From positions 1 to 60,504 of the forward strand of contig PVXE01000023.1 in NCBI GenBank assembly GCA_014444615.1: DNA of 60,504 nucleotides. Reading direction: 5' to 3'. The translations under genes were made by a program, and so were the position numbers. This document shows, in pieces, positions 1 to 60,504 of this stretch. Below the pieces are notes generated by a model. The model saw only the letters and a program-made list of their open reading frames with translations. It made no database searches and was not told the origin of the DNA. This DNA is from Tagaea sp. CACIAM 22H2. Its GTDB lineage: Bacteria > Pseudomonadota > Alphaproteobacteria > CACIAM-22H2. How positions within the stretch are numbered: the stretch's first letter is position 1; each line of letters opens with the position of its first letter.

Positions 1-594
1 GGGGCGTTGTGGACGAAGCTCGGGCCCGAACGCGCCATCGGCTGCGTCGTTTATCCGGCGGCAAATATCCTCGCCCCCGGCGTGATCGAGCACACTTATT
101 CGAACCGCTTCACTTTGGGCGAGCCCGACGGATCGAAAAGCGAGCGCATCGCCGCGCTCTCCGAACTGATGATCAAGGGCGGCTTGAAGGCGCCGGTGCG
201 CCCGCGCATCCGCGACGATATGTGGGTGAAGCTGTGGGGCAATCTGTGCTTCAACCCGCTATCGGCGCTGACCGGTGCCACGCTCGACGTCATCACCGGT
301 GATCCGGGCACGCGCGGCGTCGCGCGCGCGATGATGCTGGAAGCGCAAGCGGTCGGCGAGGCATTGGGTATCAAGTTCGGCATCGACGTCGAAAAGCGCA
401 TCGACGGCGCGGCCGAAGTCGGCGCGCATAAAACCTCGATGCTGCAAGACCTCGAAGCCAAGAAGCCGATGGAAATCGACGCGCTGCTGGGCGCCGTGGT
501 CGAAATGGGCGCGCTGACGGGGCACGAGATGCCGGCGTGCAAAATGGTGCTCGCCCTCGTCCGCCAGCGCGCGCGCGTCGCGGGGGTTTACTGA
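1..594 (+). CDS. 2-dehydropantoate 2-reductase (PanE/ApbA family), C-terminal part
   Basis: The reading frame is open from base 1 and ends at TGA 592-594, so the N-terminal Rossmann domain lies outside the window. The visible ~197 residues match the end of the NADPH-binding domain and the all-helical C-terminal domain of ketopantoate reductases. The helix with DDMWVKLWGNLCFNPLSAL carries the Lys-x-x-x-Asn pair used for catalysis and substrate binding in this family. The enzyme reduces 2-dehydropantoate to pantoate for coenzyme A synthesis in the cytoplasm. Many paralogues act on other 2-keto acids, and the paralogue cannot be told apart here, so no gene symbol is given. The next gene starts 30 bases downstream on the same strand. 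Confidence 0.88.
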   Translation, partial: GALWTKLGPERAIGCVVYPAANILAPGVIEHTYSNRFTLGEPDGSKSERIAALSELMIKGGLKAPVRPRIRDDMWVKLWGNLCFNPLSALTGATLDVITGDPGTRGVARAMMLEAQAVGEALGIKFGIDVEKRIDGAAEVGAHKTSMLQDLEAKKPMEIDALLGAVVEMGALTGHEMPACKMVLALVRQRARVAGVY

Positions 595-624
595 TCGCGC
601 GAATCACGGCCACTCTGCCGCCCC

Positions 625-792
625 ATGAACCGCGCCGCTTTGCCCGTCTGCACCTGGTGCCACCGCACGACGCGCCCGATTTGGGTGCACGGGCATATGC
701 AATGCGAGCATTGCAAGATCAACATCGCGCCGTGCTGCGACGGCGACGAGTGCTACGTGCCCGAGGCGCGCGATGAAATCGCCCTGCGTTAA
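625..792 (+). CDS. Small Cys-rich zinc-ribbon-like protein (55 aa)
   Basis: A 55-codon frame (ATG 625, TAA 790-792) encodes a protein with two CxxC pairs (C9-x-x-C12 and C27-x-x-C30), then Cys37, Cys38 and Cys43, with His13, His22, His24 and His29 between them. This spacing is typical of a small zinc ribbon or other metal-bound fold; no named family is recognised. It overlaps the start of the DUF1289 gene by 20 bases, which suggests co-translation, and that neighbour is also a small Cys-rich protein. No strong ribosome binding site is visible before ATG 625. The call rests on Cys spacing and gene context. Confidence 0.6.
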   Translation: MNRAALPVCTWCHRTTRPIWVHGHMQCEHCKINIAPCCDGDECYVPEARDEIALR

Positions 793-955
793 AATCTGCC
801 GGCTCGACGCCGATCTGCGCTGCACGGGCTGCGGGCGCACATCGCGCGAAATCCGCCTGTGGGCGAGCTACGACGACGCGACGCGCGACGCGGTGATGGC
901 GCGCCTCGCCGCCGCGGGATTCCCGAAAGAAACTACCGGCTGGGACGCGGCGTAA
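773..955 (+). CDS. DUF1289 family small Cys-rich protein
   Basis: Sixty residues with the typical DUF1289 layout: an N-terminal SPCVKIC, then CTGCGRT, then a short helix starting near [11 protein letters not shown]. The four cysteines (C5, C9, C17, C20) are those thought to bind metal or an iron-sulfur cluster in this family, whose function is unknown. ATG 773 is preceded by GAGG at a seven-base spacing. The 3' end overlaps the end of the convergent flavoprotein gene by 23 bases. DUF1289 proteins are common in Alpha- and Gammaproteobacteria. Confidence 0.85.
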
Positions 956-3167
956 AGCTGCGCGCCGAGGCGTATTGCGGCGGCCAGGGCAAATCGTAGC
1001 CCTGTTCCTGCGCGGCATGGCGCGTCCAGTACGGATCGTACAAATGGGCGCGCGCCAGCACGCAAAGATCGGCGCGGCGCGCGGCGAGGATCGTGTTGGC
1101 GTCGGCCCAAGTCGAGATCGCCCCCACCGTCATCACCGGCACATCCGCTTCCTGGCGGATACGATCGGCGAAGGGCGTTTGGAACAGGCGGCCATAGACC
1201 GGATGGTCGTCGTCGACCGTTTGGCCCGCCGAAACGTCGACGATATCCGCGCCATGTGCCTTCAGCATTTTGGCGATGGCGACGGCTTCGTCGGGCGTCG
1301 TGCCGCCGTCCTTCCAGTCGGTCGCCGAGATGCGCACGGCGATGGGCTTTTCCTTCGGCCACGTCGCGCGCACGGCGTCGAGCACTTCCAGCGGGAACCG
1401 CAGGCGCTTTTCCAGCGTGCCGCCATATTCGTCGCTGCGCTGATTGGTCAGCGGCGACACGAAGCTCGCCAGCAGATAGCCGTGCGCCATATGCACTTCG
1501 ACGATGTCGAAACCGGCCGCATCGGCGCGTTTCGTCGCGGCAACGAAATCGGCCTTCACTTTGTCCATGTCGGTGCGAGTCATCGCGCGCGGCGTTTGGC
1601 TGCCCTTCTTGTAGGGCAGCGGCGAAGGTGCAACCAATTCCCAATTGCCGTCGGGCAAGGGCTGATCGATCCCTTCCCAGGCGCGCTTGGTCGAGCCCTT
1701 GCGGCCGGCATGGGCCAACTGCACGCCGATCTTGGCGGGCGAATTAGCATGGACGAAGTCGGTCACGCGCTTCCACGCGACCGCGTGTTCGTCCTTGTAG
1801 AGACCCGCACAGCCCGGCGTGATGCGGCCTTCCGCACTCACATCGGTCATTTCGGTCAGAATCAACCCCGCCCCGCCGAGCGCGCGGCTGCCGAGATGCA
1901 CGAGATGCCAGTCGTTCGGCAAACCGTCCTCGGCCGAATATTGACACATCGGCGAAACGACGATGCGATTGGGCACGGTCATCTGGCCAATTTTGTATGG
2001 CGTGAACATCGGCGGCGGCGCGCCCGCGACACCGGCTTTCGCCGCGAAATCCCGGTCGACCTTGGCGACCAAAGCGGGATCGCGGAGCTTGAGATTCGTA
2101 TGCGTGATGCGCATCGAGCGCGTCAGCATCGCGAAGGCGAATTCCAGCGCGTCGAGCTTGCCGATATAGCGCTCCGTCTCCTCGAACCATTCGAGCGAGG
2201 TTTGCGCGGCGCGCTGGATCGATTCGGTCTGCGGCTTGCGCTTGGCTTCGTAGGCGGCGAGCGCTTCCTTGACCGACTTGGTGGATTTGAGCGCGGCCGC
2301 CAACTCGATCGCGTCTTCCATCGCGAGCTTGGTGCCCGATCCGATGGAGAAATGCGCCGTGTGGCAGGCGTCGCCCATCAGCACCACGTTGTCGAAATGC
2401 CAATGCGCGTTGCGGATCGTCGGGAAAGTGCGCCAGATCGAGCGATTGGCGATCAGCTTGTGGCCCGCCAATTCGTCGGCGAACAGCTTCTCGCAAAAAT
2501 CGATCGTCTGTTCCTCCGTCGCCTTGTCGAGACCGGCCTTCTTCCACGCGGTCTCGCTCGTCTCGACGATGAAAGTCGAGTGCGACTTGTCGTACTGATA
2601 GGCATGGACGCGATAGAGGCCGCTTTCATGTTCCTTGAAATGGAAAGTGAAAGCGGGATGCGGACGCGTGGTGCCGAGCCACACGAATTTGTTGCGCCGC
2701 CAATCGAGCGACGGCTTGAACTTCGCTTCGTACTTGGCGCGGATGGCGGAGTTGACGCCGTCCGCCGCCAGGATCAGATCGGCGTCCGGGAACTCGGTCA
2801 CGTCCTTCACGTCGCGCTCGTGGACGATCTTCACGCCCAGTTCGGCGGCGCGCTTGGCGAGGATGTCGAGCAGCTTGACCCGCGCCATGCCCGAGAAGCC
2901 GTGGCCCTTCGACGTGACGACCTGGCCTTGGTAATGGACGTCGATATCCGTCCAATGCGCGAAGGCGGCGGTGATCGCGTCGTAGCTTTCGCGGTCGGCG
3001 TCGGCGAAATTGCCCAGCGTTTCGTCGGAGAAAACGACGCCGAAGCCGAACGTGTCGCCCGGCTTGTTGCGTTCGACGATCGTGATGTCGTGCGACGGAT
3101 CCGCCTTCTTCATCAGAATGGCGAGATACAACCCCGCCGGCCCGCCGCCGATGCTGACGATCTTCAT
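933..3167 (-). CDS. Bifunctional aryl-CoA monooxygenase/old-yellow-enzyme (salicylyl-CoA 5-hydroxylase or 2-aminobenzoyl-CoA monooxygenase/reductase type)
   Basis: This 744-residue fusion has two flavoenzymes. Residues ~1-370 form an FAD-dependent class A monooxygenase: [10 protein letters not shown] is the Rossmann FAD motif, and [20 protein letters not shown] is the GD-type motif. Residues ~385-735 form an FMN old yellow enzyme domain ([20 protein letters not shown], then the HXXH-type region [11 protein letters not shown]). The same fusion occurs in salicylyl-CoA 5-hydroxylase and in 2-aminobenzoyl-CoA monooxygenase/reductase, which hydroxylate and then reduce CoA-activated aromatic acids. 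The exact substrate cannot be read. It is transcribed alone. An 18-base palindrome 36 bases before the start codon looks like a repressor site. A second old-yellow-enzyme gene lies at 7404-8513. Confidence 0.85.
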
Positions 3168-3203
3168 GGCCCGTTCCCCTGCACTGCCGATGCCTTGGGG
3201 AGA

Positions 3204-3221
3204 TACTTTAGACTTAAAGTA
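3204..3221. promoter_or_regulatory. Palindromic operator-like site upstream of the aryl-CoA monooxygenase gene
   Basis: TACTTTA-GACT-TAAAGTA is a perfect palindrome with 7-base arms and a 4-base centre. It is AT-rich in otherwise very GC-rich DNA and lies 36-53 bases before the ATG at 3167, where a promoter would be. Size and position fit a MarR- or TetR-type dimer repressing an aromatic degradation gene. No regulator gene is adjacent, so the cognate factor must be encoded elsewhere. Confidence 0.5.
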
Positions 3222-3260
3222 ATTTTGGGCAAGGGGCTTGATGGGCCATTTCGCCGCAGC

Positions 3261-4034
3261 TCAGACGAAGAACAGGCCCTTCGTCGCGTCGTAGACCAGC
3301 TTCAGGCCGGTCGCGAACAGGAACAGATTGCACCAGAAGTAAAAGCGCTTCTGGTCGACGCGGCTGTGCAGCCAAAACCCCGCCCACATGCCGAGCGGGG
3401 CGAGCGGCAGCAGGGCGAGGCTCGTGCCGATATTCTCGAAGGTGAACAGGCCGAGATAGATGTAGGGGAAGAATTTCAGCCAGTTGATGATCGCGAACAG
3501 GACCAGCAGCGTGCCGACAAACAGGGTTTTGTCCATCTTGTAGGGCTGCAAATAGACCTGGATCGGCGGCCCGCCCGCATTGGCGATGAAGCTGGTGGCG
3601 CCCGAGACCAGCGACCAGAACAGCCCCTTGGGCCAGTTCGGTACGGTCGCGGTCGCACCATGGCGGCCGCGCAAGGTGTCGAGCACGCCCTTGCCGGAGA
3701 ACACGACCGCAATCAGGCCGATCAGCAGGCGCACCCAAAGCTCGTCGAGGTGCCGGAAGGCGAGATAGCCGATGAACACGCCGATCGTGCCGCCGGTCAG
3801 CAGGATCGGCATATGCTCGCGCGACCAAACGCTGCGATAGCGCCAGACGCCGAACGCGTCCATGACGATCAGCAGCGGCAGCATGATCGCCGCCGCCTGC
3901 GGAACCGGAATGATCAGCGCCATCAACGGCACGCCCATCGAGCCGAGCCCGCCGCCGAAGCCGCCTTTCGAAATGCCGACCAGAAGAAAGGCCGGGATCG
4001 CCAACGCCAGAAAAAGCGGATCGAAAATCGGCAC
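3261..4034 (-). CDS. TauE/SafE family membrane transporter
   Basis: Hydrophobic protein of 257 residues with about eight predicted membrane spans. It shows the two TauE/SafE-type Gly-rich repeats: GISKGGFGGGLGSMGVP near residue 22, and SGATSFIANAGGPP near residue 148. The family exports or imports sulfite, sulfoacetate, thiosulfate and related anions across the inner membrane; the substrate here is unknown. It starts 6 bases after the Anbu stop codon, so it is probably the last gene of the Anbu operon. That position is not one I can link to a known Anbu function. Confidence 0.82.
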   Translation of the reverse strand: MPIFDPLFLALAIPAFLLVGISKGGFGGGLGSMGVPLMALIIPVPQAAAIMLPLLIVMDAFGVWRYRSVWSREHMPILLTGGTIGVFIGYLAFRHLDELWVRLLIGLIAVVFSGKGVLDTLRGRHGATATVPNWPKGLFWSLVSGATSFIANAGGPPIQVYLQPYKMDKTLFVGTLLVLFAIINWLKFFPYIYLGLFTFENIGTSLALLPLAPLGMWAGFWLHSRVDQKRFYFWCNLFLFATGLKLVYDATKGLFFV

Positions 4035-4040
4035 TTAAAC

Positions 4041-4772
4041 TCAAACTTTCCAGTCGGGATCCGGCACGGTTTGGAAGACCGAGCGCAGGCCTTCCGACCA
4101 GCGCCGGCGGATATCGGAGAAATAGAGATCGGTTTCGTCGAGACGCTTCTTGACCGCGAGTTTGCATTCGTCGCGGCGCAAGATTGCGACGTCGATCGGC
4201 AGGCCGACGGACACGTTGGAGCGCAACGTCGAATCCATCGAGATCAGCGCGCATTTCGCCGCTTCGTTCAGCGAGGTGCGGCCCGACACGACGCGGTCGA
4301 GGATCGGCTTGCCGTATTTGGTTTCGCCGATCTGGAAATAGGGCGTTTCGACCGTCGCTTCGATGAAATTGCCGGCGGAGTAGATGTGGAACAGGCGCAA
4401 GCGCCGCCCTTTGATCTGCCCGCCCAGGATCATCGAAATATTGAATTCCGCACCCTGCTCCTTCAATCGCTCGGCGTCGAGATCGTAAACCTCGCGCACC
4501 GCGCGGCCGGCAAGGCGTGCCGCTTCGAACATCGAGGGCACGTTCAAAATCGTCTCGGTCTTGTCCGGGCCCATGCCTTCGGTCAGCAGCGTGACGATGG
4601 ACTGCGCGATGGCGAGGTTGCCCGCCGTCAGCAGCACCATGCAGCGTTCGCCCGGCGCTTCCCAGACATGCATCTTGCGGAAAGTGGCGACGTGATCGAC
4701 GCCCGCATTGGTGCGCGAATCCGCGCACAGGACGAGTCCGTCTTCGAGAAGCAGGCCGACGCCGTAGGTCAT
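4041..4772 (-). CDS. Anbu-type proteasome-like peptidase
   Basis: This 243-residue protein has the Ntn-hydrolase proteasome fold. After removal of Met1, the likely nucleophile Thr2 begins TYGVGLLLEDGLVLCADSRT; Asp18 and the Lys in TFRKMHVW are in the places of the proteasomal catalytic Asp17 and Lys33. Anbu peptidases assemble into helical or ring particles related to HslV and the 20S proteasome, and their substrate is unknown. The gene keeps its usual partners: the alpha-E protein ends 24 bases upstream, preceded by the ATP-grasp protein. The transglutaminase-like gene commonly found in Anbu operons is absent on both sides. Confidence 0.88.
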   Translation of the reverse strand: MTYGVGLLLEDGLVLCADSRTNAGVDHVATFRKMHVWEAPGERCMVLLTAGNLAIAQSIVTLLTEGMGPDKTETILNVPSMFEAARLAGRAVREVYDLDAERLKEQGAEFNISMILGGQIKGRRLRLFHIYSAGNFIEATVETPYFQIGETKYGKPILDRVVSGRTSLNEAAKCALISMDSTLRSNVSVGLPIDVAILRRDECKLAVKKRLDETDLYFSDIRRRWSEGLRSVFQTVPDPDWKV

Positions 4773-4796
4773 GTCATCGCACTCCGGTTCGCGCGC

Positions 4797-5750
4797 TCAA
4801 TACGGCAAACCGAAGTCCTCGGCAATCGCCTTTCCGATGGCCATGTTGGAATCGACGATATCGGTCAGGAATTCGTGCAGGCCGAACTCGAAAACCTCGT
4901 CGATTTTGGCGAAGCGGATCCGGTCGTGGATCGTGTGGGCCAAGCCCGCCGAGCGGTAGTTGCGTCCGAATTGCTCGCGCACTTCGTCCAGAAGCCCGGT
5001 CAACTCGCCCAGCGACGCCGCGATCGAGCGCGGCATATCGGCGCGCAAGATCAGCAATTCGGCCACGCGGCGCGGCTTGATCACGTCGCGATAAACGCGC
5101 CGATAGGCTTGGAACGCCGAGACGGAGCGCAGCAACGCGCCCCATTGGTAGTAATCGACCGCGCCGCCCACGTCGCGCGCCGTGGGCAGCAGCACGTGGT
5201 ACTTCACGTCCAAGAGGCGCGCGGTCGAATCCCCGCGCTCGAGGAACGTGCCGATACGCGCGAAACGATAGGCCGCGTCGCGCGGCATCGTGCCGTAGGT
5301 CACGCCGCGGAACAGATGGCTGCGTTCCTTCACCCAATCGAAGAAGGCGCGCGTGCCCATCGCTTCGAGCTTCTCGTAGTCGAGATTGCGGATCTCGAGC
5401 CACGTCGCGTTCAGCGATTCCCACATTTCGGTCGTGATCTGGGTGCGCATCGCGCGCGCGTTTTCGCGCGCCGCCCCCAGCGAATTGCGGATCGACGACG
5501 GATTGGCGGGATCGAGGGCGAGATACTCGACCACGTTGCGCGCATCGGTCGGGCGGCCGGTTTGCTTGAACGGACCTTCGCAGCCCGCGACGACCAGCGC
5601 CGGGCCCCATTGCAAATGTTCGGAATCGCCGTCGGTCGAGGACAGCGACATGCGATACGACACGTCCAGGATGCGCGCCATATTCTCGGCGCGCTCCATA
5701 TAACGGGCCATCCAGTAAAGCTGGTCGGCGGCGCGGGACAACATCGCCAT
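4797..5750 (-). CDS. Alpha-E domain-containing protein (Anbu operon)
   Basis: This 317-residue, mostly helical protein begins MAMLSRAADQLYWMARYMER, the hallmark start of alpha-E domain proteins (DUF403). These are nearly always encoded with a circularly permuted ATP-grasp protein and, in Proteobacteria, with the Anbu peptidase. By genomic association the group is thought to make or process a peptide-like product; no activity is proven. Its ATG is one base after the stop codon of the ATP-grasp gene, so the two are translationally linked. Confidence 0.88.
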   Translation of the reverse strand: MAMLSRAADQLYWMARYMERAENMARILDVSYRMSLSSTDGDSEHLQWGPALVVAGCEGPFKQTGRPTDARNVVEYLALDPANPSSIRNSLGAARENARAMRTQITTEMWESLNATWLEIRNLDYEKLEAMGTRAFFDWVKERSHLFRGVTYGTMPRDAAYRFARIGTFLERGDSTARLLDVKYHVLLPTARDVGGAVDYYQWGALLRSVSAFQAYRRVYRDVIKPRRVAELLILRADMPRSIAASLGELTGLLDEVREQFGRNYRSAGLAHTIHDRIRFAKIDEVFEFGLHEFLTDIVDSNMAIGKAIAEDFGLPY

Positions 5751-5751
5751 A

Positions 5752-7197
5752 TCAGCGCTCCAAAACCCAAGTGTCTTTGGTGCCGCCGCCCTGGCTGGAA
5801 TTGACGACCAGCGAGCCTTTGCGCAAGGCGACGCGCGTCAATCCGCCGGGCACGAGCTTCACGTCCTTGCCGACCAGCAGATAGGGCCGCAGATCGAGAT
5901 GGCGCGGCGCCACCCCTTCTTCGACGAAGGTCGGGCAGGTCGACAGCGCCAGCGTGGGCTGGGCGATGTAATGCTCGGGCTTGGCGATGATGCGCTGGCG
6001 GAAGGCTTCGATTTCCGCCGTCGTGGATTTGGGCCCGACCAGCATCCCGTAACCGCCCGAGCCGTGGACTTCCTTCACCACCAGCTCGGGCAAATGCTCG
6101 AGCGTGTATTTGAGGTCGTCGGGCTTGCGCAGCGAATAAGTCGGCACGTTGGCGAGCTTGGGCTCCTCGCCCAGATAGAAACGCACCATATCGGGCACGA
6201 AGGGATAGACCGATTTGTCGTCGGCCACACCCGTACCCACCGCATTGGCGAGCGTCACGTTGCCTTTGCGATAGGCTTCGAACAGTCCCTTCACGCCCAA
6301 GGCCGAGTCCGGACGGAAGGCGGCGGGATCGAGGAACGCGTCGTCCAAGCGGCGATAGATCACGTCCACGCGGCGCGGACCCGCGACCGTGCGCATATAG
6401 ACTTTGTCGTCCTCGACGAACATGTCCTGGCCTTCGACGAGCTCGACGCCCATCTGCTCGGCGAGGAAGACGTGCTCGAAATAGGCCGAGTTATAGGCGC
6501 CGGGCGTCATCACCACGACGGTCGGCTCGTCCTTGTCGGCCGCACTCTGCGGCGGCAAGGAGCGCAGCGACTTGAGCAATTCGTCCGGATAATGCCCGAC
6601 GGGCTGCACGCGGTTGCGCGCGAACAGCTCGGGGAAGAGGCGCATCATCGCCTCGCGGTTTTCCAGCATGTACGACACGCCCGACGGCGTGCGCACGTTA
6701 TCCTCGAGCACGTAGAACTGGTCGGCCGAGACGCGCACGACGTCGATGCCCGCGATATGCGTATAGATGCGCCCCGGCACTTCGACGCCGATCATCTCCG
6801 GCCGGTATTGCTCGTTGCCGTCGATCAACTCGGCCGGGATCTTGCCGGCGCGCACGATCTCGCGCCCGTGATAAACGTCGTAAAGGAAAGCGTTCAGCGC
6901 CTTCACGCGCTGGACGAGACCTTCGGACAGCGCGTCCCATTCGGGCGCCGTCAGCACGCGCGGGATCACGTCGAACGGGATCAGGCGTTCCGTATCGCCG
7001 CCCTCGCCGTAAACCGCGAAAGTGATGCCCAGGCGGCGGAACAGAACGTCCGCCTCGTGGCGCTTGCGCGCGAGCAATTCGGGCGGCGTGTTGTCGAGCC
7101 ACTGGGCAAGGCGCGCATAGGCGGCGCGCACATTGCCATCGGGCGCGCGCATTTCGTCAAAGGCAACCGGCGGCGCGCCAGGGGATGCTGCGTTCAC
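5752..7197 (-). CDS. Circularly permuted type 2 ATP-grasp protein (Anbu operon)
   Basis: The protein is about 481 residues if translation starts at GTG 7197, which has GGGAG seven bases upstream; this fits the ~470-490 residues usual for the family. An in-frame ATG at 7263 would add 22 unlikely residues. Features include GEGGDTERLIPFDVIPRVL near residue 60 and a glycine-rich KEVHGSGGYGMLVGP segment near residue 355 that belongs to the ATP-grasp nucleotide site. ATP-grasp enzymes join a carboxylate to an amine through an acyl phosphate, so this is the presumed peptide-bond former of the Anbu/alpha-E operon. It appears to be the first gene of that operon. Confidence 0.87.
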   Translation of the reverse strand: MNAASPGAPPVAFDEMRAPDGNVRAAYARLAQWLDNTPPELLARKRHEADVLFRRLGITFAVYGEGGDTERLIPFDVIPRVLTAPEWDALSEGLVQRVKALNAFLYDVYHGREIVRAGKIPAELIDGNEQYRPEMIGVEVPGRIYTHIAGIDVVRVSADQFYVLEDNVRTPSGVSYMLENREAMMRLFPELFARNRVQPVGHYPDELLKSLRSLPPQSAADKDEPTVVVMTPGAYNSAYFEHVFLAEQMGVELVEGQDMFVEDDKVYMRTVAGPRRVDVIYRRLDDAFLDPAAFRPDSALGVKGLFEAYRKGNVTLANAVGTGVADDKSVYPFVPDMVRFYLGEEPKLANVPTYSLRKPDDLKYTLEHLPELVVKEVHGSGGYGMLVGPKSTTAEIEAFRQRIIAKPEHYIAQPTLALSTCPTFVEEGVAPRHLDLRPYLLVGKDVKLVPGGLTRVALRKGSLVVNSSQGGGTKDTWVLER

Positions 7198-7403
7198 GCG
7201 AAATCTCCCAAACCCGGCAGGGACATGCCCTACTTCTCCCAAAACCGGGGGTAGGCGATGCAACCCGCAGGCCAGAGATTGCCCGCCCGCGACCGGCTTG
7301 GCAACTCTACCCGCCCCGGCGCCACCGGCACGGCAAGCCGGGTTGACGCGCGCGCGCGCGGCACCATCTCAATGCCACCCTCTTCTTTCGAACGGATGTC
7401 CCC

Positions 7404-8513
7404 ATGACGACGCAAGATTCGCATTTCCTGAAACCTGTGCAGGCGGGCGATATCACCCTCGCCAACCGCGTCGTGATGGCGCCGCTGACGCGCATGCGCA
7501 CGGTCAAGGACAACGTGCCCACGCCCTTGATGGCGACGTATTACGCGCAGCGCGCCGGGGCGGGCCTGATCGTTTCCGAAGCCACGCAAGTCACACCCTA
7601 CGGCGTGGGCTATCCCGCGACCCCCGGCATCCATTCGCCCGAGCAAGTCGCCGGCTGGCGCCAGGTGACCGACGCCGTCCACGCCAAAGGCGCCAAGATG
7701 GTGCTGCAGCTTTGGCATGTCGGGCGCATTTCGCATCGCTCGCTGCTGCCCGGCGGCGCCCAGCCGGTCGCCCCGTCGGCGATCAAGCCGGAAGGCGGCA
7801 CGTTCGGCCCCGATTGGAAGCCGGTCGCCTTCGAAACGCCGCGCGCGCTGGAAACGGCCGAGATTCCGGCGCTGATCGAGGATTTCCGCAAAGGGGCGAT
7901 CAACGCCAAGGCGGCCGGGTTCGACGGCGTCGAGGTTCACGGCGCCAACGGCTATCTGCTCGACCAATTCCTGCAATCGGGCAGCAACACGCGCACCGAC
8001 CAATATGGCGGATCGATCGAGAACCGCGCGCGCCTGCTGTTGGAGGTTGTCGATGCCGCGATCGGCGTGTGGGGCAAGGGCCGCGTCGGCGTGCGACTGT
8101 CGCCCTACGGCACGTTCAACGACATGCGCGACGACGATCCACCGGCGTTGTTCGGCCATGTCGCCGAGCAACTTTCGGCGCGCGGCATCGCCTATATCCA
8201 TGTGATCGAGCCGCGCGCCTCGCTGGCGGGCGGCGGCGACGGCGTGGTCGAAGGCGCGCCCGAAACCGCCAAGCTGCTGCGCGCCAAGTTCAAGGGCACG
8301 CTGATCTCCGCCGGCGGCTATACGCGCGACACTGCGCTGAAGGCGCTGGGCGATGATACGGCTGACGCCATCGCTTTCGGCCGCTTGTTCATCGCCAATC
8401 CCGATCTGCCGCGGCGCTTGGCGGCGGGGGCCGATCTCAACCGCTACGATCGCGCGACGTTCTACGGCGGGGCCGAGAAGGGCTACACCGACTATCCCGC
8501 GCTGACGGCCTGA
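7404..8513 (+). CDS. Old-yellow-enzyme alkene reductase (NemA-like)
   Basis: The 369-residue protein is a single FMN-binding TIM barrel of the N-ethylmaleimide reductase/OPR subgroup. Signs are LANRVVMAPLTRMR at the first strand, VHGANGYLLDQFLQ, RTDQYGGSIENRARL and the C-terminal phosphate-binding region AIAFGRLFIANPDLPRRL. It uses NAD(P)H to reduce activated C=C bonds or nitro compounds in the cytoplasm. Transcription appears monocistronic; the last 22 bases overlap the convergent isochorismatase-fold gene. It belongs to the same superfamily as the C-terminal half of the 933-3167 product but to a different subgroup. Confidence 0.88.
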   Translation: MTTQDSHFLKPVQAGDITLANRVVMAPLTRMRTVKDNVPTPLMATYYAQRAGAGLIVSEATQVTPYGVGYPATPGIHSPEQVAGWRQVTDAVHAKGAKMVLQLWHVGRISHRSLLPGGAQPVAPSAIKPEGGTFGPDWKPVAFETPRALETAEIPALIEDFRKGAINAKAAGFDGVEVHGANGYLLDQFLQSGSNTRTDQYGGSIENRARLLLEVVDAAIGVWGKGRVGVRLSPYGTFNDMRDDDPPALFGHVAEQLSARGIAYIHVIEPRASLAGGGDGVVEGAPETAKLLRAKFKGTLISAGGYTRDTALKALGDDTADAIAFGRLFIANPDLPRRLAAGADLNRYDRATFYGGAEKGYTDYPALTA

Positions 8514-9058
8514 AGCAGTTCCGCCGAATTCACCACGCGCGCGTACTCGCCCGACAAATTGGCGAGCGACAGCGCGTGGACGTCGGCGGCCGGGATCACG
8601 CGCCCGTCGAGCAGCGTCTTGTCGAAGGTGAAGCACCCGTCGGCGACGATCCAGGCGTGGAAGCCCAGATTGCCCGCCATGCGGACCGTCGCCTCGACCG
8701 AATTGCTGGTCGCCACACCGGCGAAGACGACGGGCGCGGCTTTCGCGTCGCGCAAACGGCGCTCCAGATCGGTGCCGATGAAGGCCGAATTCGTCGATTT
8801 GGCGATCACGGCTTCGCCCGGCAGCGGCATCGCCTCGGGCTTGAAGGCGTGACTCGGCCGATCGGGGCGGTAGCCGGATTGGGGTTCAACGGAGTCGTGG
8901 CGGACATGGATCACCGGCAGGCCGCGTGCGCGCCAGGCCGCTAGCAGCCGCGCCACCACCATTTCGGCGCCCGGATTGCAGCGCGGCCCCCAATAAGGCA
9001 AATCGACCGCCTGTTGCATGTCGATGACGATCAAGGTCGCGGTCGGCGGCAAAGTCAT
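8492..9058 (-). CDS. Isochorismatase-fold hydrolase, catalytic Cys replaced by Ser
   Basis: A 188-residue protein with the cysteine-hydrolase/isochorismatase fold. The Asp of LIVIDMQ and the Lys of VIAKSTNSAF are in place. The segment that normally reads G-V-x-T-x-x-C-V here reads GVATSNSVEATVRMAG, so Ser replaces the nucleophilic Cys. Either hydrolysis proceeds without a thiol, as in true isochorismatases, or the protein has another role. It resembles the group often annotated as cysteine hydrolase family protein with NNSVEAT-like motifs. It stands alone, converging on the alkene reductase gene and divergent from the gene at 9132. Confidence 0.8.
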   Translation of the reverse strand: MTLPPTATLIVIDMQQAVDLPYWGPRCNPGAEMVVARLLAAWRARGLPVIHVRHDSVEPQSGYRPDRPSHAFKPEAMPLPGEAVIAKSTNSAFIGTDLERRLRDAKAAPVVFAGVATSNSVEATVRMAGNLGFHAWIVADGCFTFDKTLLDGRVIPAADVHALSLANLSGEYARVVNSAELLQAVSAG

Positions 9059-9131
9059 GTCGGGTTCCGCTTGATCCGGAGGTACGGAATCCTATCTAAC
9101 GGAACCTGACACGACAGCGAAAGCCCCCCCT

Positions 9132-10235
9132 TTGGATTCCCTTTCCCAACTCGTTCTCGGCGCCTCGGTCGGTTACGCCGTCGCGGGCAAGCGCCTGGGC
9201 CGTGTGGCGATCGCCGCCGGCGCCGTCGCCGGCACGATCCCCGATCTCGACAGTTTTCTGCCGGCCGCCGATCACTTCGAATCGTGGGTGCGCCATCGCG
9301 GCGTTACCCATTCCTTCCTGTTCGCGGCCCTCGCCGGGCCCGCTTTGGGCTGGGCCGCGTGGCGCTGGTGCCGCCAGAACAAACCCTTCACCCCGGCGGG
9401 CGAGGAAGACGCGATCTGGGCGTGGATAGGCTTGTTCACGCTGGGCATCGGCACGCATCCGCTGCTCGACTGGTTCACGATCTACGGCACGCAGCTGCTT
9501 GCGCCGTTCAGCGACGCGCGATTCGCGGTGCCGGGGCTCGGCATCATCGATCCCGGCTACACCGTGCCGTTGCTGATCGGCATGATCGCCGCGTTGATCG
9601 CCCCCCGCGCGGTTGCGGCACGCGTACTGATCCTCGCCGGACTCGCGATCAGCACCGTCTATTTGTTCTACGGCCTTGCGCAGAACAAGGCGGTCGAGAC
9701 GATGGCGCGCAACCAGTTGCGCGCCGAAGGGGTCGTTGCCGCCGATCTGCACGTCTACACCACGATTTTCCAGCCCTGGCTGCGGCGCATCGTGGTCGAC
9801 GATCCCGAAGGGGTGCGCGTGGGCTTCGCCTCGCCCTTGCAAAAGGGCGCCATCGCTTGGGCTTGTTTCAAGCGGATCGACGATCAAGCGATCGCGCCCG
9901 TGCTGGCGACGCGCGAGGGCAAGATCCTCGCCTGGTTCGCCGACGGCATGCTCTGGCCGACAATCGAACCGCAAGCCGACGGCGGCAAGATCGTGCGGAT
10001 CACCGACCGGCGCTACGGCGTGCCGGGCGAGACGATCAACGGCTGGTGGGGCTTGGAAGCGCGCGTCGACGCGAATAATCGCGTCGCCGGCAAGATCGAG
10101 CATATCCAAATTCCGCGCGACACGTCGCGGGTGAACGAGTTGTTCGTCGCCGGGTTCGGTAAGCCGACGGAATTGTTTGCGCAAGCGCGCAACGCCGCCG
10201 ACGCCGCGCAAAGCTGCGTTGCGCAGCGCGGCTAG
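9132..10235 (+). CDS. YdjM/DUF457-type inner membrane protein (annotated as metal-dependent hydrolase)
   Basis: The 367-residue protein begins MDSLSQLVLGASVGYAVAGK from a TTG codon at 9132. It has the family pattern of histidines and acids around membrane spans: GTIPDLDSFL, RHRGVTHSFLFA and GIGTHPLLDWFTIYGT. YdjM-like proteins are called membrane-bound metal-dependent hydrolases from motif resemblance, with no established substrate. Residues ~180-367 are a soluble C-terminal region seen in longer members. No ribosome binding site decides the start, so TTG is chosen because homology begins there. Confidence 0.78.
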   Translation: MDSLSQLVLGASVGYAVAGKRLGRVAIAAGAVAGTIPDLDSFLPAADHFESWVRHRGVTHSFLFAALAGPALGWAAWRWCRQNKPFTPAGEEDAIWAWIGLFTLGIGTHPLLDWFTIYGTQLLAPFSDARFAVPGLGIIDPGYTVPLLIGMIAALIAPRAVAARVLILAGLAISTVYLFYGLAQNKAVETMARNQLRAEGVVAADLHVYTTIFQPWLRRIVVDDPEGVRVGFASPLQKGAIAWACFKRIDDQAIAPVLATREGKILAWFADGMLWPTIEPQADGGKIVRITDRRYGVPGETINGWWGLEARVDANNRVAGKIEHIQIPRDTSRVNELFVAGFGKPTELFAQARNAADAAQSCVAQRG

Positions 10236-10645
10236 AACGCGAAACAGACCGCGCGTTCGGCACGCAAGACCGAGTCTTGCGCGAAGCGCGTCTTGTATTC
10301 GGCGATAAGGCGTTCGACCATCGGCGCGGCCGCGCGCGCATCGGGCACGATTACGCTGACCATGGCGCTGCGTTCCGAAATCGTGCGGTTCTGGCGCGTC
10401 GAGAACCACGTGCCGCTGGCGTCGAAGGTGGTCGAGCCGGCCGGAAACTCGCGGATCAGAACCTGATCGACGAATTCGCGCCATTGCGCGTCGGTCACTT
10501 CGCGCCCGCCCGCCACGCCGCGCCCGAAATAAAGATCGATCGCCGTTCCCGCCGAAAGGCCCGGCGGGCAGGACGGCGCGCCGGCGCAAGCCGCCAGAAA
10601 AAGGGCGGCGAGCGGAACGACGATCCGCAGCGCCGCCCGTTTCAT
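10232..10645 (-). CDS. DUF3574 family lipoprotein
   Basis: A 137-residue protein with an N-terminal lipoprotein signal: a basic start (MKRAALR), a hydrophobic stretch and lipobox LAAC at residues 17-20. The mature part matches DUF3574, including FGRGVAGGREVTDAQWREFV and TRQNRTISERSAMVSV. The function of this family is unknown; the export signal places it in the periplasm attached to a membrane. It begins 5 bases after the stop codon of the SDR gene, so the two form an operon. Its 3' end overlaps the convergent YdjM-like gene by 4 bases. Confidence 0.8.
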   Translation of the reverse strand: MKRAALRIVVPLAALFLAACAGAPSCPPGLSAGTAIDLYFGRGVAGGREVTDAQWREFVDQVLIREFPAGSTTFDASGTWFSTRQNRTISERSAMVSVIVPDARAAAPMVERLIAEYKTRFAQDSVLRAERAVCFAF

Positions 10646-10650
10646 CGCCG

Positions 10651-11409
10651 TTAACCGCGGCCCACGAAGGGCATCTTCGTGGCCATGACGTTCATGAACA
10701 GGATATTCGCGTCGAGCGGCAGCGAAGCCATATGCACGATCGAATTGGCGACGTTGCTCACATCCATGCGCGGCTCGTGCATCATCGTGCCGTTGGCTTG
10801 CGGCACGCCCGGTCCTTCGGCCATGCGCGCGGTCATCTCGGTCGCCGCGTTGCCGATATCGATCTGGCCGCAGGCGATATCGTAGCGCCGCCCGTCGAGC
10901 GCGATCGAGCGCGTCAGGCCCGAGATCGCGTGCTTCGTGGCCGTATAAGGGGCGGAATGCGGGCGCGGCGCGTAGGCTGAGATCGAACCGTTATTGACGA
11001 TGCGCCCGCCGCGCGGGTCCTGCGCCTTCATGATGCGGATCGCCGATTGGGCGCACAGGAACGAGCCGGTCAAATTCGCATCCACCACGGCCTTCCATTG
11101 CTCGAAGGTCAGGTCTTCCATCGGAATGGCGGGCGCACCCATGCCGGCATTGTTGAACAGGAAATCGAGACGACCCCACTTGGCCTTCACCGCACCAAAC
11201 GCGGCTTCGACCTGGGCCGGGTTGCCGACATCGGCAGCCACGGCGATCGCCTCGCCGCCCGCCGCCTTGATCTCGGCGACCGCCGCTTCGAGCTTGTCGG
11301 CGCGGCGCGCGAGCAACCCCACCTTGTAGCCCGCCTTGGCGAGCGCGATGGCGCTGGCTTTGCCGATTCCGCTGGAAGCGCCGGTGACGATCGCGACTTT
11401 CACGGCCAT
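10651..11409 (-). CDS. SDR family NAD(P)-dependent oxidoreductase
   Basis: A classical short-chain dehydrogenase of 252 residues. It has the cofactor motif TGASSGIG (residues 9-16), NNAG at ~90, the catalytic Ser in [10 protein letters not shown], and YTATK as the Tyr-x-x-x-Lys site near residue 158. The substrate cannot be predicted from sequence. A ribosome binding site, GAGG, sits eight bases before ATG 11409. It heads a two-gene operon with the DUF3574 lipoprotein. Confidence 0.87.
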
Positions 11410-11479
11410 GGAGGTTTCCTCATTCGTTTATTTGGTTCGAGGAAGCTTTGTCCCGCAACCGGCGGGCGCTTGCAAGCGA

Positions 11480-12637
11480 TTACAACGCGAGTTTCGGCGC
11501 CCAGGCCGCGAGGCGTTCGACGGCGGCGTCGAGCGTTTCGTATTTCTTGGCGAAGCAAAAGCGGATCGCCGAACGCATGCCGCCATCTGCATAGAAGGCC
11601 GACACCGGAATCGCGGCGACGCGCGCTTCCTTCACCAAGCGGCGGCAGAATTCCTGATCGTCGGTCAGGCCCAGCGGGGCCAAATCGACATTGATGAAAT
11701 AGGTGCCTTCGCAATCGAGCGTCTTGAACCCCGCGCCGCCCAAGCCTTTCGCCAGATGGTCGCGGCGCGCCTGGAGATCGGCGCGCATCGCATCGAAATG
11801 CGCGGCGTCTTTTCCAAGCCCGTAAGCGACGGCCGATTGCAGATTGGGCGGCGTGGTGAAGGTCAGGAACTGGTGCGCCTTCATCAGCACTTTCAGAATA
11901 TCGGGCGACGCGACGCTGAACCCGACCTTCCAGCCGGTCAGCGAGAAAATCTTGCCCGCCGAGCCGATCTTGACGCTGCGATGGCGCAAGCCCGGGATCG
12001 CGAGCACGGACGTATGCTTACGGCCGTCGAACACGACATGTTCCCACACCTCGTCGGCCACGACGATCGCGTTCGTGCCCTCGATCGCCTTGGCGATCAG
12101 TTCCAATTCCGCCGTGCCGTAGACCGCTGCCGACGGGTTCAGCGGATTGTTGAACAGCACGACGCGCGTTTTCGGCCCGATCGCGGCGGCGAGATCGGCG
12201 GCGGTGAAGCGCCAATCCGGCGGGGCGAGTTTGACGAATTTCGGCACCCCGCCCGCGCGCAAGACGAGCGGCAGATAGGCGTCGTAATAAGGCTCGAACA
12301 ACACGACCTCGTCGCCTGGCGTGATCAACGCCATCAGCGCGCCCGCGATCGCCTCGGTGGCGCCCGAAGTGATCATCACCTCGGCCAGCGGGTCGATCTC
12401 GATGCCTTGATGCACCTTGTAATGCGCGGCCACGGCCTGGCGCAATTCGGACAGGCCCGGCATCGGCGGATACTGGTTCCAGCCGTCGATCACCGCTTCG
12501 GCGGCTTTGCGGCGCACGTCCTCGGGGCCGGGATCGTCGGGGAATCCCTGGCCGAGATTGACCGCCTCATGCGCGCGCGCCAGGGCGGACATCTCCTCGA
12601 AAATCGTGGTCGGCAAGCCGGCGAAGATCGGATTCAT
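11480..12637 (-). CDS. PLP-dependent class I/II aminotransferase (kynurenine/methionine aminotransferase-like)
   Basis: The 385-residue, fold-type I aminotransferase shows NLGQGFPDDPGP at the substrate site, NNPLNPSA for the Asn that contacts the PLP ring region, VADEVWEHVVFD with the Asp that holds the pyridine nitrogen, and SAGKIFSLTGWKVG carrying the Schiff-base Lys. The closest subgroup in memory is the YbdL/kynurenine aminotransferase/glutamine transaminase K group, which uses aromatic or sulfur amino acids. It lies divergent from the amidohydrolase gene at 12752 with about 114 bases between them. Confidence 0.85.
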   Translation of the reverse strand: MNPIFAGLPTTIFEEMSALARAHEAVNLGQGFPDDPGPEDVRRKAAEAVIDGWNQYPPMPGLSELRQAVAAHYKVHQGIEIDPLAEVMITSGATEAIAGALMALITPGDEVVLFEPYYDAYLPLVLRAGGVPKFVKLAPPDWRFTAADLAAAIGPKTRVVLFNNPLNPSAAVYGTAELELIAKAIEGTNAIVVADEVWEHVVFDGRKHTSVLAIPGLRHRSVKIGSAGKIFSLTGWKVGFSVASPDILKVLMKAHQFLTFTTPPNLQSAVAYGLGKDAAHFDAMRADLQARRDHLAKGLGGAGFKTLDCEGTYFINVDLAPLGLTDDQEFCRRLVKEARVAAIPVSAFYADGGMRSAIRFCFAKKYETLDAAVERLAAWAPKLAL

Positions 12638-12751
12638 GATGCGGCGGTTCTAGCCCGCACGGCGTTCTTGGTTCAAGGGCGCAAAACTCAACCCGGCATG
12701 TAATTTGCCTCAAGGACGGACGTATTTGGCTACGCGAAAGGTACCGCCCGC

Positions 12752-14275
12752 ATGCCCCGCCCGATCCTGATCCGCAACGCCGTGATCGTCGCGGACGCGC
12801 GCACCGCGCCGTTGCGCGGCGGCGACATCTTGGTACGCGACGGCAAAATCGCCGCGATCGGCAAAGCCCTCGCCGCCGCCGAAGATACGGAAATCATCGA
12901 TGCGTCGCGCCGCATCGCGATCCCCGGCTTCGTCAACGCGCATATGCATTCCAACGAAGCCTTCGAACAAGGCGCTTACGACAATCTGCCGCTGGAACCG
13001 TGGCTGACCATGTCGTATCCGCCCTTTGGCTTTCCCGAATTGTCCGAACGCGCGCATTACTTACGCGGCATGCTCTGCGCGCTGGAATCGATCCGCTCCG
13101 GCGTCACCACGCTGCAGGACGATCTGATCCATCCCTCGGCCACGCCCGAGGGGCTCGACGGAACGATCAGCGCCTATCGCGATATCGGCCTTCGCGCGCG
13201 CGTGACGGTCAGCATGTGGAACGCGCCAATGGAGTACGGCATCCCGTTCTACACGGAGATCGTGCCGGCGGAATTGCGCGCGCGTATCGCCGCCACGAAG
13301 CTGCCGAGCGACGATGCGCTGCTGGCGCTGTTCGAGCGGCATTACGCGAGATGGCATGGCCAGAACGGCGGACGTTTGGGCATCGCCTTGGGGCCTTGCG
13401 CGCCGCAGCGTTGCAGTCCCGAATTGCTGCAAGCGTTGAACCGCATCGCGGCCGAACGCGATCTCGCGATGCACATGCATGTGCTGGAAACCAAGACGCA
13501 GGCGATCACCGGCCAAGTGTTGTTCGGCAAAACGCTGGTCAGGCATCTGGCCGATCTGGGTTTGCTGACCGAACGTCTGACGATGAATCACGCGATCTGG
13601 CTGACCGCGGACGATATCGCGCGCATGGGTGCGGCCGGCTGCTCGGTCACGCATAATCCGCTGAGCAATTTGAAGCTCGGCAGCGGCGTGTGCCCGATGC
13701 GCGCGCTGCGCTTGGCGGGCGTGAACGTCGCCGTCGCGACCGACGGCATGGCGACCAGCGACACCGCCGATCAGGTCGAGGCGCTGCGCCTGGCCGCCAT
13801 GCTGCACAAGATCGAAAGCTTCGATACGTCGACCTGGCTGGGCGCCAAGGAGTCGTTCGAGATGTCGACCGAGAGCGGCGCCAAATCCTGCCGCATCGGC
13901 GATATCGGGCGTCTCGCCCCCGGCATGCGCGCGGATATCGCGCTGCTCGACGCGGATCATCTCGGCTTCCAGCCGCTGCACGATCCGATCCGCCAGCTGT
14001 GCTTCTCGGTCAATTCCGAAGCGGTGCGCGACGTGCTGATCGACGGCGACTTCGTCATGCGCGACCGGCGCATGACCAAGATCGACGAAACCGCGATCCG
14101 CGCCGAGATCGCGGCGGAGGCCGAGCGTTTCCGTGTCGAAGCCTTGCCGAAAATGGCCGAAGGGGCCGCAACCTTGCGGCCCTATATCGACGCGATCCAC
14201 GCCCGCGCGACGGCACAAACGCTGAGTCCGGGGCACGACGTGTTGCGTGTACCCCGGATCGGCGGCTTCGGCTGA
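12752..14275 (+). CDS. Amidohydrolase (TrzN/AtzA/SsnA-like deaminase or chlorohydrolase)
   Basis: A TIM-barrel metal hydrolase of 507 residues with a complete set of ligands. HxH is in FVNAHMHSNEAF (His64, His66), the third His in MHMHVLETK, the fourth in NHAIWLT and the Asp in ATDGMATSDTADQ. The composite beta-sandwich appears at the two ends (LIRNAVIVADARTAP and LIDGDFVMRDRRMTK). Members hydrolyse aminated rings, guanine, S-adenosylhomocysteine or triazines; the substrate here is unknown. The second amidohydrolase in this window (15861-17336) lacks one of these ligands. Confidence 0.85.
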   Translation: MPRPILIRNAVIVADARTAPLRGGDILVRDGKIAAIGKALAAAEDTEIIDASRRIAIPGFVNAHMHSNEAFEQGAYDNLPLEPWLTMSYPPFGFPELSERAHYLRGMLCALESIRSGVTTLQDDLIHPSATPEGLDGTISAYRDIGLRARVTVSMWNAPMEYGIPFYTEIVPAELRARIAATKLPSDDALLALFERHYARWHGQNGGRLGIALGPCAPQRCSPELLQALNRIAAERDLAMHMHVLETKTQAITGQVLFGKTLVRHLADLGLLTERLTMNHAIWLTADDIARMGAAGCSVTHNPLSNLKLGSGVCPMRALRLAGVNVAVATDGMATSDTADQVEALRLAAMLHKIESFDTSTWLGAKESFEMSTESGAKSCRIGDIGRLAPGMRADIALLDADHLGFQPLHDPIRQLCFSVNSEAVRDVLIDGDFVMRDRRMTKIDETAIRAEIAAEAERFRVEALPKMAEGAATLRPYIDAIHARATAQTLSPGHDVLRVPRIGGFG

Positions 14276-14287
14276 ACGGCGGCCGGG

Positions 14288-14959
14288 TTACGCGCGCTCG
14301 GGATAGGGCGCGTGATCGCGCGGGTCGACGCTTTGCCCGGCAAGCTCCGCCGCGAAGCCGTGATTGACGTCGCGGTGATGCGCTTCGTCGGCGCGCACGA
14401 TCAGCACCACGTCGCGCAACGTCGCGTCCTCCGGCATTTTCCAATAGCGCTTGGCGATCGCCGGGGCGGGCACGTTGGCCGCGCGGCCTTCGTCGATCTC
14501 CTGAAGGTAATGGGTGTAGGAGGTCACGGCTTCTTCCTCGAAATAGCCGACCAGGCGATGCGCGGTCCGGGCGTGGACGAGGTAAAGGCCGAAGAAGCCG
14601 AGATAGAACACCCATTGCACGAACAGCACGACCATGCGCTCGAAGAAGGTCGGCTTGGCGATCTCGATGAAGGTCATCAGATGCATGCGCTCGTTCTCCG
14701 CCTCCTCCATCAGGATGCGGATCCAGCCTTTGTCATCCTCCATCCGGCGCAGGCAGCGCAGATGGGTGAGCGTCGCGCCGACCATGCCGGGCACGGCGGC
14801 GACCGTTTCCAGCACGATGGCGCGATGGCCGTAGCGCTTGGCGAAGAACGTGTCGGCGCAAAAGCGCAGAAGCTTGGTCACGGCCAGCGCAAAGCGATCG
14901 GAAAAGCCGCGCACGGGATGGTGGCGCGCGGGATCGACGAGGGGAATGGCGACGGTCAT
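14288..14959 (-). CDS. Alternative oxidase (AOX)
   Basis: A 223-residue diiron ubiquinol oxidase. The four-helix motifs are all visible: the first Glu in VLETVAAVPGMVGATLTHL, EEAENERMHLMTF (E-x-x-H), a Glu in GYFEEEAVTSYTHYL and RADEAHHRDVNH (E-x-x-H). It passes electrons from ubiquinol to oxygen without proton pumping and is insensitive to cyanide and nitric oxide. ATG 14959 has AGGAG eight bases before it and overlaps the stop codon of the truncated haemoglobin by 4 bases. A longer open frame reaches 15265, but the ribosome binding site and homology support 14959. Bacterial AOX genes are uncommon. Confidence 0.92.
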   Translation of the reverse strand: MTVAIPLVDPARHHPVRGFSDRFALAVTKLLRFCADTFFAKRYGHRAIVLETVAAVPGMVGATLTHLRCLRRMEDDKGWIRILMEEAENERMHLMTFIEIAKPTFFERMVVLFVQWVFYLGFFGLYLVHARTAHRLVGYFEEEAVTSYTHYLQEIDEGRAANVPAPAIAKRYWKMPEDATLRDVVLIVRADEAHHRDVNHGFAAELAGQSVDPRDHAPYPERA

Positions 14960-15384
14960 TGGGATTCTCCTGTGGGGGTGGAGACGGGGGTGTGGGGACG
15001 CAAACCGGTGACGGGATCGCGGAACAAGGCGAGGCTCATGCTTTCCGCGATGCGCGCGGCCTTGAAGCGGAACGCGGCCGCCGCTTGCGGCGCCATCGTC
15101 GCTTCGGTCGCTTCCCACCACAGTTTCAGCCAGCGTTCGAGATGCGCGGGCGTGAGTTTGTCGCGCAATTGGAAATGCGCGAACATCATGCCGCCCTTGT
15201 AGCGGCTGTTGCCGAACATCACGCCGCGCCAGAATTCGCCCAGCTTGTCGAAATGCGCCGGCCAATCCTCGACCGCCGCGTCGAACACGGGGCCGAGCAA
15301 TTCGTCCTGGCGCGCCTTGCCGTAAAAATTCTCGACCAGCGACTTGATCGATTCGTCGCTGATCAGGGCCTCGAGATTTTGCAT
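14956..15384 (-). CDS. Group III truncated haemoglobin
   Basis: A 142-residue globin of the group III (Ctb-like) type. Signs are VENFYGKARQDELLGPVF in helix B, the Trp-rich FWRGVMFG segment and the haem-proximal region MMFAHFQLRDKLTPAHLERW with the proximal His. Group III proteins bind oxygen and nitric oxide in the cytoplasm and protect against reactive nitrogen in Campylobacter. Its stop codon overlaps the ATG of the alternative oxidase (ATGA), so both are made from one mRNA. The C-terminal ~20 residues are Pro/Thr-rich and outside the fold. Confidence 0.9.
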   Translation of the reverse strand: MQNLEALISDESIKSLVENFYGKARQDELLGPVFDAAVEDWPAHFDKLGEFWRGVMFGNSRYKGGMMFAHFQLRDKLTPAHLERWLKLWWEATEATMAPQAAAAFRFKAARIAESMSLALFRDPVTGLRPHTPVSTPTGESQ

Positions 15385-15393
15385 AAAGCCATC

Positions 15394-15864
15394 TTAACGT
15401 TGCGTATCCGCGACGGGTATAGCCGCGAGCGCCGCGAAATAGGACGGTGGCAAAAGGTCGCGCCCGGCGAGCAGATGCGCAAGATAGCTGGAATGCGGTT
15501 TCAATCCGGCGACAGGCGGGGCGAGCGCCACGTAAGTGATTGCGTCGACGGGACCTTGCGCCGAAATCACGGCGACGTTGCGGCGCGCGTAATGCCCGCC
15601 CGCAACACCTTCATGGATATCGAGCACGTCGAGCCCGCCTTCGCCCAGCTCGTTCAGCGTGCCATGCACGATACCCTTACTGTCGGGACGGATATTCGCG
15701 ACACCCGCGCCGTCGTATTTCGCCCAAGGCTTGTCGAAGGTCAGACGCCAGCCGTCGAGCCGTGCTGCGACGCGGCTGCCCCAGCGAACGCCCTTCTCCG
15801 CCATGCGGGTTTCGAACAACCGCACGGGGTCCATATTCGACCCATAGGCGAAATAAAGAATCAC
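15394..15864 (-). CDS. Gamma-glutamylcyclotransferase-like protein
   Basis: With the GTG start at 15864 the protein has 156 residues and begins VILYFAYGSNMDP, the YGSN signature of the gamma-glutamylcyclotransferase fold. The catalytic Glu is expected in DVLDIHEGVAGGHYARR. Family members cleave gamma-glutamyl amino acids or gamma-glutamylamines to 5-oxoproline. GTG overlaps the stop codon of the upstream amidohydrolase (GTGA, 15861-15864); a longer frame from ATG 15936 would add 24 residues without homology. It is the third gene of a LysR-amidohydrolase-cyclotransferase run. Confidence 0.82.
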   Translation of the reverse strand: MILYFAYGSNMDPVRLFETRMAEKGVRWGSRVAARLDGWRLTFDKPWAKYDGAGVANIRPDSKGIVHGTLNELGEGGLDVLDIHEGVAGGHYARRNVAVISAQGPVDAITYVALAPPVAGLKPHSSYLAHLLAGRDLLPPSYFAALAAIPVADTQR

Positions 15865-17336
15865 GCTTTGACCGCCGCCGCGATCGGCGCTTGATGCGGG
15901 CCCAAATAGGCCGCGCGGTCGTAGCGATCTTCCCAAAAACTTTCCGGCGTCGCGGTCAGCGCGCGAAGCCCGGTGCGGTCGAGCATCGCTTGCGCTTCGC
16001 GTTTCGCCGCCGCGACAATCGCCGCTTCATCGACGCGCGAAAGCTTACGGCCTTCCATCACGACTTCGCCGTCGACGACGACCGTATCGACATCCTGCCC
16101 CGTCGCCCCATAGTGCAATTGGAACAGCGGCATCGTCGCGGGGGCGAGATGCGGCTTGTCCATATCGACCAGAATGAAATCGGCGCGCTTGCCGATTTCC
16201 AGCGTGCCACGATCGGCAAGGCCGAAGAAGGCAGCGGGGTCGCTGGTCGTCATATGCAGAAGGCGGCCGGGCGGCAGCAAATGCGGATCGCGCGCCATCG
16301 CGCGATGATACTGCCCGCCCATGCGCATCACGCGGAACATGTCGGCCCCGCAATCGGGCGCCAACCCATCCGAACACATGATGACGCGCCCGCCCGCTTC
16401 CAGAATTTCCGGCACCGGGCAGCGCCCCCACACCGCACTGCCCGACAGCGGATTATTGGCGACGGTCGCCCCCGTCTCGGCCACAAGCCGCACTTCGGCG
16501 GGCGTGATGTCCAGCGCATGCGACAGCAGCGTGCGCGTATCGACGATGCCAAGCTCGCGCACCGCGAATTCGACCGTGCCGCCGCGCTGGCCGTCCATCA
16601 TCAGCACGGCATCGTGATCCTTCGCCAAACGCTTCATGCGCCGCGCCACGTCGCACAGCTCGGCGAAGTGCGGGCCGCGATGGATCTCGGGATTGACCGT
16701 CGGCGTGGTCAGCGCCACGCCGATGCGCGACGACGGCAAGTCGCGCAGCAAGCGCCGGCAGGTTTCGTGCTGCGTTTCGAAATCGACTTGGAATTCCTCG
16801 CGCGCGCCGTTCAAATAGCGCGCATAGGTTTTGGGATAAGGCGGGCGCGTGGGCCCGATGCCCAGAATCAACCGCCCGCCCGCTTCGCCATAGGCCGCCG
16901 TATACGCCGTCGGCACATCGACGCCATCGGAGCGGTTGTTCTCGTCCCCGCCGCCCAGATACGCGATCGCGGTGGTAACCCCCGCCTTCAATCGCTCGAT
17001 CGCGGAAAGCCGCGCCTCGGCCGCCCAGAATTCGGGCGTGGCGCCGAGCATATAGATGTCGCGGCAGGCCTGGCGCCAGACCGGGAAATCGTCGCCGCCC
17101 AGCGTGCGCACCAAGCCGTGGCCGGCATGCGAATGCCCATCGACGAAACCCGGCATCAGCACGAATTTCTCGCCGCCGATGCGCCGCGCCGGGTTCGGAT
17201 AGCGCGCCTCGATCTCCGCGCGCGGGCCCAAGGCGACGATGGCGCCCTTATCGATGGCGAGCGCGCCGTCCTCGATGGTGCGATGCGCCGCATCCATCGT
17301 GACGAGCAGGCGGGCGGTGACGAGAAGATCGGTCAT
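15861..17336 (-). CDS. Amidohydrolase family protein with an altered metal site
   Basis: The protein has 491 residues starting at ATG 17336, with GGAG nine bases before it. HxH is present (FVDGHSHAGHG, His68 and His70), as are the fourth ligand in LLSHALDIT and the Asp in CSDGLAPDCGAD. The strand that normally gives H-x-H-x-x-E reads VLMMDGQRGG, so the third metal His is missing. The protein may bind its metal differently or be inactive. NNPLSGSAVWG and the C-terminal VDTVVVDGEVVMEGRK keep the AtzA/SsnA-like pattern. It sits 55 bases after the LysR gene. Confidence 0.8.
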   Translation of the reverse strand: MTDLLVTARLLVTMDAAHRTIEDGALAIDKGAIVALGPRAEIEARYPNPARRIGGEKFVLMPGFVDGHSHAGHGLVRTLGGDDFPVWRQACRDIYMLGATPEFWAAEARLSAIERLKAGVTTAIAYLGGGDENNRSDGVDVPTAYTAAYGEAGGRLILGIGPTRPPYPKTYARYLNGAREEFQVDFETQHETCRRLLRDLPSSRIGVALTTPTVNPEIHRGPHFAELCDVARRMKRLAKDHDAVLMMDGQRGGTVEFAVRELGIVDTRTLLSHALDITPAEVRLVAETGATVANNPLSGSAVWGRCPVPEILEAGGRVIMCSDGLAPDCGADMFRVMRMGGQYHRAMARDPHLLPPGRLLHMTTSDPAAFFGLADRGTLEIGKRADFILVDMDKPHLAPATMPLFQLHYGATGQDVDTVVVDGEVVMEGRKLSRVDEAAIVAAAKREAQAMLDRTGLRALTATPESFWEDRYDRAAYLGPHQAPIAAAVKA

Positions 17337-17391
17337 ATTGCGGCTCCGGGGGTTCAACGCGCGACACGAAGGGCTGGCAATCCCTATGCCA

Positions 17392-18252
17392 TCAGCCCCG
17401 CAGCAGAATTTCCATCAGCTTGGCGACCGGTTCGCGCGACGGGGCGCCGGCGCGATGGACGATGCCGGTTTCGCGATGGAAGGTGCGCGGGCCCAGATCG
17501 ATGGCGCGTACGCCCTTGGGCCAATGGCGATGCAACGCGGTTTGCGGCACCAGCGCCACGCCAACGCCCTTCGCCACCAGCTCGACGAGCGATTCGATCT
17601 CGTCGAGTTCGACGCATTCCTTCGGCACGATATGGGCGGCGCGCAGGAAACGATCCGCCTGCCGCCCGCCGAAGGAGTTGCGGTCGTAGCGGACGAAGTT
17701 CTGCGTCGCCAGGATCGCCGTCCAATCGTTGCCCTTCACATGGCGCGGCACGATCAGGCGGAAGGGCTCGCGCAGCATTTCCGCCCAGCGCAGATCGCTT
17801 TGCAGCGCGAAGGGCGGGCGGATCATCACCGCGAAATCCAGATCGCCGCGATCGACCTGATCGAGCAGATCCATCGACACGCCGGGCACCACGCGCACCC
17901 GCACGGCCGGATGCGCGCGATGGAATTTCGCCAACGCATCGGGCAGCAGGCCGCGCTGCGTGGTGGCGATGGCGCCGATCGTGACGGGGACTGGGGCCGC
18001 TTCGCCCGGCGACGCGGCGCCGAGATTTTCGTAAAGCCGGATCAGCTCCTGCGCGCGCAGCAGGATTTGCGCGCCGCGCGCGTTGAGCTTGGCCGCCCGC
18101 CCCGCGCGATCGAACAGCGCGAAGCCGAATTCATCGGCAAGGCGGCGCATCTGCGCGCTGACGGCCGCTTGCGTCAGGCCCAATCTGGCGCCGGCGGCGG
18201 CGAAGGTGCCTTCGCGCGCCACCGCGACCAGGGTTTTCAATTCGCGGATCAT
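17392..18252 (-). CDS. LysR family transcriptional regulator
   Basis: This 286-residue protein has an N-terminal winged helix-turn-helix, MIRELKTLVAVAREGTFAAA followed by GLTQAAVSAQMRRLADEFG, and a C-terminal periplasmic-binding-like effector domain. The effector is unknown. It is divergent from the VOC protein gene (ATG 18355) and upstream of the amidohydrolase and cyclotransferase genes on its own strand, so it may control either side. The 102-base divergent spacer is AT-rich (around 18264-18300), as expected for a LysR-controlled promoter. Confidence 0.9.
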   Translation of the reverse strand: MIRELKTLVAVAREGTFAAAGARLGLTQAAVSAQMRRLADEFGFALFDRAGRAAKLNARGAQILLRAQELIRLYENLGAASPGEAAPVPVTIGAIATTQRGLLPDALAKFHRAHPAVRVRVVPGVSMDLLDQVDRGDLDFAVMIRPPFALQSDLRWAEMLREPFRLIVPRHVKGNDWTAILATQNFVRYDRNSFGGRQADRFLRAAHIVPKECVELDEIESLVELVAKGVGVALVPQTALHRHWPKGVRAIDLGPRTFHRETGIVHRAGAPSREPVAKLMEILLRG

Positions 18253-18354
18253 TCATCGAATTCCATTATGTGTTCGGCAAATATATATTGATTTTTATTG
18301 TCTGTCGCCGTGCTTAGGATCGCCGCCTTTCCATCCCCCGGAGCGGCGCATCAA

Positions 18355-18780
18355 ATGGCTTTGTCCCCCTTCCATCTCGCGATTCCCGTCCACGATTTGC
18401 CCCAGGCGCGCCGTTTCTACGGCGAGACCTTCGGCCTGTCGGAAGGCCGGTCGAGCGACCAATGGGTCGATTTCGATTTCTACGGCCATCAGCTCGTGAT
18501 CCACGAGCACCCGAAGACGGCGGCGCAGGAACGCGCGCACACGAACCCGGTCGACGGCCACGACGTGCCGGTGCCGCATTTCGGCATCGTGCTGGAATGG
18601 GGCCAGTGGGAGAAGCTGGCCGCGCGCCTGAAGGGCTTCGGCGTAAAATTCGTGATCGAGCCCTATGTGCGCTTCAAGGGCCAGGTCGGCGAACAGGCGA
18701 CGATGTTCCTGCTCGACCCGTGCGGCAACGCGCTGGAGTTCAAGGCGTTCAAGGATATGGGGCAGTTGTTTGCGAAGTGA
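18355..18780 (+). CDS. VOC (glyoxalase/dioxygenase superfamily) protein
   Basis: Starting at ATG 18355 the protein has 141 residues, [15 protein letters not shown] onward, with two beta-alpha-beta-beta-beta repeats. Possible metal ligands are His7 (FHLAIP), His62 (PHFGIVLEW) and the Glu of NALEFKAF at the position of the last ligand. Such single-chain proteins include glyoxalases, fosfomycin-resistance enzymes and dioxygenases; the activity is unknown. The 19 residues upstream in the same frame are not conserved-looking. It is divergent from the LysR gene. Confidence 0.8.
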
Positions 18781-18927
18781 GAGGCGGCACGGGCGGCGGC
18801 GCCCCGCCGCCCGCGAACGCAGCATGGTGGCTATGAGCCCGACGATCCTAATAGTCAGGGCGGCGCCGTCTGCACTAGCTGCCTAATGGAGCTTTCGATA
18901 CAGACCAGATGCGCGCCCTGTAAATCT

Positions 18928-19737
18928 TCACTCTCCGGGCTGGCTCGCAGTTACATTCTTGACAGCTTGCATGATTTCTTGCGCTTGTAGAAGCATCACC
19001 TGATCAACCTCCACGCCTTCGAATTCTTCCTTCAATCGCTTTAATAGAAGCGTCTCGATTTCGTCGATTAGATAATACTGAGCGCTATCTCCGAACTTTT
19101 CGAGGAGCTGAGCGTGGTGCGGAAGAACAGCGTTGATCAACGTCGTTACGTGATCAAGGTTCAGAAATTTTGAAGGCTCTGAAAGGCCAACCTCAAGGGC
19201 CTTTGCCTTGACGTATGCCCCCATAAATATGGCGCGGTAAGCAGCGAAATAGGCCCACAAAATAGGGGATACATAAGGGCGTTCTTTTTCAACGGAGATT
19301 TCATCGGGGATTTTCTGTGGCACCAGACCGGTAAAAACAGAGATCATTTGGCGAAGGCTAGCGTTTTTGGTTGCCTCTTTTGAGGCTTCTTCAAACTTAA
19401 TAACGGCCATCATACCCGTGATAGCCTTGAACGCACCAAGCCCTACAACAGCACCCCAAATACGTTCGAGTGCCTCCAGTCGTCGCTTTTCAAGCCAAGA
19501 AATCCGAGTAGATCGACCGTCGAGCACCGCGCTTCTTAGGGACGCGATATCCGACTCTCGCGATCTAATTGCGCTCCGAAGCAACTCTTCTCGCTCTCGG
19601 AAGTCCGCTCGAACTTTCTCAATTCGAACATCAAAAATATGGCTTGCTGACTTCTCGATGGCGCTTTTGAGCCAAACACGAGCGATGAATAGTAAGAAGC
19701 TAATGCCAAGAAGAACACTGATCTGCCAGGGTTCCAT
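18928..19737 (-). CDS. Hypothetical membrane-anchored protein, probably acquired
   Basis: This 269-residue protein is not recognised. Residues ~5-25 form one membrane segment (ISVLLGISFLLFIARVW). Residues ~30-90 are charged and predicted coiled coil (RIEKVRADFREREELLRSAI), followed by helices and a second weakly hydrophobic stretch near YVSPILWAYFAAYRAIFMGA. The coding sequence is clearly less GC-rich than its neighbours and uses many codons that are rare in them, which suggests horizontal acquisition. It has no operon partner: a VOC gene ends about 150 bases away on one side and a lipoprotein gene starts about 215 bases away on the other. Confidence 0.6.
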   Translation of the reverse strand: MEPWQISVLLGISFLLFIARVWLKSAIEKSASHIFDVRIEKVRADFREREELLRSAIRSRESDIASLRSAVLDGRSTRISWLEKRRLEALERIWGAVVGLGAFKAITGMMAVIKFEEASKEATKNASLRQMISVFTGLVPQKIPDEISVEKERPYVSPILWAYFAAYRAIFMGAYVKAKALEVGLSEPSKFLNLDHVTTLINAVLPHHAQLLEKFGDSAQYYLIDEIETLLLKRLKEEFEGVEVDQVMLLQAQEIMQAVKNVTASQPGE

Positions 19738-19951
19738 ATTCTATCTCCATTAACTTTCTGCAGGATTGTATATCTAAAAAATCTCTTTCTGAATATTCCT
19801 GAGCCTGATTAGCAGTTTGCGTGGCGCAAGAATGTAATGCCACGCGATTACAAACATAGCCCGACGGATGACGCAGTCTTCAATGCTCCATGATCCGCTT
19901 GCGAGGATCCTCCGTATACAACGCACGATCCCCCAAGCGGAGACCCCCGCC

Positions 19952-20422
19952 ATGTCGCGCTTTCGTGTGTTCGCGGCCGCGCTCTGCGCGCTGCTGTCGT
20001 CGGGCTGTGCCTTTTCGACCGGCTTTCGCGACGGCCAAGCGGCCGATTTGCCGGCCGACGCGCCGGTCGTCGTGGCGCTGACCGAGGCCAAGCTTTCCTC
20101 CGATTTCGACACGCAGGGCGTGTTCTGGTCGCGCAGCTCGTCGGTTTTGCACTCGCTGCGCGACCAACCGGGTCTGGTCGGCTACGCGGTGCGGTTCGAA
20201 ATCTGGGAAGGCCGCGTGCGGACCATGACGGTCTGGCGCGACGACGCCAGCTTGGCCGCGTTCGTTGCTGGGCGCATTCATGCCCGCGCCGCCGTGGAGG
20301 GATTGCCCGCCCTCGCCGATGCGCGTTTCGCGCGCGTGCGCGTGGCGCGGGCGGAAGCACCGCTACCTTGGCCCGACGTGGCCGAACGCCTCGCGCGCGA
20401 CGGGCGCGGCTATTACGAATAG
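19952..20422 (+). CDS. Lipoprotein with a DUF3291/antibiotic-biosynthesis-monooxygenase-like domain
   Basis: Starting at ATG 19952 the protein has 156 residues. Residues 1-20 are a lipoprotein signal (MSRFRVFAAALCALLSSGC, lipobox LSSGC). The rest resembles the small ferredoxin-like ABM/DUF3291 fold: LVGYAVRFEIWEGRVRTMTV followed by WRDDASLAAFVAGRIHARA. This fold usually binds haem or small aromatic compounds, but the activity here is unknown. A GGAG lies about ten bases before the start. A longer frame from ATG 19868 would bury the signal peptide and is rejected. A strong terminator-like hairpin follows 70 bases after the stop. Confidence 0.72.
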   Translation: MSRFRVFAAALCALLSSGCAFSTGFRDGQAADLPADAPVVVALTEAKLSSDFDTQGVFWSRSSSVLHSLRDQPGLVGYAVRFEIWEGRVRTMTVWRDDASLAAFVAGRIHARAAVEGLPALADARFARVRVARAEAPLPWPDVAERLARDGRGYYE

Positions 20423-20491
20423 CGGAGGAGTTTGAAAAGCCGTCCCCCTTTCAGGGGGGGCGCCAAAGCGGTGGCGGAGGGGATGAGATTG

Positions 20492-20520
20492 AAAATCCGC
20501 GCGCAGGCTCGCGGATTTTT
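20492..20520 (+). terminator. Rho-independent terminator-like hairpin
   Basis: A perfect 10-base stem (AAAATCCGCG at 20492-20501 with CGCGGATTTT at 20510-20519) encloses an 8-base loop and ends in a run of five T. It lies 70 bases after the stop codon of the plus-strand lipoprotein gene. Because the stem begins with AAAA it could also work in the opposite direction for the minus-strand gene at 20993. Confidence 0.7.
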
Positions 20521-20554
20521 CCTCGCTACGCTCGGACTTCGCTGACGCTCCGCC

Positions 20555-20575
20555 TCGAACGCCTTCGGCGTTCGA
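20555..20575. repeat. Inverted repeat with a TTCG-type loop
   Basis: TCGAACGCC (20555-20563) pairs perfectly with GGCGTTCGA (20567-20575) around TTC, so the tip is the very stable C(TTCG)G tetraloop. There is no T-run, so it is not a standard terminator. It may be part of a structured RNA or a repetitive extragenic element. Confidence 0.6.
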
Positions 20576-20610
20576 TCGAACAAGACTTCGTTCACTACAC
20601 CCCGCACCGG

Positions 20611-20652
20611 CAGCTTTCCGCCACCCGCCCTGCGGGCGGCGGCGGAAAGCTG
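20611..20652. repeat. Long inverted repeat (12-base outer stem)
   Basis: CAGCTTTCCGCC (20611-20622) pairs perfectly with GGCGGAAAGCTG (20641-20652). An inner 6-base stem (20625-20630 with 20634-20639) closes on TGC. The whole 42 bases can form a nearly continuous hairpin, with no T-run after it. It resembles a repetitive extragenic palindrome; copies elsewhere in the genome cannot be checked here. Confidence 0.6.
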
Positions 20653-20992
20653 GCGGAGGATGCAGTCGGACGAGCACTTGTCTTTGGCACGGGTCGCCAA
20701 GAACAGGGATTTTTGCAGGGAAAACCCAGGGAGTGAGCGCACCCCCCCCTCACTCCGAGCGGAATACGCCAGTTGGCTGCGGCAGTCAGGCGTGAGTCCA
20801 GAAGTACCCAAGCGGAACACTAAGTCTTCATCCGCCCAAGAGTTCCCGAGGCCGTAATGATGAACCCCAACACCGTCGCTACTTGATTGCCCCTTAAAGT
20901 TGTAAATATTCTGACGCACGGACAGCTGTGATGTACGAAAACTCTTGTTTCATTGCTGCTTTCTTGCCCTCTCTCGAGGACGATCAACCATT

Positions 20993-21769
20993 TCACTCGA
21001 CGCCTGCGACCGGCAGCGGAATCTCCGGCATCGCGGCGGAGCGAGAGCCCGGTAAAGGCGGATTGGAAACGCCGCGATAGGTCGCCACCAACGAGAACTT
21101 CACCGCATCGGTGAGATTGGGGCCCGCCGCATGGAGCGTCCGGCAATGGAAGAAGACCGTGTCCCCGGGCTCAAGCGCGACCGGAACGGCGGTCTTCGCC
21201 AGCTCCCGCCCCGCCGGCACGTCCAGCCGAAGGAACTTCCGGTCGTCGAACAGGGTGTCGGGAAGATCGAGCGCGTGCGAACTCGGGATGAAGGACAGCG
21301 CGCCGTTCGCGCGCGTCTCCGACCCGAGCGCCAGCCACATCGAGACCAAACCAGGAAAGCCGAACGACCAGTATCGAATGTCCCGATGCCAATTCGTCCG
21401 GCTGCCATGACGCGGATGCTTCGTCATGACGCAGTTGTGATGGGCGCGGGACATTTGCGCTTCCTCGCCCAGGATGTCCCGCACGGCCGCCGAGACCTGC
21501 GTGCCCGCAAGCCAATCCCGGAAGACGGGTTGCCGGTCGACCGCGCTCAAGAGGCGACGGATCGTTTTGCCGCCGGGCGCCGTCTTCGAGTTCGGCGCGC
21601 CCGGATAGCCCAGATCCGCTTCGAGTTCGACGGGCGCGCGGCCCGCCGCCAATTCGAGCAGTGCCGCTTCGCGCAATTCCGTCACCGTCGATGCCGGGCA
21701 AAATCCCCGTGCGATCACGAATCCGGTTCCGATATAGGAGCCGAGCTCCGATGCGCTCAATCGCGACAA
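20993..21769 (-). CDS. Phytanoyl-CoA dioxygenase (PhyH) family Fe(II)/2-oxoglutarate enzyme
   Basis: This 258-residue protein has the PhyH double-stranded beta-helix. NWHRDIRYW gives the His-x-Asp pair, FFHCRTLHAAGPNLT gives the distal His, and the Arg that binds 2-oxoglutarate is probably in KFSLVATYRG. Members hydroxylate lipids, antibiotics or small metabolites in the cytoplasm. It starts 9 bases after the stop codon of the multicopper oxidase gene and is probably the last gene of that copper operon, an unexpected partner. No signal peptide is seen. The substrate is unknown. Confidence 0.83.
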   Translation of the reverse strand: MSRLSASELGSYIGTGFVIARGFCPASTVTELREAALLELAAGRAPVELEADLGYPGAPNSKTAPGGKTIRRLLSAVDRQPVFRDWLAGTQVSAAVRDILGEEAQMSRAHHNCVMTKHPRHGSRTNWHRDIRYWSFGFPGLVSMWLALGSETRANGALSFIPSSHALDLPDTLFDDRKFLRLDVPAGRELAKTAVPVALEPGDTVFFHCRTLHAAGPNLTDAVKFSLVATYRGVSNPPLPGSRSAAMPEIPLPVAGVE

Positions 21770-21778
21770 GTTTGTCCC

Positions 21779-23257
21779 CTATATCGTCCGATACTGGCCC
21801 ATCATCCCGGCATCCTCGTGTTCCAAGACGTGGCAGTGGAACATGAAGGGATGCTCGGTCGTCGCGGGCTGACGGAACGACACGAGCAATTTGGTCGGCC
21901 CCGTCGCGAGTACCGTGTCTTTCTCGCCCGCCAAATGCGCCGGCGGCGGCTCACCATCGATCTCAAGAATCCTGAACATCGCGCCATGGACATGAAATGG
22001 ATGCGACATCATCTGCGGCGCGATGTCCCAGATCTCGTCGCCGCCCAGCCGCGGCTCGAAATCGATCCGGTTCGGATCGAACGGCTTTCCGTTGATGCCG
22101 AACGGGCTCGCATGCGCCCCGCCGTGTTCGGAGGATCCGCGCATCATCGAAGTGCCCATGTCGAGGGACAGGGTCCGGCGCACGAGTTCGGGCCGGACAT
22201 GAACCGTCGCGAGTTCGCGCAGCCGATCCGGCAGGCGGCCTTGGGCGGGCAACGCCCGATCGACCTCGAAGCGCAGCAGCGGACCGCTACCCCGCCCCAT
22301 GATGCGTCCGGAGATCGGCAGCCGCCCGGCCAGCGCCGCGGTCGTGTCGGAACCCGTTTCGAGCCGAACGCCTAGGCCGGATGAGAAATCGACCACGACC
22401 TCGACGCGTTCGCCGGGTGCGACGACGAGGCTCCGAAGCTGCGCGGGCTCGCGCAGATAGCCGCCGTCCGTGGCGATCGCGGCGAACGGACGGCCATCGT
22501 CGAACGCGAGATCGAAATTCCTGGCGTTCGCGGCATTCAGGATCCGCAATCGCACGAGACCGGCCGGGACCCGCGCCACGGGATCGACGACGCCGTTCAC
22601 CACGAAAGTCGCGCCGCGCATACCCATCATCATTGCCGGGCCACGATTGAGATAGACGAGCCGGCCTTCGGCATCGAAGGCGCGATCCTGCAGGATCAGC
22701 GGCAAATCGTCGATGCCATACGTCGCAGGCAAACCGTGTCGCCGCGCGTCGAGGTCCTCGACGATGGCGAGACCCGCCAAGCCGGAATACACTTGTCTTC
22801 CCGTGGCGCCGTGCGGATGCGCGTGATACCACGCGGTCGCCGCCGGTTGCGCCACACGGAACGACGTCCGCCACATCGTTCCGGGTGCGATGGGATGATG
22901 GGGTGACCCGTCGGCGGCGGCCGGAATCAGAAATCCGTGAAAATGCGTCGAGGTCGGCTCGTCGAGCAGGTTCCGAATCTCGACATCGGCGGCACACCCG
23001 TTGCGGAAGAGCAGCGTGGGCCCGAGATAGGTCGACGAATAGCCCATCGTCGGCGACGGCCTGAATGTGCCGAATGCATGCGTGGCACCCGCCACTTCCA
23101 GCCGGATTGGACCGGCGGTGGAATCGACCAAGCGCGGAATCGGCAATGCCCGTGCTTGCGCGTTGGCGCGCGACACAAAGCCCGGAAACAGCGAGACGCT
23201 CGCCGCCCCCGCGAGGAAGCGGCAACGCCCCGGCCGCTCGATGGAACCCGCCCCCAT
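21779..23257 (-). CDS. Multicopper oxidase (CueO/FtsP-like)
   Basis: The 492-residue protein has all four copper-binding motifs: THFHGFL, WYHAHPHG, HPFHVHGAMF and FHCHVLEHEDAGMM. The last contains the Cys that links the type 1 copper to the trinuclear cluster. A Met-containing segment (AMMMGMRG) could bind extra Cu(I). The likely function is oxidation of Cu(I) to the less toxic Cu(II) in the periplasm. The N-terminus (ERPGRCRFLAGAASVSLFPG) looks like a Tat leader but lacks two adjacent arginines, so its export route is unclear. It follows the CusF-like gene by 15 bases and precedes PhyH by 9. Confidence 0.88.
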   Translation of the reverse strand: MGAGSIERPGRCRFLAGAASVSLFPGFVSRANAQARALPIPRLVDSTAGPIRLEVAGATHAFGTFRPSPTMGYSSTYLGPTLLFRNGCAADVEIRNLLDEPTSTHFHGFLIPAAADGSPHHPIAPGTMWRTSFRVAQPAATAWYHAHPHGATGRQVYSGLAGLAIVEDLDARRHGLPATYGIDDLPLILQDRAFDAEGRLVYLNRGPAMMMGMRGATFVVNGVVDPVARVPAGLVRLRILNAANARNFDLAFDDGRPFAAIATDGGYLREPAQLRSLVVAPGERVEVVVDFSSGLGVRLETGSDTTAALAGRLPISGRIMGRGSGPLLRFEVDRALPAQGRLPDRLRELATVHVRPELVRRTLSLDMGTSMMRGSSEHGGAHASPFGINGKPFDPNRIDFEPRLGGDEIWDIAPQMMSHPFHVHGAMFRILEIDGEPPPAHLAGEKDTVLATGPTKLLVSFRQPATTEHPFMFHCHVLEHEDAGMMGQYRTI

Positions 23258-23272
23258 ACTGCGCCTACACCG

Positions 23273-23593
23273 TCACTTGGCGATCTCGATAACGTAGAAG
23301 ATCCCGTCGCTGCGCTCAGCGATAAACCGCACCTTGTCACCCACTTTCAGATCCCGCATCATGGCCCGGTCGCGGGCCGTGAACACCATGGTCATGCCGG
23401 GCATGTCCAATTCCGGCAAGGGCCCGTGGCGAAGCGTAACCTTCCCTTCCGCGTCGTTGACTCGGCGGACCTCGCCCTCGATCCAGTCGGTCTTCTGGGC
23501 GTTGGCGGCGCTGGCTCCCGCCAGCGCCGTGACGGCGACACACAATGCGGCCAACCGGCCGCGCCAAGTGATCGGAAGCATCCGCGCCCTCAT
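23273..23593 (-). CDS. CusF-like periplasmic copper-binding protein
   Basis: Starting at ATG 23593 (overlapping the cupredoxin stop as ATGA) the protein has 106 residues, with a signal peptide ending near ASAANAQ. The small OB-fold domain follows: WIEGEVRRVNDAEGKVTL, then HGPLPELDMPGMTMVF. The Cu(I) ligands of E. coli CusF (one His and two Met) are retained, but the stacking Trp is replaced by Met (DMPGMTM). It should carry Cu(I) in the periplasm. No CusA/CusB pump is encoded nearby, so its partner may be the adjacent oxidases. Confidence 0.85.
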   Translation of the reverse strand: MRARMLPITWRGRLAALCVAVTALAGASAANAQKTDWIEGEVRRVNDAEGKVTLRHGPLPELDMPGMTMVFTARDRAMMRDLKVGDKVRFIAERSDGIFYVIEIAK

Positions 23594-24063
23594 CGACCGA
23601 CGCTCACCGTGCCCACCATGCCGGCCTCGTAGTGGCCGGGCTTCAGGCAACCGAACTTGAAGGTTCCAGCGCTGGTGAACCGCCAGACGATCTCGCCGGT
23701 CTTGCTAGGCTGAACGGTGACGGCGTTGGGCTCGACGTCGTGCTCCATGCCGGGATTTTCCTGCATGACCTTGGCGTGCTCGACCAACTCCTGTTCGGTG
23801 CCGAGCATCATCTCGTGCGGCAATTCGCCGATGTTCTTGACCACGAAGCGGATCGTTTCGCCGGGACGGACGGAGACCCGATCCGGAAGGAAGCGCATCT
23901 GGTCGTTCATCCGGACTTCGACCGTCCTGGTGACGCGCTTGGGATCGCCGGGCTCTCCGAGCGCGGACTTGCCGTGCCCGCCGCTATGGCCGGGGGAAGC
24001 GATAGCGATCGAGGCGCCGGCCAGGGCCAAGACCAAAAGGGACGCGAGAAACTCGTTCTTCAT
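23590..24063 (-). CDS. Cupredoxin (plastocyanin/azurin-like) copper protein
   Basis: A 157-residue protein from ATG 24063, with AAGGAGA six bases before it. A signal peptide covers residues ~1-22. A His-rich linker (SPGHSGGHGK) is followed by a cupredoxin domain with the type 1 copper ligands: His in GELPHEMMLG and Cys, His and Met in FGCLKPGHYEAGM. It probably shuttles electrons or copper in the periplasm beside the multicopper oxidases. The region PNAVTVQPSKTGEIVWRF is typical of copper-resistance cupredoxins. Both neighbours are copper proteins in the same operon. Confidence 0.88.
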   Translation of the reverse strand: MKNEFLASLLVLALAGASIAIASPGHSGGHGKSALGEPGDPKRVTRTVEVRMNDQMRFLPDRVSVRPGETIRFVVKNIGELPHEMMLGTEQELVEHAKVMQENPGMEHDVEPNAVTVQPSKTGEIVWRFTSAGTFKFGCLKPGHYEAGMVGTVSVGR

Positions 24064-24092
24064 ACCAATCTCCTTCTTGGGGGGTAAGAGAG

Positions 24093-25376
24093 TCAGCCTT
24101 TCCACTCGTAAGCGACCGTGCCGGGCGGGTGCTGGTACCAACCCGGGTCCTTGTAGTCGCCGCGCGCCAGGCCTTCGCGCACCTTGACCACGGAGAACAT
24201 GCCGCCCATCTCGAGCGGCCCGAACGGGCCGCGGCCGGTCATCATCGGCAGCGTATTGTCCGGGATCGGCATCTCCATTTCCTGCATGTCGGCCATCCCG
24301 CGCTCGCCCATGACCATGTAGTCGGGCACGACGCGCGTGATTTTGTGGACGACATCGCGATGGTCGACGCCGATCATGGTCGGTACGTTGTGGCCCATCG
24401 GGTTCATCGTGTGATGCGATTTGTGGCAGTGAATCGCCCAGTCGCCGGGCTCGTCCGCCACGAACTCGATGGCGCGCATTTGGCCGACGCCGATATCCGC
24501 GCTGACCTCCGGCCAACGCGCGCTCGGCGGAACCCAGCCGCCATCGGTCCCGGTCACGACGAAATCGTATCCGTGCAGATGGATCGGGTGGTTGGTCATG
24601 GTAAGATTGCCGACGCGGATGCGGACCCGATCCCCCTTCCGCACCACGAGCGGATCGATCCCCGGAAACACGCGGCTGTTCCAGCTCCAGATGTTGAAGT
24701 CGAGCATCGTCGAATTCTTCGGCGTCTTCGCGCCGGGCTCGATGTCGTAGGCGTTCAGGATGAAGACGAAGTCCCTGTCGACGGCGTGGAGCGCCGGATT
24801 CCGGGGATGGACGACGAAGAACCCCATCATTCCCATCGACATCTGGACCATCTCGTCGGCGTGCGGGTGGTACATGAAAGTCCCGCTCTTCTTCATCACG
24901 AACTCGTAGACGAAGGTCTTTCCGACCGGGATGTGGGGTTGGGTCAGCCCGCCCACGCCATCCATGCCGCAGGGAAGCAGGATTCCGTGCCAATGGATCG
25001 TCGTGTGCTCGGGAAGCTTGTTGGTCACGAAAATCCGGACCTTGTCGCCTTCGACGCACTCGATCGTGGGGCCCGGGCTCTGACCATTGTAGCCCCAGAG
25101 ATTGGCGACCATTCCCGGCGCCATCTCGCGGATAACAGGCTCGGCGATCAGATGGAACTCCTTCCATCCGTCGCGCATGCGCCACGGCAGGGTCCAGCCG
25201 TTCAAAGTGACGACGGGATTGTAAGGACGCCCGGAAGCCGGCGCCGACGGAAACACGGTGGCGGACGACGACTGCGTCGCCGCCTCCGGGATCGACGCGA
25301 GACTGGCCTTCGACACGAGGCCCATTCCGGCCACGCCAACCGCCGAAGCCGCAAGAAAGTTACGCCGTGAAAACAT
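24093..25376 (-). CDS. Multicopper oxidase with Tat signal (copper-resistance type)
   Basis: A 427-residue protein from ATG 25376 (GGGAG seven bases before). Its start MFSRRNFLAASAVGVAG is a clear twin-arginine signal, so it is folded in the cytoplasm and exported by Tat. The copper motifs are TIHWHGIL, MYHPHADEM, HPIHLHGYD and IHCHKSHHTMNPMGH. Met residues are frequent near the end (GMADMQEMEMP), as in Cu(I)-handling oxidases. It should oxidise Cu(I) in the periplasm. The last motif, H-C-H-x3-H-x4-M, keeps the type 1 ligands. It is the third gene of the operon beginning at 27145. Confidence 0.88.
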   Translation of the reverse strand: MFSRRNFLAASAVGVAGMGLVSKASLASIPEAATQSSSATVFPSAPASGRPYNPVVTLNGWTLPWRMRDGWKEFHLIAEPVIREMAPGMVANLWGYNGQSPGPTIECVEGDKVRIFVTNKLPEHTTIHWHGILLPCGMDGVGGLTQPHIPVGKTFVYEFVMKKSGTFMYHPHADEMVQMSMGMMGFFVVHPRNPALHAVDRDFVFILNAYDIEPGAKTPKNSTMLDFNIWSWNSRVFPGIDPLVVRKGDRVRIRVGNLTMTNHPIHLHGYDFVVTGTDGGWVPPSARWPEVSADIGVGQMRAIEFVADEPGDWAIHCHKSHHTMNPMGHNVPTMIGVDHRDVVHKITRVVPDYMVMGERGMADMQEMEMPIPDNTLPMMTGRGPFGPLEMGGMFSVVKVREGLARGDYKDPGWYQHPPGTVAYEWKG

Positions 25377-25415
25377 CCGACACTCCCGAGTGAACACCCA
25401 ACGTCAAAACCCGAT

Positions 25416-26786
25416 TCAATGGCCGGGCGCGGCCGCGCCGCCCCCCGGCACCGCGGCGGCGGGCATGCCACCCGCATAGCCACCGCCGACAAGCGCGCCC
25501 CGCAGATCGGCGCTGGCGATCCAGAAATCGCGCAGCGCTTCCACCGCGGCGACTTGCACGGCGGTCCGTTGCCGCGCGTCCGCCAGCAGGTCGAAGACGC
25601 TTTGCAGCATGCCGTTGTAGCGAAGGACGCTCTCGTCCATGATTCGCGTTTGCAGAGGCAGCATGTGCGCCGAATAGTGACGGGCGATGTCGTGGGCCGT
25701 GCGATAGGCGACATAGGCTTCGCGCGCATCCGCTCGGACACTGATCGAAAGTCGAGACGTTTGATTGACCAACGTCATGAACCGCGCCTGTTTTCCGAAG
25801 CTGCCCTGGGCCGACAGATCGAAAACCGGGACCCGCATTTTTCGCTCCACCCCACCGGAGCCGAGCGGACGGCCGATCGTCACATCACGGAACTCGCCGA
25901 CGGAAACGCTGCCGTTGTCGTAACCATCAAGTTCGAATTCGCGGACTTCGGCGGCGATTTCGATGAGCAAGGCGCGCAGGTCGTAGCGTTGGGCGAGCGC
26001 CGACGCCTCGGGATCGGCGATCGCCGGCAGCGCTTCGGGCAACCCGGGCAATGCATCCGGCAGCCTATAGCGCGCCTCCTCGCCCCAAACGCCGAGGAGA
26101 CGGGTCAAGCGGTTCCGCGCCACGAGCGAAGCTTGCCGCGCACGCGCCGCCTGAACGCTGGCTTCACCGAGCGCAGCACTCTCCCGGAACTCGTTGAGGC
26201 GCGGCCAATTGCCGACACGCGCCATGCGGCGCCCCAGCTCCGCTGCCGCTTCCGACGCCATTCTGGCTTCGTCGACCAAACGCGCGACTTGCGTGGCGCC
26301 GACGGCCGCCGCATGGGCTTTTCGGACATCGAGCGCGAGCCTGGCGATCTCGCCCGCCGCCGCGAGCTTGGCGCGCTCGAAATTCAAGCTTTCGACTTCG
26401 GCGGAAGAACGACGCAGTCCGCCCAGGACGCGCTCGACGAACCGGATCTCGATCCCGTCCTCCGGACCGGTCGCGTCGAGCGCCGCGACGACCGACTCGG
26501 CCGGAATTCGCAGATCGAAATACACGCGATGCAGATCGGGATTGGCGAGGAGCGCGATCTTGACCGCCGCATCCGCGTCGACAGGGCTCGCAATCAGCGC
26601 CGACAGCCGCGACCGGATCGCCGGGACATCCGGGTACCCCGCGCGCGCCACGGCCGCGACTTGCCCGCGATCCGACATCGACGGCGCGGGGCCGGAGCCG
26701 GCCGGGTCCGTCGCGACGGCGCAGCCCGAGACGAACGCGGCGGTGGCGGCCGCGACCACAAGTCGATTCAACGCACGAATTCGCAT
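25416..26786 (-). CDS. TolC-family outer membrane lipoprotein
   Basis: The protein has 456 residues from ATG 26786. It has a lipoprotein signal (lipobox VSGC at about residues 20-23) and long Ala-rich helices with two repeats of the outer membrane efflux fold (for example ALRDFWIASADLRGALVG at the end). TolC-like proteins form the outer membrane channel of tripartite pumps. No RND pump or membrane-fusion protein is encoded in this region, so it may pair with a pump elsewhere. An upstream ATG at 26903 is rejected because it would hide the signal peptide. Confidence 0.82.
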   Translation of the reverse strand: MRIRALNRLVVAAATAAFVSGCAVATDPAGSGPAPSMSDRGQVAAVARAGYPDVPAIRSRLSALIASPVDADAAVKIALLANPDLHRVYFDLRIPAESVVAALDATGPEDGIEIRFVERVLGGLRRSSAEVESLNFERAKLAAAGEIARLALDVRKAHAAAVGATQVARLVDEARMASEAAAELGRRMARVGNWPRLNEFRESAALGEASVQAARARQASLVARNRLTRLLGVWGEEARYRLPDALPGLPEALPAIADPEASALAQRYDLRALLIEIAAEVREFELDGYDNGSVSVGEFRDVTIGRPLGSGGVERKMRVPVFDLSAQGSFGKQARFMTLVNQTSRLSISVRADAREAYVAYRTAHDIARHYSAHMLPLQTRIMDESVLRYNGMLQSVFDLLADARQRTAVQVAAVEALRDFWIASADLRGALVGGGYAGGMPAAAVPGGGAAAPGH

Positions 26787-26818
26787 CCAACAGATCTCCG
26801 GTATTTCTATTTCGGGGT

Positions 26819-27145
26819 TCAACGCCGCGGGGCGGATGCCCGTTCTCGGGCTTGGCCGACATGACCGCCGAGCCGAGCCGCCTCGTCGTTCGCCGCGCGC
26901 CACTCGATTTCGGGCTCGTCGCCGATCGCTGGCGGCGCGACGAAGGTCGATCCCTGGCTGGCTTGGGGTTGCTGACTGGGTGCCAGAAGCGGCGCCACGG
27001 CGCTGGGCGCGCTTCGCTCGGGACGCGGCGCCGTCTGCGCCGCGACAAAGGACGCGCCCGCCACCACCAGGGCGATGACAGCCACGGCACCTAAGACAAC
27101 CCGGTGGGGACCGCTCCGACGATTTTCGACTCTTGCGTTACTCAC
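26819..27145 (-). CDS. Hypothetical small exported or membrane protein, first gene of copper operon A
   Basis: A 108-residue protein starts at GTG 27145, six bases after GAGGG. Residues ~16-36 are a single hydrophobic segment (VVLGAVAVIALVVAGASF) ending in an AQ-type cleavage site. The rest is Pro/Ala/Ser-rich with no fold recognised. It directly follows copper element A and precedes the TolC-like gene by 32 bases, so it is probably co-expressed with the multicopper oxidases. No Cys, few His and no Met-rich segment are present, so direct copper binding is not suggested. Confidence 0.6.
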   Translation of the reverse strand: MSNARVENRRSGPHRVVLGAVAVIALVVAGASFVAAQTAPRPERSAPSAVAPLLAPSQQPQASQGSTFVAPPAIGDEPEIEWRAANDEAARLGGHVGQARERASAPRR

Positions 27146-27202
27146 CTGAACCCTCTCGGCGTGATGGACGCCATTTAACTAGGCGCCGCATGTATCCGCC
27201 GT

Positions 27203-27239
27203 GTTTCCGCGCCGAGGGTCTTGCGTAACGAATTGTATC
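27203..27239 (-). promoter_or_regulatory. Copper-region operator/promoter element A
   Basis: On the minus strand this reads GATACAATTCGTTACG and then, 17 bases after GTTAC, GAAAC. The half-sites are spaced 10 and 22 bases apart, as expected for tandem binding of an OmpR-type regulator on one DNA face. The element ends 57 bases before GTG 27145. It shares this arrangement with elements B, C and D. Confidence 0.72.
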
Positions 27240-27246
27240 TGGCCCG

Positions 27247-27705
27247 CTATTGCGGGCGACGCCGGTCGATCTGCGCATAGCGCGACTTGATGTCGTCGGG
27301 CCAACGACTGTGAATGTAGGCCAATACCGCCCATATCTCGTCGTCGGACAACCGCCCTTCGAAAGCCGGCATGTCCGATTGGTAGTTCGGGCCAGCGAAC
27401 CGGGCGAGGCCGTACTTCGTCAGCGCGAACAGGTCGGCCATCGGGTGATGCCAGGTATGCCCGGTCGCATCATGCGGCGGCGCCGGGAGGCGGCCGTCGG
27501 GCTTTCGAATTCGCCAATCGGGCTGCCCTTCCAGATTGGCGCCATGGCATGCCGCACAGAATTCGGCGTACACCCTCTCGCCTTTTGCCAGGAAGGCGGG
27601 GTCCGAGCGCGGACCGGAAGGCCCTCGATCGAACGCGAAATACGCGCCTAGGCCGGCCGCGACAACGAGCGCGGCGATCGCCGCAACCCATATCGGAGCT
27701 CTCAT
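27247..27705 (-). CDS. Class I c-type cytochrome
   Basis: A 152-residue protein with an N-terminal membrane segment or uncleaved signal (WVAAIAALVVAAGLGAYF). It has one haem motif, CAACH (about residues 50-54), and an axial Met in QSDMPAFEGRLSD, followed by the typical C-terminal helix DDEIWAVLAYIHSRW. It is a periplasmic electron carrier. The ATG overlaps the histidine-kinase stop codon (ATGA). It is the last gene of the 11-gene run from 35913, where it could accept electrons from the copper oxidation system. Confidence 0.88.
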   Translation of the reverse strand: MRAPIWVAAIAALVVAAGLGAYFAFDRGPSGPRSDPAFLAKGERVYAEFCAACHGANLEGQPDWRIRKPDGRLPAPPHDATGHTWHHPMADLFALTKYGLARFAGPNYQSDMPAFEGRLSDDEIWAVLAYIHSRWPDDIKSRYAQIDRRRPQ

Positions 27706-29054
27706 GCCGCTCCTCCGGGACTCAAGGGCAAACGCAGTGTCGCGCGCAATCCCCGGCCGGCGAGATTCTCCAGCTTCACCGAACCGCCATGGGCGCGCAC
27801 GACGCTGCGCACCAAAGCGAGCCCGAGACCGACGCCGCCGGTCGCACGGCTTCGCGACGTCTCGAGACGGACGAACGGCTCGAAGACTTCCTCCAGCTTC
27901 TCTTGCGGCACACCGGAACCGTCGTCGTCGACCGTGAGAATCGCCTCGCTAGGTCCCCGCCCAAGCGACACGCGGGCGCGGTCGCCGTACTTCGTCGCGT
28001 TCTCGATCAAATTGACCAAGGCGCGTTTCAGCCCCACCGGCCGGCCTTCGATCGCGCATGGCGGACAATCGAGCAAAGCGACTTCATGCCCCATATCCGT
28101 CCACTCGTTCACCACCGTGCGCACGAGCGAAGCAAGATCGAGGGGCCGCACCGCCTCCGCGACCGCGTCGTCGCGGAAAAACGCCAAAGTGGAATTGACC
28201 ATCTCCTCCATTTCGACAATGTCGGCGACGATCTTCCCCTGCTGCTCGAGATCGTCGACCAACTCCGCGCGAAGCCTCAACCGCGTCAGCGGCGTCCGAA
28301 GATCGTGCGAGACCGCCGCGAGCATCGAGGTTCGATCCGTCAGAAGTTTGCCGATCTTCTTTTGCATGTCGTTGAACGTCCGGGCGGTTTGCGCCACTTC
28401 CGCCGGGCCTGACTCCGGAATCGGCGGCACATGCACGTCCCGTCCGAGGCGCTCGGCGGCCTCGGAGAACACGCGCAAGGGCCGGATCGCGATCCTCAAC
28501 AACCAAATCCCCACGGGGACGACCGCCAAGGCCATCAGGATCGTCGAAACGAGCGCGCTTTTCAGCCCGCCGCCCGGCGCGTGATAGACGCCGGAACTCG
28601 CATTGACCCATGTGCCGTCCGACAACCGCATGGAGACGAGAAGCAGCCGCGGCTGGGTCGCCGAGTCGGACGACGTACCGGTGGCGACCCGGATGTCGTC
28701 GGCGCCGACTCCGGTCAGCCTCTCGGCCAGCCGCGCGGCGACGGATCGCGCGAACTCATCTCCGTCGGGCGTGCTCGCGATGGCGTTCTGTCGATTCCAA
28801 TGCGCCTCGATGGTGGCGCCGCCGATCGTATGCGCGATTGCTTCGCGCGCGTCCTCGGGCGCCGATTCCAATAGATGCTTCATCGCCTCGAGCTTCTCGG
28901 CCAGGCGCTCTTCCTGGGTCTCGGTCAGGCGCTCGACGAACTCGAAGTGGTAGAGCGCCATGCTCAGCGCGTGGGATACCAGAACCGCCAGAACGAGCAC
29001 CGCGATCGCGCGGGCGTAGAGGCTCGACAGCGGGCGCGGCCATCTCCGGATCAC
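27702..29054 (-). CDS. EnvZ-like sensor histidine kinase
   Basis: This 450-residue kinase starts at GTG 29054, overlapping the response-regulator stop codon (GTGA). It has a first membrane span at ~14-34, a periplasmic domain at ~35-165, a second span at ~166-187, HAMP, the H-box AAVSHDLRTPLTRLR with His250, the N-box NLIENATKYG and the G-boxes DDDGSGVP and GGVGLGLAL. It should sense a periplasmic signal, presumably copper from the context, and phosphorylate the partner regulator. The periplasmic domain has His residues (HTIGGATIEAHW) but no Met-rich site. Confidence 0.88.
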   Translation of the reverse strand: MIRRWPRPLSSLYARAIAVLVLAVLVSHALSMALYHFEFVERLTETQEERLAEKLEAMKHLLESAPEDAREAIAHTIGGATIEAHWNRQNAIASTPDGDEFARSVAARLAERLTGVGADDIRVATGTSSDSATQPRLLLVSMRLSDGTWVNASSGVYHAPGGGLKSALVSTILMALAVVPVGIWLLRIAIRPLRVFSEAAERLGRDVHVPPIPESGPAEVAQTARTFNDMQKKIGKLLTDRTSMLAAVSHDLRTPLTRLRLRAELVDDLEQQGKIVADIVEMEEMVNSTLAFFRDDAVAEAVRPLDLASLVRTVVNEWTDMGHEVALLDCPPCAIEGRPVGLKRALVNLIENATKYGDRARVSLGRGPSEAILTVDDDGSGVPQEKLEEVFEPFVRLETSRSRATGGVGLGLALVRSVVRAHGGSVKLENLAGRGLRATLRLPLSPGGAA

Positions 29055-29761
29055 GACACCGTCACTTTCGTCGAGAAGATGTACCCGACGCTCCGGACGG
29101 TCTTGATCAGCTTCGATTCCTTGGCGTCCTCGCCCATCTTTTGGCGCAATCGGCTGACTTGGATGTCGATGCTGCGGTCGAAGGGCGAGCCCATCCGGCC
29201 GCGTGTCAGATCCAAGAGCTGGTCGCGCGAGAGGGTCCGCTGCGGATGCTCGGCGAAGGCGACGAGCAGATCGAACTCGCCACCGGTCAGATCGACGAGT
29301 TCCCCCTTCGGCGACGTCAATTCGCGCTTGGTCAGGTCGAGCTTCCAGCCGTCGAAGCCCATCACGTTCCCGCCTCCGGCGCGCGCGCCCTGCCCGCTGC
29401 GGCGCAAGACGGCCTTGATGCGCGCCAGCAGCTCGCGGGGATTGAACGGTTTGGCGAGGTAGTCGTCGGCCCCCATTTCGAGTCCGACGATCCGGTCCGT
29501 CTCGTCGCCCATCGCGGTCAGCATGATGATCGGCGTGGCCGACTTGGCCCGCAATTGGCGGCAAAGCGCCAAACCGTCGTCCCCCGGCATCATCACGTCG
29601 AGCACGATCAAGTCGACCCCGCCTTGCGCGAGCGCCGAACGCATCCCCACGCCGTCGGCGACGGAGGTGACGCGAAATCCGTTGCGCGAGAGGAATCGCT
29701 TGAGCAGGTCGCGGATTTCGGTGTCGTCGTCGACGACGAGAATGTGTATCGCAGCGCTCAT
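29051..29761 (-). CDS. OmpR/RstA-type response regulator
   Basis: A 236-residue protein with a receiver domain (acidic pocket VVDDD, phospho-acceptor Asp55 in LIVLDVMMPG, conserved Lys in LAKPF). The winged-helix output domain contains LTGGEFDLLVAFAEHPQRTL and PFDRSIDIQVSRLRQKMG, which resemble OmpR and RstA. It lies in the same transcription unit as the copper ATPase and its kinase. It is the best candidate to bind the four GAWAC-N5-GTTAC elements, two of which resemble the E. coli RstA box as I recall it (TACATNTNGTTACA). Confidence 0.9.
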   Translation of the reverse strand: MSAAIHILVVDDDTEIRDLLKRFLSRNGFRVTSVADGVGMRSALAQGGVDLIVLDVMMPGDDGLALCRQLRAKSATPIIMLTAMGDETDRIVGLEMGADDYLAKPFNPRELLARIKAVLRRSGQGARAGGGNVMGFDGWKLDLTKRELTSPKGELVDLTGGEFDLLVAFAEHPQRTLSRDQLLDLTRGRMGSPFDRSIDIQVSRLRQKMGEDAKESKLIKTVRSVGYIFSTKVTVS

Positions 29762-29806
29762 TTCGGGACGGGCCTTCCGGATACGATCCTTATACGGAAA
29801 TCCCCG

Positions 29807-30532
29807 TCACGTCGCCCGCGCTGAATCCATCAAGCGGCGCATCGTCCGGACCGAGCCTCCGAGCCCGCCGAAGACCGCTTCGCCCACCAAGAAATGACCG
29901 ATATTGAGTTCCACCAGCTCGGGGATCGCGGCGACGGGGCCGACATTGTCGAAATCGAGCCCGTGCCCCGCATGGCATTCGAGCCCCAGAGCGGCGGCAT
30001 GCCGTGCGGCAGTCTTGAGCCGCCCGAGTTCCAGCGCCACGCCCGACCCGGCCGCGTGCGCGTAGCTTCCGGTATGCAGTTCCACCACCGGCGCGCCGAC
30101 GCGCTTGGCGGCATCCAACTGCCGGGGATCGGGATCGATGAAAAGGGAGACTCGGATCCCGACTTTCCGGAGCCGCGCGACGTAGTCGGCGAGCGTCGAT
30201 CCACCAGCGGCGGCGTCCAGACCACCCTCGGTCGTCACTTCCGTCCGCCGTTCCGGCACGAGACAGCAGGCATGCGGCAGGATCTCCAATGCGAGCTCCA
30301 GCATCTCCGACGTCGCCGCCATCTCGAAATTGAGCGGTGCCGTGACCTCGCGACGCAGCCGGCGCATGTCGTCGTCGCGAATATGGCGGCGATCCTCGCG
30401 CAGATGCGCCGTTATGCCGTCGGCACCCGCAGCGAGGGCGATCTTGGCCGCCGCCACCGGATCCGGATGGGTGCCTCCGCGTGCGTTGCGGATCGTCGCG
30501 ACGTGATCGACATTTACGCCTAACCTCAGCAT
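29807..30532 (-). CDS. pdxJ: Pyridoxine 5'-phosphate synthase
   Basis: A 241-residue TIM barrel starting [20 protein letters not shown], the PdxJ signature. [15 protein letters not shown] holds the catalytic Arg/His region, and [15 protein letters not shown] holds the active-site Glu. It joins 1-deoxy-xylulose-5-phosphate and the PdxA product to give pyridoxine 5'-phosphate. It overlaps the pdxA stop by 7 bases, and the response-regulator gene starts 45 bases downstream. Finding pdxJ between a copper ATPase and a two-component system is unusual; in alphaproteobacteria it often lies beside acpS. Confidence 0.95.
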
Positions 30533-31578
30533 CGACGGTCTCCCTTGGTACGATTTTCGGCGATTTCCGCCGCCAGCCGGATCGCGGCGACGAGGCTGGA
30601 CGGGTCGGCGATCCCCCGTCCGGCGATATCCAAGGCGGTTCCGTGATCGGGGGACGTACGGACCACCGACAAGCCGAGCGTGACGTTCACCCCCCCTTCG
30701 ACATCGAGCGTCTTCAAGGGGATCAAAGCCTGATCGTGATACATGCAGATCGCCACGTCGTAGGTCGGGCGCGCCCTCGGCGTGAACATGGTGTCGGGCG
30801 GAAGCGGGCCGACCGCGTCGATACCTTCCTTCCGGAGGATCGCCACGGCCGGCGCGACGATCCCCGAATCCTCCATGCCCATCGAATTTTGTTCACCGGC
30901 ATGCGGATTGAGGCCCGCCACCGCCAATCTCGGCGCGCCGATCGCGAATTCGCGCCGAATCGCCTTGTCCACCGTCCGCGCCGTTGCGACGATGGCCTCC
31001 GTCGTCAATCGCGCGATCGCATCGCGAAGCGACAAATGGATGGTGACCGGAACGACCCGGAGATCGGGACATACCAGCATCATCACCGGTGCTGCGTCTC
31101 CGCCCGCGATCTCCCCCAAATACTCCGTGTGCCCGGGATGGCGGAAACCCGCCGCGTAGAGGGTCGCCTTCTGAATCGGGTTGGTGACCACGGCAGCGGT
31201 CTCGCCGCGCGCGCACGCGGCGACCGCAAGATCGATGGAACGCAGCACCGCCTGCGCGTTCGCTGGGCTCGGTTGGCCCGGCGTCGCAGCGACCGAAATC
31301 CCGAGGGGCACGACCGGCAGCGCATCGCGAAACACGGCGCGCGCCTCGGCGAAGTTCCCGATCTCCCGAATCGCGACCGGACGGCCAATGCGCGCCGAAG
31401 TCGCGACAAGCAGTGAAGGATCGCCAAACCACGCGAACGAGACGGGCCCGTCCCGCAGCCGAAACCAAGCATCGATGGCGATTTCCGGCCCGATCCCGGA
31501 GGGCTCTCCCATGGTGAGCGCGAGAACGGGTCCGCCGGAGAGATCTCGGGATATGCCTGCACTCGTCATAACGGACAC
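30526..31578 (-). CDS. pdxA: 4-hydroxythreonine-4-phosphate dehydrogenase
   Basis: This 350-residue protein matches PdxA along its length: [13 protein letters not shown] near the start, [15 protein letters not shown], the metal-binding [26 protein letters not shown] and [11 protein letters not shown]. It oxidises 4-phosphohydroxy-L-threonine, giving the substrate of PdxJ. A second in-frame ATG lies at 31569, and neither start has a clear ribosome binding site. It begins 34 bases after the HMA chaperone gene, within the copper operon. It may be an extra copy of the pathway gene or the only one. Confidence 0.92.
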
Positions 31579-31612
31579 ATGAATTGTCGCCGGCGTACTT
31601 GCCGTACGCGGG

Positions 31613-31813
31613 TCAAGCGGGCCGACCCGGAAATCCCGCGTCGTCGAGCGCGTGCAAAATCGCCTTTATGTCCGCGATCCCGCGTATCTCGACCGTCCGT
31701 CGCGCGACGTCGGCCACGACTTCGACCGCGGGCGCGACGTTCTTGATCGCGCGGGTAACGCTTTTGACGCATCCCCCACAATGCATGTTGTCGACATTCA
31801 AGACGGTCGCCAT
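31613..31813 (-). CDS. Heavy-metal-associated (HMA) domain copper chaperone, CopZ-like
   Basis: A 66-residue ferredoxin-like HMA domain with the metal site NMHCGGCVKSVTRAI (Cys12 and Cys15) and the usual following helix. It should carry Cu(I) in the cytoplasm and hand it to the neighbouring P-type ATPase. ATG 31813 has AGGAAA about eight bases before it. A 77-base gap separates it from the ATPase gene, the largest gap in the run. The ATPase itself has no HMA domain, so this small protein may replace it. Confidence 0.88.
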   Translation of the reverse strand: MATVLNVDNMHCGGCVKSVTRAIKNVAPAVEVVADVARRTVEIRGIADIKAILHALDDAGFPGRPA

Positions 31814-31890
31814 CGAGATTTCCTCTTTGTCGGATAAGTCATTTTCACCAAGACGATACGGATTGTCGGGAGCGGAAGGTCAAGGCGCCC

Positions 31891-34140
31891 CTAACCCTCG
31901 ATCCGCGCCGTCCGCAGACGGGCGGCGTTCAAGATGACGCTGACCGAACTCAGAGCCATGGCCGCCGCCGCGATGATGGGCGACAGCAGCAGGCCCATGA
32001 AGGGGAAGAGAACGCCCGCAGCGACCGGAATGCCGGCGGCGTTGTAGACGAAGGCGAAGAACAGGTTTTGCCGGATATTGCGCATGGTCGCGCGGCTGAG
32101 AACACGCGCTCGCGCGATGCCCGTCAAATCGCCTTTGACGAGCGTGACGCCCGCGCTTTCCATCGCCACGTCCGTTCCGGTTCCCATGGCGATGCCGACA
32201 TCCGCGGCGGCCAAAGCGGGCGCGTCGTTGACTCCGTCGCCGGCCATCGCGACCACGCGCCCTTCCGCGCGCAACCGCTTCACGACTTCGCCCTTCTGCT
32301 CCGGCAGCACATCCGCCTCGAACGATTCGATGCCGAGTTTTCGTGCCACCGCCGCCGCCGTGATCCGATTGTCACCGGTCAACATCACGACCCGCACGCC
32401 CGCCGCGCGCAGCGCCGCGAGGGCGCCAGGCGTCGTATCCTTGATCGGATCCGCGATGCCGATGGCGAGCGCGAGCTTTCCGTCGATCGCGGCCAGGATG
32501 GCGGTGGCACCTTCCGCGCGGAGATTGTCGGCCGCCTCGTCGAGGCCGGACGTATCGACCCCGAGTTCCCGCAGGAAGCGGGTCGATCCGATCGCGACCG
32601 CGTGGCCTTCCACGTTCCCGGTCACGCCTTTGCCGGTCGTCGACGCGAAGTCGGTCGCTTCGACGAGCCGCAACCCACGGCCGACCGCCGCGCGGACGAC
32701 GGCCTGCGCCAAGGGATGCTCGCTCGACCGATCCAGGCTCGCGACCAAACGAAGCGCCTCGGTTTCCTGGAAGTCGCGCCCCGGGAGGACGGCCACGACT
32801 TCCGGCTTGCCGCGCGTCAACGTCCCGGTCTTGTCGACCACCAGCGTATCGACGCTTTCCATCCGCTCCAACGCCTCGGCATCCCGGATCAGGACTCCCA
32901 ACTGCGCGCCGCACCCGACGCCAACCATGATCGACATCGGCGTGGCAAGGCCGAGCGCGCAAGGGCACGCGATGATCAGGACCGAAACGGCGGCGATCAG
33001 CCCATAGGCCATCGCGGGTTCCGGCCCGATCGCCCACCACGCCACGAACGATGCGGCGGCGATCGCGACGACGAGCGGAACGAACCAAGCCGAGACCGAG
33101 TCTGCCATCCGTTGGATCGGCGCGCGGCTGCGCTGCGCGGCCGCGACCAATTGAACGATCCGCGCGAGCATCGTGTCGCGGCCCACCCGCTCCGCCGCCA
33201 TGATCAACGCGCCGGTCTGGTTGAGGGTGCCGCCGATGAGCTTCGCGCCGGGTTCCTTCGCGACGGGCATCGATTCGCCCGTCACCATCGACTCGTCGAC
33301 CGATCCGGTTCCTTCCAGAACGCGGCCGTCGACGGGAACGGTCTCCCCGGGCCGGATGCGCAACGTGTCGCCGACATCGACGCGATCGAGCGGAATCTCC
33401 TCCTCTTCGCCGGCCGGACGCAACCGCCGCGCCGTCTTCGGCGACAGGTCGAGAAGCGCGCGGATGGCGCCGCCGGTGGTCTCCCGCGCCCGCAATTCCA
33501 GGACCTGACCGAGCAGAACCAGCGTGGTGATGACGGCGGCGGCCTCGAAATAGACCGCAACGGTGCCGCCCGGCCCGCGGAACGCCTCGGGGAAAATCCC
33601 GGGTGCCACGGCGGCGACCACGCTGTAGACCCACGCGATACCCGTGCCCATCGCAATCAGCGTGAACATATTGAGGCTGCGGGTCACCAACGACGCGTAG
33701 GCGCGTTCGAAGAACGGCCAGCCCGCCCACAAAACGACGGGCGTCGCCAGCACAAGCTGGATCCATATCGACTTCGCGGGCGACAAGATCGTGTGCAATC
33801 CCGTCAAATGCCCTCCCGCTTCGAGTGCAATTATGGGGACCGACAACGCGACCCCGACCCAGAACCGGCGGGCCATGTCCGCCAGCTCGGGATTCCCCGT
33901 TTGCTCGCCGGTCGGAGTCTCGGGCTCCAGCGCCATGCCGCAAATCGGGCAGGCGCCGGGCGCGGGCCGCACGATTTGGGGATGCATCGGACATACCCAT
34001 CGCGTGGCGCCGCGCGCGACGGCGGCATCGTGCAGCGGCTCCTTCCGCGCGGTCGATGGCCCCGTGTGGCGATGCCCCTGCGAATTCGGATCGCCTTTGT
34101 CGACGAGCTCCCGAATGACTCCGTGTTGATGGTCGTTCAT
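31891..34140 (-). CDS. copA: Cu(I)-exporting P1B-type ATPase
   Basis: The protein has 749 residues from ATG 34140. The N-terminus is His-rich and carries [20 protein letters not shown], the heavy-metal-binding CPMHP...CGM domain, in place of HMA domains. Core motifs: TGES, the CPC metal motif in [11 protein letters not shown], phosphorylated Asp in DKTGTLT, HP in SSEHPLAQ and [11 protein letters not shown]. Asn-Tyr in FVYNAAGIP and Met-Ser-Ser-like [12 protein letters not shown] mark the Cu(I) type (P1B-1). It pumps Cu(I) into the periplasm, where the oxidases act. The upstream ATG at 34227 is rejected because it runs into the preceding gene. Confidence 0.93.
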
Positions 34141-34162
34141 AGCGCGTACGTGCTCCCGGCCG

Positions 34163-34819
34163 TCAGGTAGTCGGAGTTGGGTTCGTTCGCCCAAACCAGG
34201 GGATGAAGGCGGGAACGCGCTTCGCATACGCGTCGTAGGCCGCGCCGAACTGGGCGCGGGCGTCCGTCTCTTCTTGCTTCGCCAGCCTCAAATACATCGC
34301 GACGAGGACGGGGAACATCAACAGGGTCAACAATGTCGGCCACTGAACAAGAAAGCCCAGCATGACCAAGATGAATCCCGCAAATTGCGGATGCCGGACA
34401 TAGGCGTAGGGGCCGGCCATCGCGACCTCGCCCGCACGCTGCGCCGCGTGCAGATACTGCCAAGCGCCCGCGATCACGACGAATCCGCCGCCGATAAAGA
34501 CGAAACTCAACAGATGGAAGGGGCCGAAATGCGGATTGGCGCGCCAGCCGAAGAGCATTTCGGGCAAGTGCCCGGCGTCGTGCGAAAGCCGGTCGATTTC
34601 CGGAAATCGGCTCTGCAGCCAACCCGACAGGACGTAGATCGTCAGCGGAAAGCCGTACATTTCCGTGAAGAGCGCGATGACGAAGGCGCTGAAGGAGCCG
34701 AAACTGCGCCAATCGCGCGCCGTCCTCGGCTTGAAGAAGCTGAACGCGAACAGGATGAAGACCGCCGCGTTGATGACGACCAGACTCCACATTCCGTAGG
34801 CTTCGGCATGGGGCATCAT
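34163..34819 (-). CDS. Isoprenylcysteine-carboxylmethyltransferase-like membrane protein
   Basis: The 218-residue membrane protein has about five spans. Its C-terminal half matches the ICMT/phospholipid methyltransferase fold: [19 protein letters not shown], then [15 protein letters not shown], which in this family binds S-adenosylmethionine. The true substrate in bacteria is unknown. Such genes recur next to CopA ATPases and DUF2933 genes in proteobacterial copper clusters, so a membrane role in copper tolerance is likely. Its ATG overlaps the stop codon of the DUF2933 gene (ATGA). Confidence 0.82.
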
Positions 34820-35091
34820 CGTTGCGGTCCCCCGGAATCCGGGCCGCGCTTCGACGCATCATCCCCATGACCTGCGTGGCCCCCATGTCCGCCGTGCCCG
34901 CCATGCATGAAGACATGCATCAACGGACAAGCGAGCAAGAGCAACCACGGCAAGGCCGACACGACATGCGCCCGATGTTCGGTCCATAGGAAATAGGCGG
35001 CGACGGCGAGAAATCCGACGAGCACCCACGCCGCGCGCCCCGAAGGGAAAATCCCGGCGTGCTCATGTTGGGCATTGTGTTCATGTTGCAT
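34816..35091 (-). CDS. DUF2933 small membrane protein with His-rich ends
   Basis: This 91-residue protein has a His-rich N-terminus (QHEHNAQHEH), two hydrophobic segments (residues ~20-36 and ~46-60) and a C-terminal run of HGG repeats (FMHGGHGGHGGHAGHG). The pattern is that of DUF2933, a small membrane family seen with copper-resistance genes. The His clusters could bind Cu(II) on either side of the inner membrane. It starts 18 bases after the previous stop codon and overlaps the next gene. No enzymatic activity is expected. Confidence 0.8.
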   Translation of the reverse strand: MQHEHNAQHEHAGIFPSGRAAWVLVGFLAVAAYFLWTEHRAHVVSALPWLLLLACPLMHVFMHGGHGGHGGHAGHGDDASKRGPDSGGPQR

Positions 35092-35109
35092 CTCGATATC
35101 CTCCTCCGA

Positions 35110-35616
35110 TCAAGCGAGGCGTCTTCCGCGCGCGTAAAGGACTGCGAGAATTGGCACGACGAACCATTGAAGCAGCGGCGCGAGGCCCGTTACCAAGGGC
35201 GGGATCGTCGGCATCGCGTCGGTGTATGCCCATTCCTCGCGGACCACGGTATTGAGCCACTCGCTGTAGACCGTGTACGCGACGCCGATCGCCACGACGC
35301 CAAGGGCGACCCGCCCGAGCCCGGCCGCGGGCCATCTCTTGTCGGCCAACAACGCCAAGGACAGCCCCATCGCGACGGTCGCGATGGCGACGTCTCCGGC
35401 CGTGCAATGCGCGACGACGAACGCCAAGCGCGCAAAGGATTCGTCGAACCAAACGGTGTAGAGCGGGAGTTGAACCCATTCCCACGCGTAATGCAGAAGG
35501 GCGGAAGCGACCAGATACCGCCGCAGGAACGACAGCCATCCGGACGACGCGCCGAACGCATCCCATGCCGGTGGATCGGAGGTTGCCGGCGCGGCGACGG
35601 GACCGGCCATCGGCAC
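35110..35616 (-). CDS. Hypothetical integral membrane protein of the copper operon
   Basis: A 168-residue protein with about four predicted membrane spans (ASALLHYAWEWVQLPLYTV, AFVVAHCTAGDVAIATVAMG, VALGVVAIGVAYTVYSEW, LLQWFVVPILAVLYARG). The start is GTG 35616, directly after the Met-rich protein's stop codon, or ATG 35610. No named family is recognised. His, Trp and Cys in the first spans (LLHYAWEW, HCTAGD) could be metal or haem contacts, but this is only a suggestion. Its position between copper-binding proteins implies a role in copper tolerance. Confidence 0.65.
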   Translation of the reverse strand: MPMAGPVAAPATSDPPAWDAFGASSGWLSFLRRYLVASALLHYAWEWVQLPLYTVWFDESFARLAFVVAHCTAGDVAIATVAMGLSLALLADKRWPAAGLGRVALGVVAIGVAYTVYSEWLNTVVREEWAYTDAMPTIPPLVTGLAPLLQWFVVPILAVLYARGRRLA

Positions 35617-35913
35617 TTACCTTTGCGCCGGCGGCTGCATCATCTCCTGCATCATCGGCATCATCTGCCGCATCATGCCGCGCATGTCTTCCATCATCCG
35701 CGCATGTTGTTCCGGAGTGGCGGTGCGCATGGCTTCCATCATCGGCATCATGCGGCGCATCATCTCGGTCATCGACTCCATGTTGTGCGCCGGCCGGCCG
35801 GGTGCCGACTGCGCTGGCGGCGTGTCATGTTGGTGTTGATTCGGCGCTTGCGCGTAAGCGGCGCCCGCAACGGCGATTCCGATCAGGGCGGCGGCGAGCA
35901 GTTTGCGAGTCAT
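35617..35913 (-). CDS. Met-rich periplasmic copper-binding protein
   Basis: A 98-residue protein with a cleavable signal peptide ending AYAQA (~residue 22). The mature protein is dominated by Met: MEDMRGMMRQMMPMMQEMM and MTEMMRRMMPMMEAMR, plus a His patch (QHQHD). Methionine clusters of this type bind Cu(I) in the oxidising periplasm. It is the first gene of the longest copper run, directly behind element B, with GGGGAGAA before ATG 35913, so it is probably strongly expressed. No known fold is recognised, and it is likely a metal buffer or shuttle. Confidence 0.8.
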   Translation of the reverse strand: MTRKLLAAALIGIAVAGAAYAQAPNQHQHDTPPAQSAPGRPAHNMESMTEMMRRMMPMMEAMRTATPEQHARMMEDMRGMMRQMMPMMQEMMQPPAQR

Positions 35914-35968
35914 CGTGTTCTCCCCTCATTTGGGCTTGGGCCCGCGCGGAGAAAACTGGGCGGATCGC

Positions 35969-36005
35969 GTTTCGGGGACATTTCCCTTGCGTAACGAAGT
36001 GTATC
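35969..36005 (-). promoter_or_regulatory. Copper-region operator/promoter element B
   Basis: The minus strand reads GATACACTTCGTTACG, followed 17 bases after GTTAC by GAAAC. The element ends 55 bases before ATG 35913 and heads the run that includes the Cu(I) ATPase and the two-component system itself. It has the same 10- and 22-base half-site spacing as elements A, C and D. Confidence 0.75.
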
Positions 36006-36070
36006 GGTGACGATCTGTCGCAGGTCCTGCGAATGAAGTTCCGCAGACCTTGCCGCCGCAGGAAACTTGG

Positions 36071-37396
36071 CTACACCGCCGGGGACTCGCTTGCGAGCGG
36101 GACGAACGCGACCTTCAAGGTCGCGCCGCGTCCGGCGAGCTCGGTCGCCTCCCGCCACCGCCAATCCGTCTTGGACAACGGACCGGCTGCGGCCAGCACG
36201 GCCTCGGAAGCGACGAAAGCCGCCCCAAGCGGCTTGCACAGCTTCTCGAGCCGTTCGGCGACGTTCACGGCGTCGCCGAAAACCGTGAACTCGTCGTGGC
36301 ACCCGCTGTGGAGCACGCCGCCATAGACCTCGCCAAAATGCAGCCCAACGCCGGCCGCCGGACTCGGCTCTCCACGTCTGGCGCGATCCGCGCGCCAAGC
36401 GCGTAAGGCGTCGACGATCTCAAGGCCGCATCGGACGGCCCTTTCGCAGTCGTGACCGTTCGCTCGGATGTGACCGAAAACGGCCATCACGCCATCGCCG
36501 ATGAATTTGTCGACGGTGCCGCCATGCGCGAATACTTTTCCCGTCACGATGGCTCGGTACTCGCCCAGCAATTTGGCGAGGGTTTCCGGCTCCTGCATTT
36601 CGCTCAAACCGGTGAACCCCCGCAGGTCGACGAACATGACGGCCGCTTGCCGGCGCGCCATCGCCAGCGTCTTCGGATCGGCTTGCAGACGCGAGACCAT
36701 GTCGGGCGAAAAGAACCGCGCGAGATTTCCCCTTCGCCGCTCGTTCTCGATGGCTTCCGCGAGCAACGCGTTGTGATCGCGGGTCAACAAATAGCTGACG
36801 AGCGCCGCGAAGCCGAAAGCGGCGGCGAGCGCGAATTCGAGGTAGAGGATTCGCCAATCATGCGACGATGTCCCCAGCGTCCGCATCGAGAAGAAGGACA
36901 TCGCGCCCAGCAAGGCGAGCCATCCCGCCAAAACCAGCCCCGAAAACAGCAGCACGGGACCGGGGCGCAAGGCCAACGACACCTGGGCCAGCAGCAAGAA
37001 TCCGACCGCCAGCGTCGACGCCGTCAGACTGTGATCGAAAACCTCCGCCGGCACGAACAAATGCTGGTGAAACAGCGTCACGACCAGAACGGCGTCCACG
37101 ACGACCATCGCGGTCGCGAGCCACGCCGACGAAACGCCTCGAACCGCGACGACGAGACCGCCGCCCGCGACAGCGGCGTACAGAAGGGCGGCCCCCATAT
37201 GCGGCGCCATCGCGCCCATATGCGCCGGCGCCGCGCCCCCCATCGCGCCCGCCATCAAATTCGTCACGAGCACGACGGCGGCGGCCAAGCGCAGCGCCGC
37301 GGCGCGGACGTCGTGACGCGGCCGTCGCGCGCCTTCGGTCTTTGCGGGGGTGTCGGCCAAGGGCGCCGGATGCGACGGCAAGACAGGGAGGGACAT
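36071..37396 (-). CDS. Membrane class III adenylate cyclase
   Basis: The 441-residue protein starts at ATG 37396. Residues ~25-225 hold about six membrane spans with a Met/His-rich first part (AGAMGGAAPAHMGAMAPHMG). The C-terminal catalytic domain has metal Asp in MFVDLRGFTGLSE and GDGVMAVFG, Lys in VDKFIGDG, and FTVFGDAVNVAERLE. The Lys/Thr pair suits class IIIb adenylate cyclases. The product should be cAMP, and the activity may respond to a membrane signal. It starts 33 bases after the MipA-like gene and shares its copper-type promoter (element C). A longer frame to 37699 is a shadow of MipA. Confidence 0.85.
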   Translation of the reverse strand: MSLPVLPSHPAPLADTPAKTEGARRPRHDVRAAALRLAAAVVLVTNLMAGAMGGAAPAHMGAMAPHMGAALLYAAVAGGGLVVAVRGVSSAWLATAMVVVDAVLVVTLFHQHLFVPAEVFDHSLTASTLAVGFLLLAQVSLALRPGPVLLFSGLVLAGWLALLGAMSFFSMRTLGTSSHDWRILYLEFALAAAFGFAALVSYLLTRDHNALLAEAIENERRRGNLARFFSPDMVSRLQADPKTLAMARRQAAVMFVDLRGFTGLSEMQEPETLAKLLGEYRAIVTGKVFAHGGTVDKFIGDGVMAVFGHIRANGHDCERAVRCGLEIVDALRAWRADRARRGEPSPAAGVGLHFGEVYGGVLHSGCHDEFTVFGDAVNVAERLEKLCKPLGAAFVASEAVLAAAGPLSKTDWRWREATELAGRGATLKVAFVPLASESPAV

Positions 37397-37428
37397 TCGG
37401 TCGCCTTGGCTGAAACGAGCGCCTTGCT

Positions 37429-38313
37429 TCAGAAGCGGAAGGAAAGCCCGGCGGCCGTCATGGCCTGGTTCGGGGAGCCGCGTTGCTTGACGAGCGGCGA
37501 ACTCGCCGCGTCGCCCAGCAAGCGAGTGTACCCGGTCATCGCGTCGAGCCATAGCCCGCGCCCCAGCGAATACTGTACGCCGAAGGAGACACCGGCATCC
37601 TTGAATCCGGACGACGCGGTAAAGCCGGGAAGCTGGGAGGCGCGTGCCGTGGCCGAGTCGATGCCGAACATCGTCTGCATGTAACGCTCGGACGCCCAAC
37701 CGACCTTGGTGCCGAGACGTCCCGTGAGATCCGTCGCGATTCCGAATCGATAGCCGAGCGAGAGATCGGCGAGTAGGCCTTCATGGGAGCCCGAATTGAC
37801 CGCTTGGGCGATAGCAAGGTCGGCGCTCCAAGGGCCGCGCTGGAGACCCAGGAATCCGCCGGCTTCGATCGCGCCCTTCACGGTACGGAAGCCGCGCAGC
37901 GCATCGTCGTCGCTCGACGAGCGTCCATGTCCGTATCGAACGAGCGGTCCCGCCGACAGCCGGCCGAAAGCCGTGTCGCCGAAATCGCCAAGAGCGAGCG
38001 CATCCACGCGGGCGCCGGACGCGAACGACGCCCGGAACCAATCCGAATACCCCACTTCGACGACGGGTAGCGGCTTCACGCCGTACTTCCGCGAGCCTTC
38101 GAACTTCGGCGCGAGCATCGCGGCACCGCCGATCGCGAAGTTCCATCCCGAAGCCGCAGGCCCCTCCGCCGCGGACGCCGAGCGAGGCATCGAAGGTCCG
38201 GGGGAGTGCGCCGAAGCTCGATCGGCCAATGTCAGAGCGAGAGAGGACAAGAGTCCAATGGCGAAAGCAGGCCGCAAGAGAGTCAAACGACCAATCGAGT
38301 CCGAAGCGTTCAT
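37429..38313 (-). CDS. MipA/OmpV family outer membrane protein
   Basis: A 294-residue protein with a signal peptide ending near ASAHS and a beta-barrel of the MipA/OmpV family. Signs are NFAIGGAAMLAPKFEGSRKY, the typical first strand with the Gly-Ser, and a final aromatic strand GLSFRF. MipA/OmpV proteins are outer membrane porin-like barrels, some linked to peptidoglycan enzymes and some induced by metals. It is the first gene behind element C, followed by the adenylate cyclase. It is probably induced together with the copper genes. Confidence 0.82.
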   Translation of the reverse strand: MNASDSIGRLTLLRPAFAIGLLSSLALTLADRASAHSPGPSMPRSASAAEGPAASGWNFAIGGAAMLAPKFEGSRKYGVKPLPVVEVGYSDWFRASFASGARVDALALGDFGDTAFGRLSAGPLVRYGHGRSSSDDDALRGFRTVKGAIEAGGFLGLQRGPWSADLAIAQAVNSGSHEGLLADLSLGYRFGIATDLTGRLGTKVGWASERYMQTMFGIDSATARASQLPGFTASSGFKDAGVSFGVQYSLGRGLWLDAMTGYTRLLGDAASSPLVKQRGSPNQAMTAAGLSFRF

Positions 38314-38368
38314 TTTCGTGGCACCGCGTGAGTTGGGGGATACTCCGCAGCGTTGATGCTATGTGGTC

Positions 38369-38405
38369 GTAACGCGGTCATGTCATCAGCGTAACGATTT
38401 GTTTC
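38369..38405 (-). promoter_or_regulatory. Copper-region operator/promoter element C
   Basis: The minus strand reads GAAACAAATCGTTACG, with GTTAC repeated 22 bases further on. It ends 55 bases before ATG 38313. Outside the half-sites it also shares ATGACATGA-CGCGTTACGA with element D, so these two promoters are close copies. Confidence 0.78.
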
Positions 38406-38494
38406 GAGGCGGCCATTCCACGTGCGACACGCGGAGATTCGAACCGACGGCGACGCGCAGACGAAAAGGCTGGTCTTGCCAGCGAAAGGCCGCC

Positions 38495-39409
38495 CTAGCT
38501 CGGGATTCGGTGCCCGTAGTCGAGCGGATGAACCGAGACCATCTCGGCAGCCGCGTAGAACACGAGGAGCGCGACCCAAATCTCGACACCGATCGCGAAG
38601 CGCAGGCGCGCGGACGCACCCGGCGCCCCCTCGCGGATCGCCGGCGTGAGGCGCAGCTTGTTCCACGCCGCAATCGAAAGCAGGACCAAGAACACCGTCA
38701 CCTTGGAAATGAAGGCCCAGCCGTACCAGCTTGCCGCGAGCAGGTCCCACCGCCCGATCAAATAGATCGCCGCCACCGCGCCGATCGCCGCGAGCAATGC
38801 GACCGCGCCGATCGCGACCTTCGAGAACGCGTCCATGATCGATGCGATCGAAGCGCTGTCCGAGCGTTCGCAAACGACCCTCAACGGGATCAACGATCCG
38901 ATCCAGAACGCCACGGCGACAAGATGAACCGTCGTGAAAACCGAGAGTTCCTGACGCGGGCGATAGAGCGTCGAGTGCCCCATTGCCGCATAACTCGCGC
39001 AGACGACGAAGGCGCCGATGGCCGCGACCGGCAGCGCCCAAGGCTTACGGTATGCCGCCAACAGACAGACGAGCAGCCCCCCGATCCTGAGGAAAAAGGC
39101 ATCTCCGATCCGCGACCGGCCGATCGGCGCATAGAGGTCCCAGCGCATCATGCCTTCGAACCCGTCGCGGGAGAGGACAGCGACTCGCACCGGCCAAGCC
39201 ACGAGGCTTGTCGCGACGCCCGCGACCACGAACACGACGAGCCATCGCACGACCCGCCGCCGCTCTTCTTCCCCGAGCGTGTGACCGAGCAAAACGAGAA
39301 AGAAGACCAATCCCGCCGCGCCGAGAGAGGACGCGTAATAGGCCGCACGGACGACCACCGTGATGCCGTCCCAAAGGTTCGGATCGGGCTGCAGGTATTC
39401 GATTATCAT
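38495..39409 (-). CDS. copD: Copper-resistance membrane protein CopD
   Basis: A 304-residue protein with about eight membrane spans, starting at ATG 39409 and overlapping the CopC stop codon (ATGA). CopD-family features are the His in AMGHSTLYR, the TTVHLVAVAFWIGSLIPL segment and the C-terminal SVHPLDYGH. CopD works with CopC in moving copper across the inner membrane; in Pseudomonas CopCD raises copper uptake. The longer frame to 39490 is not supported. Immediately downstream lies element C. Confidence 0.87.
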   Translation of the reverse strand: MIIEYLQPDPNLWDGITVVVRAAYYASSLGAAGLVFFLVLLGHTLGEEERRRVVRWLVVFVVAGVATSLVAWPVRVAVLSRDGFEGMMRWDLYAPIGRSRIGDAFFLRIGGLLVCLLAAYRKPWALPVAAIGAFVVCASYAAMGHSTLYRPRQELSVFTTVHLVAVAFWIGSLIPLRVVCERSDSASIASIMDAFSKVAIGAVALLAAIGAVAAIYLIGRWDLLAASWYGWAFISKVTVFLVLLSIAAWNKLRLTPAIREGAPGASARLRFAIGVEIWVALLVFYAAAEMVSVHPLDYGHRIPS

Positions 39410-39837
39410 TGACGAGTCCTCACCTCGAAGAAAGCGCGCCCGGAGATCGGATGCCCATCCGCGGAGATGGCGGCCCATTCGATCTGCCAACGGCCCGGGG
39501 CGAGCGGCGCCGTGAGTGCGACCCGTTCGATCGATGCCGCGGCGCGGAGCGTGGTGGTCGGCAGTCGAGTCTGCCGGCCGGCGGAATCGACGAGCCGTAG
39601 CGTCGTGACCTGGACGCGTTCGTTGAACTCGACGACGATCTCCGCCGGCGAGGCATCGAGCACCGCGTTCGAAGCGGGGTTCGTCCGCCTCAACTCGGAG
39701 TGCGCCGCCGCCGGCGACGCGAGCGCAATCAGGATCGCCAGCGCGCCGATCATGGCGCTCGCGAACGGCGCCGTCATCGCGTCATGTGGTCCCTGTCGCC
39801 AAGGTCGTTGGGCTCTCGTATCGATCGAAGCGTGCAT
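39406..39837 (-). CDS. copC: Periplasmic copper-binding protein CopC
   Basis: This 143-residue protein has a signal peptide ending at AAAHSELRRTNPAS, so the mature N-terminus starts at or next to the His that binds Cu(II). The second His site is in SADGHPISGRAFFEV, and the beta-barrel signature is VVEFNERVQ. There are few Met residues, suggesting a Cu(II)-only form. It is translated with CopD and follows element D by 57 bases. An in-frame ATG at M21 could also be the start, but the spacing to element D favours 39837. Confidence 0.88.
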   Translation of the reverse strand: MHASIDTRAQRPWRQGPHDAMTAPFASAMIGALAILIALASPAAAHSELRRTNPASNAVLDASPAEIVVEFNERVQVTTLRLVDSAGRQTRLPTTTLRAAASIERVALTAPLAPGRWQIEWAAISADGHPISGRAFFEVRTRQ

Positions 39838-39894
39838 CTCGAGGAACCGCGTGCTTTGGGGGGGCGAAACGTGCGGTGTTGAAGCAGGGCGATC

Positions 39895-39931
39895 GTAACG
39901 CGATCATGTCGTCCACGTAACGATTTGTTTC
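39895..39931 (-). promoter_or_regulatory. Copper-region operator/promoter element D
   Basis: The minus strand reads GAAACAAATCGTTACG, with GTTAC repeated 22 bases further on, ending 57 bases before ATG 39837 of copC. It lies in the 131-base gap between copC and the Aap-type permease gene and therefore separates the copper region from the amino-acid transport operon. Confidence 0.78.
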
Positions 39932-39968
39932 GTGACGTCATTTCACCCGCGACACTTGGGGATTTGAC

Positions 39969-41027
39969 TCAGCGGGCGTTGGCGCCGCGCCGCTCCAGAA
40001 AATCGGCGAACCGCGCGAATGCGAAGGCCAAGGCGAAATAGAGCGCGCCGATGAACAAGTAGGTCTCGGCGGAAGGCGACGGCCACGCGGGATCGGCCAA
40101 CGCCGCCTTGCCCGAGCTGATCAAGTCGAAGATTCCGACGACGAGGACCAAGCTCGTGTTCTTGACCATCACGATGATCGTGTTCGCCAGCGCGGGGATC
40201 GACACGCGGATCGCCTGCGGCAAGACGACGAGAAAATGCGTCGACCAGTATCCCAGCCCGAGCGCCGTCGCACCCTCGAACTGCCCCTTGGGGACCGCCT
40301 GCAAGCCACCGCGCACCACTTCGGCCAGGTAGGCCGCCGCGAAAATCGTCAACGCGACGAGCGCCCGGACGAATTTGTCGGGCAGCAAGGAGTCGGGGAG
40401 AAACAGCGGCAACATGATCGAGGCCACGAAAAGAAGGCTGAGCAGCGGCAGCCCCCGCACCGTTTCGATCAACAGCACGCAACCGATGCGTACGACCGGC
40501 ATGTCCGACCGTCGGCCAAGCGCCAGGAAGATCGACGCCGGAAACGCGATTCCCAGCGCGAACACGGTGAGGATCAGCGTGACCGGGAGCCCGCCCCAGG
40601 CGCTCGTCGGCACGGACGCGAGTCCGAACACGCCCCCGCCCATCAGCACGAGAACCGCCGCCATACTCGTTCCCCACACGACGGCGAGCCATTTCGTCCA
40701 GCTCGCCGGACGGACGGACATCCCCAGCAGCGTCAGAATGATCGCGCAGACGATCGCAGGGCGCCAACGCTCGTCGTAAGGATAGATGCCGAAGAGAATC
40801 TGTCCCGACTTCGCGACGACGAAGCTCCAGCACGCGCCCGCGCGGGCCTCGCAACTCGCCGGGACGGCCGGGAAAACGACGGCGTCCCAAATCGCCCACC
40901 GCAAGAATGGCGGCACGATCATGGCGGCAAAGCCGAGAAAGGCGATGGTCAGCGCCGCGTTGAGCGGGGTGCCGAAGAACGCCCGCCACGTCGCCTCGCC
41001 AAATCGCGTGGATCCGATCGGCGCCAT
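39969..41027 (-). CDS. aapM: General L-amino-acid ABC transporter permease, AapM type
   Basis: The 352-residue inner membrane protein starts at ATG 41027, two bases after the AapQ stop codon. It has the His/Glu/Gln-type ABC permease core, including the EAA-like loop EVVRGGLQAVPKGQFEGATA and LPQAIRVSIPALANTIIVMV. The long N-terminal region with several extra spans is typical of AapM. It forms the permease pair with AapQ for broad-specificity amino-acid uptake. The expected ATPase gene aapP does not follow; the next gene is copC, in the copper region. Confidence 0.86.
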   Translation of the reverse strand: MAPIGSTRFGEATWRAFFGTPLNAALTIAFLGFAAMIVPPFLRWAIWDAVVFPAVPASCEARAGACWSFVVAKSGQILFGIYPYDERWRPAIVCAIILTLLGMSVRPASWTKWLAVVWGTSMAAVLVLMGGGVFGLASVPTSAWGGLPVTLILTVFALGIAFPASIFLALGRRSDMPVVRIGCVLLIETVRGLPLLSLLFVASIMLPLFLPDSLLPDKFVRALVALTIFAAAYLAEVVRGGLQAVPKGQFEGATALGLGYWSTHFLVVLPQAIRVSIPALANTIIVMVKNTSLVLVVGIFDLISSGKAALADPAWPSPSAETYLFIGALYFALAFAFARFADFLERRGANAR

Positions 41028-41029
41028 CC

Positions 41030-42169
41030 TCAGCGCTCCACGATCGCGATGCGGCGGTTGTACCAGTTCATCAGGCTCGACAGAGCAAGGTTCAAGACGA
41101 GGAATACGCCGAGGATCATCACGATACCCTCGATCGCGTGGCTCGTCCGGTTGATGACCGTGCCCATCACCGTCATGAAATCCTGGTAGCCGACCGCGAT
41201 CGCGAGCGTCGAATTCTTGACGACGTTGATGTACTGGCTGTTCAGCGGCGGCACGATCGCGCGCAACGCTTGCGGTACGACCACCAGGCGGTAGATCTGC
41301 CCGCGACGGAGGCTGAGCGCCCGCGCGGCGTCCCATTGACCGCGCGGGATCGCGAGGATGCCGCCGCGCACGATCTCGCCGATGAACCCCGCCGTGTAGA
41401 ACGTCAAACCGACGAGGATCGTCGTCAGCTCGGGGGTTATCTGCCAACCTCCGAAGAAATTGCCGCGCCGGTACTCGGCGAACTCGACCACGATCCCGTC
41501 GGATGCCGAGAGCGCGGCCGCTCCGAGCATCAGAAGTCCGCCGGCGACGCTCGCGAGCACGAACGGCGGCCGGACGCCCGTCGCGGCCTGGCGCCACGCC
41601 GCGATGCGCGAGGCGGCGGCAACGACCACGATCCACGCGAGCGCCATCCACCAAAGCCAAGCGGCCCCTTCCCAGCGGATCGCCGGCAGCACCAACCCAC
41701 GAAGCGAAAGATGCGTGCCCGGTGCCAAATGCCAGGCTTCCGTCGACTGGGGCAGCAGCTTCCACCAAATCGAGTAGGTGAAAATCAGCAGGACGATGAC
41801 CGGCGTGTTGCGCGCGATCTCGACCCAACAACGCGCCGTGCCGCGCACGAGCGGATTCGGGCTGAGGCGGGCGATTCCGATCGCGAGTCCCAAGAACGAC
41901 GCGAAGACGACCACAAGCACCGACACGAACAGCGAGTTGGCGATCCCGACGATCGCCGCCCACCAATTCGGATCGCGCGGCGAATAAGGAAGGATCGTCT
42001 CGGCGATCTGGAATCCCGCCGGCCGGAATAGGAAATCCCAGCCGAGCGGGATTCCCTTCGCCTTTAGATTCGCGGCGGTCGCGGTTCCGACGACGTACAG
42101 CGCGGCGGCGGCGATCGCGACGACGAGGACCTGAATGGCGATCGCGCGACCCTTGGCCGTACCCAGCAT
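41030..42169 (-). CDS. aapQ: General L-amino-acid ABC transporter permease, AapQ type
   Basis: This 379-residue permease is longer than simple amino-acid permeases because it carries the N-terminal extension of AapQ (LGWDFLFRPAGFQIAETILP). Its EAA loop reads EIVRGGILAIPRGQWDAARA, followed by VVVPQALRAIVPPLNSQYIN. With AapM it forms the channel of the general amino-acid importer; AapJ delivers the substrate. A 60-base gap to aapJ and a two-base gap to aapM place all three in one operon. Confidence 0.88.
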   Translation of the reverse strand: MLGTAKGRAIAIQVLVVAIAAAALYVVGTATAANLKAKGIPLGWDFLFRPAGFQIAETILPYSPRDPNWWAAIVGIANSLFVSVLVVVFASFLGLAIGIARLSPNPLVRGTARCWVEIARNTPVIVLLIFTYSIWWKLLPQSTEAWHLAPGTHLSLRGLVLPAIRWEGAAWLWWMALAWIVVVAAASRIAAWRQAATGVRPPFVLASVAGGLLMLGAAALSASDGIVVEFAEYRRGNFFGGWQITPELTTILVGLTFYTAGFIGEIVRGGILAIPRGQWDAARALSLRRGQIYRLVVVPQALRAIVPPLNSQYINVVKNSTLAIAVGYQDFMTVMGTVINRTSHAIEGIVMILGVFLVLNLALSSLMNWYNRRIAIVER

Positions 42170-42229
42170 GCGAACATCCGGTCCGAACGATGCCCGCCGA
42201 CGCCCGGAAGGCGCCGGCGGGCGGTGACG

Positions 42230-43267
42230 TCAGTTGAAGGGAACGGGGAACATCAATCCCCCGTTCTTGTAAAGACGATTGAACTTGCGCTCGGCCTTCA
42301 GCGGGCTGCCTTGACCGAGATTGCGCTCCCAAATCTCGCCGTAGTTTCCGAGTTGCTTGATGATGTTGTACGCCCATTTGTCGTCGAGGCCGATGATTCG
42401 GCCCCATCCCGGCTCGCCGCCCAGTACGCGCTTGACTTCCGACTTCTTGGTCGTCCGCAGCATCTCGTCGACATTGGCTTGCGTGATGCCCTCGTCCTCC
42501 GCCCAGATAAGGACGTTCACCGTGTAGCGAACGATGTCGAACCATTTGTCGTCGCCGCGGGGAATCGCCAAGCCGTTCGGCTCGGTGCTGTGCCCGACAT
42601 AGAAGACCTGGTGCTCTTCGGGGTTACGGGCGGTCGACGCCCGCTGCCCCCAAGCGGCAAGGCCGTCGGTCACGTAGGTGTCGCAGCGGCCGGCGAAATA
42701 GGCGTCGCGCGCCTGGATCGTCGAGTCGAAGTAAACGCGGCGCATTTTGACGCCCGTGTGCTCCTCCTCCATTTCGTCGATCGCCTGCTCGGTCAAACTG
42801 CCGCCGCCCTGCAGGCAGACCGTGAGCCCGTTGAGATCGTTCGCCGTGCGGATGTTCGCCGATCGGCGGACGAGCAACGCGTCGTTGTCGTAGATCGTCG
42901 TGGCCACGAACCTCACGGCCATGTCGCGCGAGAACGTCCATGTCGTGGTCCGCGACAGCACGTCGATCTCGCCGGTCTGGATGGCCGGCAGGCGCTGCGC
43001 GGCGTTCAGCGGTACGAAGCGCGCCTTGGTCCGATCGCCGAAAACCGCGACCGCGACGGCGCGGCAGACGTCGGAGTCGAAGCCGAGCCATTCGCCACGC
43101 TCGTTCGGCCGCGACAGACCGGGCACGCCTTGGCTCGCGCCGCAATTCACGAAGCCGCGCTGCCTGACTTTCTCCAGAATCGACTGTGCCGAGGCTTCCT
43201 GCATCGGCACGAATGCCGCAAGCATACCGACCGTCGTCGCCGCTATCAGTCCGAGACCCCACTTCAT
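42230..43267 (-). CDS. aapJ: General L-amino-acid ABC transporter substrate-binding protein, AapJ type
   Basis: A 345-residue periplasmic binding protein from ATG 43267, with AGGAGG five bases before it. The signal peptide ends at ASAQ. The domain starts ILEKVRQRGFVNCGASQGVP; RTTTWTFSRDMAVRFV is characteristic of AapJ/BztA. It captures a broad range of L-amino acids. The sequence has two conserved Cys (NCGAS and TVCLQGGG) typical of the subgroup. It begins 32 bases after the cystathionine beta-lyase-like gene and is probably in its transcript. Confidence 0.88.
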   Translation of the reverse strand: MKWGLGLIAATTVGMLAAFVPMQEASAQSILEKVRQRGFVNCGASQGVPGLSRPNERGEWLGFDSDVCRAVAVAVFGDRTKARFVPLNAAQRLPAIQTGEIDVLSRTTTWTFSRDMAVRFVATTIYDNDALLVRRSANIRTANDLNGLTVCLQGGGSLTEQAIDEMEEEHTGVKMRRVYFDSTIQARDAYFAGRCDTYVTDGLAAWGQRASTARNPEEHQVFYVGHSTEPNGLAIPRGDDKWFDIVRYTVNVLIWAEDEGITQANVDEMLRTTKKSEVKRVLGGEPGWGRIIGLDDKWAYNIIKQLGNYGEIWERNLGQGSPLKAERKFNRLYKNGGLMFPVPFN

Positions 43268-43299
43268 CTTTTCCTCCTTTTTTCGAGAGACGCCTTCGT

Positions 43300-44505
43300 T
43301 CATCCGGCGATCTTCGACGTCGTTCGCCGTCGGGTTCGAATCGCGTCGAGCGCCGCCGCGAGATCGCGGCGAAGATCCGCCTCGTCTTCGAGCCCGATCG
43401 ACAGCCGCCAATAGATTCCCTCCGGCAACCAAGGTATCGGTGCGCGGTTTCGGCGCGGATCGCCGGGCGCGATCAGGCTATGGACGCCGCCCCAACTCGC
43501 GCCGATCTTGATCGTGCGCATCTCCGCCAGCCCGGCACGCTGCGCCTCGCGGTCGGCGGGCGGCAACAGAAGCCCGAACACGCCCGCCGCGCCCCGGTGG
43601 TCCCTTCGCCAGATCGCATGGCCCGGATGGTCGGGCACGGAGGGATGCAGAATCCGCAAAACATCGGGCCGGGACGACAGATACGCGATGAGGCTGCGCG
43701 CGGTGGCCCAGGAATGGCGCAGCCGCAGCGGCATCGTCATCAGGCCGCGCTCGCATAGGGCGCAGTCGTCGGCCGAGACGCCGTATCCCAAGACGCGCGC
43801 CGAATCCTTGAGGCGCCGAAACAGCGTCTCGTCGGAGACGGCCAACGATCCCATCACCAGATCGCCATGGCCGCCGGCATGCTTGGAGAGCGCCTGCATG
43901 GCGATGTCGACGCCGTGGTCGAGCGGACGGAACCCCAGATGCGACGCCCAGGTGTTGTCGGCGGCGGAGACGATGCCGCGCGCTTTGGCGGCCCGCGCGA
44001 TCGCGGGCACGTCTTGAACTTCGAAGGTCTGGGAGCCCGGCGACTCCATCCAAAGCATACGGACCCGGTCGTCGAGACGCTCGGCGATCGCTTCTCCGAT
44101 CTCGGGCGGATAGGGGATCGCTTCGACCCCGAGGCGTTCGAGAAGCCCGCCGAAGAACTCTTTGGCCGGTCCGTACATCGAATCCGGAAAGAGCACGCGA
44201 TCGCCGCAGCGGACAACGCTCAAGGTCGCCAACGCGATCGCGGCCAACCCCGACGGCAACACGATCGCCCGCGAACCGCCTTCGAGCGCGGCGATCCGCT
44301 CCTCCAAGGCGCGGCTGGTCGGCGTTCCGTAAAGGCCGTAGCTGTATCCGTCGTAAAGACGGCTCGCGCGCGCTTCGAAGGAGTCGAGATCGTCGAAAAC
44401 GACCGTCGACGCCCGGCGGATCGGCGTCGTGAGCGACCGGAACGCGGCGGGGTCGGGATCCCGACCCGGCGCCACGTGCTTCGTATCCTCTCCGCGATCG
44501 GTCAT
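43300..44505 (-). CDS. Cystathionine beta-lyase-like PLP enzyme
   Basis: The protein has 401 residues from ATG 44505. Cys/Met-metabolism fold-type I features include TTPIRRASTVVF, YDGYSYGLYGTPTSRALEE with the Tyr/Arg that bind PLP phosphate, LPSGLAAIALA, ADNTWASHLGFRPLDHG and the Schiff-base Lys in ALSKHAGGHGDL. It resembles MetC-type beta-lyases that cleave cystathionine or cysteine conjugates. Placement directly before an amino-acid importer suggests it acts on an imported sulfur amino acid. It is divergent from a LysR gene. Confidence 0.85.
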   Translation of the reverse strand: MTDRGEDTKHVAPGRDPDPAAFRSLTTPIRRASTVVFDDLDSFEARASRLYDGYSYGLYGTPTSRALEERIAALEGGSRAIVLPSGLAAIALATLSVVRCGDRVLFPDSMYGPAKEFFGGLLERLGVEAIPYPPEIGEAIAERLDDRVRMLWMESPGSQTFEVQDVPAIARAAKARGIVSAADNTWASHLGFRPLDHGVDIAMQALSKHAGGHGDLVMGSLAVSDETLFRRLKDSARVLGYGVSADDCALCERGLMTMPLRLRHSWATARSLIAYLSSRPDVLRILHPSVPDHPGHAIWRRDHRGAAGVFGLLLPPADREAQRAGLAEMRTIKIGASWGGVHSLIAPGDPRRNRAPIPWLPEGIYWRLSIGLEDEADLRRDLAAALDAIRTRRRTTSKIAG

Positions 44506-44585
44506 ACGCCGAAGAATACGGAACGGCTTCATGCCCGGCTATGATCTGGTTGCGGCACTCCATTCATTCTTGATATGAGCTACCG

Positions 44586-45500
44586 ATGGACCTTCGGGAT
44601 GTCGACGTCTTCCACGCGATCATGCTGTCGGGCGGCGTGGGCAGCGCCGCGCAGATACTCGGGTCCTCGCAGCCCTCGATCAGCCGCGCGCTGGCGAAAA
44701 TGGAGCGCGACCTGGGTTTTCGGCTGTTCGACCGGATACGAGGCCGCTTGGTTCCGACCCGCGAAGGACAATTGCTCCACGCCGAGATCCGCGAGAGTTT
44801 CGTGGGCCTCGAACGGCTGAAACGATCGGCGGCAAGGATTCGAGAAGTCGGCGGCGGATCGATCTGCGTGGCAAGCTTGTCGGCGCTGGGCCACGGGCTG
44901 GTGCCGCGGGCGGTCGCCGCGTTCGCGCGGCGATTCCCGAAGGTCCGCGTGAACCTTCAGGTCCGCACGTCGAACGCGGTGCGCGATCTCGTGGCGACGG
45001 GCCAAGCCGATATCGGGCTGGCGGCCGACGAAGTCGATACGACCGGGGTCGAGCACTCGGTTTTCGCCACGCCGCCCGCCGTCTGCGTGATGGCGGAGAA
45101 ACACCCGCTGGCGCGCCGCAAGACCATCCACCCTTCCGATCTCGCGGGCGAACCTCTGGTGACGTTGTCGCCAGACGATACCGTCCGGCGCGCGCTCGAC
45201 GCCGCGTTCGCGCGCGAGGGCATCGTCCCGAACGTCGCGATCGAGACTCCGTACTCGCTGTCGATCGCTATCTTGGCTTCGTTGGGTGCTGGCGTCGGGA
45301 TCGCCAACGCCGCGGCGGTGTCGGACGGAATGGTCGACGGCATCGCCGTGCGGCGGTTCGAGCCGGCGATCTACTTCCGCGCCTTGATCCTGCGCCCGCC
45401 TTCGGCGTCCAGCTCCGCGCTCGTTTCGGCGATGGCGCGCGAACTCTATCGCGTGCGCAACGAGATGGGGATCGGCAAGCCGCCGCCGGAGCGCGGGTGA
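44586..45500 (+). CDS. LysR family transcriptional regulator
   Basis: A 304-residue regulator with an N-terminal helix-turn-helix (AAQILGSSQPSISRALAKME) and a LysR effector domain. It is divergent from the beta-lyase/aapJQM operon with 80 bases between the start codons, the usual arrangement for a LysR protein controlling its neighbour. The effector may be an amino acid or an O-acetylserine-like compound. No other gene is close on its strand; the P-type ATPase gene ends 138 bases away in convergent orientation. Confidence 0.9.
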   Translation: MDLRDVDVFHAIMLSGGVGSAAQILGSSQPSISRALAKMERDLGFRLFDRIRGRLVPTREGQLLHAEIRESFVGLERLKRSAARIREVGGGSICVASLSALGHGLVPRAVAAFARRFPKVRVNLQVRTSNAVRDLVATGQADIGLAADEVDTTGVEHSVFATPPAVCVMAEKHPLARRKTIHPSDLAGEPLVTLSPDDTVRRALDAAFAREGIVPNVAIETPYSLSIAILASLGAGVGIANAAAVSDGMVDGIAVRRFEPAIYFRALILRPPSASSSALVSAMARELYRVRNEMGIGKPPPERG

Positions 45501-45638
45501 TCGTGACGACTGCCTCCGGTTTGGTCCGCGACGAGACTGGGTGTCAGGTTGAGTTCGGAACAATGCGATGAGACGGGTCGATCACGTAAGTTCGCCGAGC
45601 GCCGGAAAATGACCAGTGAGTGACCCGCCACGCGGACA

Positions 45639-47843
45639 TCACTGCGCCTTCCACTGCAGCAGCCGCAGCGCGTTGAGCGTGACCAGTACCGTGGCCCCGG
45701 TATCGGCGAGGATAGCGGGCCAAAGCCCCGTGATTCCGGCGACCGTCGTCACCAGGAAGACCAATTTGAGCCCGATCGCGATGGCGACGTTCTGCTTCAC
45801 GTTTGTGAGCGTGGCGCGCGAGAGTTCGACGAGTTCCGGCACGCCGGTGACCCGATCGCGCATGATGGCGGCGTCCGCTGATTCGAGCGCGACGGCGGTT
45901 CCGCCGCCCATCGCGATCCCGACATTGGCCGCCGCGAGGGCGGGCGCGTCGTTGATGCCGTCGCCGACCATCGCCACGACGCCATTTCGCCGCATCGCCT
46001 GGATCTCTTCGAGTTTCCGGGCGGGACTAAGGCCCGCCAAAACCTTCATTCCTAAGCCCGAAGCGATCGCCGCCCCGGTCCGAGGATTGTCGCCCGTCAG
46101 CATAACGGCGGAGACCCCCAGATCGCGAAGTCGGGCGACGCCCTCGGCCGCGTCTTCGCGCGGTTCGTCGCGGAGGGCGACGACGCCGAATGGAAGGTCG
46201 GCGCGATAGACGAACGCCACCGTCTTGCCGGAATTTTCGAGTTCGCCGCGCGCGGCCGCGAACTCGGGACCGATCGTGCGGCCGTCTTCCTCGGCCCAAG
46301 TCGGGCTTCCGACGCCGACCGCCTGGCCTTCGATCTTCGCGACCACGCCTTTTCCCGGAATCGCCACGGCGTCGCTCGACGGCGGAATGGCGAGCCCGAG
46401 GCGACGCGCCTCCTCGACCAAAGCCTTCGCCAAGGGATGCGAAGAATTGGCCTCGACGGCGGCGGCAAGAGCGAGAACATCCTCGCGGGAGGCGCCGGCC
46501 ACCGACAACACGTCGGTGACCTTCGGCTTGCCGCGCGTCAGCGTCCCGGTCTTGTCGAAGGCCACGACGGTCGCGGTTCCGATCGCTTCGAGCGCCGCCC
46601 CGCCCTTGACCAGCAATCCGCTCCGCGCCCCGGCCGACAAGCCCGACGCCATCGCCGCCGGCACGGAGATGACGAGCGCGCAGGGGCAAGCGACGAGCAA
46701 GACCGCCAATCCGCGATAAACCCACACGGACCAGTCGCCGCCGAACAGCGAAGGCGGAACGGTCATGACGAGAATCGCCAGCACCATCGCCGCCGGCGTC
46801 CAGATTGCGCTGAAGCGCTCGATAAATCGTTGCGTGGCGCCGCGCGACGCGGCGGCATCCTGGACCATCCGCGCGATCCGCGCGAGCGTGCTGTCTGCGC
46901 CCGTCTCGGTCACCCGCACGACCAGCGCTGAGTTCGCGTTGACGCTTCCGGCGACCACGCTGTCGCCCGGTCCGCGCGACACCGGCTGGGATTCGCCGGT
47001 CACCGGGCTTTCGTCCAGCGCCGACTGCCCCTCGACGATCTTGCCATCGCAGGGCAAGCGCTCGCCGGGTCGCACCAAAACGGTATCGTTGCGTCGGAGC
47101 GCGTCGGCCGGCACCTCCTCCAGCGACCCGTCGGTCCGCCGGCGCATCGCCGTCCGGGGCATCATGGCGACGAGGGATCGAATTCCGGCGCGCGCACGTC
47201 CGGCGGCCACCCCTTCCAGGAGTTCGCCGATCGCGAACAACAACACGACCAACGCCGACTCGGCGGCGGCCCCGATGATCACGGCGCCGAGTGCGGCCAC
47301 GCACATCAGCGTTTCGATCGAGAACGGACTTCCCGCACGCGCCAGCGCGATGGCACGTCGGCCGAACGGCACGAGTGCGACGAGCGTCGCGGCCAAATAG
47401 AGCCAGTACGACCCCTCGGGCACGGCATGCGAGGCGACATAGGCGCCCGCCACCAGCGCGCCCAGCAGGAACACGATCCGCGCCTTCGACGATTCGTACC
47501 AATGGGGATCGATGTCGAGCGTCGATTCCGAGGCGTGCGTCGAATCGTGATGGTGACCCGCTTCGCCCTCGGCGTGCGCGTGCGGCGCTTGGGATGGGCG
47601 GCCGACCGCCATCGACGGATCGAATTTTCGGACGGTGTAGCCGAGGCCCTCGACCTGACGCACGACGGCGTCGGGCGACGCGCCGTCGATGGCGGCGAGC
47701 GTCAGCGACAGGCGCTCGGCCATCAAGTTGACTTCGACATCCGACACGCCCGGCATGCGTTCGACAGCCTTCGTGACCTTCGCCACGCAGGAAGCGCAAT
47801 CCATTCCGGTCACATGCCAGACGTGCTTGGTGATCGCGTTCAT
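45639..47843 (-). CDS. Zn/Cd/Pb-exporting P1B-type ATPase (ZntA/CadA/PbrA-like)
   Basis: The protein has 734 residues from ATG 47843. The N-terminus has an HMA domain with GMDCASCVAK and a His-rich linker (HAHAEGEAGHHHDSTH). Core motifs: CPC in ACPCALVISVPAA, phosphorylated Asp in DKTGTLT, GDGINDAPALA. Lys in VAIAIGLKLVFLV and Asp in ILADTGATVLV mark the divalent-metal type (P1B-2). It exports Zn, Cd or Pb to the periplasm. A longer frame from 47900 would add Cys-rich residues but overlaps the operator, so it is rejected. It is divergent from the ArsR/SmtB regulator. Confidence 0.92.
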   Translation of the reverse strand: MNAITKHVWHVTGMDCASCVAKVTKAVERMPGVSDVEVNLMAERLSLTLAAIDGASPDAVVRQVEGLGYTVRKFDPSMAVGRPSQAPHAHAEGEAGHHHDSTHASESTLDIDPHWYESSKARIVFLLGALVAGAYVASHAVPEGSYWLYLAATLVALVPFGRRAIALARAGSPFSIETLMCVAALGAVIIGAAAESALVVLLFAIGELLEGVAAGRARAGIRSLVAMMPRTAMRRRTDGSLEEVPADALRRNDTVLVRPGERLPCDGKIVEGQSALDESPVTGESQPVSRGPGDSVVAGSVNANSALVVRVTETGADSTLARIARMVQDAAASRGATQRFIERFSAIWTPAAMVLAILVMTVPPSLFGGDWSVWVYRGLAVLLVACPCALVISVPAAMASGLSAGARSGLLVKGGAALEAIGTATVVAFDKTGTLTRGKPKVTDVLSVAGASREDVLALAAAVEANSSHPLAKALVEEARRLGLAIPPSSDAVAIPGKGVVAKIEGQAVGVGSPTWAEEDGRTIGPEFAAARGELENSGKTVAFVYRADLPFGVVALRDEPREDAAEGVARLRDLGVSAVMLTGDNPRTGAAIASGLGMKVLAGLSPARKLEEIQAMRRNGVVAMVGDGINDAPALAAANVGIAMGGGTAVALESADAAIMRDRVTGVPELVELSRATLTNVKQNVAIAIGLKLVFLVTTVAGITGLWPAILADTGATVLVTLNALRLLQWKAQ

Positions 47844-47884
47844 CGCGCAGGGTCCTCGAAAGCGGGGGCAAGTTACGCATATAC

Positions 47885-47900
47885 ATGAACAGCCGTTCAT
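47885..47900. promoter_or_regulatory. ArsR/SmtB-type operator palindrome
   Basis: ATGAAC-AGCC-GTTCAT has perfect 6-base arms and a 4-base centre, similar to SmtB/CzrA sites built on TGAAC...GTTCA. It lies just downstream of a minus-strand TTGACA (47911-47906), so binding would block the ATPase promoter. A second GTTCAT half-site lies at 47973-47978 near the predicted start of the ArsR transcript. Confidence 0.65.
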
Positions 47901-47935
47901 TCGTTTGTCAAGGCGCCCGACGCCTCATGCCATCC

Positions 47936-47963
47936 TTGACAAGCCGGCGTCCGACGCTATATT
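47936..47963 (+). promoter_or_regulatory. Predicted sigma-70-type promoter of the ArsR operon
   Basis: TTGACA (47936-47941) and TATATT (47958-47963) are separated by 16 bases, a good consensus promoter in GC-rich surroundings. Transcription would begin near 47970, beside the half-operator GTTCAT at 47973-47978, so the regulator probably represses its own operon. Confidence 0.6.
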
Positions 47964-48066
47964 TGTATATCTGTTCATTTGTGCTTTTCTTGAACCGGCT
48001 TTCGCGCGGAATCGCGATGCGTTAGAAGCGTCGTCATTCCCCGACGCCTTTCAAGGACGGACGCCG

Positions 48067-48393
48067 ATGCCCCGACTCAAGACCGGAATTCGCATGGCCC
48101 AGGACCACGCGGCCGAGTTGGCCGATCTGTTCCGGCTCCTCGGCGACACGACGCGGCTGCGCATCGTGCTCGAATGCACCACCATGCCGTTGCCGGTCAA
48201 CGAGATCGCCGATCGGCTGGATCTGAGCCCGTCCCTCGTCAGCCATCACCTGCGGCTCTTGAAGGCCGCCCGCATCGTCCGCGCGGAGCGCCAGGGCAAG
48301 CAGGTCTACTACTCGGCGGCCGACGATCACATTACTTGCGTGGTCACGGACATGCTCGAACACGTTCGGGAGCCCCGACATGACGATATCTGA
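48067..48393 (+). CDS. ArsR/SmtB family metal-sensing repressor
   Basis: The 108-residue winged helix protein from ATG 48067 contains LADLFRLLGDTTRLRIVLE and the recognition helix SPSLVSHHLRLLKAARIV. The last helix has DDHITCVVTDMLEHVRE, which fits the D-x-H-x10-H-x2-E/H zinc site (alpha-5 site) of SmtB and CzrA. No Cys pair of the ArsR/CadC type precedes the HTH. It should bind Zn(II) or Co(II) and then leave the DNA, inducing both the ATPase and its own operon. The DsbA-like gene overlaps its end by 14 bases. Confidence 0.88.
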   Translation: MPRLKTGIRMAQDHAAELADLFRLLGDTTRLRIVLECTTMPLPVNEIADRLDLSPSLVSHHLRLLKAARIVRAERQGKQVYYSAADDHITCVVTDMLEHVREPRHDDI

Positions 48394-49015
48394 CGCGATG
48401 CGTTCGCTGAAGGCGCCGCTCGCCGCGTTAACGATCCTCCTCGGCGTGGCATCCACATCGACCGCCGAAGCGACGCCGGCGCTCGGCGAACGATCCGATG
48501 GCCGTGCGGACGCGCCGGTGACCGTGATCGCGTTCCATTCGATGACCTGCCCGGCTTGCGCCAAGTTCAAGCGCGAGACGTGGCCGGAGTTGAAGGCGCG
48601 CTACGTCGATACGGGCCGCATCCGGGTCGTCTGGCGCGACTTCCCGCTAGATCGGGTCGCGTTGCAATGGGCCAAGCTCGCGCGCTGCGTCGGCGAAGAC
48701 CGGTACTCGGCCTGTATGCAGCTCATCTACCAGCGCCAGCCCGAGTTGCTGAGGGGCCAGGACCCCGTCGCGGGCGCGGCGCGCTTGGGGCGCCTCGCCG
48801 GACTTTCCGAGGAAGATTCGCGCGCCTGCCTCGCCGACAAGACTGTCGAGGACAGCGTCCTCAACGACGCGCTGGAGGGCCAGCGGCGCAATGTCCGTTC
48901 CACGCCGACTTTCGTCGTCGGCGACCGAGCGTATCCCGGCGAACTTCATATGGACGCGTTCGAGCGAATCCTCGATCCCATGCTCCGGCAATCGTCGCCC
49001 CCGGCGACCAGATAG
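48380..49015 (+). CDS. DsbA-family thiol oxidoreductase
   Basis: A 211-residue protein with a signal peptide (SLKAPLAALTILLGVAS, cleavage near STAEA) and a thioredoxin fold with helical insert. The active site is FHSMTCPACAKFK (CPAC), and the cis-Pro loop is NVRSTPTFVVGDR. DsbA/BdbD-type proteins oxidise or reduce Cys pairs in the periplasm; in this operon it may prepare the SCO or PCuAC copper proteins or repair thiols damaged by metal. It overlaps the regulator gene by 14 bases, and the DedA gene begins 7 bases after it. Confidence 0.87.
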   Translation: MTISDAMRSLKAPLAALTILLGVASTSTAEATPALGERSDGRADAPVTVIAFHSMTCPACAKFKRETWPELKARYVDTGRIRVVWRDFPLDRVALQWAKLARCVGEDRYSACMQLIYQRQPELLRGQDPVAGAARLGRLAGLSEEDSRACLADKTVEDSVLNDALEGQRRNVRSTPTFVVGDRAYPGELHMDAFERILDPMLRQSSPPATR

Positions 49016-49022
49016 AACGACG

Positions 49023-49619
49023 ATGGGCGAGCTTGGCGAGTTGGTCCGCGACTACGGGCCTTGGATCTACGCGCTCTTGTTCGCCTATACGGCGCTCAAG
49101 AGCGGCTATCTGCCGGTCGTGGCGGGCTACTTCGCGTCGCTGGGCGATCTCGACGTGGCCCTGGTCGCGATGTCGGCGTTCCTCGGCGCATGGCTCGGCG
49201 ACGAAGCGCGATTCTGGATCGCCCATCGCTATGCCGACCGAATCCGCGCCATGCCCCGTTTGGCGCGGTCCATCCAAGTGGCGGAGACGGCGATCGATCG
49301 CTACGGCGCCTACTACATCTTCCTCTATCGCTACGCCAAGGGCCTGCGCACGCTCGGCTCGATCCCCTTCGGCCTGCTCGGCTGGCGCTGGCGGCGGTTC
49401 GCGCCGCTCAATCTGAGTTCGGCGGCGGTTTGGGTCGCCGTCACGGTAGGCCTCGGATATCTCGCGGGTGGTGCGGCCGTGGCCGCGATCGGCGACCAGG
49501 CCGGCTCGATCGGCGTCTTGATCCTCGTCCTCATGCTCGCGGGTTCGGCGATCGTCGTGAGCCTGGCCGCGCGGAACGCGGCATCCGCCGCGAAACAACC
49601 GGCTTCCCCGCCCCCATGA
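49023..49619 (+). CDS. DedA/VTT family membrane protein
   Basis: A 198-residue protein of the DedA family. The amphipathic re-entrant region has SAFLGAWLGDEARFWIAHRY with the conserved Gly-Asp, and YIFLYRYAKGLRTLGSIPFG contains the conserved Arg near the second half. About five membrane spans are present. DedA proteins translocate undecaprenyl phosphate or other lipids across the inner membrane. Its stop codon overlaps the lspA start (ATGA). The DedA-LspA pair next to a P-type ATPase recalls the pbrABC layout of lead resistance, where a C55-PP phosphatase takes the DedA position. Confidence 0.84.
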   Translation: MGELGELVRDYGPWIYALLFAYTALKSGYLPVVAGYFASLGDLDVALVAMSAFLGAWLGDEARFWIAHRYADRIRAMPRLARSIQVAETAIDRYGAYYIFLYRYAKGLRTLGSIPFGLLGWRWRRFAPLNLSSAAVWVAVTVGLGYLAGGAAVAAIGDQAGSIGVLILVLMLAGSAIVVSLAARNAASAAKQPASPPP

Positions 49620-50119
49620 TCGCCTGGAACCGCATTCGCATTGTCGCCGGCACGGCCGTCGCCGCTTTCGCCGTCGATCAAATCGCGAAACGCTTGATGA
49701 TCGATTTCGTCTTCGCCGATACAAGGTCCATCGCCGTCGCCCCGTTTTTCAACCTGACGCTCGGCTTCAATTTCGGCGTCAGCTTCGGGATGTTCGACGA
49801 GACGTTCTTCGACGCCGTGTGGCTGTTGATCGCGATCAAAGCGGCGATTCTCGCCCTTGTCGCCGGCTTCGCCTACAAGACGAACGACGGGTTCGAAGCG
49901 TTCGCGTTCGCGCTGGTCCTCGGTGGCGGCCTGGCCAACCTGTTCGACCGCATCCGCATCGGCGCCGTGATCGACTTCCTCGATCTGCACTATGCCGGCT
50001 GGCACTGGCCGACCTTCAACACGGCCGACATCGCGATCGTCGGCGGCAGCGTCATCGTCGGGTTCCGCGCGTTCTTCGCTCCGCGGCGCGATGCCGCCCA
50101 ACGCGACGGCGCGCCGTGA
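49616..50119 (+). CDS. lspA: Lipoprotein signal peptidase (signal peptidase II)
   Basis: The 167-residue inner membrane aspartyl protease from ATG 49616 has four spans. It carries the family motifs FNFGVSFGM (the N-x-G-x-x-F box), GGGLANLFDRIRIGAVIDF and WPTFNTADIAI, which hold the two catalytic Asp. It cleaves prolipoprotein signal peptides. It is probably a second, metal-associated copy like PbrC, because housekeeping lspA is usually beside ileS, which is not here. Both ends overlap the neighbouring genes by 4 bases. Confidence 0.92.
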   Translation: MIAWNRIRIVAGTAVAAFAVDQIAKRLMIDFVFADTRSIAVAPFFNLTLGFNFGVSFGMFDETFFDAVWLLIAIKAAILALVAGFAYKTNDGFEAFAFALVLGGGLANLFDRIRIGAVIDFLDLHYAGWHWPTFNTADIAIVGGSVIVGFRAFFAPRRDAAQRDGAP

Positions 50120-50661
50120 CGTATGTCCGCAAGGGCTCGGTACGGCGATTTCTCTTGCTCGGTGCCGCGGCGTCGGTCGGTGTTTGCGTCATTCCGCATC
50201 GCCTCGCCGCTGATCACGCCCAATCCGCGGGCGACCTGCGCATCGAACATGCCTGGGCGCGCGCCACGCTCGGCAATGCCCGAACCGGCGCGGTCTATCT
50301 CAGGATCGTCAATGCCGGCTCGACCGACGAGAAGCTCATAGCCGCGCACACATCCGTCGCCGGAAGATCGGAACTTCACGACATCATTCGCGACGGCACG
50401 GTGCTTCGCATGCGTCAATTGGTCGATGGTCTGACGATCCGGCCTGGCGACGCCGCCGATCTGGCGCCCGGCGGACGCCATGTCATGCTGATCGATCTCA
50501 GGGAACCCCTGGTCGAAAGGCAACGCTTTGCGATGCGACTGACCTTCGAGCGGAGAGGCGACATCGATGTCGACGTCGCGGTCGAAGGTTTGCGGACGCG
50601 TCAACCGCCTTCCCAAGATGGCGGCGCCCCGCACGCCCATCCGGAAAGTCCCCGGAGATGA
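50116..50661 (+). CDS. PCuAC-domain periplasmic copper chaperone
   Basis: The protein has 181 residues from GTG 50116 (GTGA overlap with lspA). A Tat-like or Sec signal (VRRFLLLGAAASVGVCVIP) precedes a PCu(A)C domain: IEHAWARAT, His in RSELHDII, Met in VLRMRQL and HVM in GGRHVMLIDL, the His/Met set that binds Cu(I). PCuAC and SCO proteins together insert copper into the CuA and CuB sites of cytochrome oxidase. The next gene encodes SCO. The C-terminus has an extra tail (GGAPHAHPESP). Confidence 0.87.
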   Translation: MTYVRKGSVRRFLLLGAAASVGVCVIPHRLAADHAQSAGDLRIEHAWARATLGNARTGAVYLRIVNAGSTDEKLIAAHTSVAGRSELHDIIRDGTVLRMRQLVDGLTIRPGDAADLAPGGRHVMLIDLREPLVERQRFAMRLTFERRGDIDVDVAVEGLRTRQPPSQDGGAPHAHPESPRR

Positions 50662-51266
50662 GCCCTTTGCGCGCGATACGCTTGGTCGCTTGGGCGTTGG
50701 TGGTCGTGAGTCTCGCCGTCACCTTCGCGTTTCGAGAACACGCCGCACCGGGCGCGCCCGAGACCGCTATCCCGCGCGACGCCCGCGCGATGTTCGGCGG
50801 GCCTTTCTCGATCGGCGACATGCGCGGTGGCCGGCTGACCGAGCGCGATTTGATCGGGCGGCCGTCACTGCTGTTTTTCGGATTCACGAATTGTCCGGAC
50901 GTGTGTCCGACGACGCTGACGGAAATCGCCGACTGGCTCGATAGGTTGGGCGATGCGGGGCGGGAAATGACCGCCTACTTCGTGACGGTGGATCCCGAGC
51001 GCGACACGGCGCCGTTCCTGCGGGAGTACCTCGCGGCGTTCGACGACCGAATCGTCGGTTTGGTGGGCGATGAGAACGAGACGCATCGAATCGCCGAGGC
51101 GTGGCGCGTCCACTATCGCCGGGTTCCGCTCGAGGGCGGAAACTACACGATGGACCATACCGCTTCGGTGTTCATGATCGATCGCAAGGGGCAATTCGCC
51201 GGCACGATCGACTTCCACGAGGATCGGGAAGTCGCGTTGGCGAAGCTTCGGACGCTCGTTCGGTGA
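50658..51266 (+). CDS. SCO1/SenC family copper-insertion protein
   Basis: A 202-residue protein with an N-terminal membrane anchor (LVAWALVVVSLAVTFAF) and a thioredoxin-fold domain. The copper-binding motif is FTNCPDVCPTTL (CxxxC), with the distant His in MDHTASVFMID. SCO proteins deliver copper to CuA of cytochrome c oxidase or act as thiol reductases. The ATG overlaps the PCuAC stop codon. It is the last gene of the six-gene run begun by the ArsR regulator. Why a Zn/Pb-type regulator would control copper delivery is unclear. Confidence 0.9.
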   Translation: MSPLRAIRLVAWALVVVSLAVTFAFREHAAPGAPETAIPRDARAMFGGPFSIGDMRGGRLTERDLIGRPSLLFFGFTNCPDVCPTTLTEIADWLDRLGDAGREMTAYFVTVDPERDTAPFLREYLAAFDDRIVGLVGDENETHRIAEAWRVHYRRVPLEGGNYTMDHTASVFMIDRKGQFAGTIDFHEDREVALAKLRTLVR

Positions 51267-51750
51267 ACGGGTGGTATTCTGTTTTCAATCAGCGCACGTT
51301 ATTTCGGTCGATGCTTTGCATATAGGAGAGACTTGGATCTTTGTACCTCAAGTAAATGCCGGCCCATCGGGAATCAGCAACACCGAAGCGGCCGTAAATC
51401 TCATCGTAAAGCCCGCCACCGAGTACACGAGGCAAGTGAAGCCACAACACGGGTAACCTGCATTATCAAAAGTGCAGTTCGAATCCCCCCGGCCCCCTCC
51501 CCTATCGTTGCTAGCCCCCCCTGTAACAAGGGCCGTTTTAGCGAAGGCTAACCCTTAGCCGGGTGCGGCCAGAGTCACGCGATAAGCGACATCTCGCGTC
51601 ATCTCAGGGCCATTCCCCTCAATTGGCTCTAACTCAACGATGGGAAGCCTCAAGGAGGTTCTTCGACCAGATTCAGCCTCTCGAACCCCCTGTCCTCGTG
51701 CTGTAATCTTTGGCCCAACTTGACGCAAAAACTCGATCAGGTTGTGGCCC
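51267..51750. other. Gene-poor spacer at the start of the accessory region
   Basis: About 480 bases without a supported gene. A small hairpin (GGCTAA at 51546-51551 with TTAGCC at 51555-51560) lies inside. A T-loop-like GTTCGAATC around 51476-51484 might be what remains of a tRNA 3' end, but no cloverleaf can be drawn. Base composition becomes more mixed from here on, so the spacer is a plausible integration boundary. Confidence 0.4.
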
Positions 51751-52524
51751 ATGGCGCAACATTGGTACTGGCTGCTGCTCTTACTCGTATTTCCAGCTTG
51801 GTCGCTGGTTCTGCGGTCAGCATGGTTTCGAGGGAAATGGGGCGAGTTCAAAGTCAATGTTGGGCTTTCACTGTTCTTGGATCGCAAGGTCTATCGTCTA
51901 ATCAAGAACGTGACCCTGCAGACCGGTAGCTATACGACCCAGATTGATCACCTGGTGATCTCGCCTTATGGCGTATTCGTTATCGAGACAAAAAATATCA
52001 GTGGCTGGATATTCGGCAACGCAAATCACGCGCAGTGGACGCAGGTGATTTTTTACTTCAAGCAACGTTTCCAGAACCCACTTATTCAGAACGACATACA
52101 TATCAACGCAGTGCGCGAACTCCTCGGTCTTCAGCCTCATGAGCTACATGGCGCTATCGTGTTTGTCGGCGCGTGCACGTTCAAAACCGTGATGCCTGCG
52201 GAAGTCGTGTACGGCGTTCGTGAGCTGGTCGCTTTTATTCGGGCAAAGCAAGTGCCCGTTTTTACAAACGATGAGGCAAACTTCTTTACGGCGGCAGTAC
52301 TGGAAAAACGCCTAGCGCCAGGGTTCTTCACGGATCGCGCCCACGCGCGACGCACAAGGGAAAGACTCTCAGCCTATGAAACCGATATCGGGGTTAGCTG
52401 CCCCAGGTGCGGCGACATCATGGTCGAGCGCGTCGGCCGACGCGCCGGCAATCGCTTTCTCGGTTGTAGGCGGTTTCCGAGATGCCGCGGCGTTCGTTCT
52501 TTGCCGGGCATGAATACAATATAG
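51751..52524 (+). CDS. NERD-domain nuclease-related protein with C-terminal zinc ribbon
   Basis: The protein has 257 residues from ATG 51751 (or TTG 51742). An N-terminal membrane segment (WYWLLLLLVFPAWSLVL) precedes a NERD domain: GEFKVN, TQIDHLVISPYGVFVIETKN (the D-x-n-E-x-K nuclease core) and GWIFG. The last ~40 residues are a topoisomerase-type zinc ribbon, SCPRCGDIMVERVGRRAGNR then FLGCRRFPRCRG. NERD proteins are predicted nucleases common in plasmid and defence regions. Codon use is less GC-biased than in the metal regions, suggesting acquisition. Confidence 0.83.
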   Translation: MAQHWYWLLLLLVFPAWSLVLRSAWFRGKWGEFKVNVGLSLFLDRKVYRLIKNVTLQTGSYTTQIDHLVISPYGVFVIETKNISGWIFGNANHAQWTQVIFYFKQRFQNPLIQNDIHINAVRELLGLQPHELHGAIVFVGACTFKTVMPAEVVYGVRELVAFIRAKQVPVFTNDEANFFTAAVLEKRLAPGFFTDRAHARRTRERLSAYETDIGVSCPRCGDIMVERVGRRAGNRFLGCRRFPRCRGVRSLPGMNTI

Positions 52525-52678
52525 AATCTAATATTTCTGACTATCAACTTTAGAATGAACTGACGTTGTGTACTCGACTCTCGCAGTCGTAGGGCCTAGT
52601 TTGAGATGGCATCTCAATTGGCGACACTTGAATACTACCGACTTGTTCTCGATGCGAGACAGAGTGAGCCCTCCTTGA

Positions 52679-53125
52679 TCAGGTGGGCAATCCCTCGGCG
52701 GGATCATTGAATGCGATGCCGAGCGGTGCAAAGTGCTTTCCGTTGCCTGTGAGCAACAGCAAATCATGCGCAAGGGCTGTTGCCGCAATCGCAATATCTG
52801 CGAAGCCGGGATGTCGTCCGGCGGCAATTGCACGATCCGACAACGTGCCCGCGATCCGACCTATACGGGCGTCAAACGACAGGATGCGATCCCCACCGCT
52901 GTCAATTAATGCGTCCAGCCACCTTGTAAGAGCATCAGCACGGTCTGTGCCTCCAGCTCGGCGTAATTTGCAGATACCTTGTTCAATCTCCGACATCGTG
53001 ACGGCCGAAACGAAAAGCGCGTCGTTATGGTCTCGGACCCAACCGACGAGCGCCTCATCAGTTGAGGATCTGCCGGGTGCTAGTAGCGACACCACCGAGG
53101 TGTCGAGCAAGTAGCCCGCACTCAC
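52679..53125 (-). CDS. VapC-type PIN-domain ribonuclease toxin
   Basis: The 148-residue PIN domain has the four acidic residues in the right order: Asp in YLLDTSVVS, Glu in SAVTMSEIEQGI, Asp in FADIAIAATAL and a fourth near LLLTGNGKHF. This arrangement is closest to the FitB/VapC group. Such toxins cut tRNA or rRNA when the antitoxin is lost. The ATG overlaps the antitoxin stop codon (53122-53125), as in most toxin-antitoxin pairs. It may stabilise the adjacent island. Confidence 0.9.
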   Translation of the reverse strand: MSAGYLLDTSVVSLLAPGRSSTDEALVGWVRDHNDALFVSAVTMSEIEQGICKLRRAGGTDRADALTRWLDALIDSGGDRILSFDARIGRIAGTLSDRAIAAGRHPGFADIAIAATALAHDLLLLTGNGKHFAPLGIAFNDPAEGLPT

Positions 53126-53364
53126 AGATCAACCTCACGCAAGGGTGTGTGGTCGCGTTCAAATTCGACGCCGCCAGGAAACGATAGCAGCAGGTCTGCG
53201 AACGAGGGACGACTCTTCGGATAGAGGCGCCGGGCGTCCTCGACAGGGACGACCACGGCCGCTGGACGCCCATGTCGAGTGATAGTTGTAGGCTTCCCGT
53301 GTTCCGCTGCGTCGATCAAAGCCGAAAATTTCGCCTTGGCGTCGCGAATCTGAATGGACTGCAC
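53122..53364 (-). CDS. Phd/YefM-family antitoxin
   Basis: The 80-residue protein begins MQSIQIRDAKAKFSALIDAA and continues GKPTTITRHGRPAAVVVP, the Phd/YefM DNA-binding fold. The C-terminal ~25 residues (PSFADLLLSFPGGVEFERDH) should wrap around the PIN toxin. As an antitoxin it binds VapC and represses the shared promoter. It is the first gene of the pair, with a clear promoter and an inverted repeat just upstream. Confidence 0.88.
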   Translation of the reverse strand: MQSIQIRDAKAKFSALIDAAEHGKPTTITRHGRPAAVVVPVEDARRLYPKSRPSFADLLLSFPGGVEFERDHTPLREVDL

Positions 53365-53379
53365 GGCACACCCCCAATG

Positions 53380-53423
53380 TGACTACATGAGGTCATAATA
53401 AGTCGCCGCTCGGAGGATTTCAA
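53380..53423 (-). promoter_or_regulatory. Promoter and probable operator of the toxin-antitoxin pair
   Basis: On the minus strand TTGAAA (53423-53418) and TATTAT (53400-53395) are 17 bases apart. Directly downstream, TGAC...GTCA (53380-53395) forms a short inverted repeat touching the -10 box, a likely site for antitoxin autoregulation. The start codon is at 53364. It lies back to back with the promoter of the carrier-protein operon. Confidence 0.6.
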
Positions 53424-53456
53424 GTGGGGGGTCCAAAAAGATCGAACGAACGCCCC

Positions 53457-53489
53457 TTGACGGCCAAGGTTGGTAAGATTATCTTACCA
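53457..53489 (+). promoter_or_regulatory. Promoter and palindromic operator of the hypermodification operon
   Basis: TTGACG (53457-53462) and TATCTT (53480-53485) are exactly 17 bases apart. A perfect palindrome, TGGTAAGA-TTA-TCTTACCA (53471-53489), covers the -10 box, so a dimeric repressor bound there would shut the promoter. The XRE protein encoded second in the operon is the natural candidate. A strong ribosome binding site (AAGGAGG) follows just before ATG 53513. Confidence 0.75.
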
Positions 53490-53512
53490 TGCGTCAGATC
53501 AAGGAGGCCGAT

Positions 53513-53818
53513 ATGGATCTTGCAACCCTGAAAGAGAAACTGATTACCGTCCTTACCCAGATTCAGACCGATAGTGGCCTAGAATGCCCGGCCTTGTCGG
53601 GCGCGATCAAGCCGGTCGACAGCATCCCGAAGTTCGACAGCAAGGTCTGGCCCGTCGCGACTACTATTCTCGCGACGGAGATCGGCGCGACCATCCCGAA
53701 TGACGTGAACATCTTCGTCGATGAGGCGACTAAGCTCCCGCGTTCGATCGACGAGACGGCTGCCTTCGTCTGCGAACTGCTCAAGAAGCAGAGCGAAAAG
53801 CAAGCGACCGCAGCATGA
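53513..53818 (+). CDS. Acyl-carrier-protein-like protein
   Basis: A 101-residue protein from ATG 53513, six bases after AAGGAGG. Residues ~35-90 have the ACP layout: PKFDSKVWPVATTILATEIG corresponds to the carrier DSL motif (Ser43 as the likely phosphopantetheine site), followed by IPNDVNIF as in the ACP helix II-III loop and a last helix at ~80-90. The Leu after Ser is Lys here, so it is not a housekeeping ACP. It starts an operon whose other members handle nucleotides, and an AcpS gene lies 4 kb downstream. It overlaps the XRE gene (ATGA). Similarity is by pattern only. Confidence 0.65.
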   Translation: MDLATLKEKLITVLTQIQTDSGLECPALSGAIKPVDSIPKFDSKVWPVATTILATEIGATIPNDVNIFVDEATKLPRSIDETAAFVCELLKKQSEKQATAA

Positions 53819-54180
53819 CCGAAGTTGATTCCGCCAAGCGCGCCCGGATTGCTGAGCGGCTAAAGGAAGCACGCAAGCTTGCTGGCCTGTCACAAGGCCA
53901 CGTCGCCAAGATTCTCGGCCTACATCGCCCGTCTGTCAGCGAGATAGAGGCCGGCAATCGCAGGGTGTCGGCCGACGAACTCGCGCAGCTCGCCGAAATT
54001 TATGACGTTAGCGTCGCTTGGCTCCTCGGCGAGACTCCCGAAACCCTGGATGCCCAGGACCCGCGGCTTGAGCTTGCCGCGCGCGAACTGTCCAAGCTCA
54101 AGCCCGATGATCTGGAACGCCTGCTCAAACTGCTGGCTGCCATGCGCAGCGATTCCACCCCGAACGGAGGCAGCCGTTGA
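53815..54180 (+). CDS. XRE-family transcriptional repressor
   Basis: A 121-residue protein with a lambda-repressor-type HTH at ~12-66: RLKEARKLAGLSQGHVAKIL, then GLHRPSVSEIEAGNRRVSAD. The C-terminal ~45 residues form a helix that probably dimerises (PRLELAARELSKLKPDDLERL). It overlaps both neighbours, the ACP-like gene by ATGA and the ImmA-like gene by TTGA. An XRE repressor encoded together with an ImmA/IrrE protease recalls ImmR/ImmA of ICEBs1, where the protease cuts the repressor. Its likely site is the palindrome at 53471-53489. Confidence 0.88.
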   Translation: MTEVDSAKRARIAERLKEARKLAGLSQGHVAKILGLHRPSVSEIEAGNRRVSADELAQLAEIYDVSVAWLLGETPETLDAQDPRLELAARELSKLKPDDLERLLKLLAAMRSDSTPNGGSR

Positions 54181-55064
54181 TGAAAGTGATGCGCACCACA
54201 AAGCCCAGCTTCAATCGGCGCGCGCTGGCAATCCAAGCGATGCAGACGGCTATCGCCACGCGGGCTAAGGCCAAGCTCGACCAAGCGGGCCCAATTTGCA
54301 TCTATGCATTGTGCGAAACGCTGGGCGTCCCGGTGCGCTTCAACAACATCAACATGGAAGGCATGTATCAGCGCGGCGTTCCCTCGCGCATCCACATCTC
54401 GGCACGCCGACCGTTGGCGCGGCGCGCCTACAATTGCGCGCATGAGCTGGGCCACCACGTCTTCGGCCATGGCTCGTCAATCGACGAGCTGCGGGAGGAC
54501 GCCAAGGCGCAGCCGTGGGAAGATCCGAAGGAGTTCCTGGCTGACACCTTCGCCGGCTTCACGCTTATGCCCGTCGTCGGTTTGCGTCGCGCCTTTTTGG
54601 TCCGAGACTGGGCGCCAGAAACCGCGACTCCGGAGCAGATGTTCACCATCGCCTGCGAGTTCGGCGTTGGCTATACGACGCTGCTGACGCATCTATCGTT
54701 CGGCGTGAACATGCTGTCACGCGGCCGCGCCGCCGCTTTGCAGCGCGTCACCCCCAAGGCGCTCCGTATGGAGCTCTTGGATGCCGTGACGCCCGAACCG
54801 TTGATTATTGCCGATCGCCACCGCGCAGTGCCTACTGTGGACGCTGAGGTCAAGACGCTTGTTCTTCTGCCTGCGGGCGCTAAGGCCGCAGGAACCGGAT
54901 TGGAATTCGTGCGCGACGTCGCGGCCGGGCGCCTTTTCCGGGCGGTGAAGCCTGGGATTATGCAGGCCAGTGTGGATGATTGGGCCACCTTTGTCCGTAT
55001 CGCGCCCGAGGCGTATGTCGGTCTCGCTCAATATCGCCATCTGGAGGAGGACCCGGATGAGTAA
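54177..55064 (+). CDS. ImmA/IrrE-family metallopeptidase
   Basis: A 295-residue protein from TTG 54177 or ATG 54180 (GGAGG upstream). The zinc protease motif CAHELGHHVFGHG (His89, Glu90, His93) and the following KEFLADTFAGFTLMP, with the third ligand region, are typical of ImmA/IrrE. The C-terminal ~120 residues (for example ALRMELLDAVTPEPLIIADR) form an extra domain that may sense a signal. The expected function is cleavage of the XRE repressor, turning on the operon upon DNA damage or phage entry. The TS-like gene overlaps it by 8 bases. Confidence 0.88.
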   Translation: MMKVMRTTKPSFNRRALAIQAMQTAIATRAKAKLDQAGPICIYALCETLGVPVRFNNINMEGMYQRGVPSRIHISARRPLARRAYNCAHELGHHVFGHGSSIDELREDAKAQPWEDPKEFLADTFAGFTLMPVVGLRRAFLVRDWAPETATPEQMFTIACEFGVGYTTLLTHLSFGVNMLSRGRAAALQRVTPKALRMELLDAVTPEPLIIADRHRAVPTVDAEVKTLVLLPAGAKAAGTGLEFVRDVAAGRLFRAVKPGIMQASVDDWATFVRIAPEAYVGLAQYRHLEEDPDE

Positions 55065-55899
55065 ATCCAAGATCATGGTTGCACCGTCGCCTCTCGTCAT
55101 CGACGACACCAACCTGTCGCGTGCTTGGGCGCGGTTGCTTCTTCAGGTTCTCGACGGCGTCGGCACGGAGGTGGCGCCCTTGATCCTGAGCGTCAACGGC
55201 TTCGGACAGAACAGCATCGCCGTCGAAGACCGGGCGACACGGCAGGCCCTCGACCGGCTGCTCAAAAAGAAGGGGCGACTCATCGTCGACGACGTCGCAT
55301 TCACGATTTTCCCCCAGCGCCTTTGGGAAATGTCACGCGGCGACAGGGCGCACCTATTTTCGTTGTATCGCGCGACTTTTCCGCGCTGGCAGGCCATGAA
55401 TCGCAAGGCCAATGGGCGCGGTCTGTACTTTGAGCGCCTAGTCATGTACGGGCGTGGCCCGTGTGACGGCAATCAGTTGGAGTGGATTTTGTCTCAATTC
55501 AATTCGAGGAGCGGCGTGCGTCGTTCCATGCTTCAGGCCACGACGTTCGATCCCGCTCGCGATCACGTTGCCAGCGCACAGCTCGGATTTCCCTGCTTGC
55601 AACAGGTCAGCTTCGAGCCGACGCCGGCCGGCCTGGTCACCAATGCCTTCTACGCAACCCAACAAATATTCGACAAAGCCTACGGCAATTACCTCGGCTT
55701 GGCCCAACTCGGCGCATTCATGGCGCAGCAAATGGATATGCCGCTCGTACGGCTGAACGTCATGGTCGGAATCGCAAAACTCGAGCGGATCACGAAAAGC
55801 GATGCGGACTTTGCGCCGCTGATCGCCGCGGCCCAAGCCCTGATCGCACCACCGGCGCGGCCGGCCATCGCTGCTGCGACCACAGGAGCAGCGCTTTGA
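55057..55899 (+). CDS. Divergent thymidylate-synthase-fold enzyme (putative nucleotide or base hydroxymethylase)
   Basis: The 280-residue protein begins at ATG 55057 after GGAGGAGG. Residues ~140-235 align with thymidylate synthase without large gaps: SRSGVRRSMLQATTFDP (double Arg155-156, which contacts phosphate), LGFPCLQQVSFEP with catalytic Cys180 in the PC motif, and IFDKAYGNYLGLAQLGAFMA, where Asn211 aligns with the pyrimidine-reading Asn177 of E. coli ThyA. The His after Cys and the QRS motif are lost, so it is not a normal dTMP synthase. Phage relatives make hydroxymethyl-dUMP or -dCMP. The N-terminal half is unrecognised. Confidence 0.75.
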   Translation: MSKSKIMVAPSPLVIDDTNLSRAWARLLLQVLDGVGTEVAPLILSVNGFGQNSIAVEDRATRQALDRLLKKKGRLIVDDVAFTIFPQRLWEMSRGDRAHLFSLYRATFPRWQAMNRKANGRGLYFERLVMYGRGPCDGNQLEWILSQFNSRSGVRRSMLQATTFDPARDHVASAQLGFPCLQQVSFEPTPAGLVTNAFYATQQIFDKAYGNYLGLAQLGAFMAQQMDMPLVRLNVMVGIAKLERITKSDADFAPLIAAAQALIAPPARPAIAAATTGAAL

Positions 55900-57053
55900 G
55901 TTCTAAGTCGTCGAAAGAAGCACTACCGAAACGTCCGCGTGGTCGTCCCCGAAAGTCACGCCCTGACGCCGTTGACGCGCCTCTGCCGATGGACCTGCCG
56001 GTCGCAATCCGCCCGAAGGAGCCATCCGCGGCGCCCGTGCCGATCATGCTACGCCATTTAGCGCCGGCGAAAGTGTCCGAGGTTTACGAAAGCTATTGGC
56101 GATTTGCGGCGGAGCGGCAGGCCGTCTTTTTCCGTCGCGCTCGCGGTGAGCATCGCCCTTGGACCGAGAATCCAGTGTTGGCGATTTATAAGTTCACCAA
56201 CGCCTACCGCGCATCCGACCGGGTCAGCCAGTATCTTATCCGGCATGTGATCTATCGTGACGATTTGCCGAATTCACCGCGCGAAGTGTTCTTCCGCATC
56301 CTGCTCTTTAAACTGTTCAACAAAATCGAGACTTGGGAGATGCTAGAGCACAGCTTCGGCCCCATCACCTTCGAGGATTATCGCTTCTCCGCGTACGATG
56401 CCGTACTGACGCGGGCAATGAAGGCGGGACGTCGCATCTATTCGGCCGCCTATATTATGCCGCCGGGCAGCCGCGCGTTCGGCCGATCAGCCAAGCATCA
56501 GAACCATCTGCTTTTGCTTGAAAGCATGATGGCGGACCGTCTAGCCGAACGATTGGCACAAATCCGTACCATGCAGGAGGGCTTCGAAAAACTGAGAGCC
56601 TATCCGACCATCGGCGATTTTCTCGCCTATCAGTTCATAACCGATATCAACTACAGCGAACTGACTGACTTCAGCGAAATGGACTTCGTTGTGCCGGGAC
56701 CCGGCGCGCGTGACGGTCTCCGCAAATGCTTCCTCGATCCAGGAGGGCTCAACGAGCCTGAGCTTATCCGACTCATGGCTGATCGGCAGGAGCAAGAGTT
56801 CGAGCGACTTGGCCTCGATTTTCAATCGCTTTGGGGCCGTCGCCTTCAACTCATAGACTGTCAAAATCTATTTTGCGAGGTCGACAAATATGCGCGCGTC
56901 GCGCATCCGCAGATCGCGGGGAAAACAGGCCGCGTCCGCATCAAGCAGAAATTTGAACCAATCGCCGAGCCCATCAAGCTCTTTTATCCACCCAAGTGGA
57001 AACTCAACGACAAGATCCGTATTGCCGCGCCACAGCGCGCCGTGGCGGGGTAA
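55896..57053 (+). CDS. AT-hook protein with 5-hmdU DNA kinase-like helical domain (putative DNA base hypermodification protein)
   Basis: The protein has 385 residues from TTG 55896 (AGGAG six bases upstream, TTGA overlap). Residues 11-22 contain an AT-hook, KRPRGRPRK, so it should bind DNA directly. Residues ~65-340 are helical and match in pattern the HMUDK_hel/ADDT-like proteins of phage hypermodified-thymine systems: YWRFAAERQAVFFRR, PWTENPVLAIYKFTNAYRAS, DRVSQYLIRHVIY, FKLFNKIETWEMLE and GRRIYSAAYIMP. In phages this domain lies with kinases and glycosylase-like modules that process 5-hydroxymethyluracil in DNA. No P-loop kinase is seen here. The family call is from memory of motifs. Confidence 0.72.
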   Translation: MSSKSSKEALPKRPRGRPRKSRPDAVDAPLPMDLPVAIRPKEPSAAPVPIMLRHLAPAKVSEVYESYWRFAAERQAVFFRRARGEHRPWTENPVLAIYKFTNAYRASDRVSQYLIRHVIYRDDLPNSPREVFFRILLFKLFNKIETWEMLEHSFGPITFEDYRFSAYDAVLTRAMKAGRRIYSAAYIMPPGSRAFGRSAKHQNHLLLLESMMADRLAERLAQIRTMQEGFEKLRAYPTIGDFLAYQFITDINYSELTDFSEMDFVVPGPGARDGLRKCFLDPGGLNEPELIRLMADRQEQEFERLGLDFQSLWGRRLQLIDCQNLFCEVDKYARVAHPQIAGKTGRVRIKQKFEPIAEPIKLFYPPKWKLNDKIRIAAPQRAVAG

Positions 57054-57070
57054 TGGCAAAGGAGACGCGA

Positions 57071-57961
57071 ATGGATTTCAACAGCTATCAAAAGGAGGCA
57101 TTACAGACCGACCGCGTTCCCGCGCGCGATGGCGATGATGATGCCTCGTCGCTGATCGTTCCAATGCTGGGTCTCGCGGGCGAAACCGGCCAACTCCTAA
57201 GCGAATACAAGAAGCACCTACGTGACGGCGAGGCGCATCGCCTTTTTAAGGAGCGCGTATCCGAAGAGTTGGGCGACCTCCTTTGGTACATTGCCAACGT
57301 CGCTAGCAAATTCGATCTCTCGCTGTCCGATGTCGCCGCTGCAAATCTATCCAAGGTGAAGCAGCGCTGGGCGAGCGAGCGCACCAAACCGCTCGCCTTT
57401 GACGCTGAGCTTCCCGAAGGCGAGCGTCTCCCCCGTCAGTTCGAAGTCGAACTTATCGACGTCACCGGCGAAGCGCGCCAGCAGGTGCGTATCTTGGTCG
57501 ATGGCAAGCCATTCGGCGCCGAACTTACCGATAATGCCTACGACCCTGACGGCTACCGCTTCCACGATGTTTTTCACTTCGCTTATGCGGCCGTCTTGGG
57601 ATGGTCGCCGATCACGCGTGCATTGCTAAGACGCAAGCGGAGGAGCCGTCCGCTTCTCGACGAGGTGGAAGATGGGGGACGCGCGGCTGTCATCGAAGAA
57701 GGCGTCGCTGCCCTCACATTCGATTATGCGCGCCGCCATCGCTTTCTCGAGGGCGTCGCCGCCCTCGACTTCCAGCTCCTCCGCACGGTCAAGGACATGA
57801 CATCGCATCTGGAGGTACGGCAATGCGCCACTGGGGAGTGGGAGCGGGCGATTTTACAGGGCTTTGACGTTTGGCGTGCTGTTCTCGCGGCGCGTGGCGG
57901 CCGCATCAGTGTCGATCTGGATGCTCGGCGCATCACGTTCTTGGGCTCGCCATCTCGTTAG
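57071..57961 (+). CDS. MazG-like nucleotide pyrophosphohydrolase with an extra C-terminal domain
   Basis: Starting at ATG 57071 (AAGGAG seven bases before; an earlier ATG 57053 overlaps the previous stop) the protein has 296 residues. Residues ~25-105 form a MazG helical bundle: GLAGETGQLLSEYKKHL and VSEELGDLLWYIANVASKF hold the Mg-binding acids, though the second Glu of the first motif is Gln. Residues ~115-290 are unrecognised and contain GYRFHDVFHFAYAAVLGW and SPITRALLRRKRRSR. MazG enzymes remove pyrophosphate from (d)NTPs, here perhaps from the unmodified or modified precursor. It ends 4 bases inside the convergent acpS gene. Confidence 0.8.
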   Translation: MDFNSYQKEALQTDRVPARDGDDDASSLIVPMLGLAGETGQLLSEYKKHLRDGEAHRLFKERVSEELGDLLWYIANVASKFDLSLSDVAAANLSKVKQRWASERTKPLAFDAELPEGERLPRQFEVELIDVTGEARQQVRILVDGKPFGAELTDNAYDPDGYRFHDVFHFAYAAVLGWSPITRALLRRKRRSRPLLDEVEDGGRAAVIEEGVAALTFDYARRHRFLEGVAALDFQLLRTVKDMTSHLEVRQCATGEWERAILQGFDVWRAVLAARGGRISVDLDARRITFLGSPSR

Positions 57962-58362
57962 GAAATATCGAATTGAGGGGCAGCACCCAGAGCGAGAACG
58001 CTCGCCATCGCCATGCCCCCGGCATGACTGATACTGAGCCGCCACGCCGTTACACCTAGCGCCGCGGCCGCCTTCGCAGCTCCACCAGTAAGGTGGACCT
58101 CGGGGGCAGCGCCAGGCGCGCGGTGAATAGTCACATCGGTAAATGCCACGCCCGCCCCGAATCCTGTACCGAGCGCCTTAAGCACCGCTTCCTTCGCGGC
58201 GAAGCGCCCGGCCAAGCGCTCTATCCTGTTAATCCCGTCACCGATTTCATCGAGTTCGGGCTGTACGAAGCTGCGTGGGAGCAGCGGATCGCGCGGGTCG
58301 TCGATCCATCGCTGCAATTCAGCGACATTCACCAGATCGACACCGTGGCCTATGATATTCAA
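57958..58362 (-). CDS. acpS: Holo-[acyl-carrier-protein] synthase (phosphopantetheinyl transferase)
   Basis: The 134-residue AcpS begins MNIIGHGVDLVNVAELQRW, with the Mg-binding Asp8. RFAAKEAVLKALGTG is the family signature with Glu and Lys, and AWRLSISHAGGMAMASVLAL is the last motif. It moves phosphopantetheine from CoA to the Ser of a carrier protein. It faces the MazG-like gene tail to tail with a 4-base overlap. In alphaproteobacteria housekeeping acpS usually lies near pdxJ and lepB, so this copy may serve the ACP-like protein of the island (53513-53818). Confidence 0.93.
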   Translation of the reverse strand: MNIIGHGVDLVNVAELQRWIDDPRDPLLPRSFVQPELDEIGDGINRIERLAGRFAAKEAVLKALGTGFGAGVAFTDVTIHRAPGAAPEVHLTGGAAKAAAALGVTAWRLSISHAGGMAMASVLALGAAPQFDIS

Positions 58363-58443
58363 TAGGGTCTATCTTTCTTCAGGGACATCGCACAAGTTGC
58401 AGAGTTTCTGTTGCAATAATAACAGGCAAGGAGAGAATAAGCG

Positions 58444-59196
58444 ATGATCATACCGTCGGGCGCATTCTGGAGCGGTGAAACGCTACGCGATCGCCTCCAG
58501 ACTTTGATCAACCCATTCGTGCCTGAACGCGTAGATTGCGCGGCTTATACTCTTGCGATCGGTCCGGAAATCTATGTTTCCCCGAACGATCAGGTCACAG
58601 ACCCATCTTCAGTCACTGTCCGCAAGCTCGCTGATGGAGAAGGATTTACGATGCCACCTGGCCAATTCGCGCTTTTGCTAACTGAAGAAACGGTCTCCGT
58701 CCCGGCGGATGGATTGGCCTTTATTTCGATCCGCGCCAAAACGAAGTTCCGGGGCTTAGTCAACGTCTCAGGATTCCACGTCGATCCCGGCTATCGGGGG
58801 CAGCTTACTTTCGCGGTCTTCAATGCCGGCCCTGTGCCAATTCACCTCAAGCGAGGTCAACCGATATTTCTGATTTGGTACGCCAACCTCGATCGCGAAA
58901 CGACTTTCAAGAAGGAAGGCGCTCTTCGAAAAGGCATAGATCCTGAACTGATCAATGCCGTGTCGGGAGAGCTTCAATCCTTTGCCAGCCTTTCAAAGAA
59001 AATTAAGGACGTCGATAAGACGCTTGGCGATCGTGTACACGCTATAGAGAAGGAGCAAACCTATAGTCGTGTCGTCGGCGCAATCATTCTGGCGATTGTG
59101 CTTGGACTGGGTGTGAGCTGGCTAAAAGACAGCCTCACATCGCACGCCGCACAGACTGCGCCATCAGTCTCCGCGCCATCGACATCTAGAAAATAA
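58444..59196 (+). CDS. Membrane-anchored dCTP deaminase/dUTPase-fold protein
   Basis: A 250-residue protein from ATG 58444 (AAGGAGAG upstream). Residues ~5-150 have the trimeric dCTP deaminase/dUTPase fold: ERVDCAAYTLAIG, SIRAKTKFRGLVNVSGFHVD, then PGYRGQLTFAVFNAGPVPIH. The Glu used for deamination in this region is not found (QLTFAV), so activity is doubtful. Residues ~180-205 are a charged helix and ~207-227 a membrane span (YSRVVGAIILAIVLGLGVSW). This fold fused to a membrane helix is unusual. It may bind pyrimidine nucleotides as a sensor or work beside the hypermodification operon. Confidence 0.72.
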   Translation: MIIPSGAFWSGETLRDRLQTLINPFVPERVDCAAYTLAIGPEIYVSPNDQVTDPSSVTVRKLADGEGFTMPPGQFALLLTEETVSVPADGLAFISIRAKTKFRGLVNVSGFHVDPGYRGQLTFAVFNAGPVPIHLKRGQPIFLIWYANLDRETTFKKEGALRKGIDPELINAVSGELQSFASLSKKIKDVDKTLGDRVHAIEKEQTYSRVVGAIILAIVLGLGVSWLKDSLTSHAAQTAPSVSAPSTSRK

Positions 59197-59257
59197 ATGG
59201 GCTTTGCGTAGACGAACCATCAAACTACAAAGAACCAATATCAGCGGCAGAGATTGC

Positions 59258-60283
59258 ATGGATTTTCCGAAACGAACAAAACAACAGAAATCGGAGGCGC
59301 ATTCTTACGCCATACTCCTCTATAAGCTGCGCGCTCTCGGGATATTTCGAAACCTGACCGAGAACGATTACGGCATCGATTTTGAGCTGGAGCTAGTCAT
59401 AGATGATCAGGTCACTGCGCGCGTGGTCAAGATTCAGGTCAAGTCCGCTGAAAGCCTTAAACTGCGTGAAGACAAAACGCCTTCAGTCGGTGGGATCAAG
59501 CAAACGACATTAAATTATTGGTGCGAGCTCAGCTACCGTACGAACGTGATCGCATACGCTGTCGATCTTGCGAGTGAAAAGATTTACGTCAGCCGCCATC
59601 TTTTTTGGCAAGCTACTAGGGCGATTGACGGCAGCAATTCAAGCAAGTCGATTGAATTTATTGCTGCCGGTGATAACGGGGATACGACTGCGAAGGCCGT
59701 GACTCTATTGTGCGCGTTCGCGCCGAGTGCGGCCGATCATGTTTATGCCCACACACTGGCCTTACGCCGCTTGAAGGATTTCCTCGAGCTCCTTGGCGAT
59801 GCCCATCAATACGATGCCGGAACAGAGATTGACGGCTCGCATTTTCGGGACTTGCTGGAAGCTTGTCGTATCCTGCTCTGGCCTCAAGGCAATACAATAT
59901 GGACCAATGAGAAAGATAGGAGGTATTGGACAAGCTTCGACTATTGGGTGCAGAAGTCGGAGGCAGAGGGCTGGGACGGATTGTCGTGTTACGCGGCACG
60001 GCCGATTCTTTCGAAGCTCGTTCCAGCCCTGATTCGGACGCTCCGCACCTATAAAGAATCGGTGCTGGCGGGAAAGTATTACTGGGCACATCGAAATCCA
60101 CAGTTCCTCACTTTGGTATATGAAACAGTCCTTCCTGAGAGCGATGACAAAAACTCACTTATCGAATGGGGCAACCGATATGAGCAGAACAGCCGAACGC
60201 GCGCGCATTCTGCTAGTTACTTCGTTCAGATGGCCCGCGAACCGAAACCTAAGAAAGTCAGGAAACCTAGAAAAAAGCGATAG
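59258..60283 (+). CDS. DUF4365 nuclease-like protein
   Basis: A 341-residue protein from ATG 59258. The N-terminal ~150 residues match DUF4365, a PD-(D/E)xK-like fold: ENDYGIDFELELVIDD followed by VVKIQVKSAESLKL holds the Asp, Glu and Q-x-K of the presumed active site. The C-terminal ~190 residues are unrecognised and end in a basic tail (KPKKVRKPRKKR) likely to contact nucleic acid. DUF4365 proteins are often found in defence islands. An earlier TTG start at 59204 in the same frame is less likely. Codon use is distinctly less GC-rich than in the metal region. Confidence 0.78.
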   Translation: MDFPKRTKQQKSEAHSYAILLYKLRALGIFRNLTENDYGIDFELELVIDDQVTARVVKIQVKSAESLKLREDKTPSVGGIKQTTLNYWCELSYRTNVIAYAVDLASEKIYVSRHLFWQATRAIDGSNSSKSIEFIAAGDNGDTTAKAVTLLCAFAPSAADHVYAHTLALRRLKDFLELLGDAHQYDAGTEIDGSHFRDLLEACRILLWPQGNTIWTNEKDRRYWTSFDYWVQKSEAEGWDGLSCYAARPILSKLVPALIRTLRTYKESVLAGKYYWAHRNPQFLTLVYETVLPESDDKNSLIEWGNRYEQNSRTRAHSASYFVQMAREPKPKKVRKPRKKR

Positions 60284-60473
60284 TGCCCTGAGCCCTTAAA
60301 CTCGCGTGATTCAAATTAGTCTACCGACCCCAAATTCTTATCCCAGATGATTGAGAATATTGGAAGGACGTCAACGCCTGCTCTATGAGCGTTATCGCTC
60401 TATGTGAATCGAACAACTATTAGCCGCTGACCTGCCCGGGTTTTCTTGAGCCAGGCTGATTGAGATAATCAGT

Positions 60474-60504
60474 ATGGATTGGAAACCTGAATATGCTGAG
60501 GAAG
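60474..60504 (+). CDS. Possible start of a truncated gene at the window edge
   Basis: ATG 60474 opens a frame of ten codons (MDWKPEYAEE) that runs off the window. The beginning resembles that of short charged proteins of phage or plasmid origin, but ten residues prove nothing, and no clear ribosome binding site precedes it. Confidence 0.25.
   Translation, partial: MDWKPEYAEE

Follow-up and report, generated by a model that had tools for sequence, protein, structure and literature searches.

A mobile and likely self-repressed operon that may make a modified pyrimidine in DNA with its own carrier protein

The window, i.e., the whole stretch of DNA analyzed here, is 60,504 bases long and appears to be one entire contig. 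It contains a compact, highly conserved unit in which genes for ACP-like, XRE, ImmA, TS-fold, HMUDK_hel and MazG + MazG_C proteins overlap their neighbours and are followed by a convergent acpS gene. Tentatively, and short of calling it probable, we propose that this mobile operon, likely self-repressed, makes a modified pyrimidine that is placed or processed in DNA and acts against phages, while its own carrier and acpS hold the added group. If this is true, bacteria have turned the exotic-base trick of phages into a tightly controlled weapon or mark, and a carrier protein of the fatty-acid type participates in nucleotide chemistry.

Gene order and distribution of the cassette

The gene inventory and tight operon spacing given in the original prediction were confirmed. 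All seven genes were found, each overlapping the next, and the following features were assigned.

53457..53485, plus strand: promoter-like site TTGACG - 17 - TATCTT (consensus match only)
53471..53489, no strand assigned: operator candidate, perfect 19-bp palindrome TGGTAAGATTATCTTACCA over the -10 hexamer (conservation)
53513..53818, plus strand: carrier-like protein gene, 101 aa (structure model, conserved Ser)
53815..54180, plus strand: XRE/HTH_3 repressor gene, CapH-like (HTH_3 53.7 bits; PADLOC capH 66.3 bits)
54177..55064, plus strand: ImmA/IrrE metallopeptidase gene, CapP-like, TTG start (Peptidase_M78 48.1 bits; PADLOC capP 37.5 bits; HExxH)
55057..55899, plus strand: TS-fold protein gene, candidate nucleophile C180, N211 (model, alignment)
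55896..57053, plus strand: HMUDK_hel protein gene, TTG start, N-terminal AT-hook-like stretch (PF18723 378.8 bits)
57050..57961, plus strand: MazG + MazG_C protein gene (PF03819 25.7 bits, PF18722 260.3 bits)
57958..58362, minus strand: acpS, 4'-phosphopantetheinyl transferase gene, TTG start (PF01648 (ACPS) 47.6 bits)
58444..59196, plus strand: dCTP deaminase/dUTPase-like protein gene, a frequent companion (PF22769 71.4 bits)

The association was also observed in other genomes, as the original prediction required. Of the 51 genome loci retrieved by means of the HMUDK_hel protein, 35, from several phyla, have all six genes on one strand and in an identical order; the association is therefore not due to chance. 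In the 35 full loci, 170 of the 175 intergenic gaps do not exceed 30 bases. The similarity of DNA to close loci begins at or near the promoter and stops at the acpS start or just past it, which indicates that acpS is part of the unit. This gene lies within the fetched stretch of 32 of the 35 full cassettes. It is convergent on the minus strand, as had been described, and it is not a mere chance neighbour at the end of the operon. In three loci (L005, L006, and L007), the DNA homology with the window extends into the dCTP deaminase/dUTPase-like gene, which 16 of the 35 full cassettes have within the region retrieved.

The cassette spreads horizontally. It is low in GC and patchily present among genomes, the Rhodoplanes and Bradyrhizobium loci share 99.75% identity over 8.9 kb, and relatives are located also on conjugative plasmids. 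The designation of the operon as chromosomal is thus unsupported, given also that the window seems to make up a complete contig. A TS-profile search of 385 genomes of the class revealed the TS-like family in just six, the genome of origin included. At all six loci found outside that genome, four of which were new to the set, XRE and ImmA genes are present on the same strand, and in five of the six a carrier-like ORF precedes XRE. Locus L127 has TS, AcpS, XRE, and ImmA, and no carrier ORF was found before its XRE gene.

The possibility that housekeeping genes, for an extra thymidylate synthase, for MazG sanitation, and for fatty-acid carriers, adjoin by accident is not absurd, since neither a canonical ThyA nor another PP-binding carrier was found in the genome of origin (assembly 92% complete; 19 of the 21 genomes compared, this one included, have such a carrier). 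However, the same genome encodes ThyX and another AcpS (on C13; the cassette AcpS is the second), the TS-like family is rare in the class, the gene order is fixed, and the operator is conserved. On the basis of the patchy distribution, the operator, and the gene order, we rejected the housekeeping reading as extremely unlikely.

Defence-type product names were seen near HMUDK_hel in 6 of the 14 annotated plasmid contexts viewed (raw count). These neighbours are SIR2, a CBASS phospholipase with TIR, caspase with pYEATS, ABC-three-component, and TIR. In the other eight contexts, none of the neighbouring genes bears the name of a defence effector. Two of the six defence-neighbour contexts (L095 and L098) contain the full cassette, and SIR2 and ABC-three-component genes adjoin two full cassettes. 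The plasmid location could also mean that the operon modifies mobile-element or host DNA to evade restriction and does not harm an invader; phages counter restriction by base modification, according to PMC6449724. We consider this very unlikely, as an operator candidate on the -10 box is ill-suited to constant protection, and SIR2 and ABC-three-component genes stand next to full cassettes.

Operator candidate and the XRE-ImmA pair

The start assigned in the original prediction, 53457, coincides with the beginning of the -35 hexamer in the plus-strand promoter-like site. The site matches 9 of 12 consensus positions and is one of five such sites in the region, where 1.5 would be expected. The palindrome that covers its -10 hexamer is the sole site with up to two mismatches in the genome of origin, and 42 of the other 53 upstream regions contain its core with 0-2 mismatches, versus 0.17% of shuffles. 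From the sequence, we regard the 19-bp palindrome as a strong candidate for the XRE operator, and it provides a ready handle to find more cassettes of the main type. The proposal that the operon is normally silent fits such a putative operator on the -10 box.

The XRE and ImmA/IrrE pair had been correctly recognized, as indicated by the HTH_3 (53.7 bits) and Peptidase_M78 (48.1 bits) matches. Both proteins match the PADLOC models, capH and capP, respectively, and HExxH of ImmA is kept in 40 of 40 relatives. The cassette thus shares an XRE repressor and an ImmA-type metallopeptidase with CapH/CapP of CBASS, and its regulation may be of this type. In contrast to CBASS, the cassette has a carrier-like gene directly before the repressor gene. 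Apart from the capH and capP matches, no CBASS components were detected with PADLOC among the ten proteins scanned. Repressor cleavage triggered by ssDNA has been reported for CapP and PprI (PMC10904395). By analogy, ssDNA may be the trigger of the window pair.

TS-fold, HMUDK_hel, and MazG proteins

The window TS-like protein (P0004) has no PF00303 match, nor has any protein of the genome of origin. Its score against TIGR03283, 36.9 bits, is below the cut-off of 174.55, and the Streptomyces relative L103 gave 16.9 bits with PF00303, under the cut-off of 24.3. When the profile of the family was aligned to ThyA, no score was obtained (P 0.47). As this comparison failed to score and that of the carrier to AcpP was weak, structure models were used instead. 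According to the model, the 55057 product has the TS fold, as the original prediction had proposed. The structure comparison placed it near MilA, the CMP 5-hydroxymethylase of the mildiomycin pathway, and near a phage dCMP hydroxylase. MilA is among the best fold matches and is the sole PDB sequence match (E 0.02).

In thymidylate synthases, a Cys is catalytic, an Asn pairs with uracil, and RSxD is the phosphate-binding motif. The residues C180 and N211 of the window protein are invariant in the 24 sequences aligned and align to the ThyA and SN1 residues. The RSxD motif is absent from the window clade, where the window protein has AT-Q-Q instead, and so is the Glu of thymidylate synthases, which makes folate chemistry and a monophosphate substrate uncertain for this clade. 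Two Streptomyces relatives retain the RS of RSxD. MilA and the TS-fold phage dCMP hydroxylase AfhB are about 11-14% identical to the window protein, which keeps the Asn (N211) in this comparison, its clade being devoid of RSxD. An AYGN motif is common to the window protein and the SN1 phage hydroxymethylase. No record in the phage collection matched the TS-like protein, and three viral contigs carry its relatives.

The 55896 product was found to be related to HMUDK_hel, as had been predicted, with PF18723 (378.8 bits) being its sole Pfam match up to E 1. Sub-threshold Pfam matches such as PF07199 and PF01695 were set aside, and the PDB sequences gave nothing convincing for HMUDK_hel (aquaporin rows, E 0.4-0.7). 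The AT-hook of the earlier annotation was recovered as an AT-hook-like pattern (RGRP, GRPRK or RGRKP), which 19 of the 51 HMUDK_hel relatives also have within their first 90 residues. We rejected the reading of HMUDK_hel as an hmdU-DNA kinase: it is no kinase by itself, its gene in phage SN1 (SN1_020) is distinct from, and adjacent to, that of the P-loop hmdU kinase PF18748, and no kinase domain was found in the window protein. Neither PF18748 nor the amino-acid:DNA transferase PF18724 was matched by any cassette protein. The search of the genome of origin for the HMUDK_HMUD1 kinase found none; its controls were likewise without any match. The downstream gene was rightly called MazG-like, with 25.7 bits for MazG and 260.3 bits for MazG_C. 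It starts with GTG at 57050 or ATG at 57053 and ends at 57961. In the case of L048, HMUDK_hel and MazG/MazG_C form one fused protein.

The parallel to phage thymine hypermodification holds in part, since the TS fold, HMUDK_hel, and MazG are present, and the hmdU kinase and amino-acid:DNA transferase are not. The M6-type phage pathway of thymidine hypermodification (SN1, L106) shares with the cassette a TS-superfamily pyrimidine hydroxymethylase and HMUDK_hel (PF18723). Unlike that pathway, the window cassette yielded no match to the P-loop hmdU kinase PF18748, the transferase PF18724, a radical SAM enzyme, or a PLP enzyme, and it adds a carrier-like protein, AcpS, XRE, and ImmA. As the cassette is without the kinase and the transferase, it does not represent a transplanted phage pathway.

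By inference, the product would be a modified base in DNA. Instead, the operon may produce a toxic antimetabolite of the MilA-type hydroxymethylase kind, a nucleotide that stays free, halts replication, and leaves no lasting mark on DNA. The resemblance to MilA in both sequence and fold agrees with this, as does the presence of MazG and dCTP-deaminase-like proteins in or near the cassette, which work on nucleotide pools. We find it unlikely, however, because HMUDK_hel is part of a phage DNA-modification cassette, a UDG-like protein takes the place of the missing HMUDK_hel in L107, and an AT-hook-like stretch is present, all of which point to DNA.

In the DefensePredictor study (PMC13092281), as far as its main text and legends go, a TS domain and a 5-hmdU kinase domain were validated in defence, and MazG, MazG-C, aGPT-Pplase, dUTPase, and UDG units were predicted, with MazG-C and aGPT-Pplase by prediction only. 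These units are related to the cassette, yet different. The same main text and legends contain no 'carrier protein', 'ACP', 'AcpS' or 'ImmA', and an identical set in its figures or supplements is possible. Among the titles and abstracts listed, we found no account of this gene set; an earlier one is possible, e.g., Burroughs 2015 or Iyer 2013. PMC10233336, which contains both 'ImmA' and 'acyl carrier protein', was rejected as a precedent, the carrier there being an unrelated, down-regulated acpP.

Carrier-like protein, AcpS, and a proposed mechanism

The structure model of the first gene product resembles carrier proteins (best Foldseek E-value 0.033, which is weak), and a Ser is conserved in the family, in agreement with the earlier designation of the gene as ACP-like. 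Hence, a carrier-protein fold is predicted, less firmly than the TS fold of the TS-like protein. The window protein showed no significant Pfam match, PF00550 included. In the same slot, two divergent members pass the PF00550 cut-off of 20.8 (L103, 25.7; L114, 21.0), five are below it (L037, 20.2; L036, 16.5; L107, 16.0; L038, 15.8; L112, 14.4), and those of L045, L048, L093, L097, and L113 gave no match. The hhalign comparison of the family with AcpP was weak, both local (P 0.005, probability 7%) and global (P 0.009, probability 2%). The carrier profile had no match in the PDB sequences up to E 10, and there was no local alignment between the window and Sulfitobacter carriers.

No adenylation, acyltransferase, or amino-acid:DNA transferase families that could load or use the carrier were found in the window cassette. 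The carrier might therefore act as a sensor, likely in one unit with XRE and ImmA, of the CoA, acyl, or modified-nucleotide state on its phosphopantetheine arm, with the TS-fold and downstream enzymes as the response. This would also agree with the position of the carrier slot, which immediately precedes XRE even at loci with other downstream genes (C1 peptidase, UDG, no HMUDK_hel). Such a role seems rather unlikely, since the gene for the TS fold accompanies XRE and ImmA in 40 of 51 loci and is thus no less constant than these regulators, and since no carrier ORF was found before XRE in L127.

In the base-modification pathway that we propose, XRE bound to the palindrome that covers the -10 box would keep the operon off, the conservation of the operator being in line with this. 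A trigger, probably ssDNA that arises through damage or the replication of phages, would, as in CapP/CapH and PprI/DdrO, activate ImmA, which would then cleave XRE. AcpS would turn the carrier into its holo form, as suggested by the conserved Ser and the linked acpS. The TS-fold enzyme (fold from the model, Cys from the alignment) would form a C5-substituted uracil nucleotide via its Cys, MazG/MazG_C may edit the nucleotide pool, and HMUDK_hel may act on the modified base in DNA. In the most speculative step, the phosphopantetheine arm might donate an acyl or aminoacyl group. The outcome would be unusable phage DNA or death of the infected cell. The more specific idea that a C5-activated uracil from the TS-fold enzyme receives either the group held by the holo carrier as a thioester or the thiol of the carrier itself, as a chemistry of inducible immunity, is in our opinion doubtful. 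To our knowledge, no pathway puts a phosphopantetheine arm to use on a DNA base.

The carrier-like ORF was listed as 53489-53818. The start at 53513 is more likely, because most homologues among the matches listed have 101 aa and AAGGAGG is located at 53501-53507. The candidate attachment Ser is S51 of the listed product (P0001) and S43 in the 101-aa form. This Ser of the DS motif is kept in 34 of 34 sequences of the chosen set (A5) and in 36 of 37 in the wider set; the exception is the L008 carrier, whose reading frame looks shifted. In L019, L020, L021, L026, and L039, Thr replaces the Asp of the motif.

Gene content and limits of the unit

The features discussed here were located as follows:

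53457-58362: six plus-strand genes (carrier-like, XRE, ImmA, TS-fold, HMUDK_hel, MazG/MazG_C) and the convergent minus-strand acpS
53471-53489: perfect palindrome, operator candidate, overlapping the -10 hexamer of a promoter-like site
58444-59196: dCTP-deaminase/dUTPase-like (DCD) protein, whose C-terminal end resembles a membrane helix, judged by eye

The six genes overlap successively by 4 to 8 bases (MazG start taken as GTG 57050), and the end of acpS overlaps the end of the sixth gene. The tightly packed operon with convergent acpS described in the original prediction was thus recovered. Pfam matches were obtained for HTH_3, Peptidase_M78, HMUDK_hel (378.8 bits), MazG with MazG_C (260.3 bits for MazG_C) and ACPS. 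Proteins 1 (carrier-like) and 4 (TS-fold) gave no significant Pfam match, and the sole NCBIfam match of the TS-fold protein was a weak methanogen-type thymidylate synthase (36.9 bits vs a cut-off of 174.55). The most likely start of the carrier gene is 53513, because most listed homologues are 101 aa long and AAGGAGG occurs at 53501-53507. The acpS of the cassette is one of two in its own genome and shares 39% identity with its counterpart across 94 residues. A search of this genome at E 0.1 gave no PP-binding carrier (AcpP); it is present in 19 of 21 genomes compared, and its absence here is probably an assembly gap.

DNA similarity to Rhodoplanes serenus (L002) extends from 53473 to 58355, and to locus L003 from 53454 to 58361; in both, the block opens at the operator/promoter and closes at the acpS start. 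For L005, L006 and L007 the similarity begins at 53453, 53473 and 53513, enters the dCTP-deaminase-like gene and ends at ~59.1 kb. Since the block shared with these loci covers acpS, the gene belongs to the unit on the evidence of sequence similarity. The cassette has a GC content of 0.599 and the 51.3-60.5 kb stretch one of 0.565; in the first 50 kb it is 0.650 (sd 0.015, minimum 0.613, 91 sliding windows). HMUDK_hel was found in 1 of 10 other genomes of the genus, and the Rhodoplanes and Bradyrhizobium BTAi1 loci are 99.75% identical over 8.9 kb. Conjugative plasmids L095, L098, L099 and L100 bear the six genes; L095 and L098 also bear acpS. The low-GC stretch also holds, on the flanks of the cassette, 51742-52524 (+), 52679-53364 (-) and 59204-60283 (+), with a NERD nuclease-like protein carrying a topoisomerase-type zinc ribbon, a DUF4365 protein (both called by Pfam) and a VapC/VapB-like pair (called by eye from translations).

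Conservation of gene order

The occurrence of the same order elsewhere was examined in 51 genome loci sampled via the HMUDK_hel protein. All six genes were present in the same order on one strand in 35 of these, so the gene-order check named in the original prediction came out in its favour. The loci do not count as independent: where aligned, L002, L012 and L031 are 99.75-99.99% identical, L009 and L010 100%. In the 35 full sets, 170 of 175 intergenic gaps were ≤30 bases (median -4). Within the fetched stretch, acpS accompanied 32 full sets (24 on the opposite strand, 8 on the same strand) and a dCTP-deaminase-like gene 16. Among the other 16 loci, L037, L038, L045 and L048 lacked a carrier match, yet a DS-motif carrier-like ORF occupies the slot; L037 and L038 also lacked a MazG match, as did L027. 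The remaining genes of L001 fall past the contig end, and most of the set is missing from L017, L022, L033, L040-L043, L046, L047 and L049. A few members (L008, L031, L050) appear frameshifted.

Titles of full-set records named Alpha- and Betaproteobacteria, Acidobacteria, Binatota, Eremiobacteraeota, Cyanobacteria and Planctomycetota, many being metagenome bins in which contigs may be misassigned. In cyanobacterial isolates the six genes are plasmid-borne.

A sample independent of HMUDK_hel was obtained by running a TS profile against 385 genomes of the class; 6 matched, own genome counted. Six TS-matched loci outside the own genome were compared, of which L123 seems to be the same record as L011 and L094 had been retrieved before. 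XRE and ImmA lay on the same strand in 6/6, a carrier-like ORF preceded XRE in 5/6 (none in L127), MazG was present in 5/6 (L126 stops at the contig end) and HMUDK_hel in 3/6.

A second architecture was observed in L107, L097, L093 and L124-L126: carrier, XRE, ImmA, papain-type peptidase and a TS-fold gene. The peptidase was Pfam-confirmed after ImmA in L107 and L097; in L093 and L124-L126 its position holds a gap or a similar-size ORF. UDG, HMUDK_hel, MazG or DCD lie close to some of these loci. HMUDK_hel was not found in L107, where a protein annotated as uracil-DNA glycosylase (PF03167, 22.8 bits, cut-off 24.3) adjoins TS and MazG. DCD-like genes are interspersed with cassette genes in L027, L037, L093 and L097.

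Operator candidate and regulation

The operator core GTAAGATnATCTTAC was searched for in 53 upstream regions. It was found with 0 mismatches in 23, 1 in 12 and 2 in 7, against a background of 0.17% of 10,600 base shuffles for ≤2 mismatches. At this threshold it occurred in 37 of 40 genome loci having XRE and in 5 of 13 plasmid, viral and family loci; in the own genome the palindrome core is the sole such site. Three mismatches were counted in L007, L037 and L113, and 6 in L008. L093, L094, L097, L103, L107, L108 and L114 showed 5 or 6, so that the Actinobacterial relatives and those of the C1-peptidase type are without the core. The GTAAGAT core was not found in the second-architecture loci. 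L045 carries a perfect copy just ahead of its MazG gene (6172-6186) and a one-mismatch site ahead of the carrier slot, perhaps a split regulon.

XRE matched the CapH model and ImmA the CapP model. According to PMC10904395, cleavage in CapP/CapH and PprI/DdrO is triggered by single-stranded DNA; by analogy, this is the likely trigger of the predicted XRE-ImmA switch.

Predicted function and related systems

The favoured reading is that the cassette encodes an inducible pathway that makes a modified pyrimidine and acts on DNA, probably against phages. The predicted carrier protein would either donate the added group or form part of the sensor. A carrier-loading enzyme was not found in the cassette, which is a real gap.

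Phage SN1 (L106) is close to phage M6, whose thymidines are hypermodified according to PMC9476957. The SN1 HMUDK_hel, SN1_020 (annotated aGPT-Pplase1), adjoins a P-loop hmdU kinase (PF18748), an amino-acid:DNA transferase (PF18724) and a TS-type hydroxymethylase. The name HMUDK_hel needs caution because the SN1 protein is separate from the P-loop kinase. Two of the four SN1 components, HMUDK_hel and the TS-type protein, are common to both cassettes, whereas the P-loop kinase and the transferase are absent from the present one.

The DefensePredictor study (PMC13092281) reports that domains validated in defence include a TS domain and one of the 5-hmdU kinase type, and it describes units with MazG, MazG-C, aGPT-Pplase, dUTPase and UDG domains that were predicted and not experimentally tested. 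The present unit is related to those systems. The main text and legends of the study, which the comparison covered, mention no carrier protein, AcpS or ImmA. No description of such a unit was found in the part of the literature that was searched.

Defence-type neighbours of HMUDK_hel were recognized in 6 of 14 annotated plasmid contexts and none so named in 8, a count that rests on product names and is given without a background rate. They comprised SIR2; CBASS phospholipase with TIR; caspase with pYEATS; ABC-three-component; TIR with Nmad2; and TIR. Only L095 and L098 among these 6 hold the full cassette. In Erythrobacter and Sphingosinicella plasmids (L102, L104), HMUDK_hel is flanked by genes for an exonuclease and a DnaE polymerase, which is a different use of the family. 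In L048, HMUDK_hel is fused to MazG/MazG_C. A Sinorhizobium plasmid (L105) carries in one row three TIR genes, Nmad2, a Pfam-matched TS, an O-methyltransferase and HMUDK_hel.
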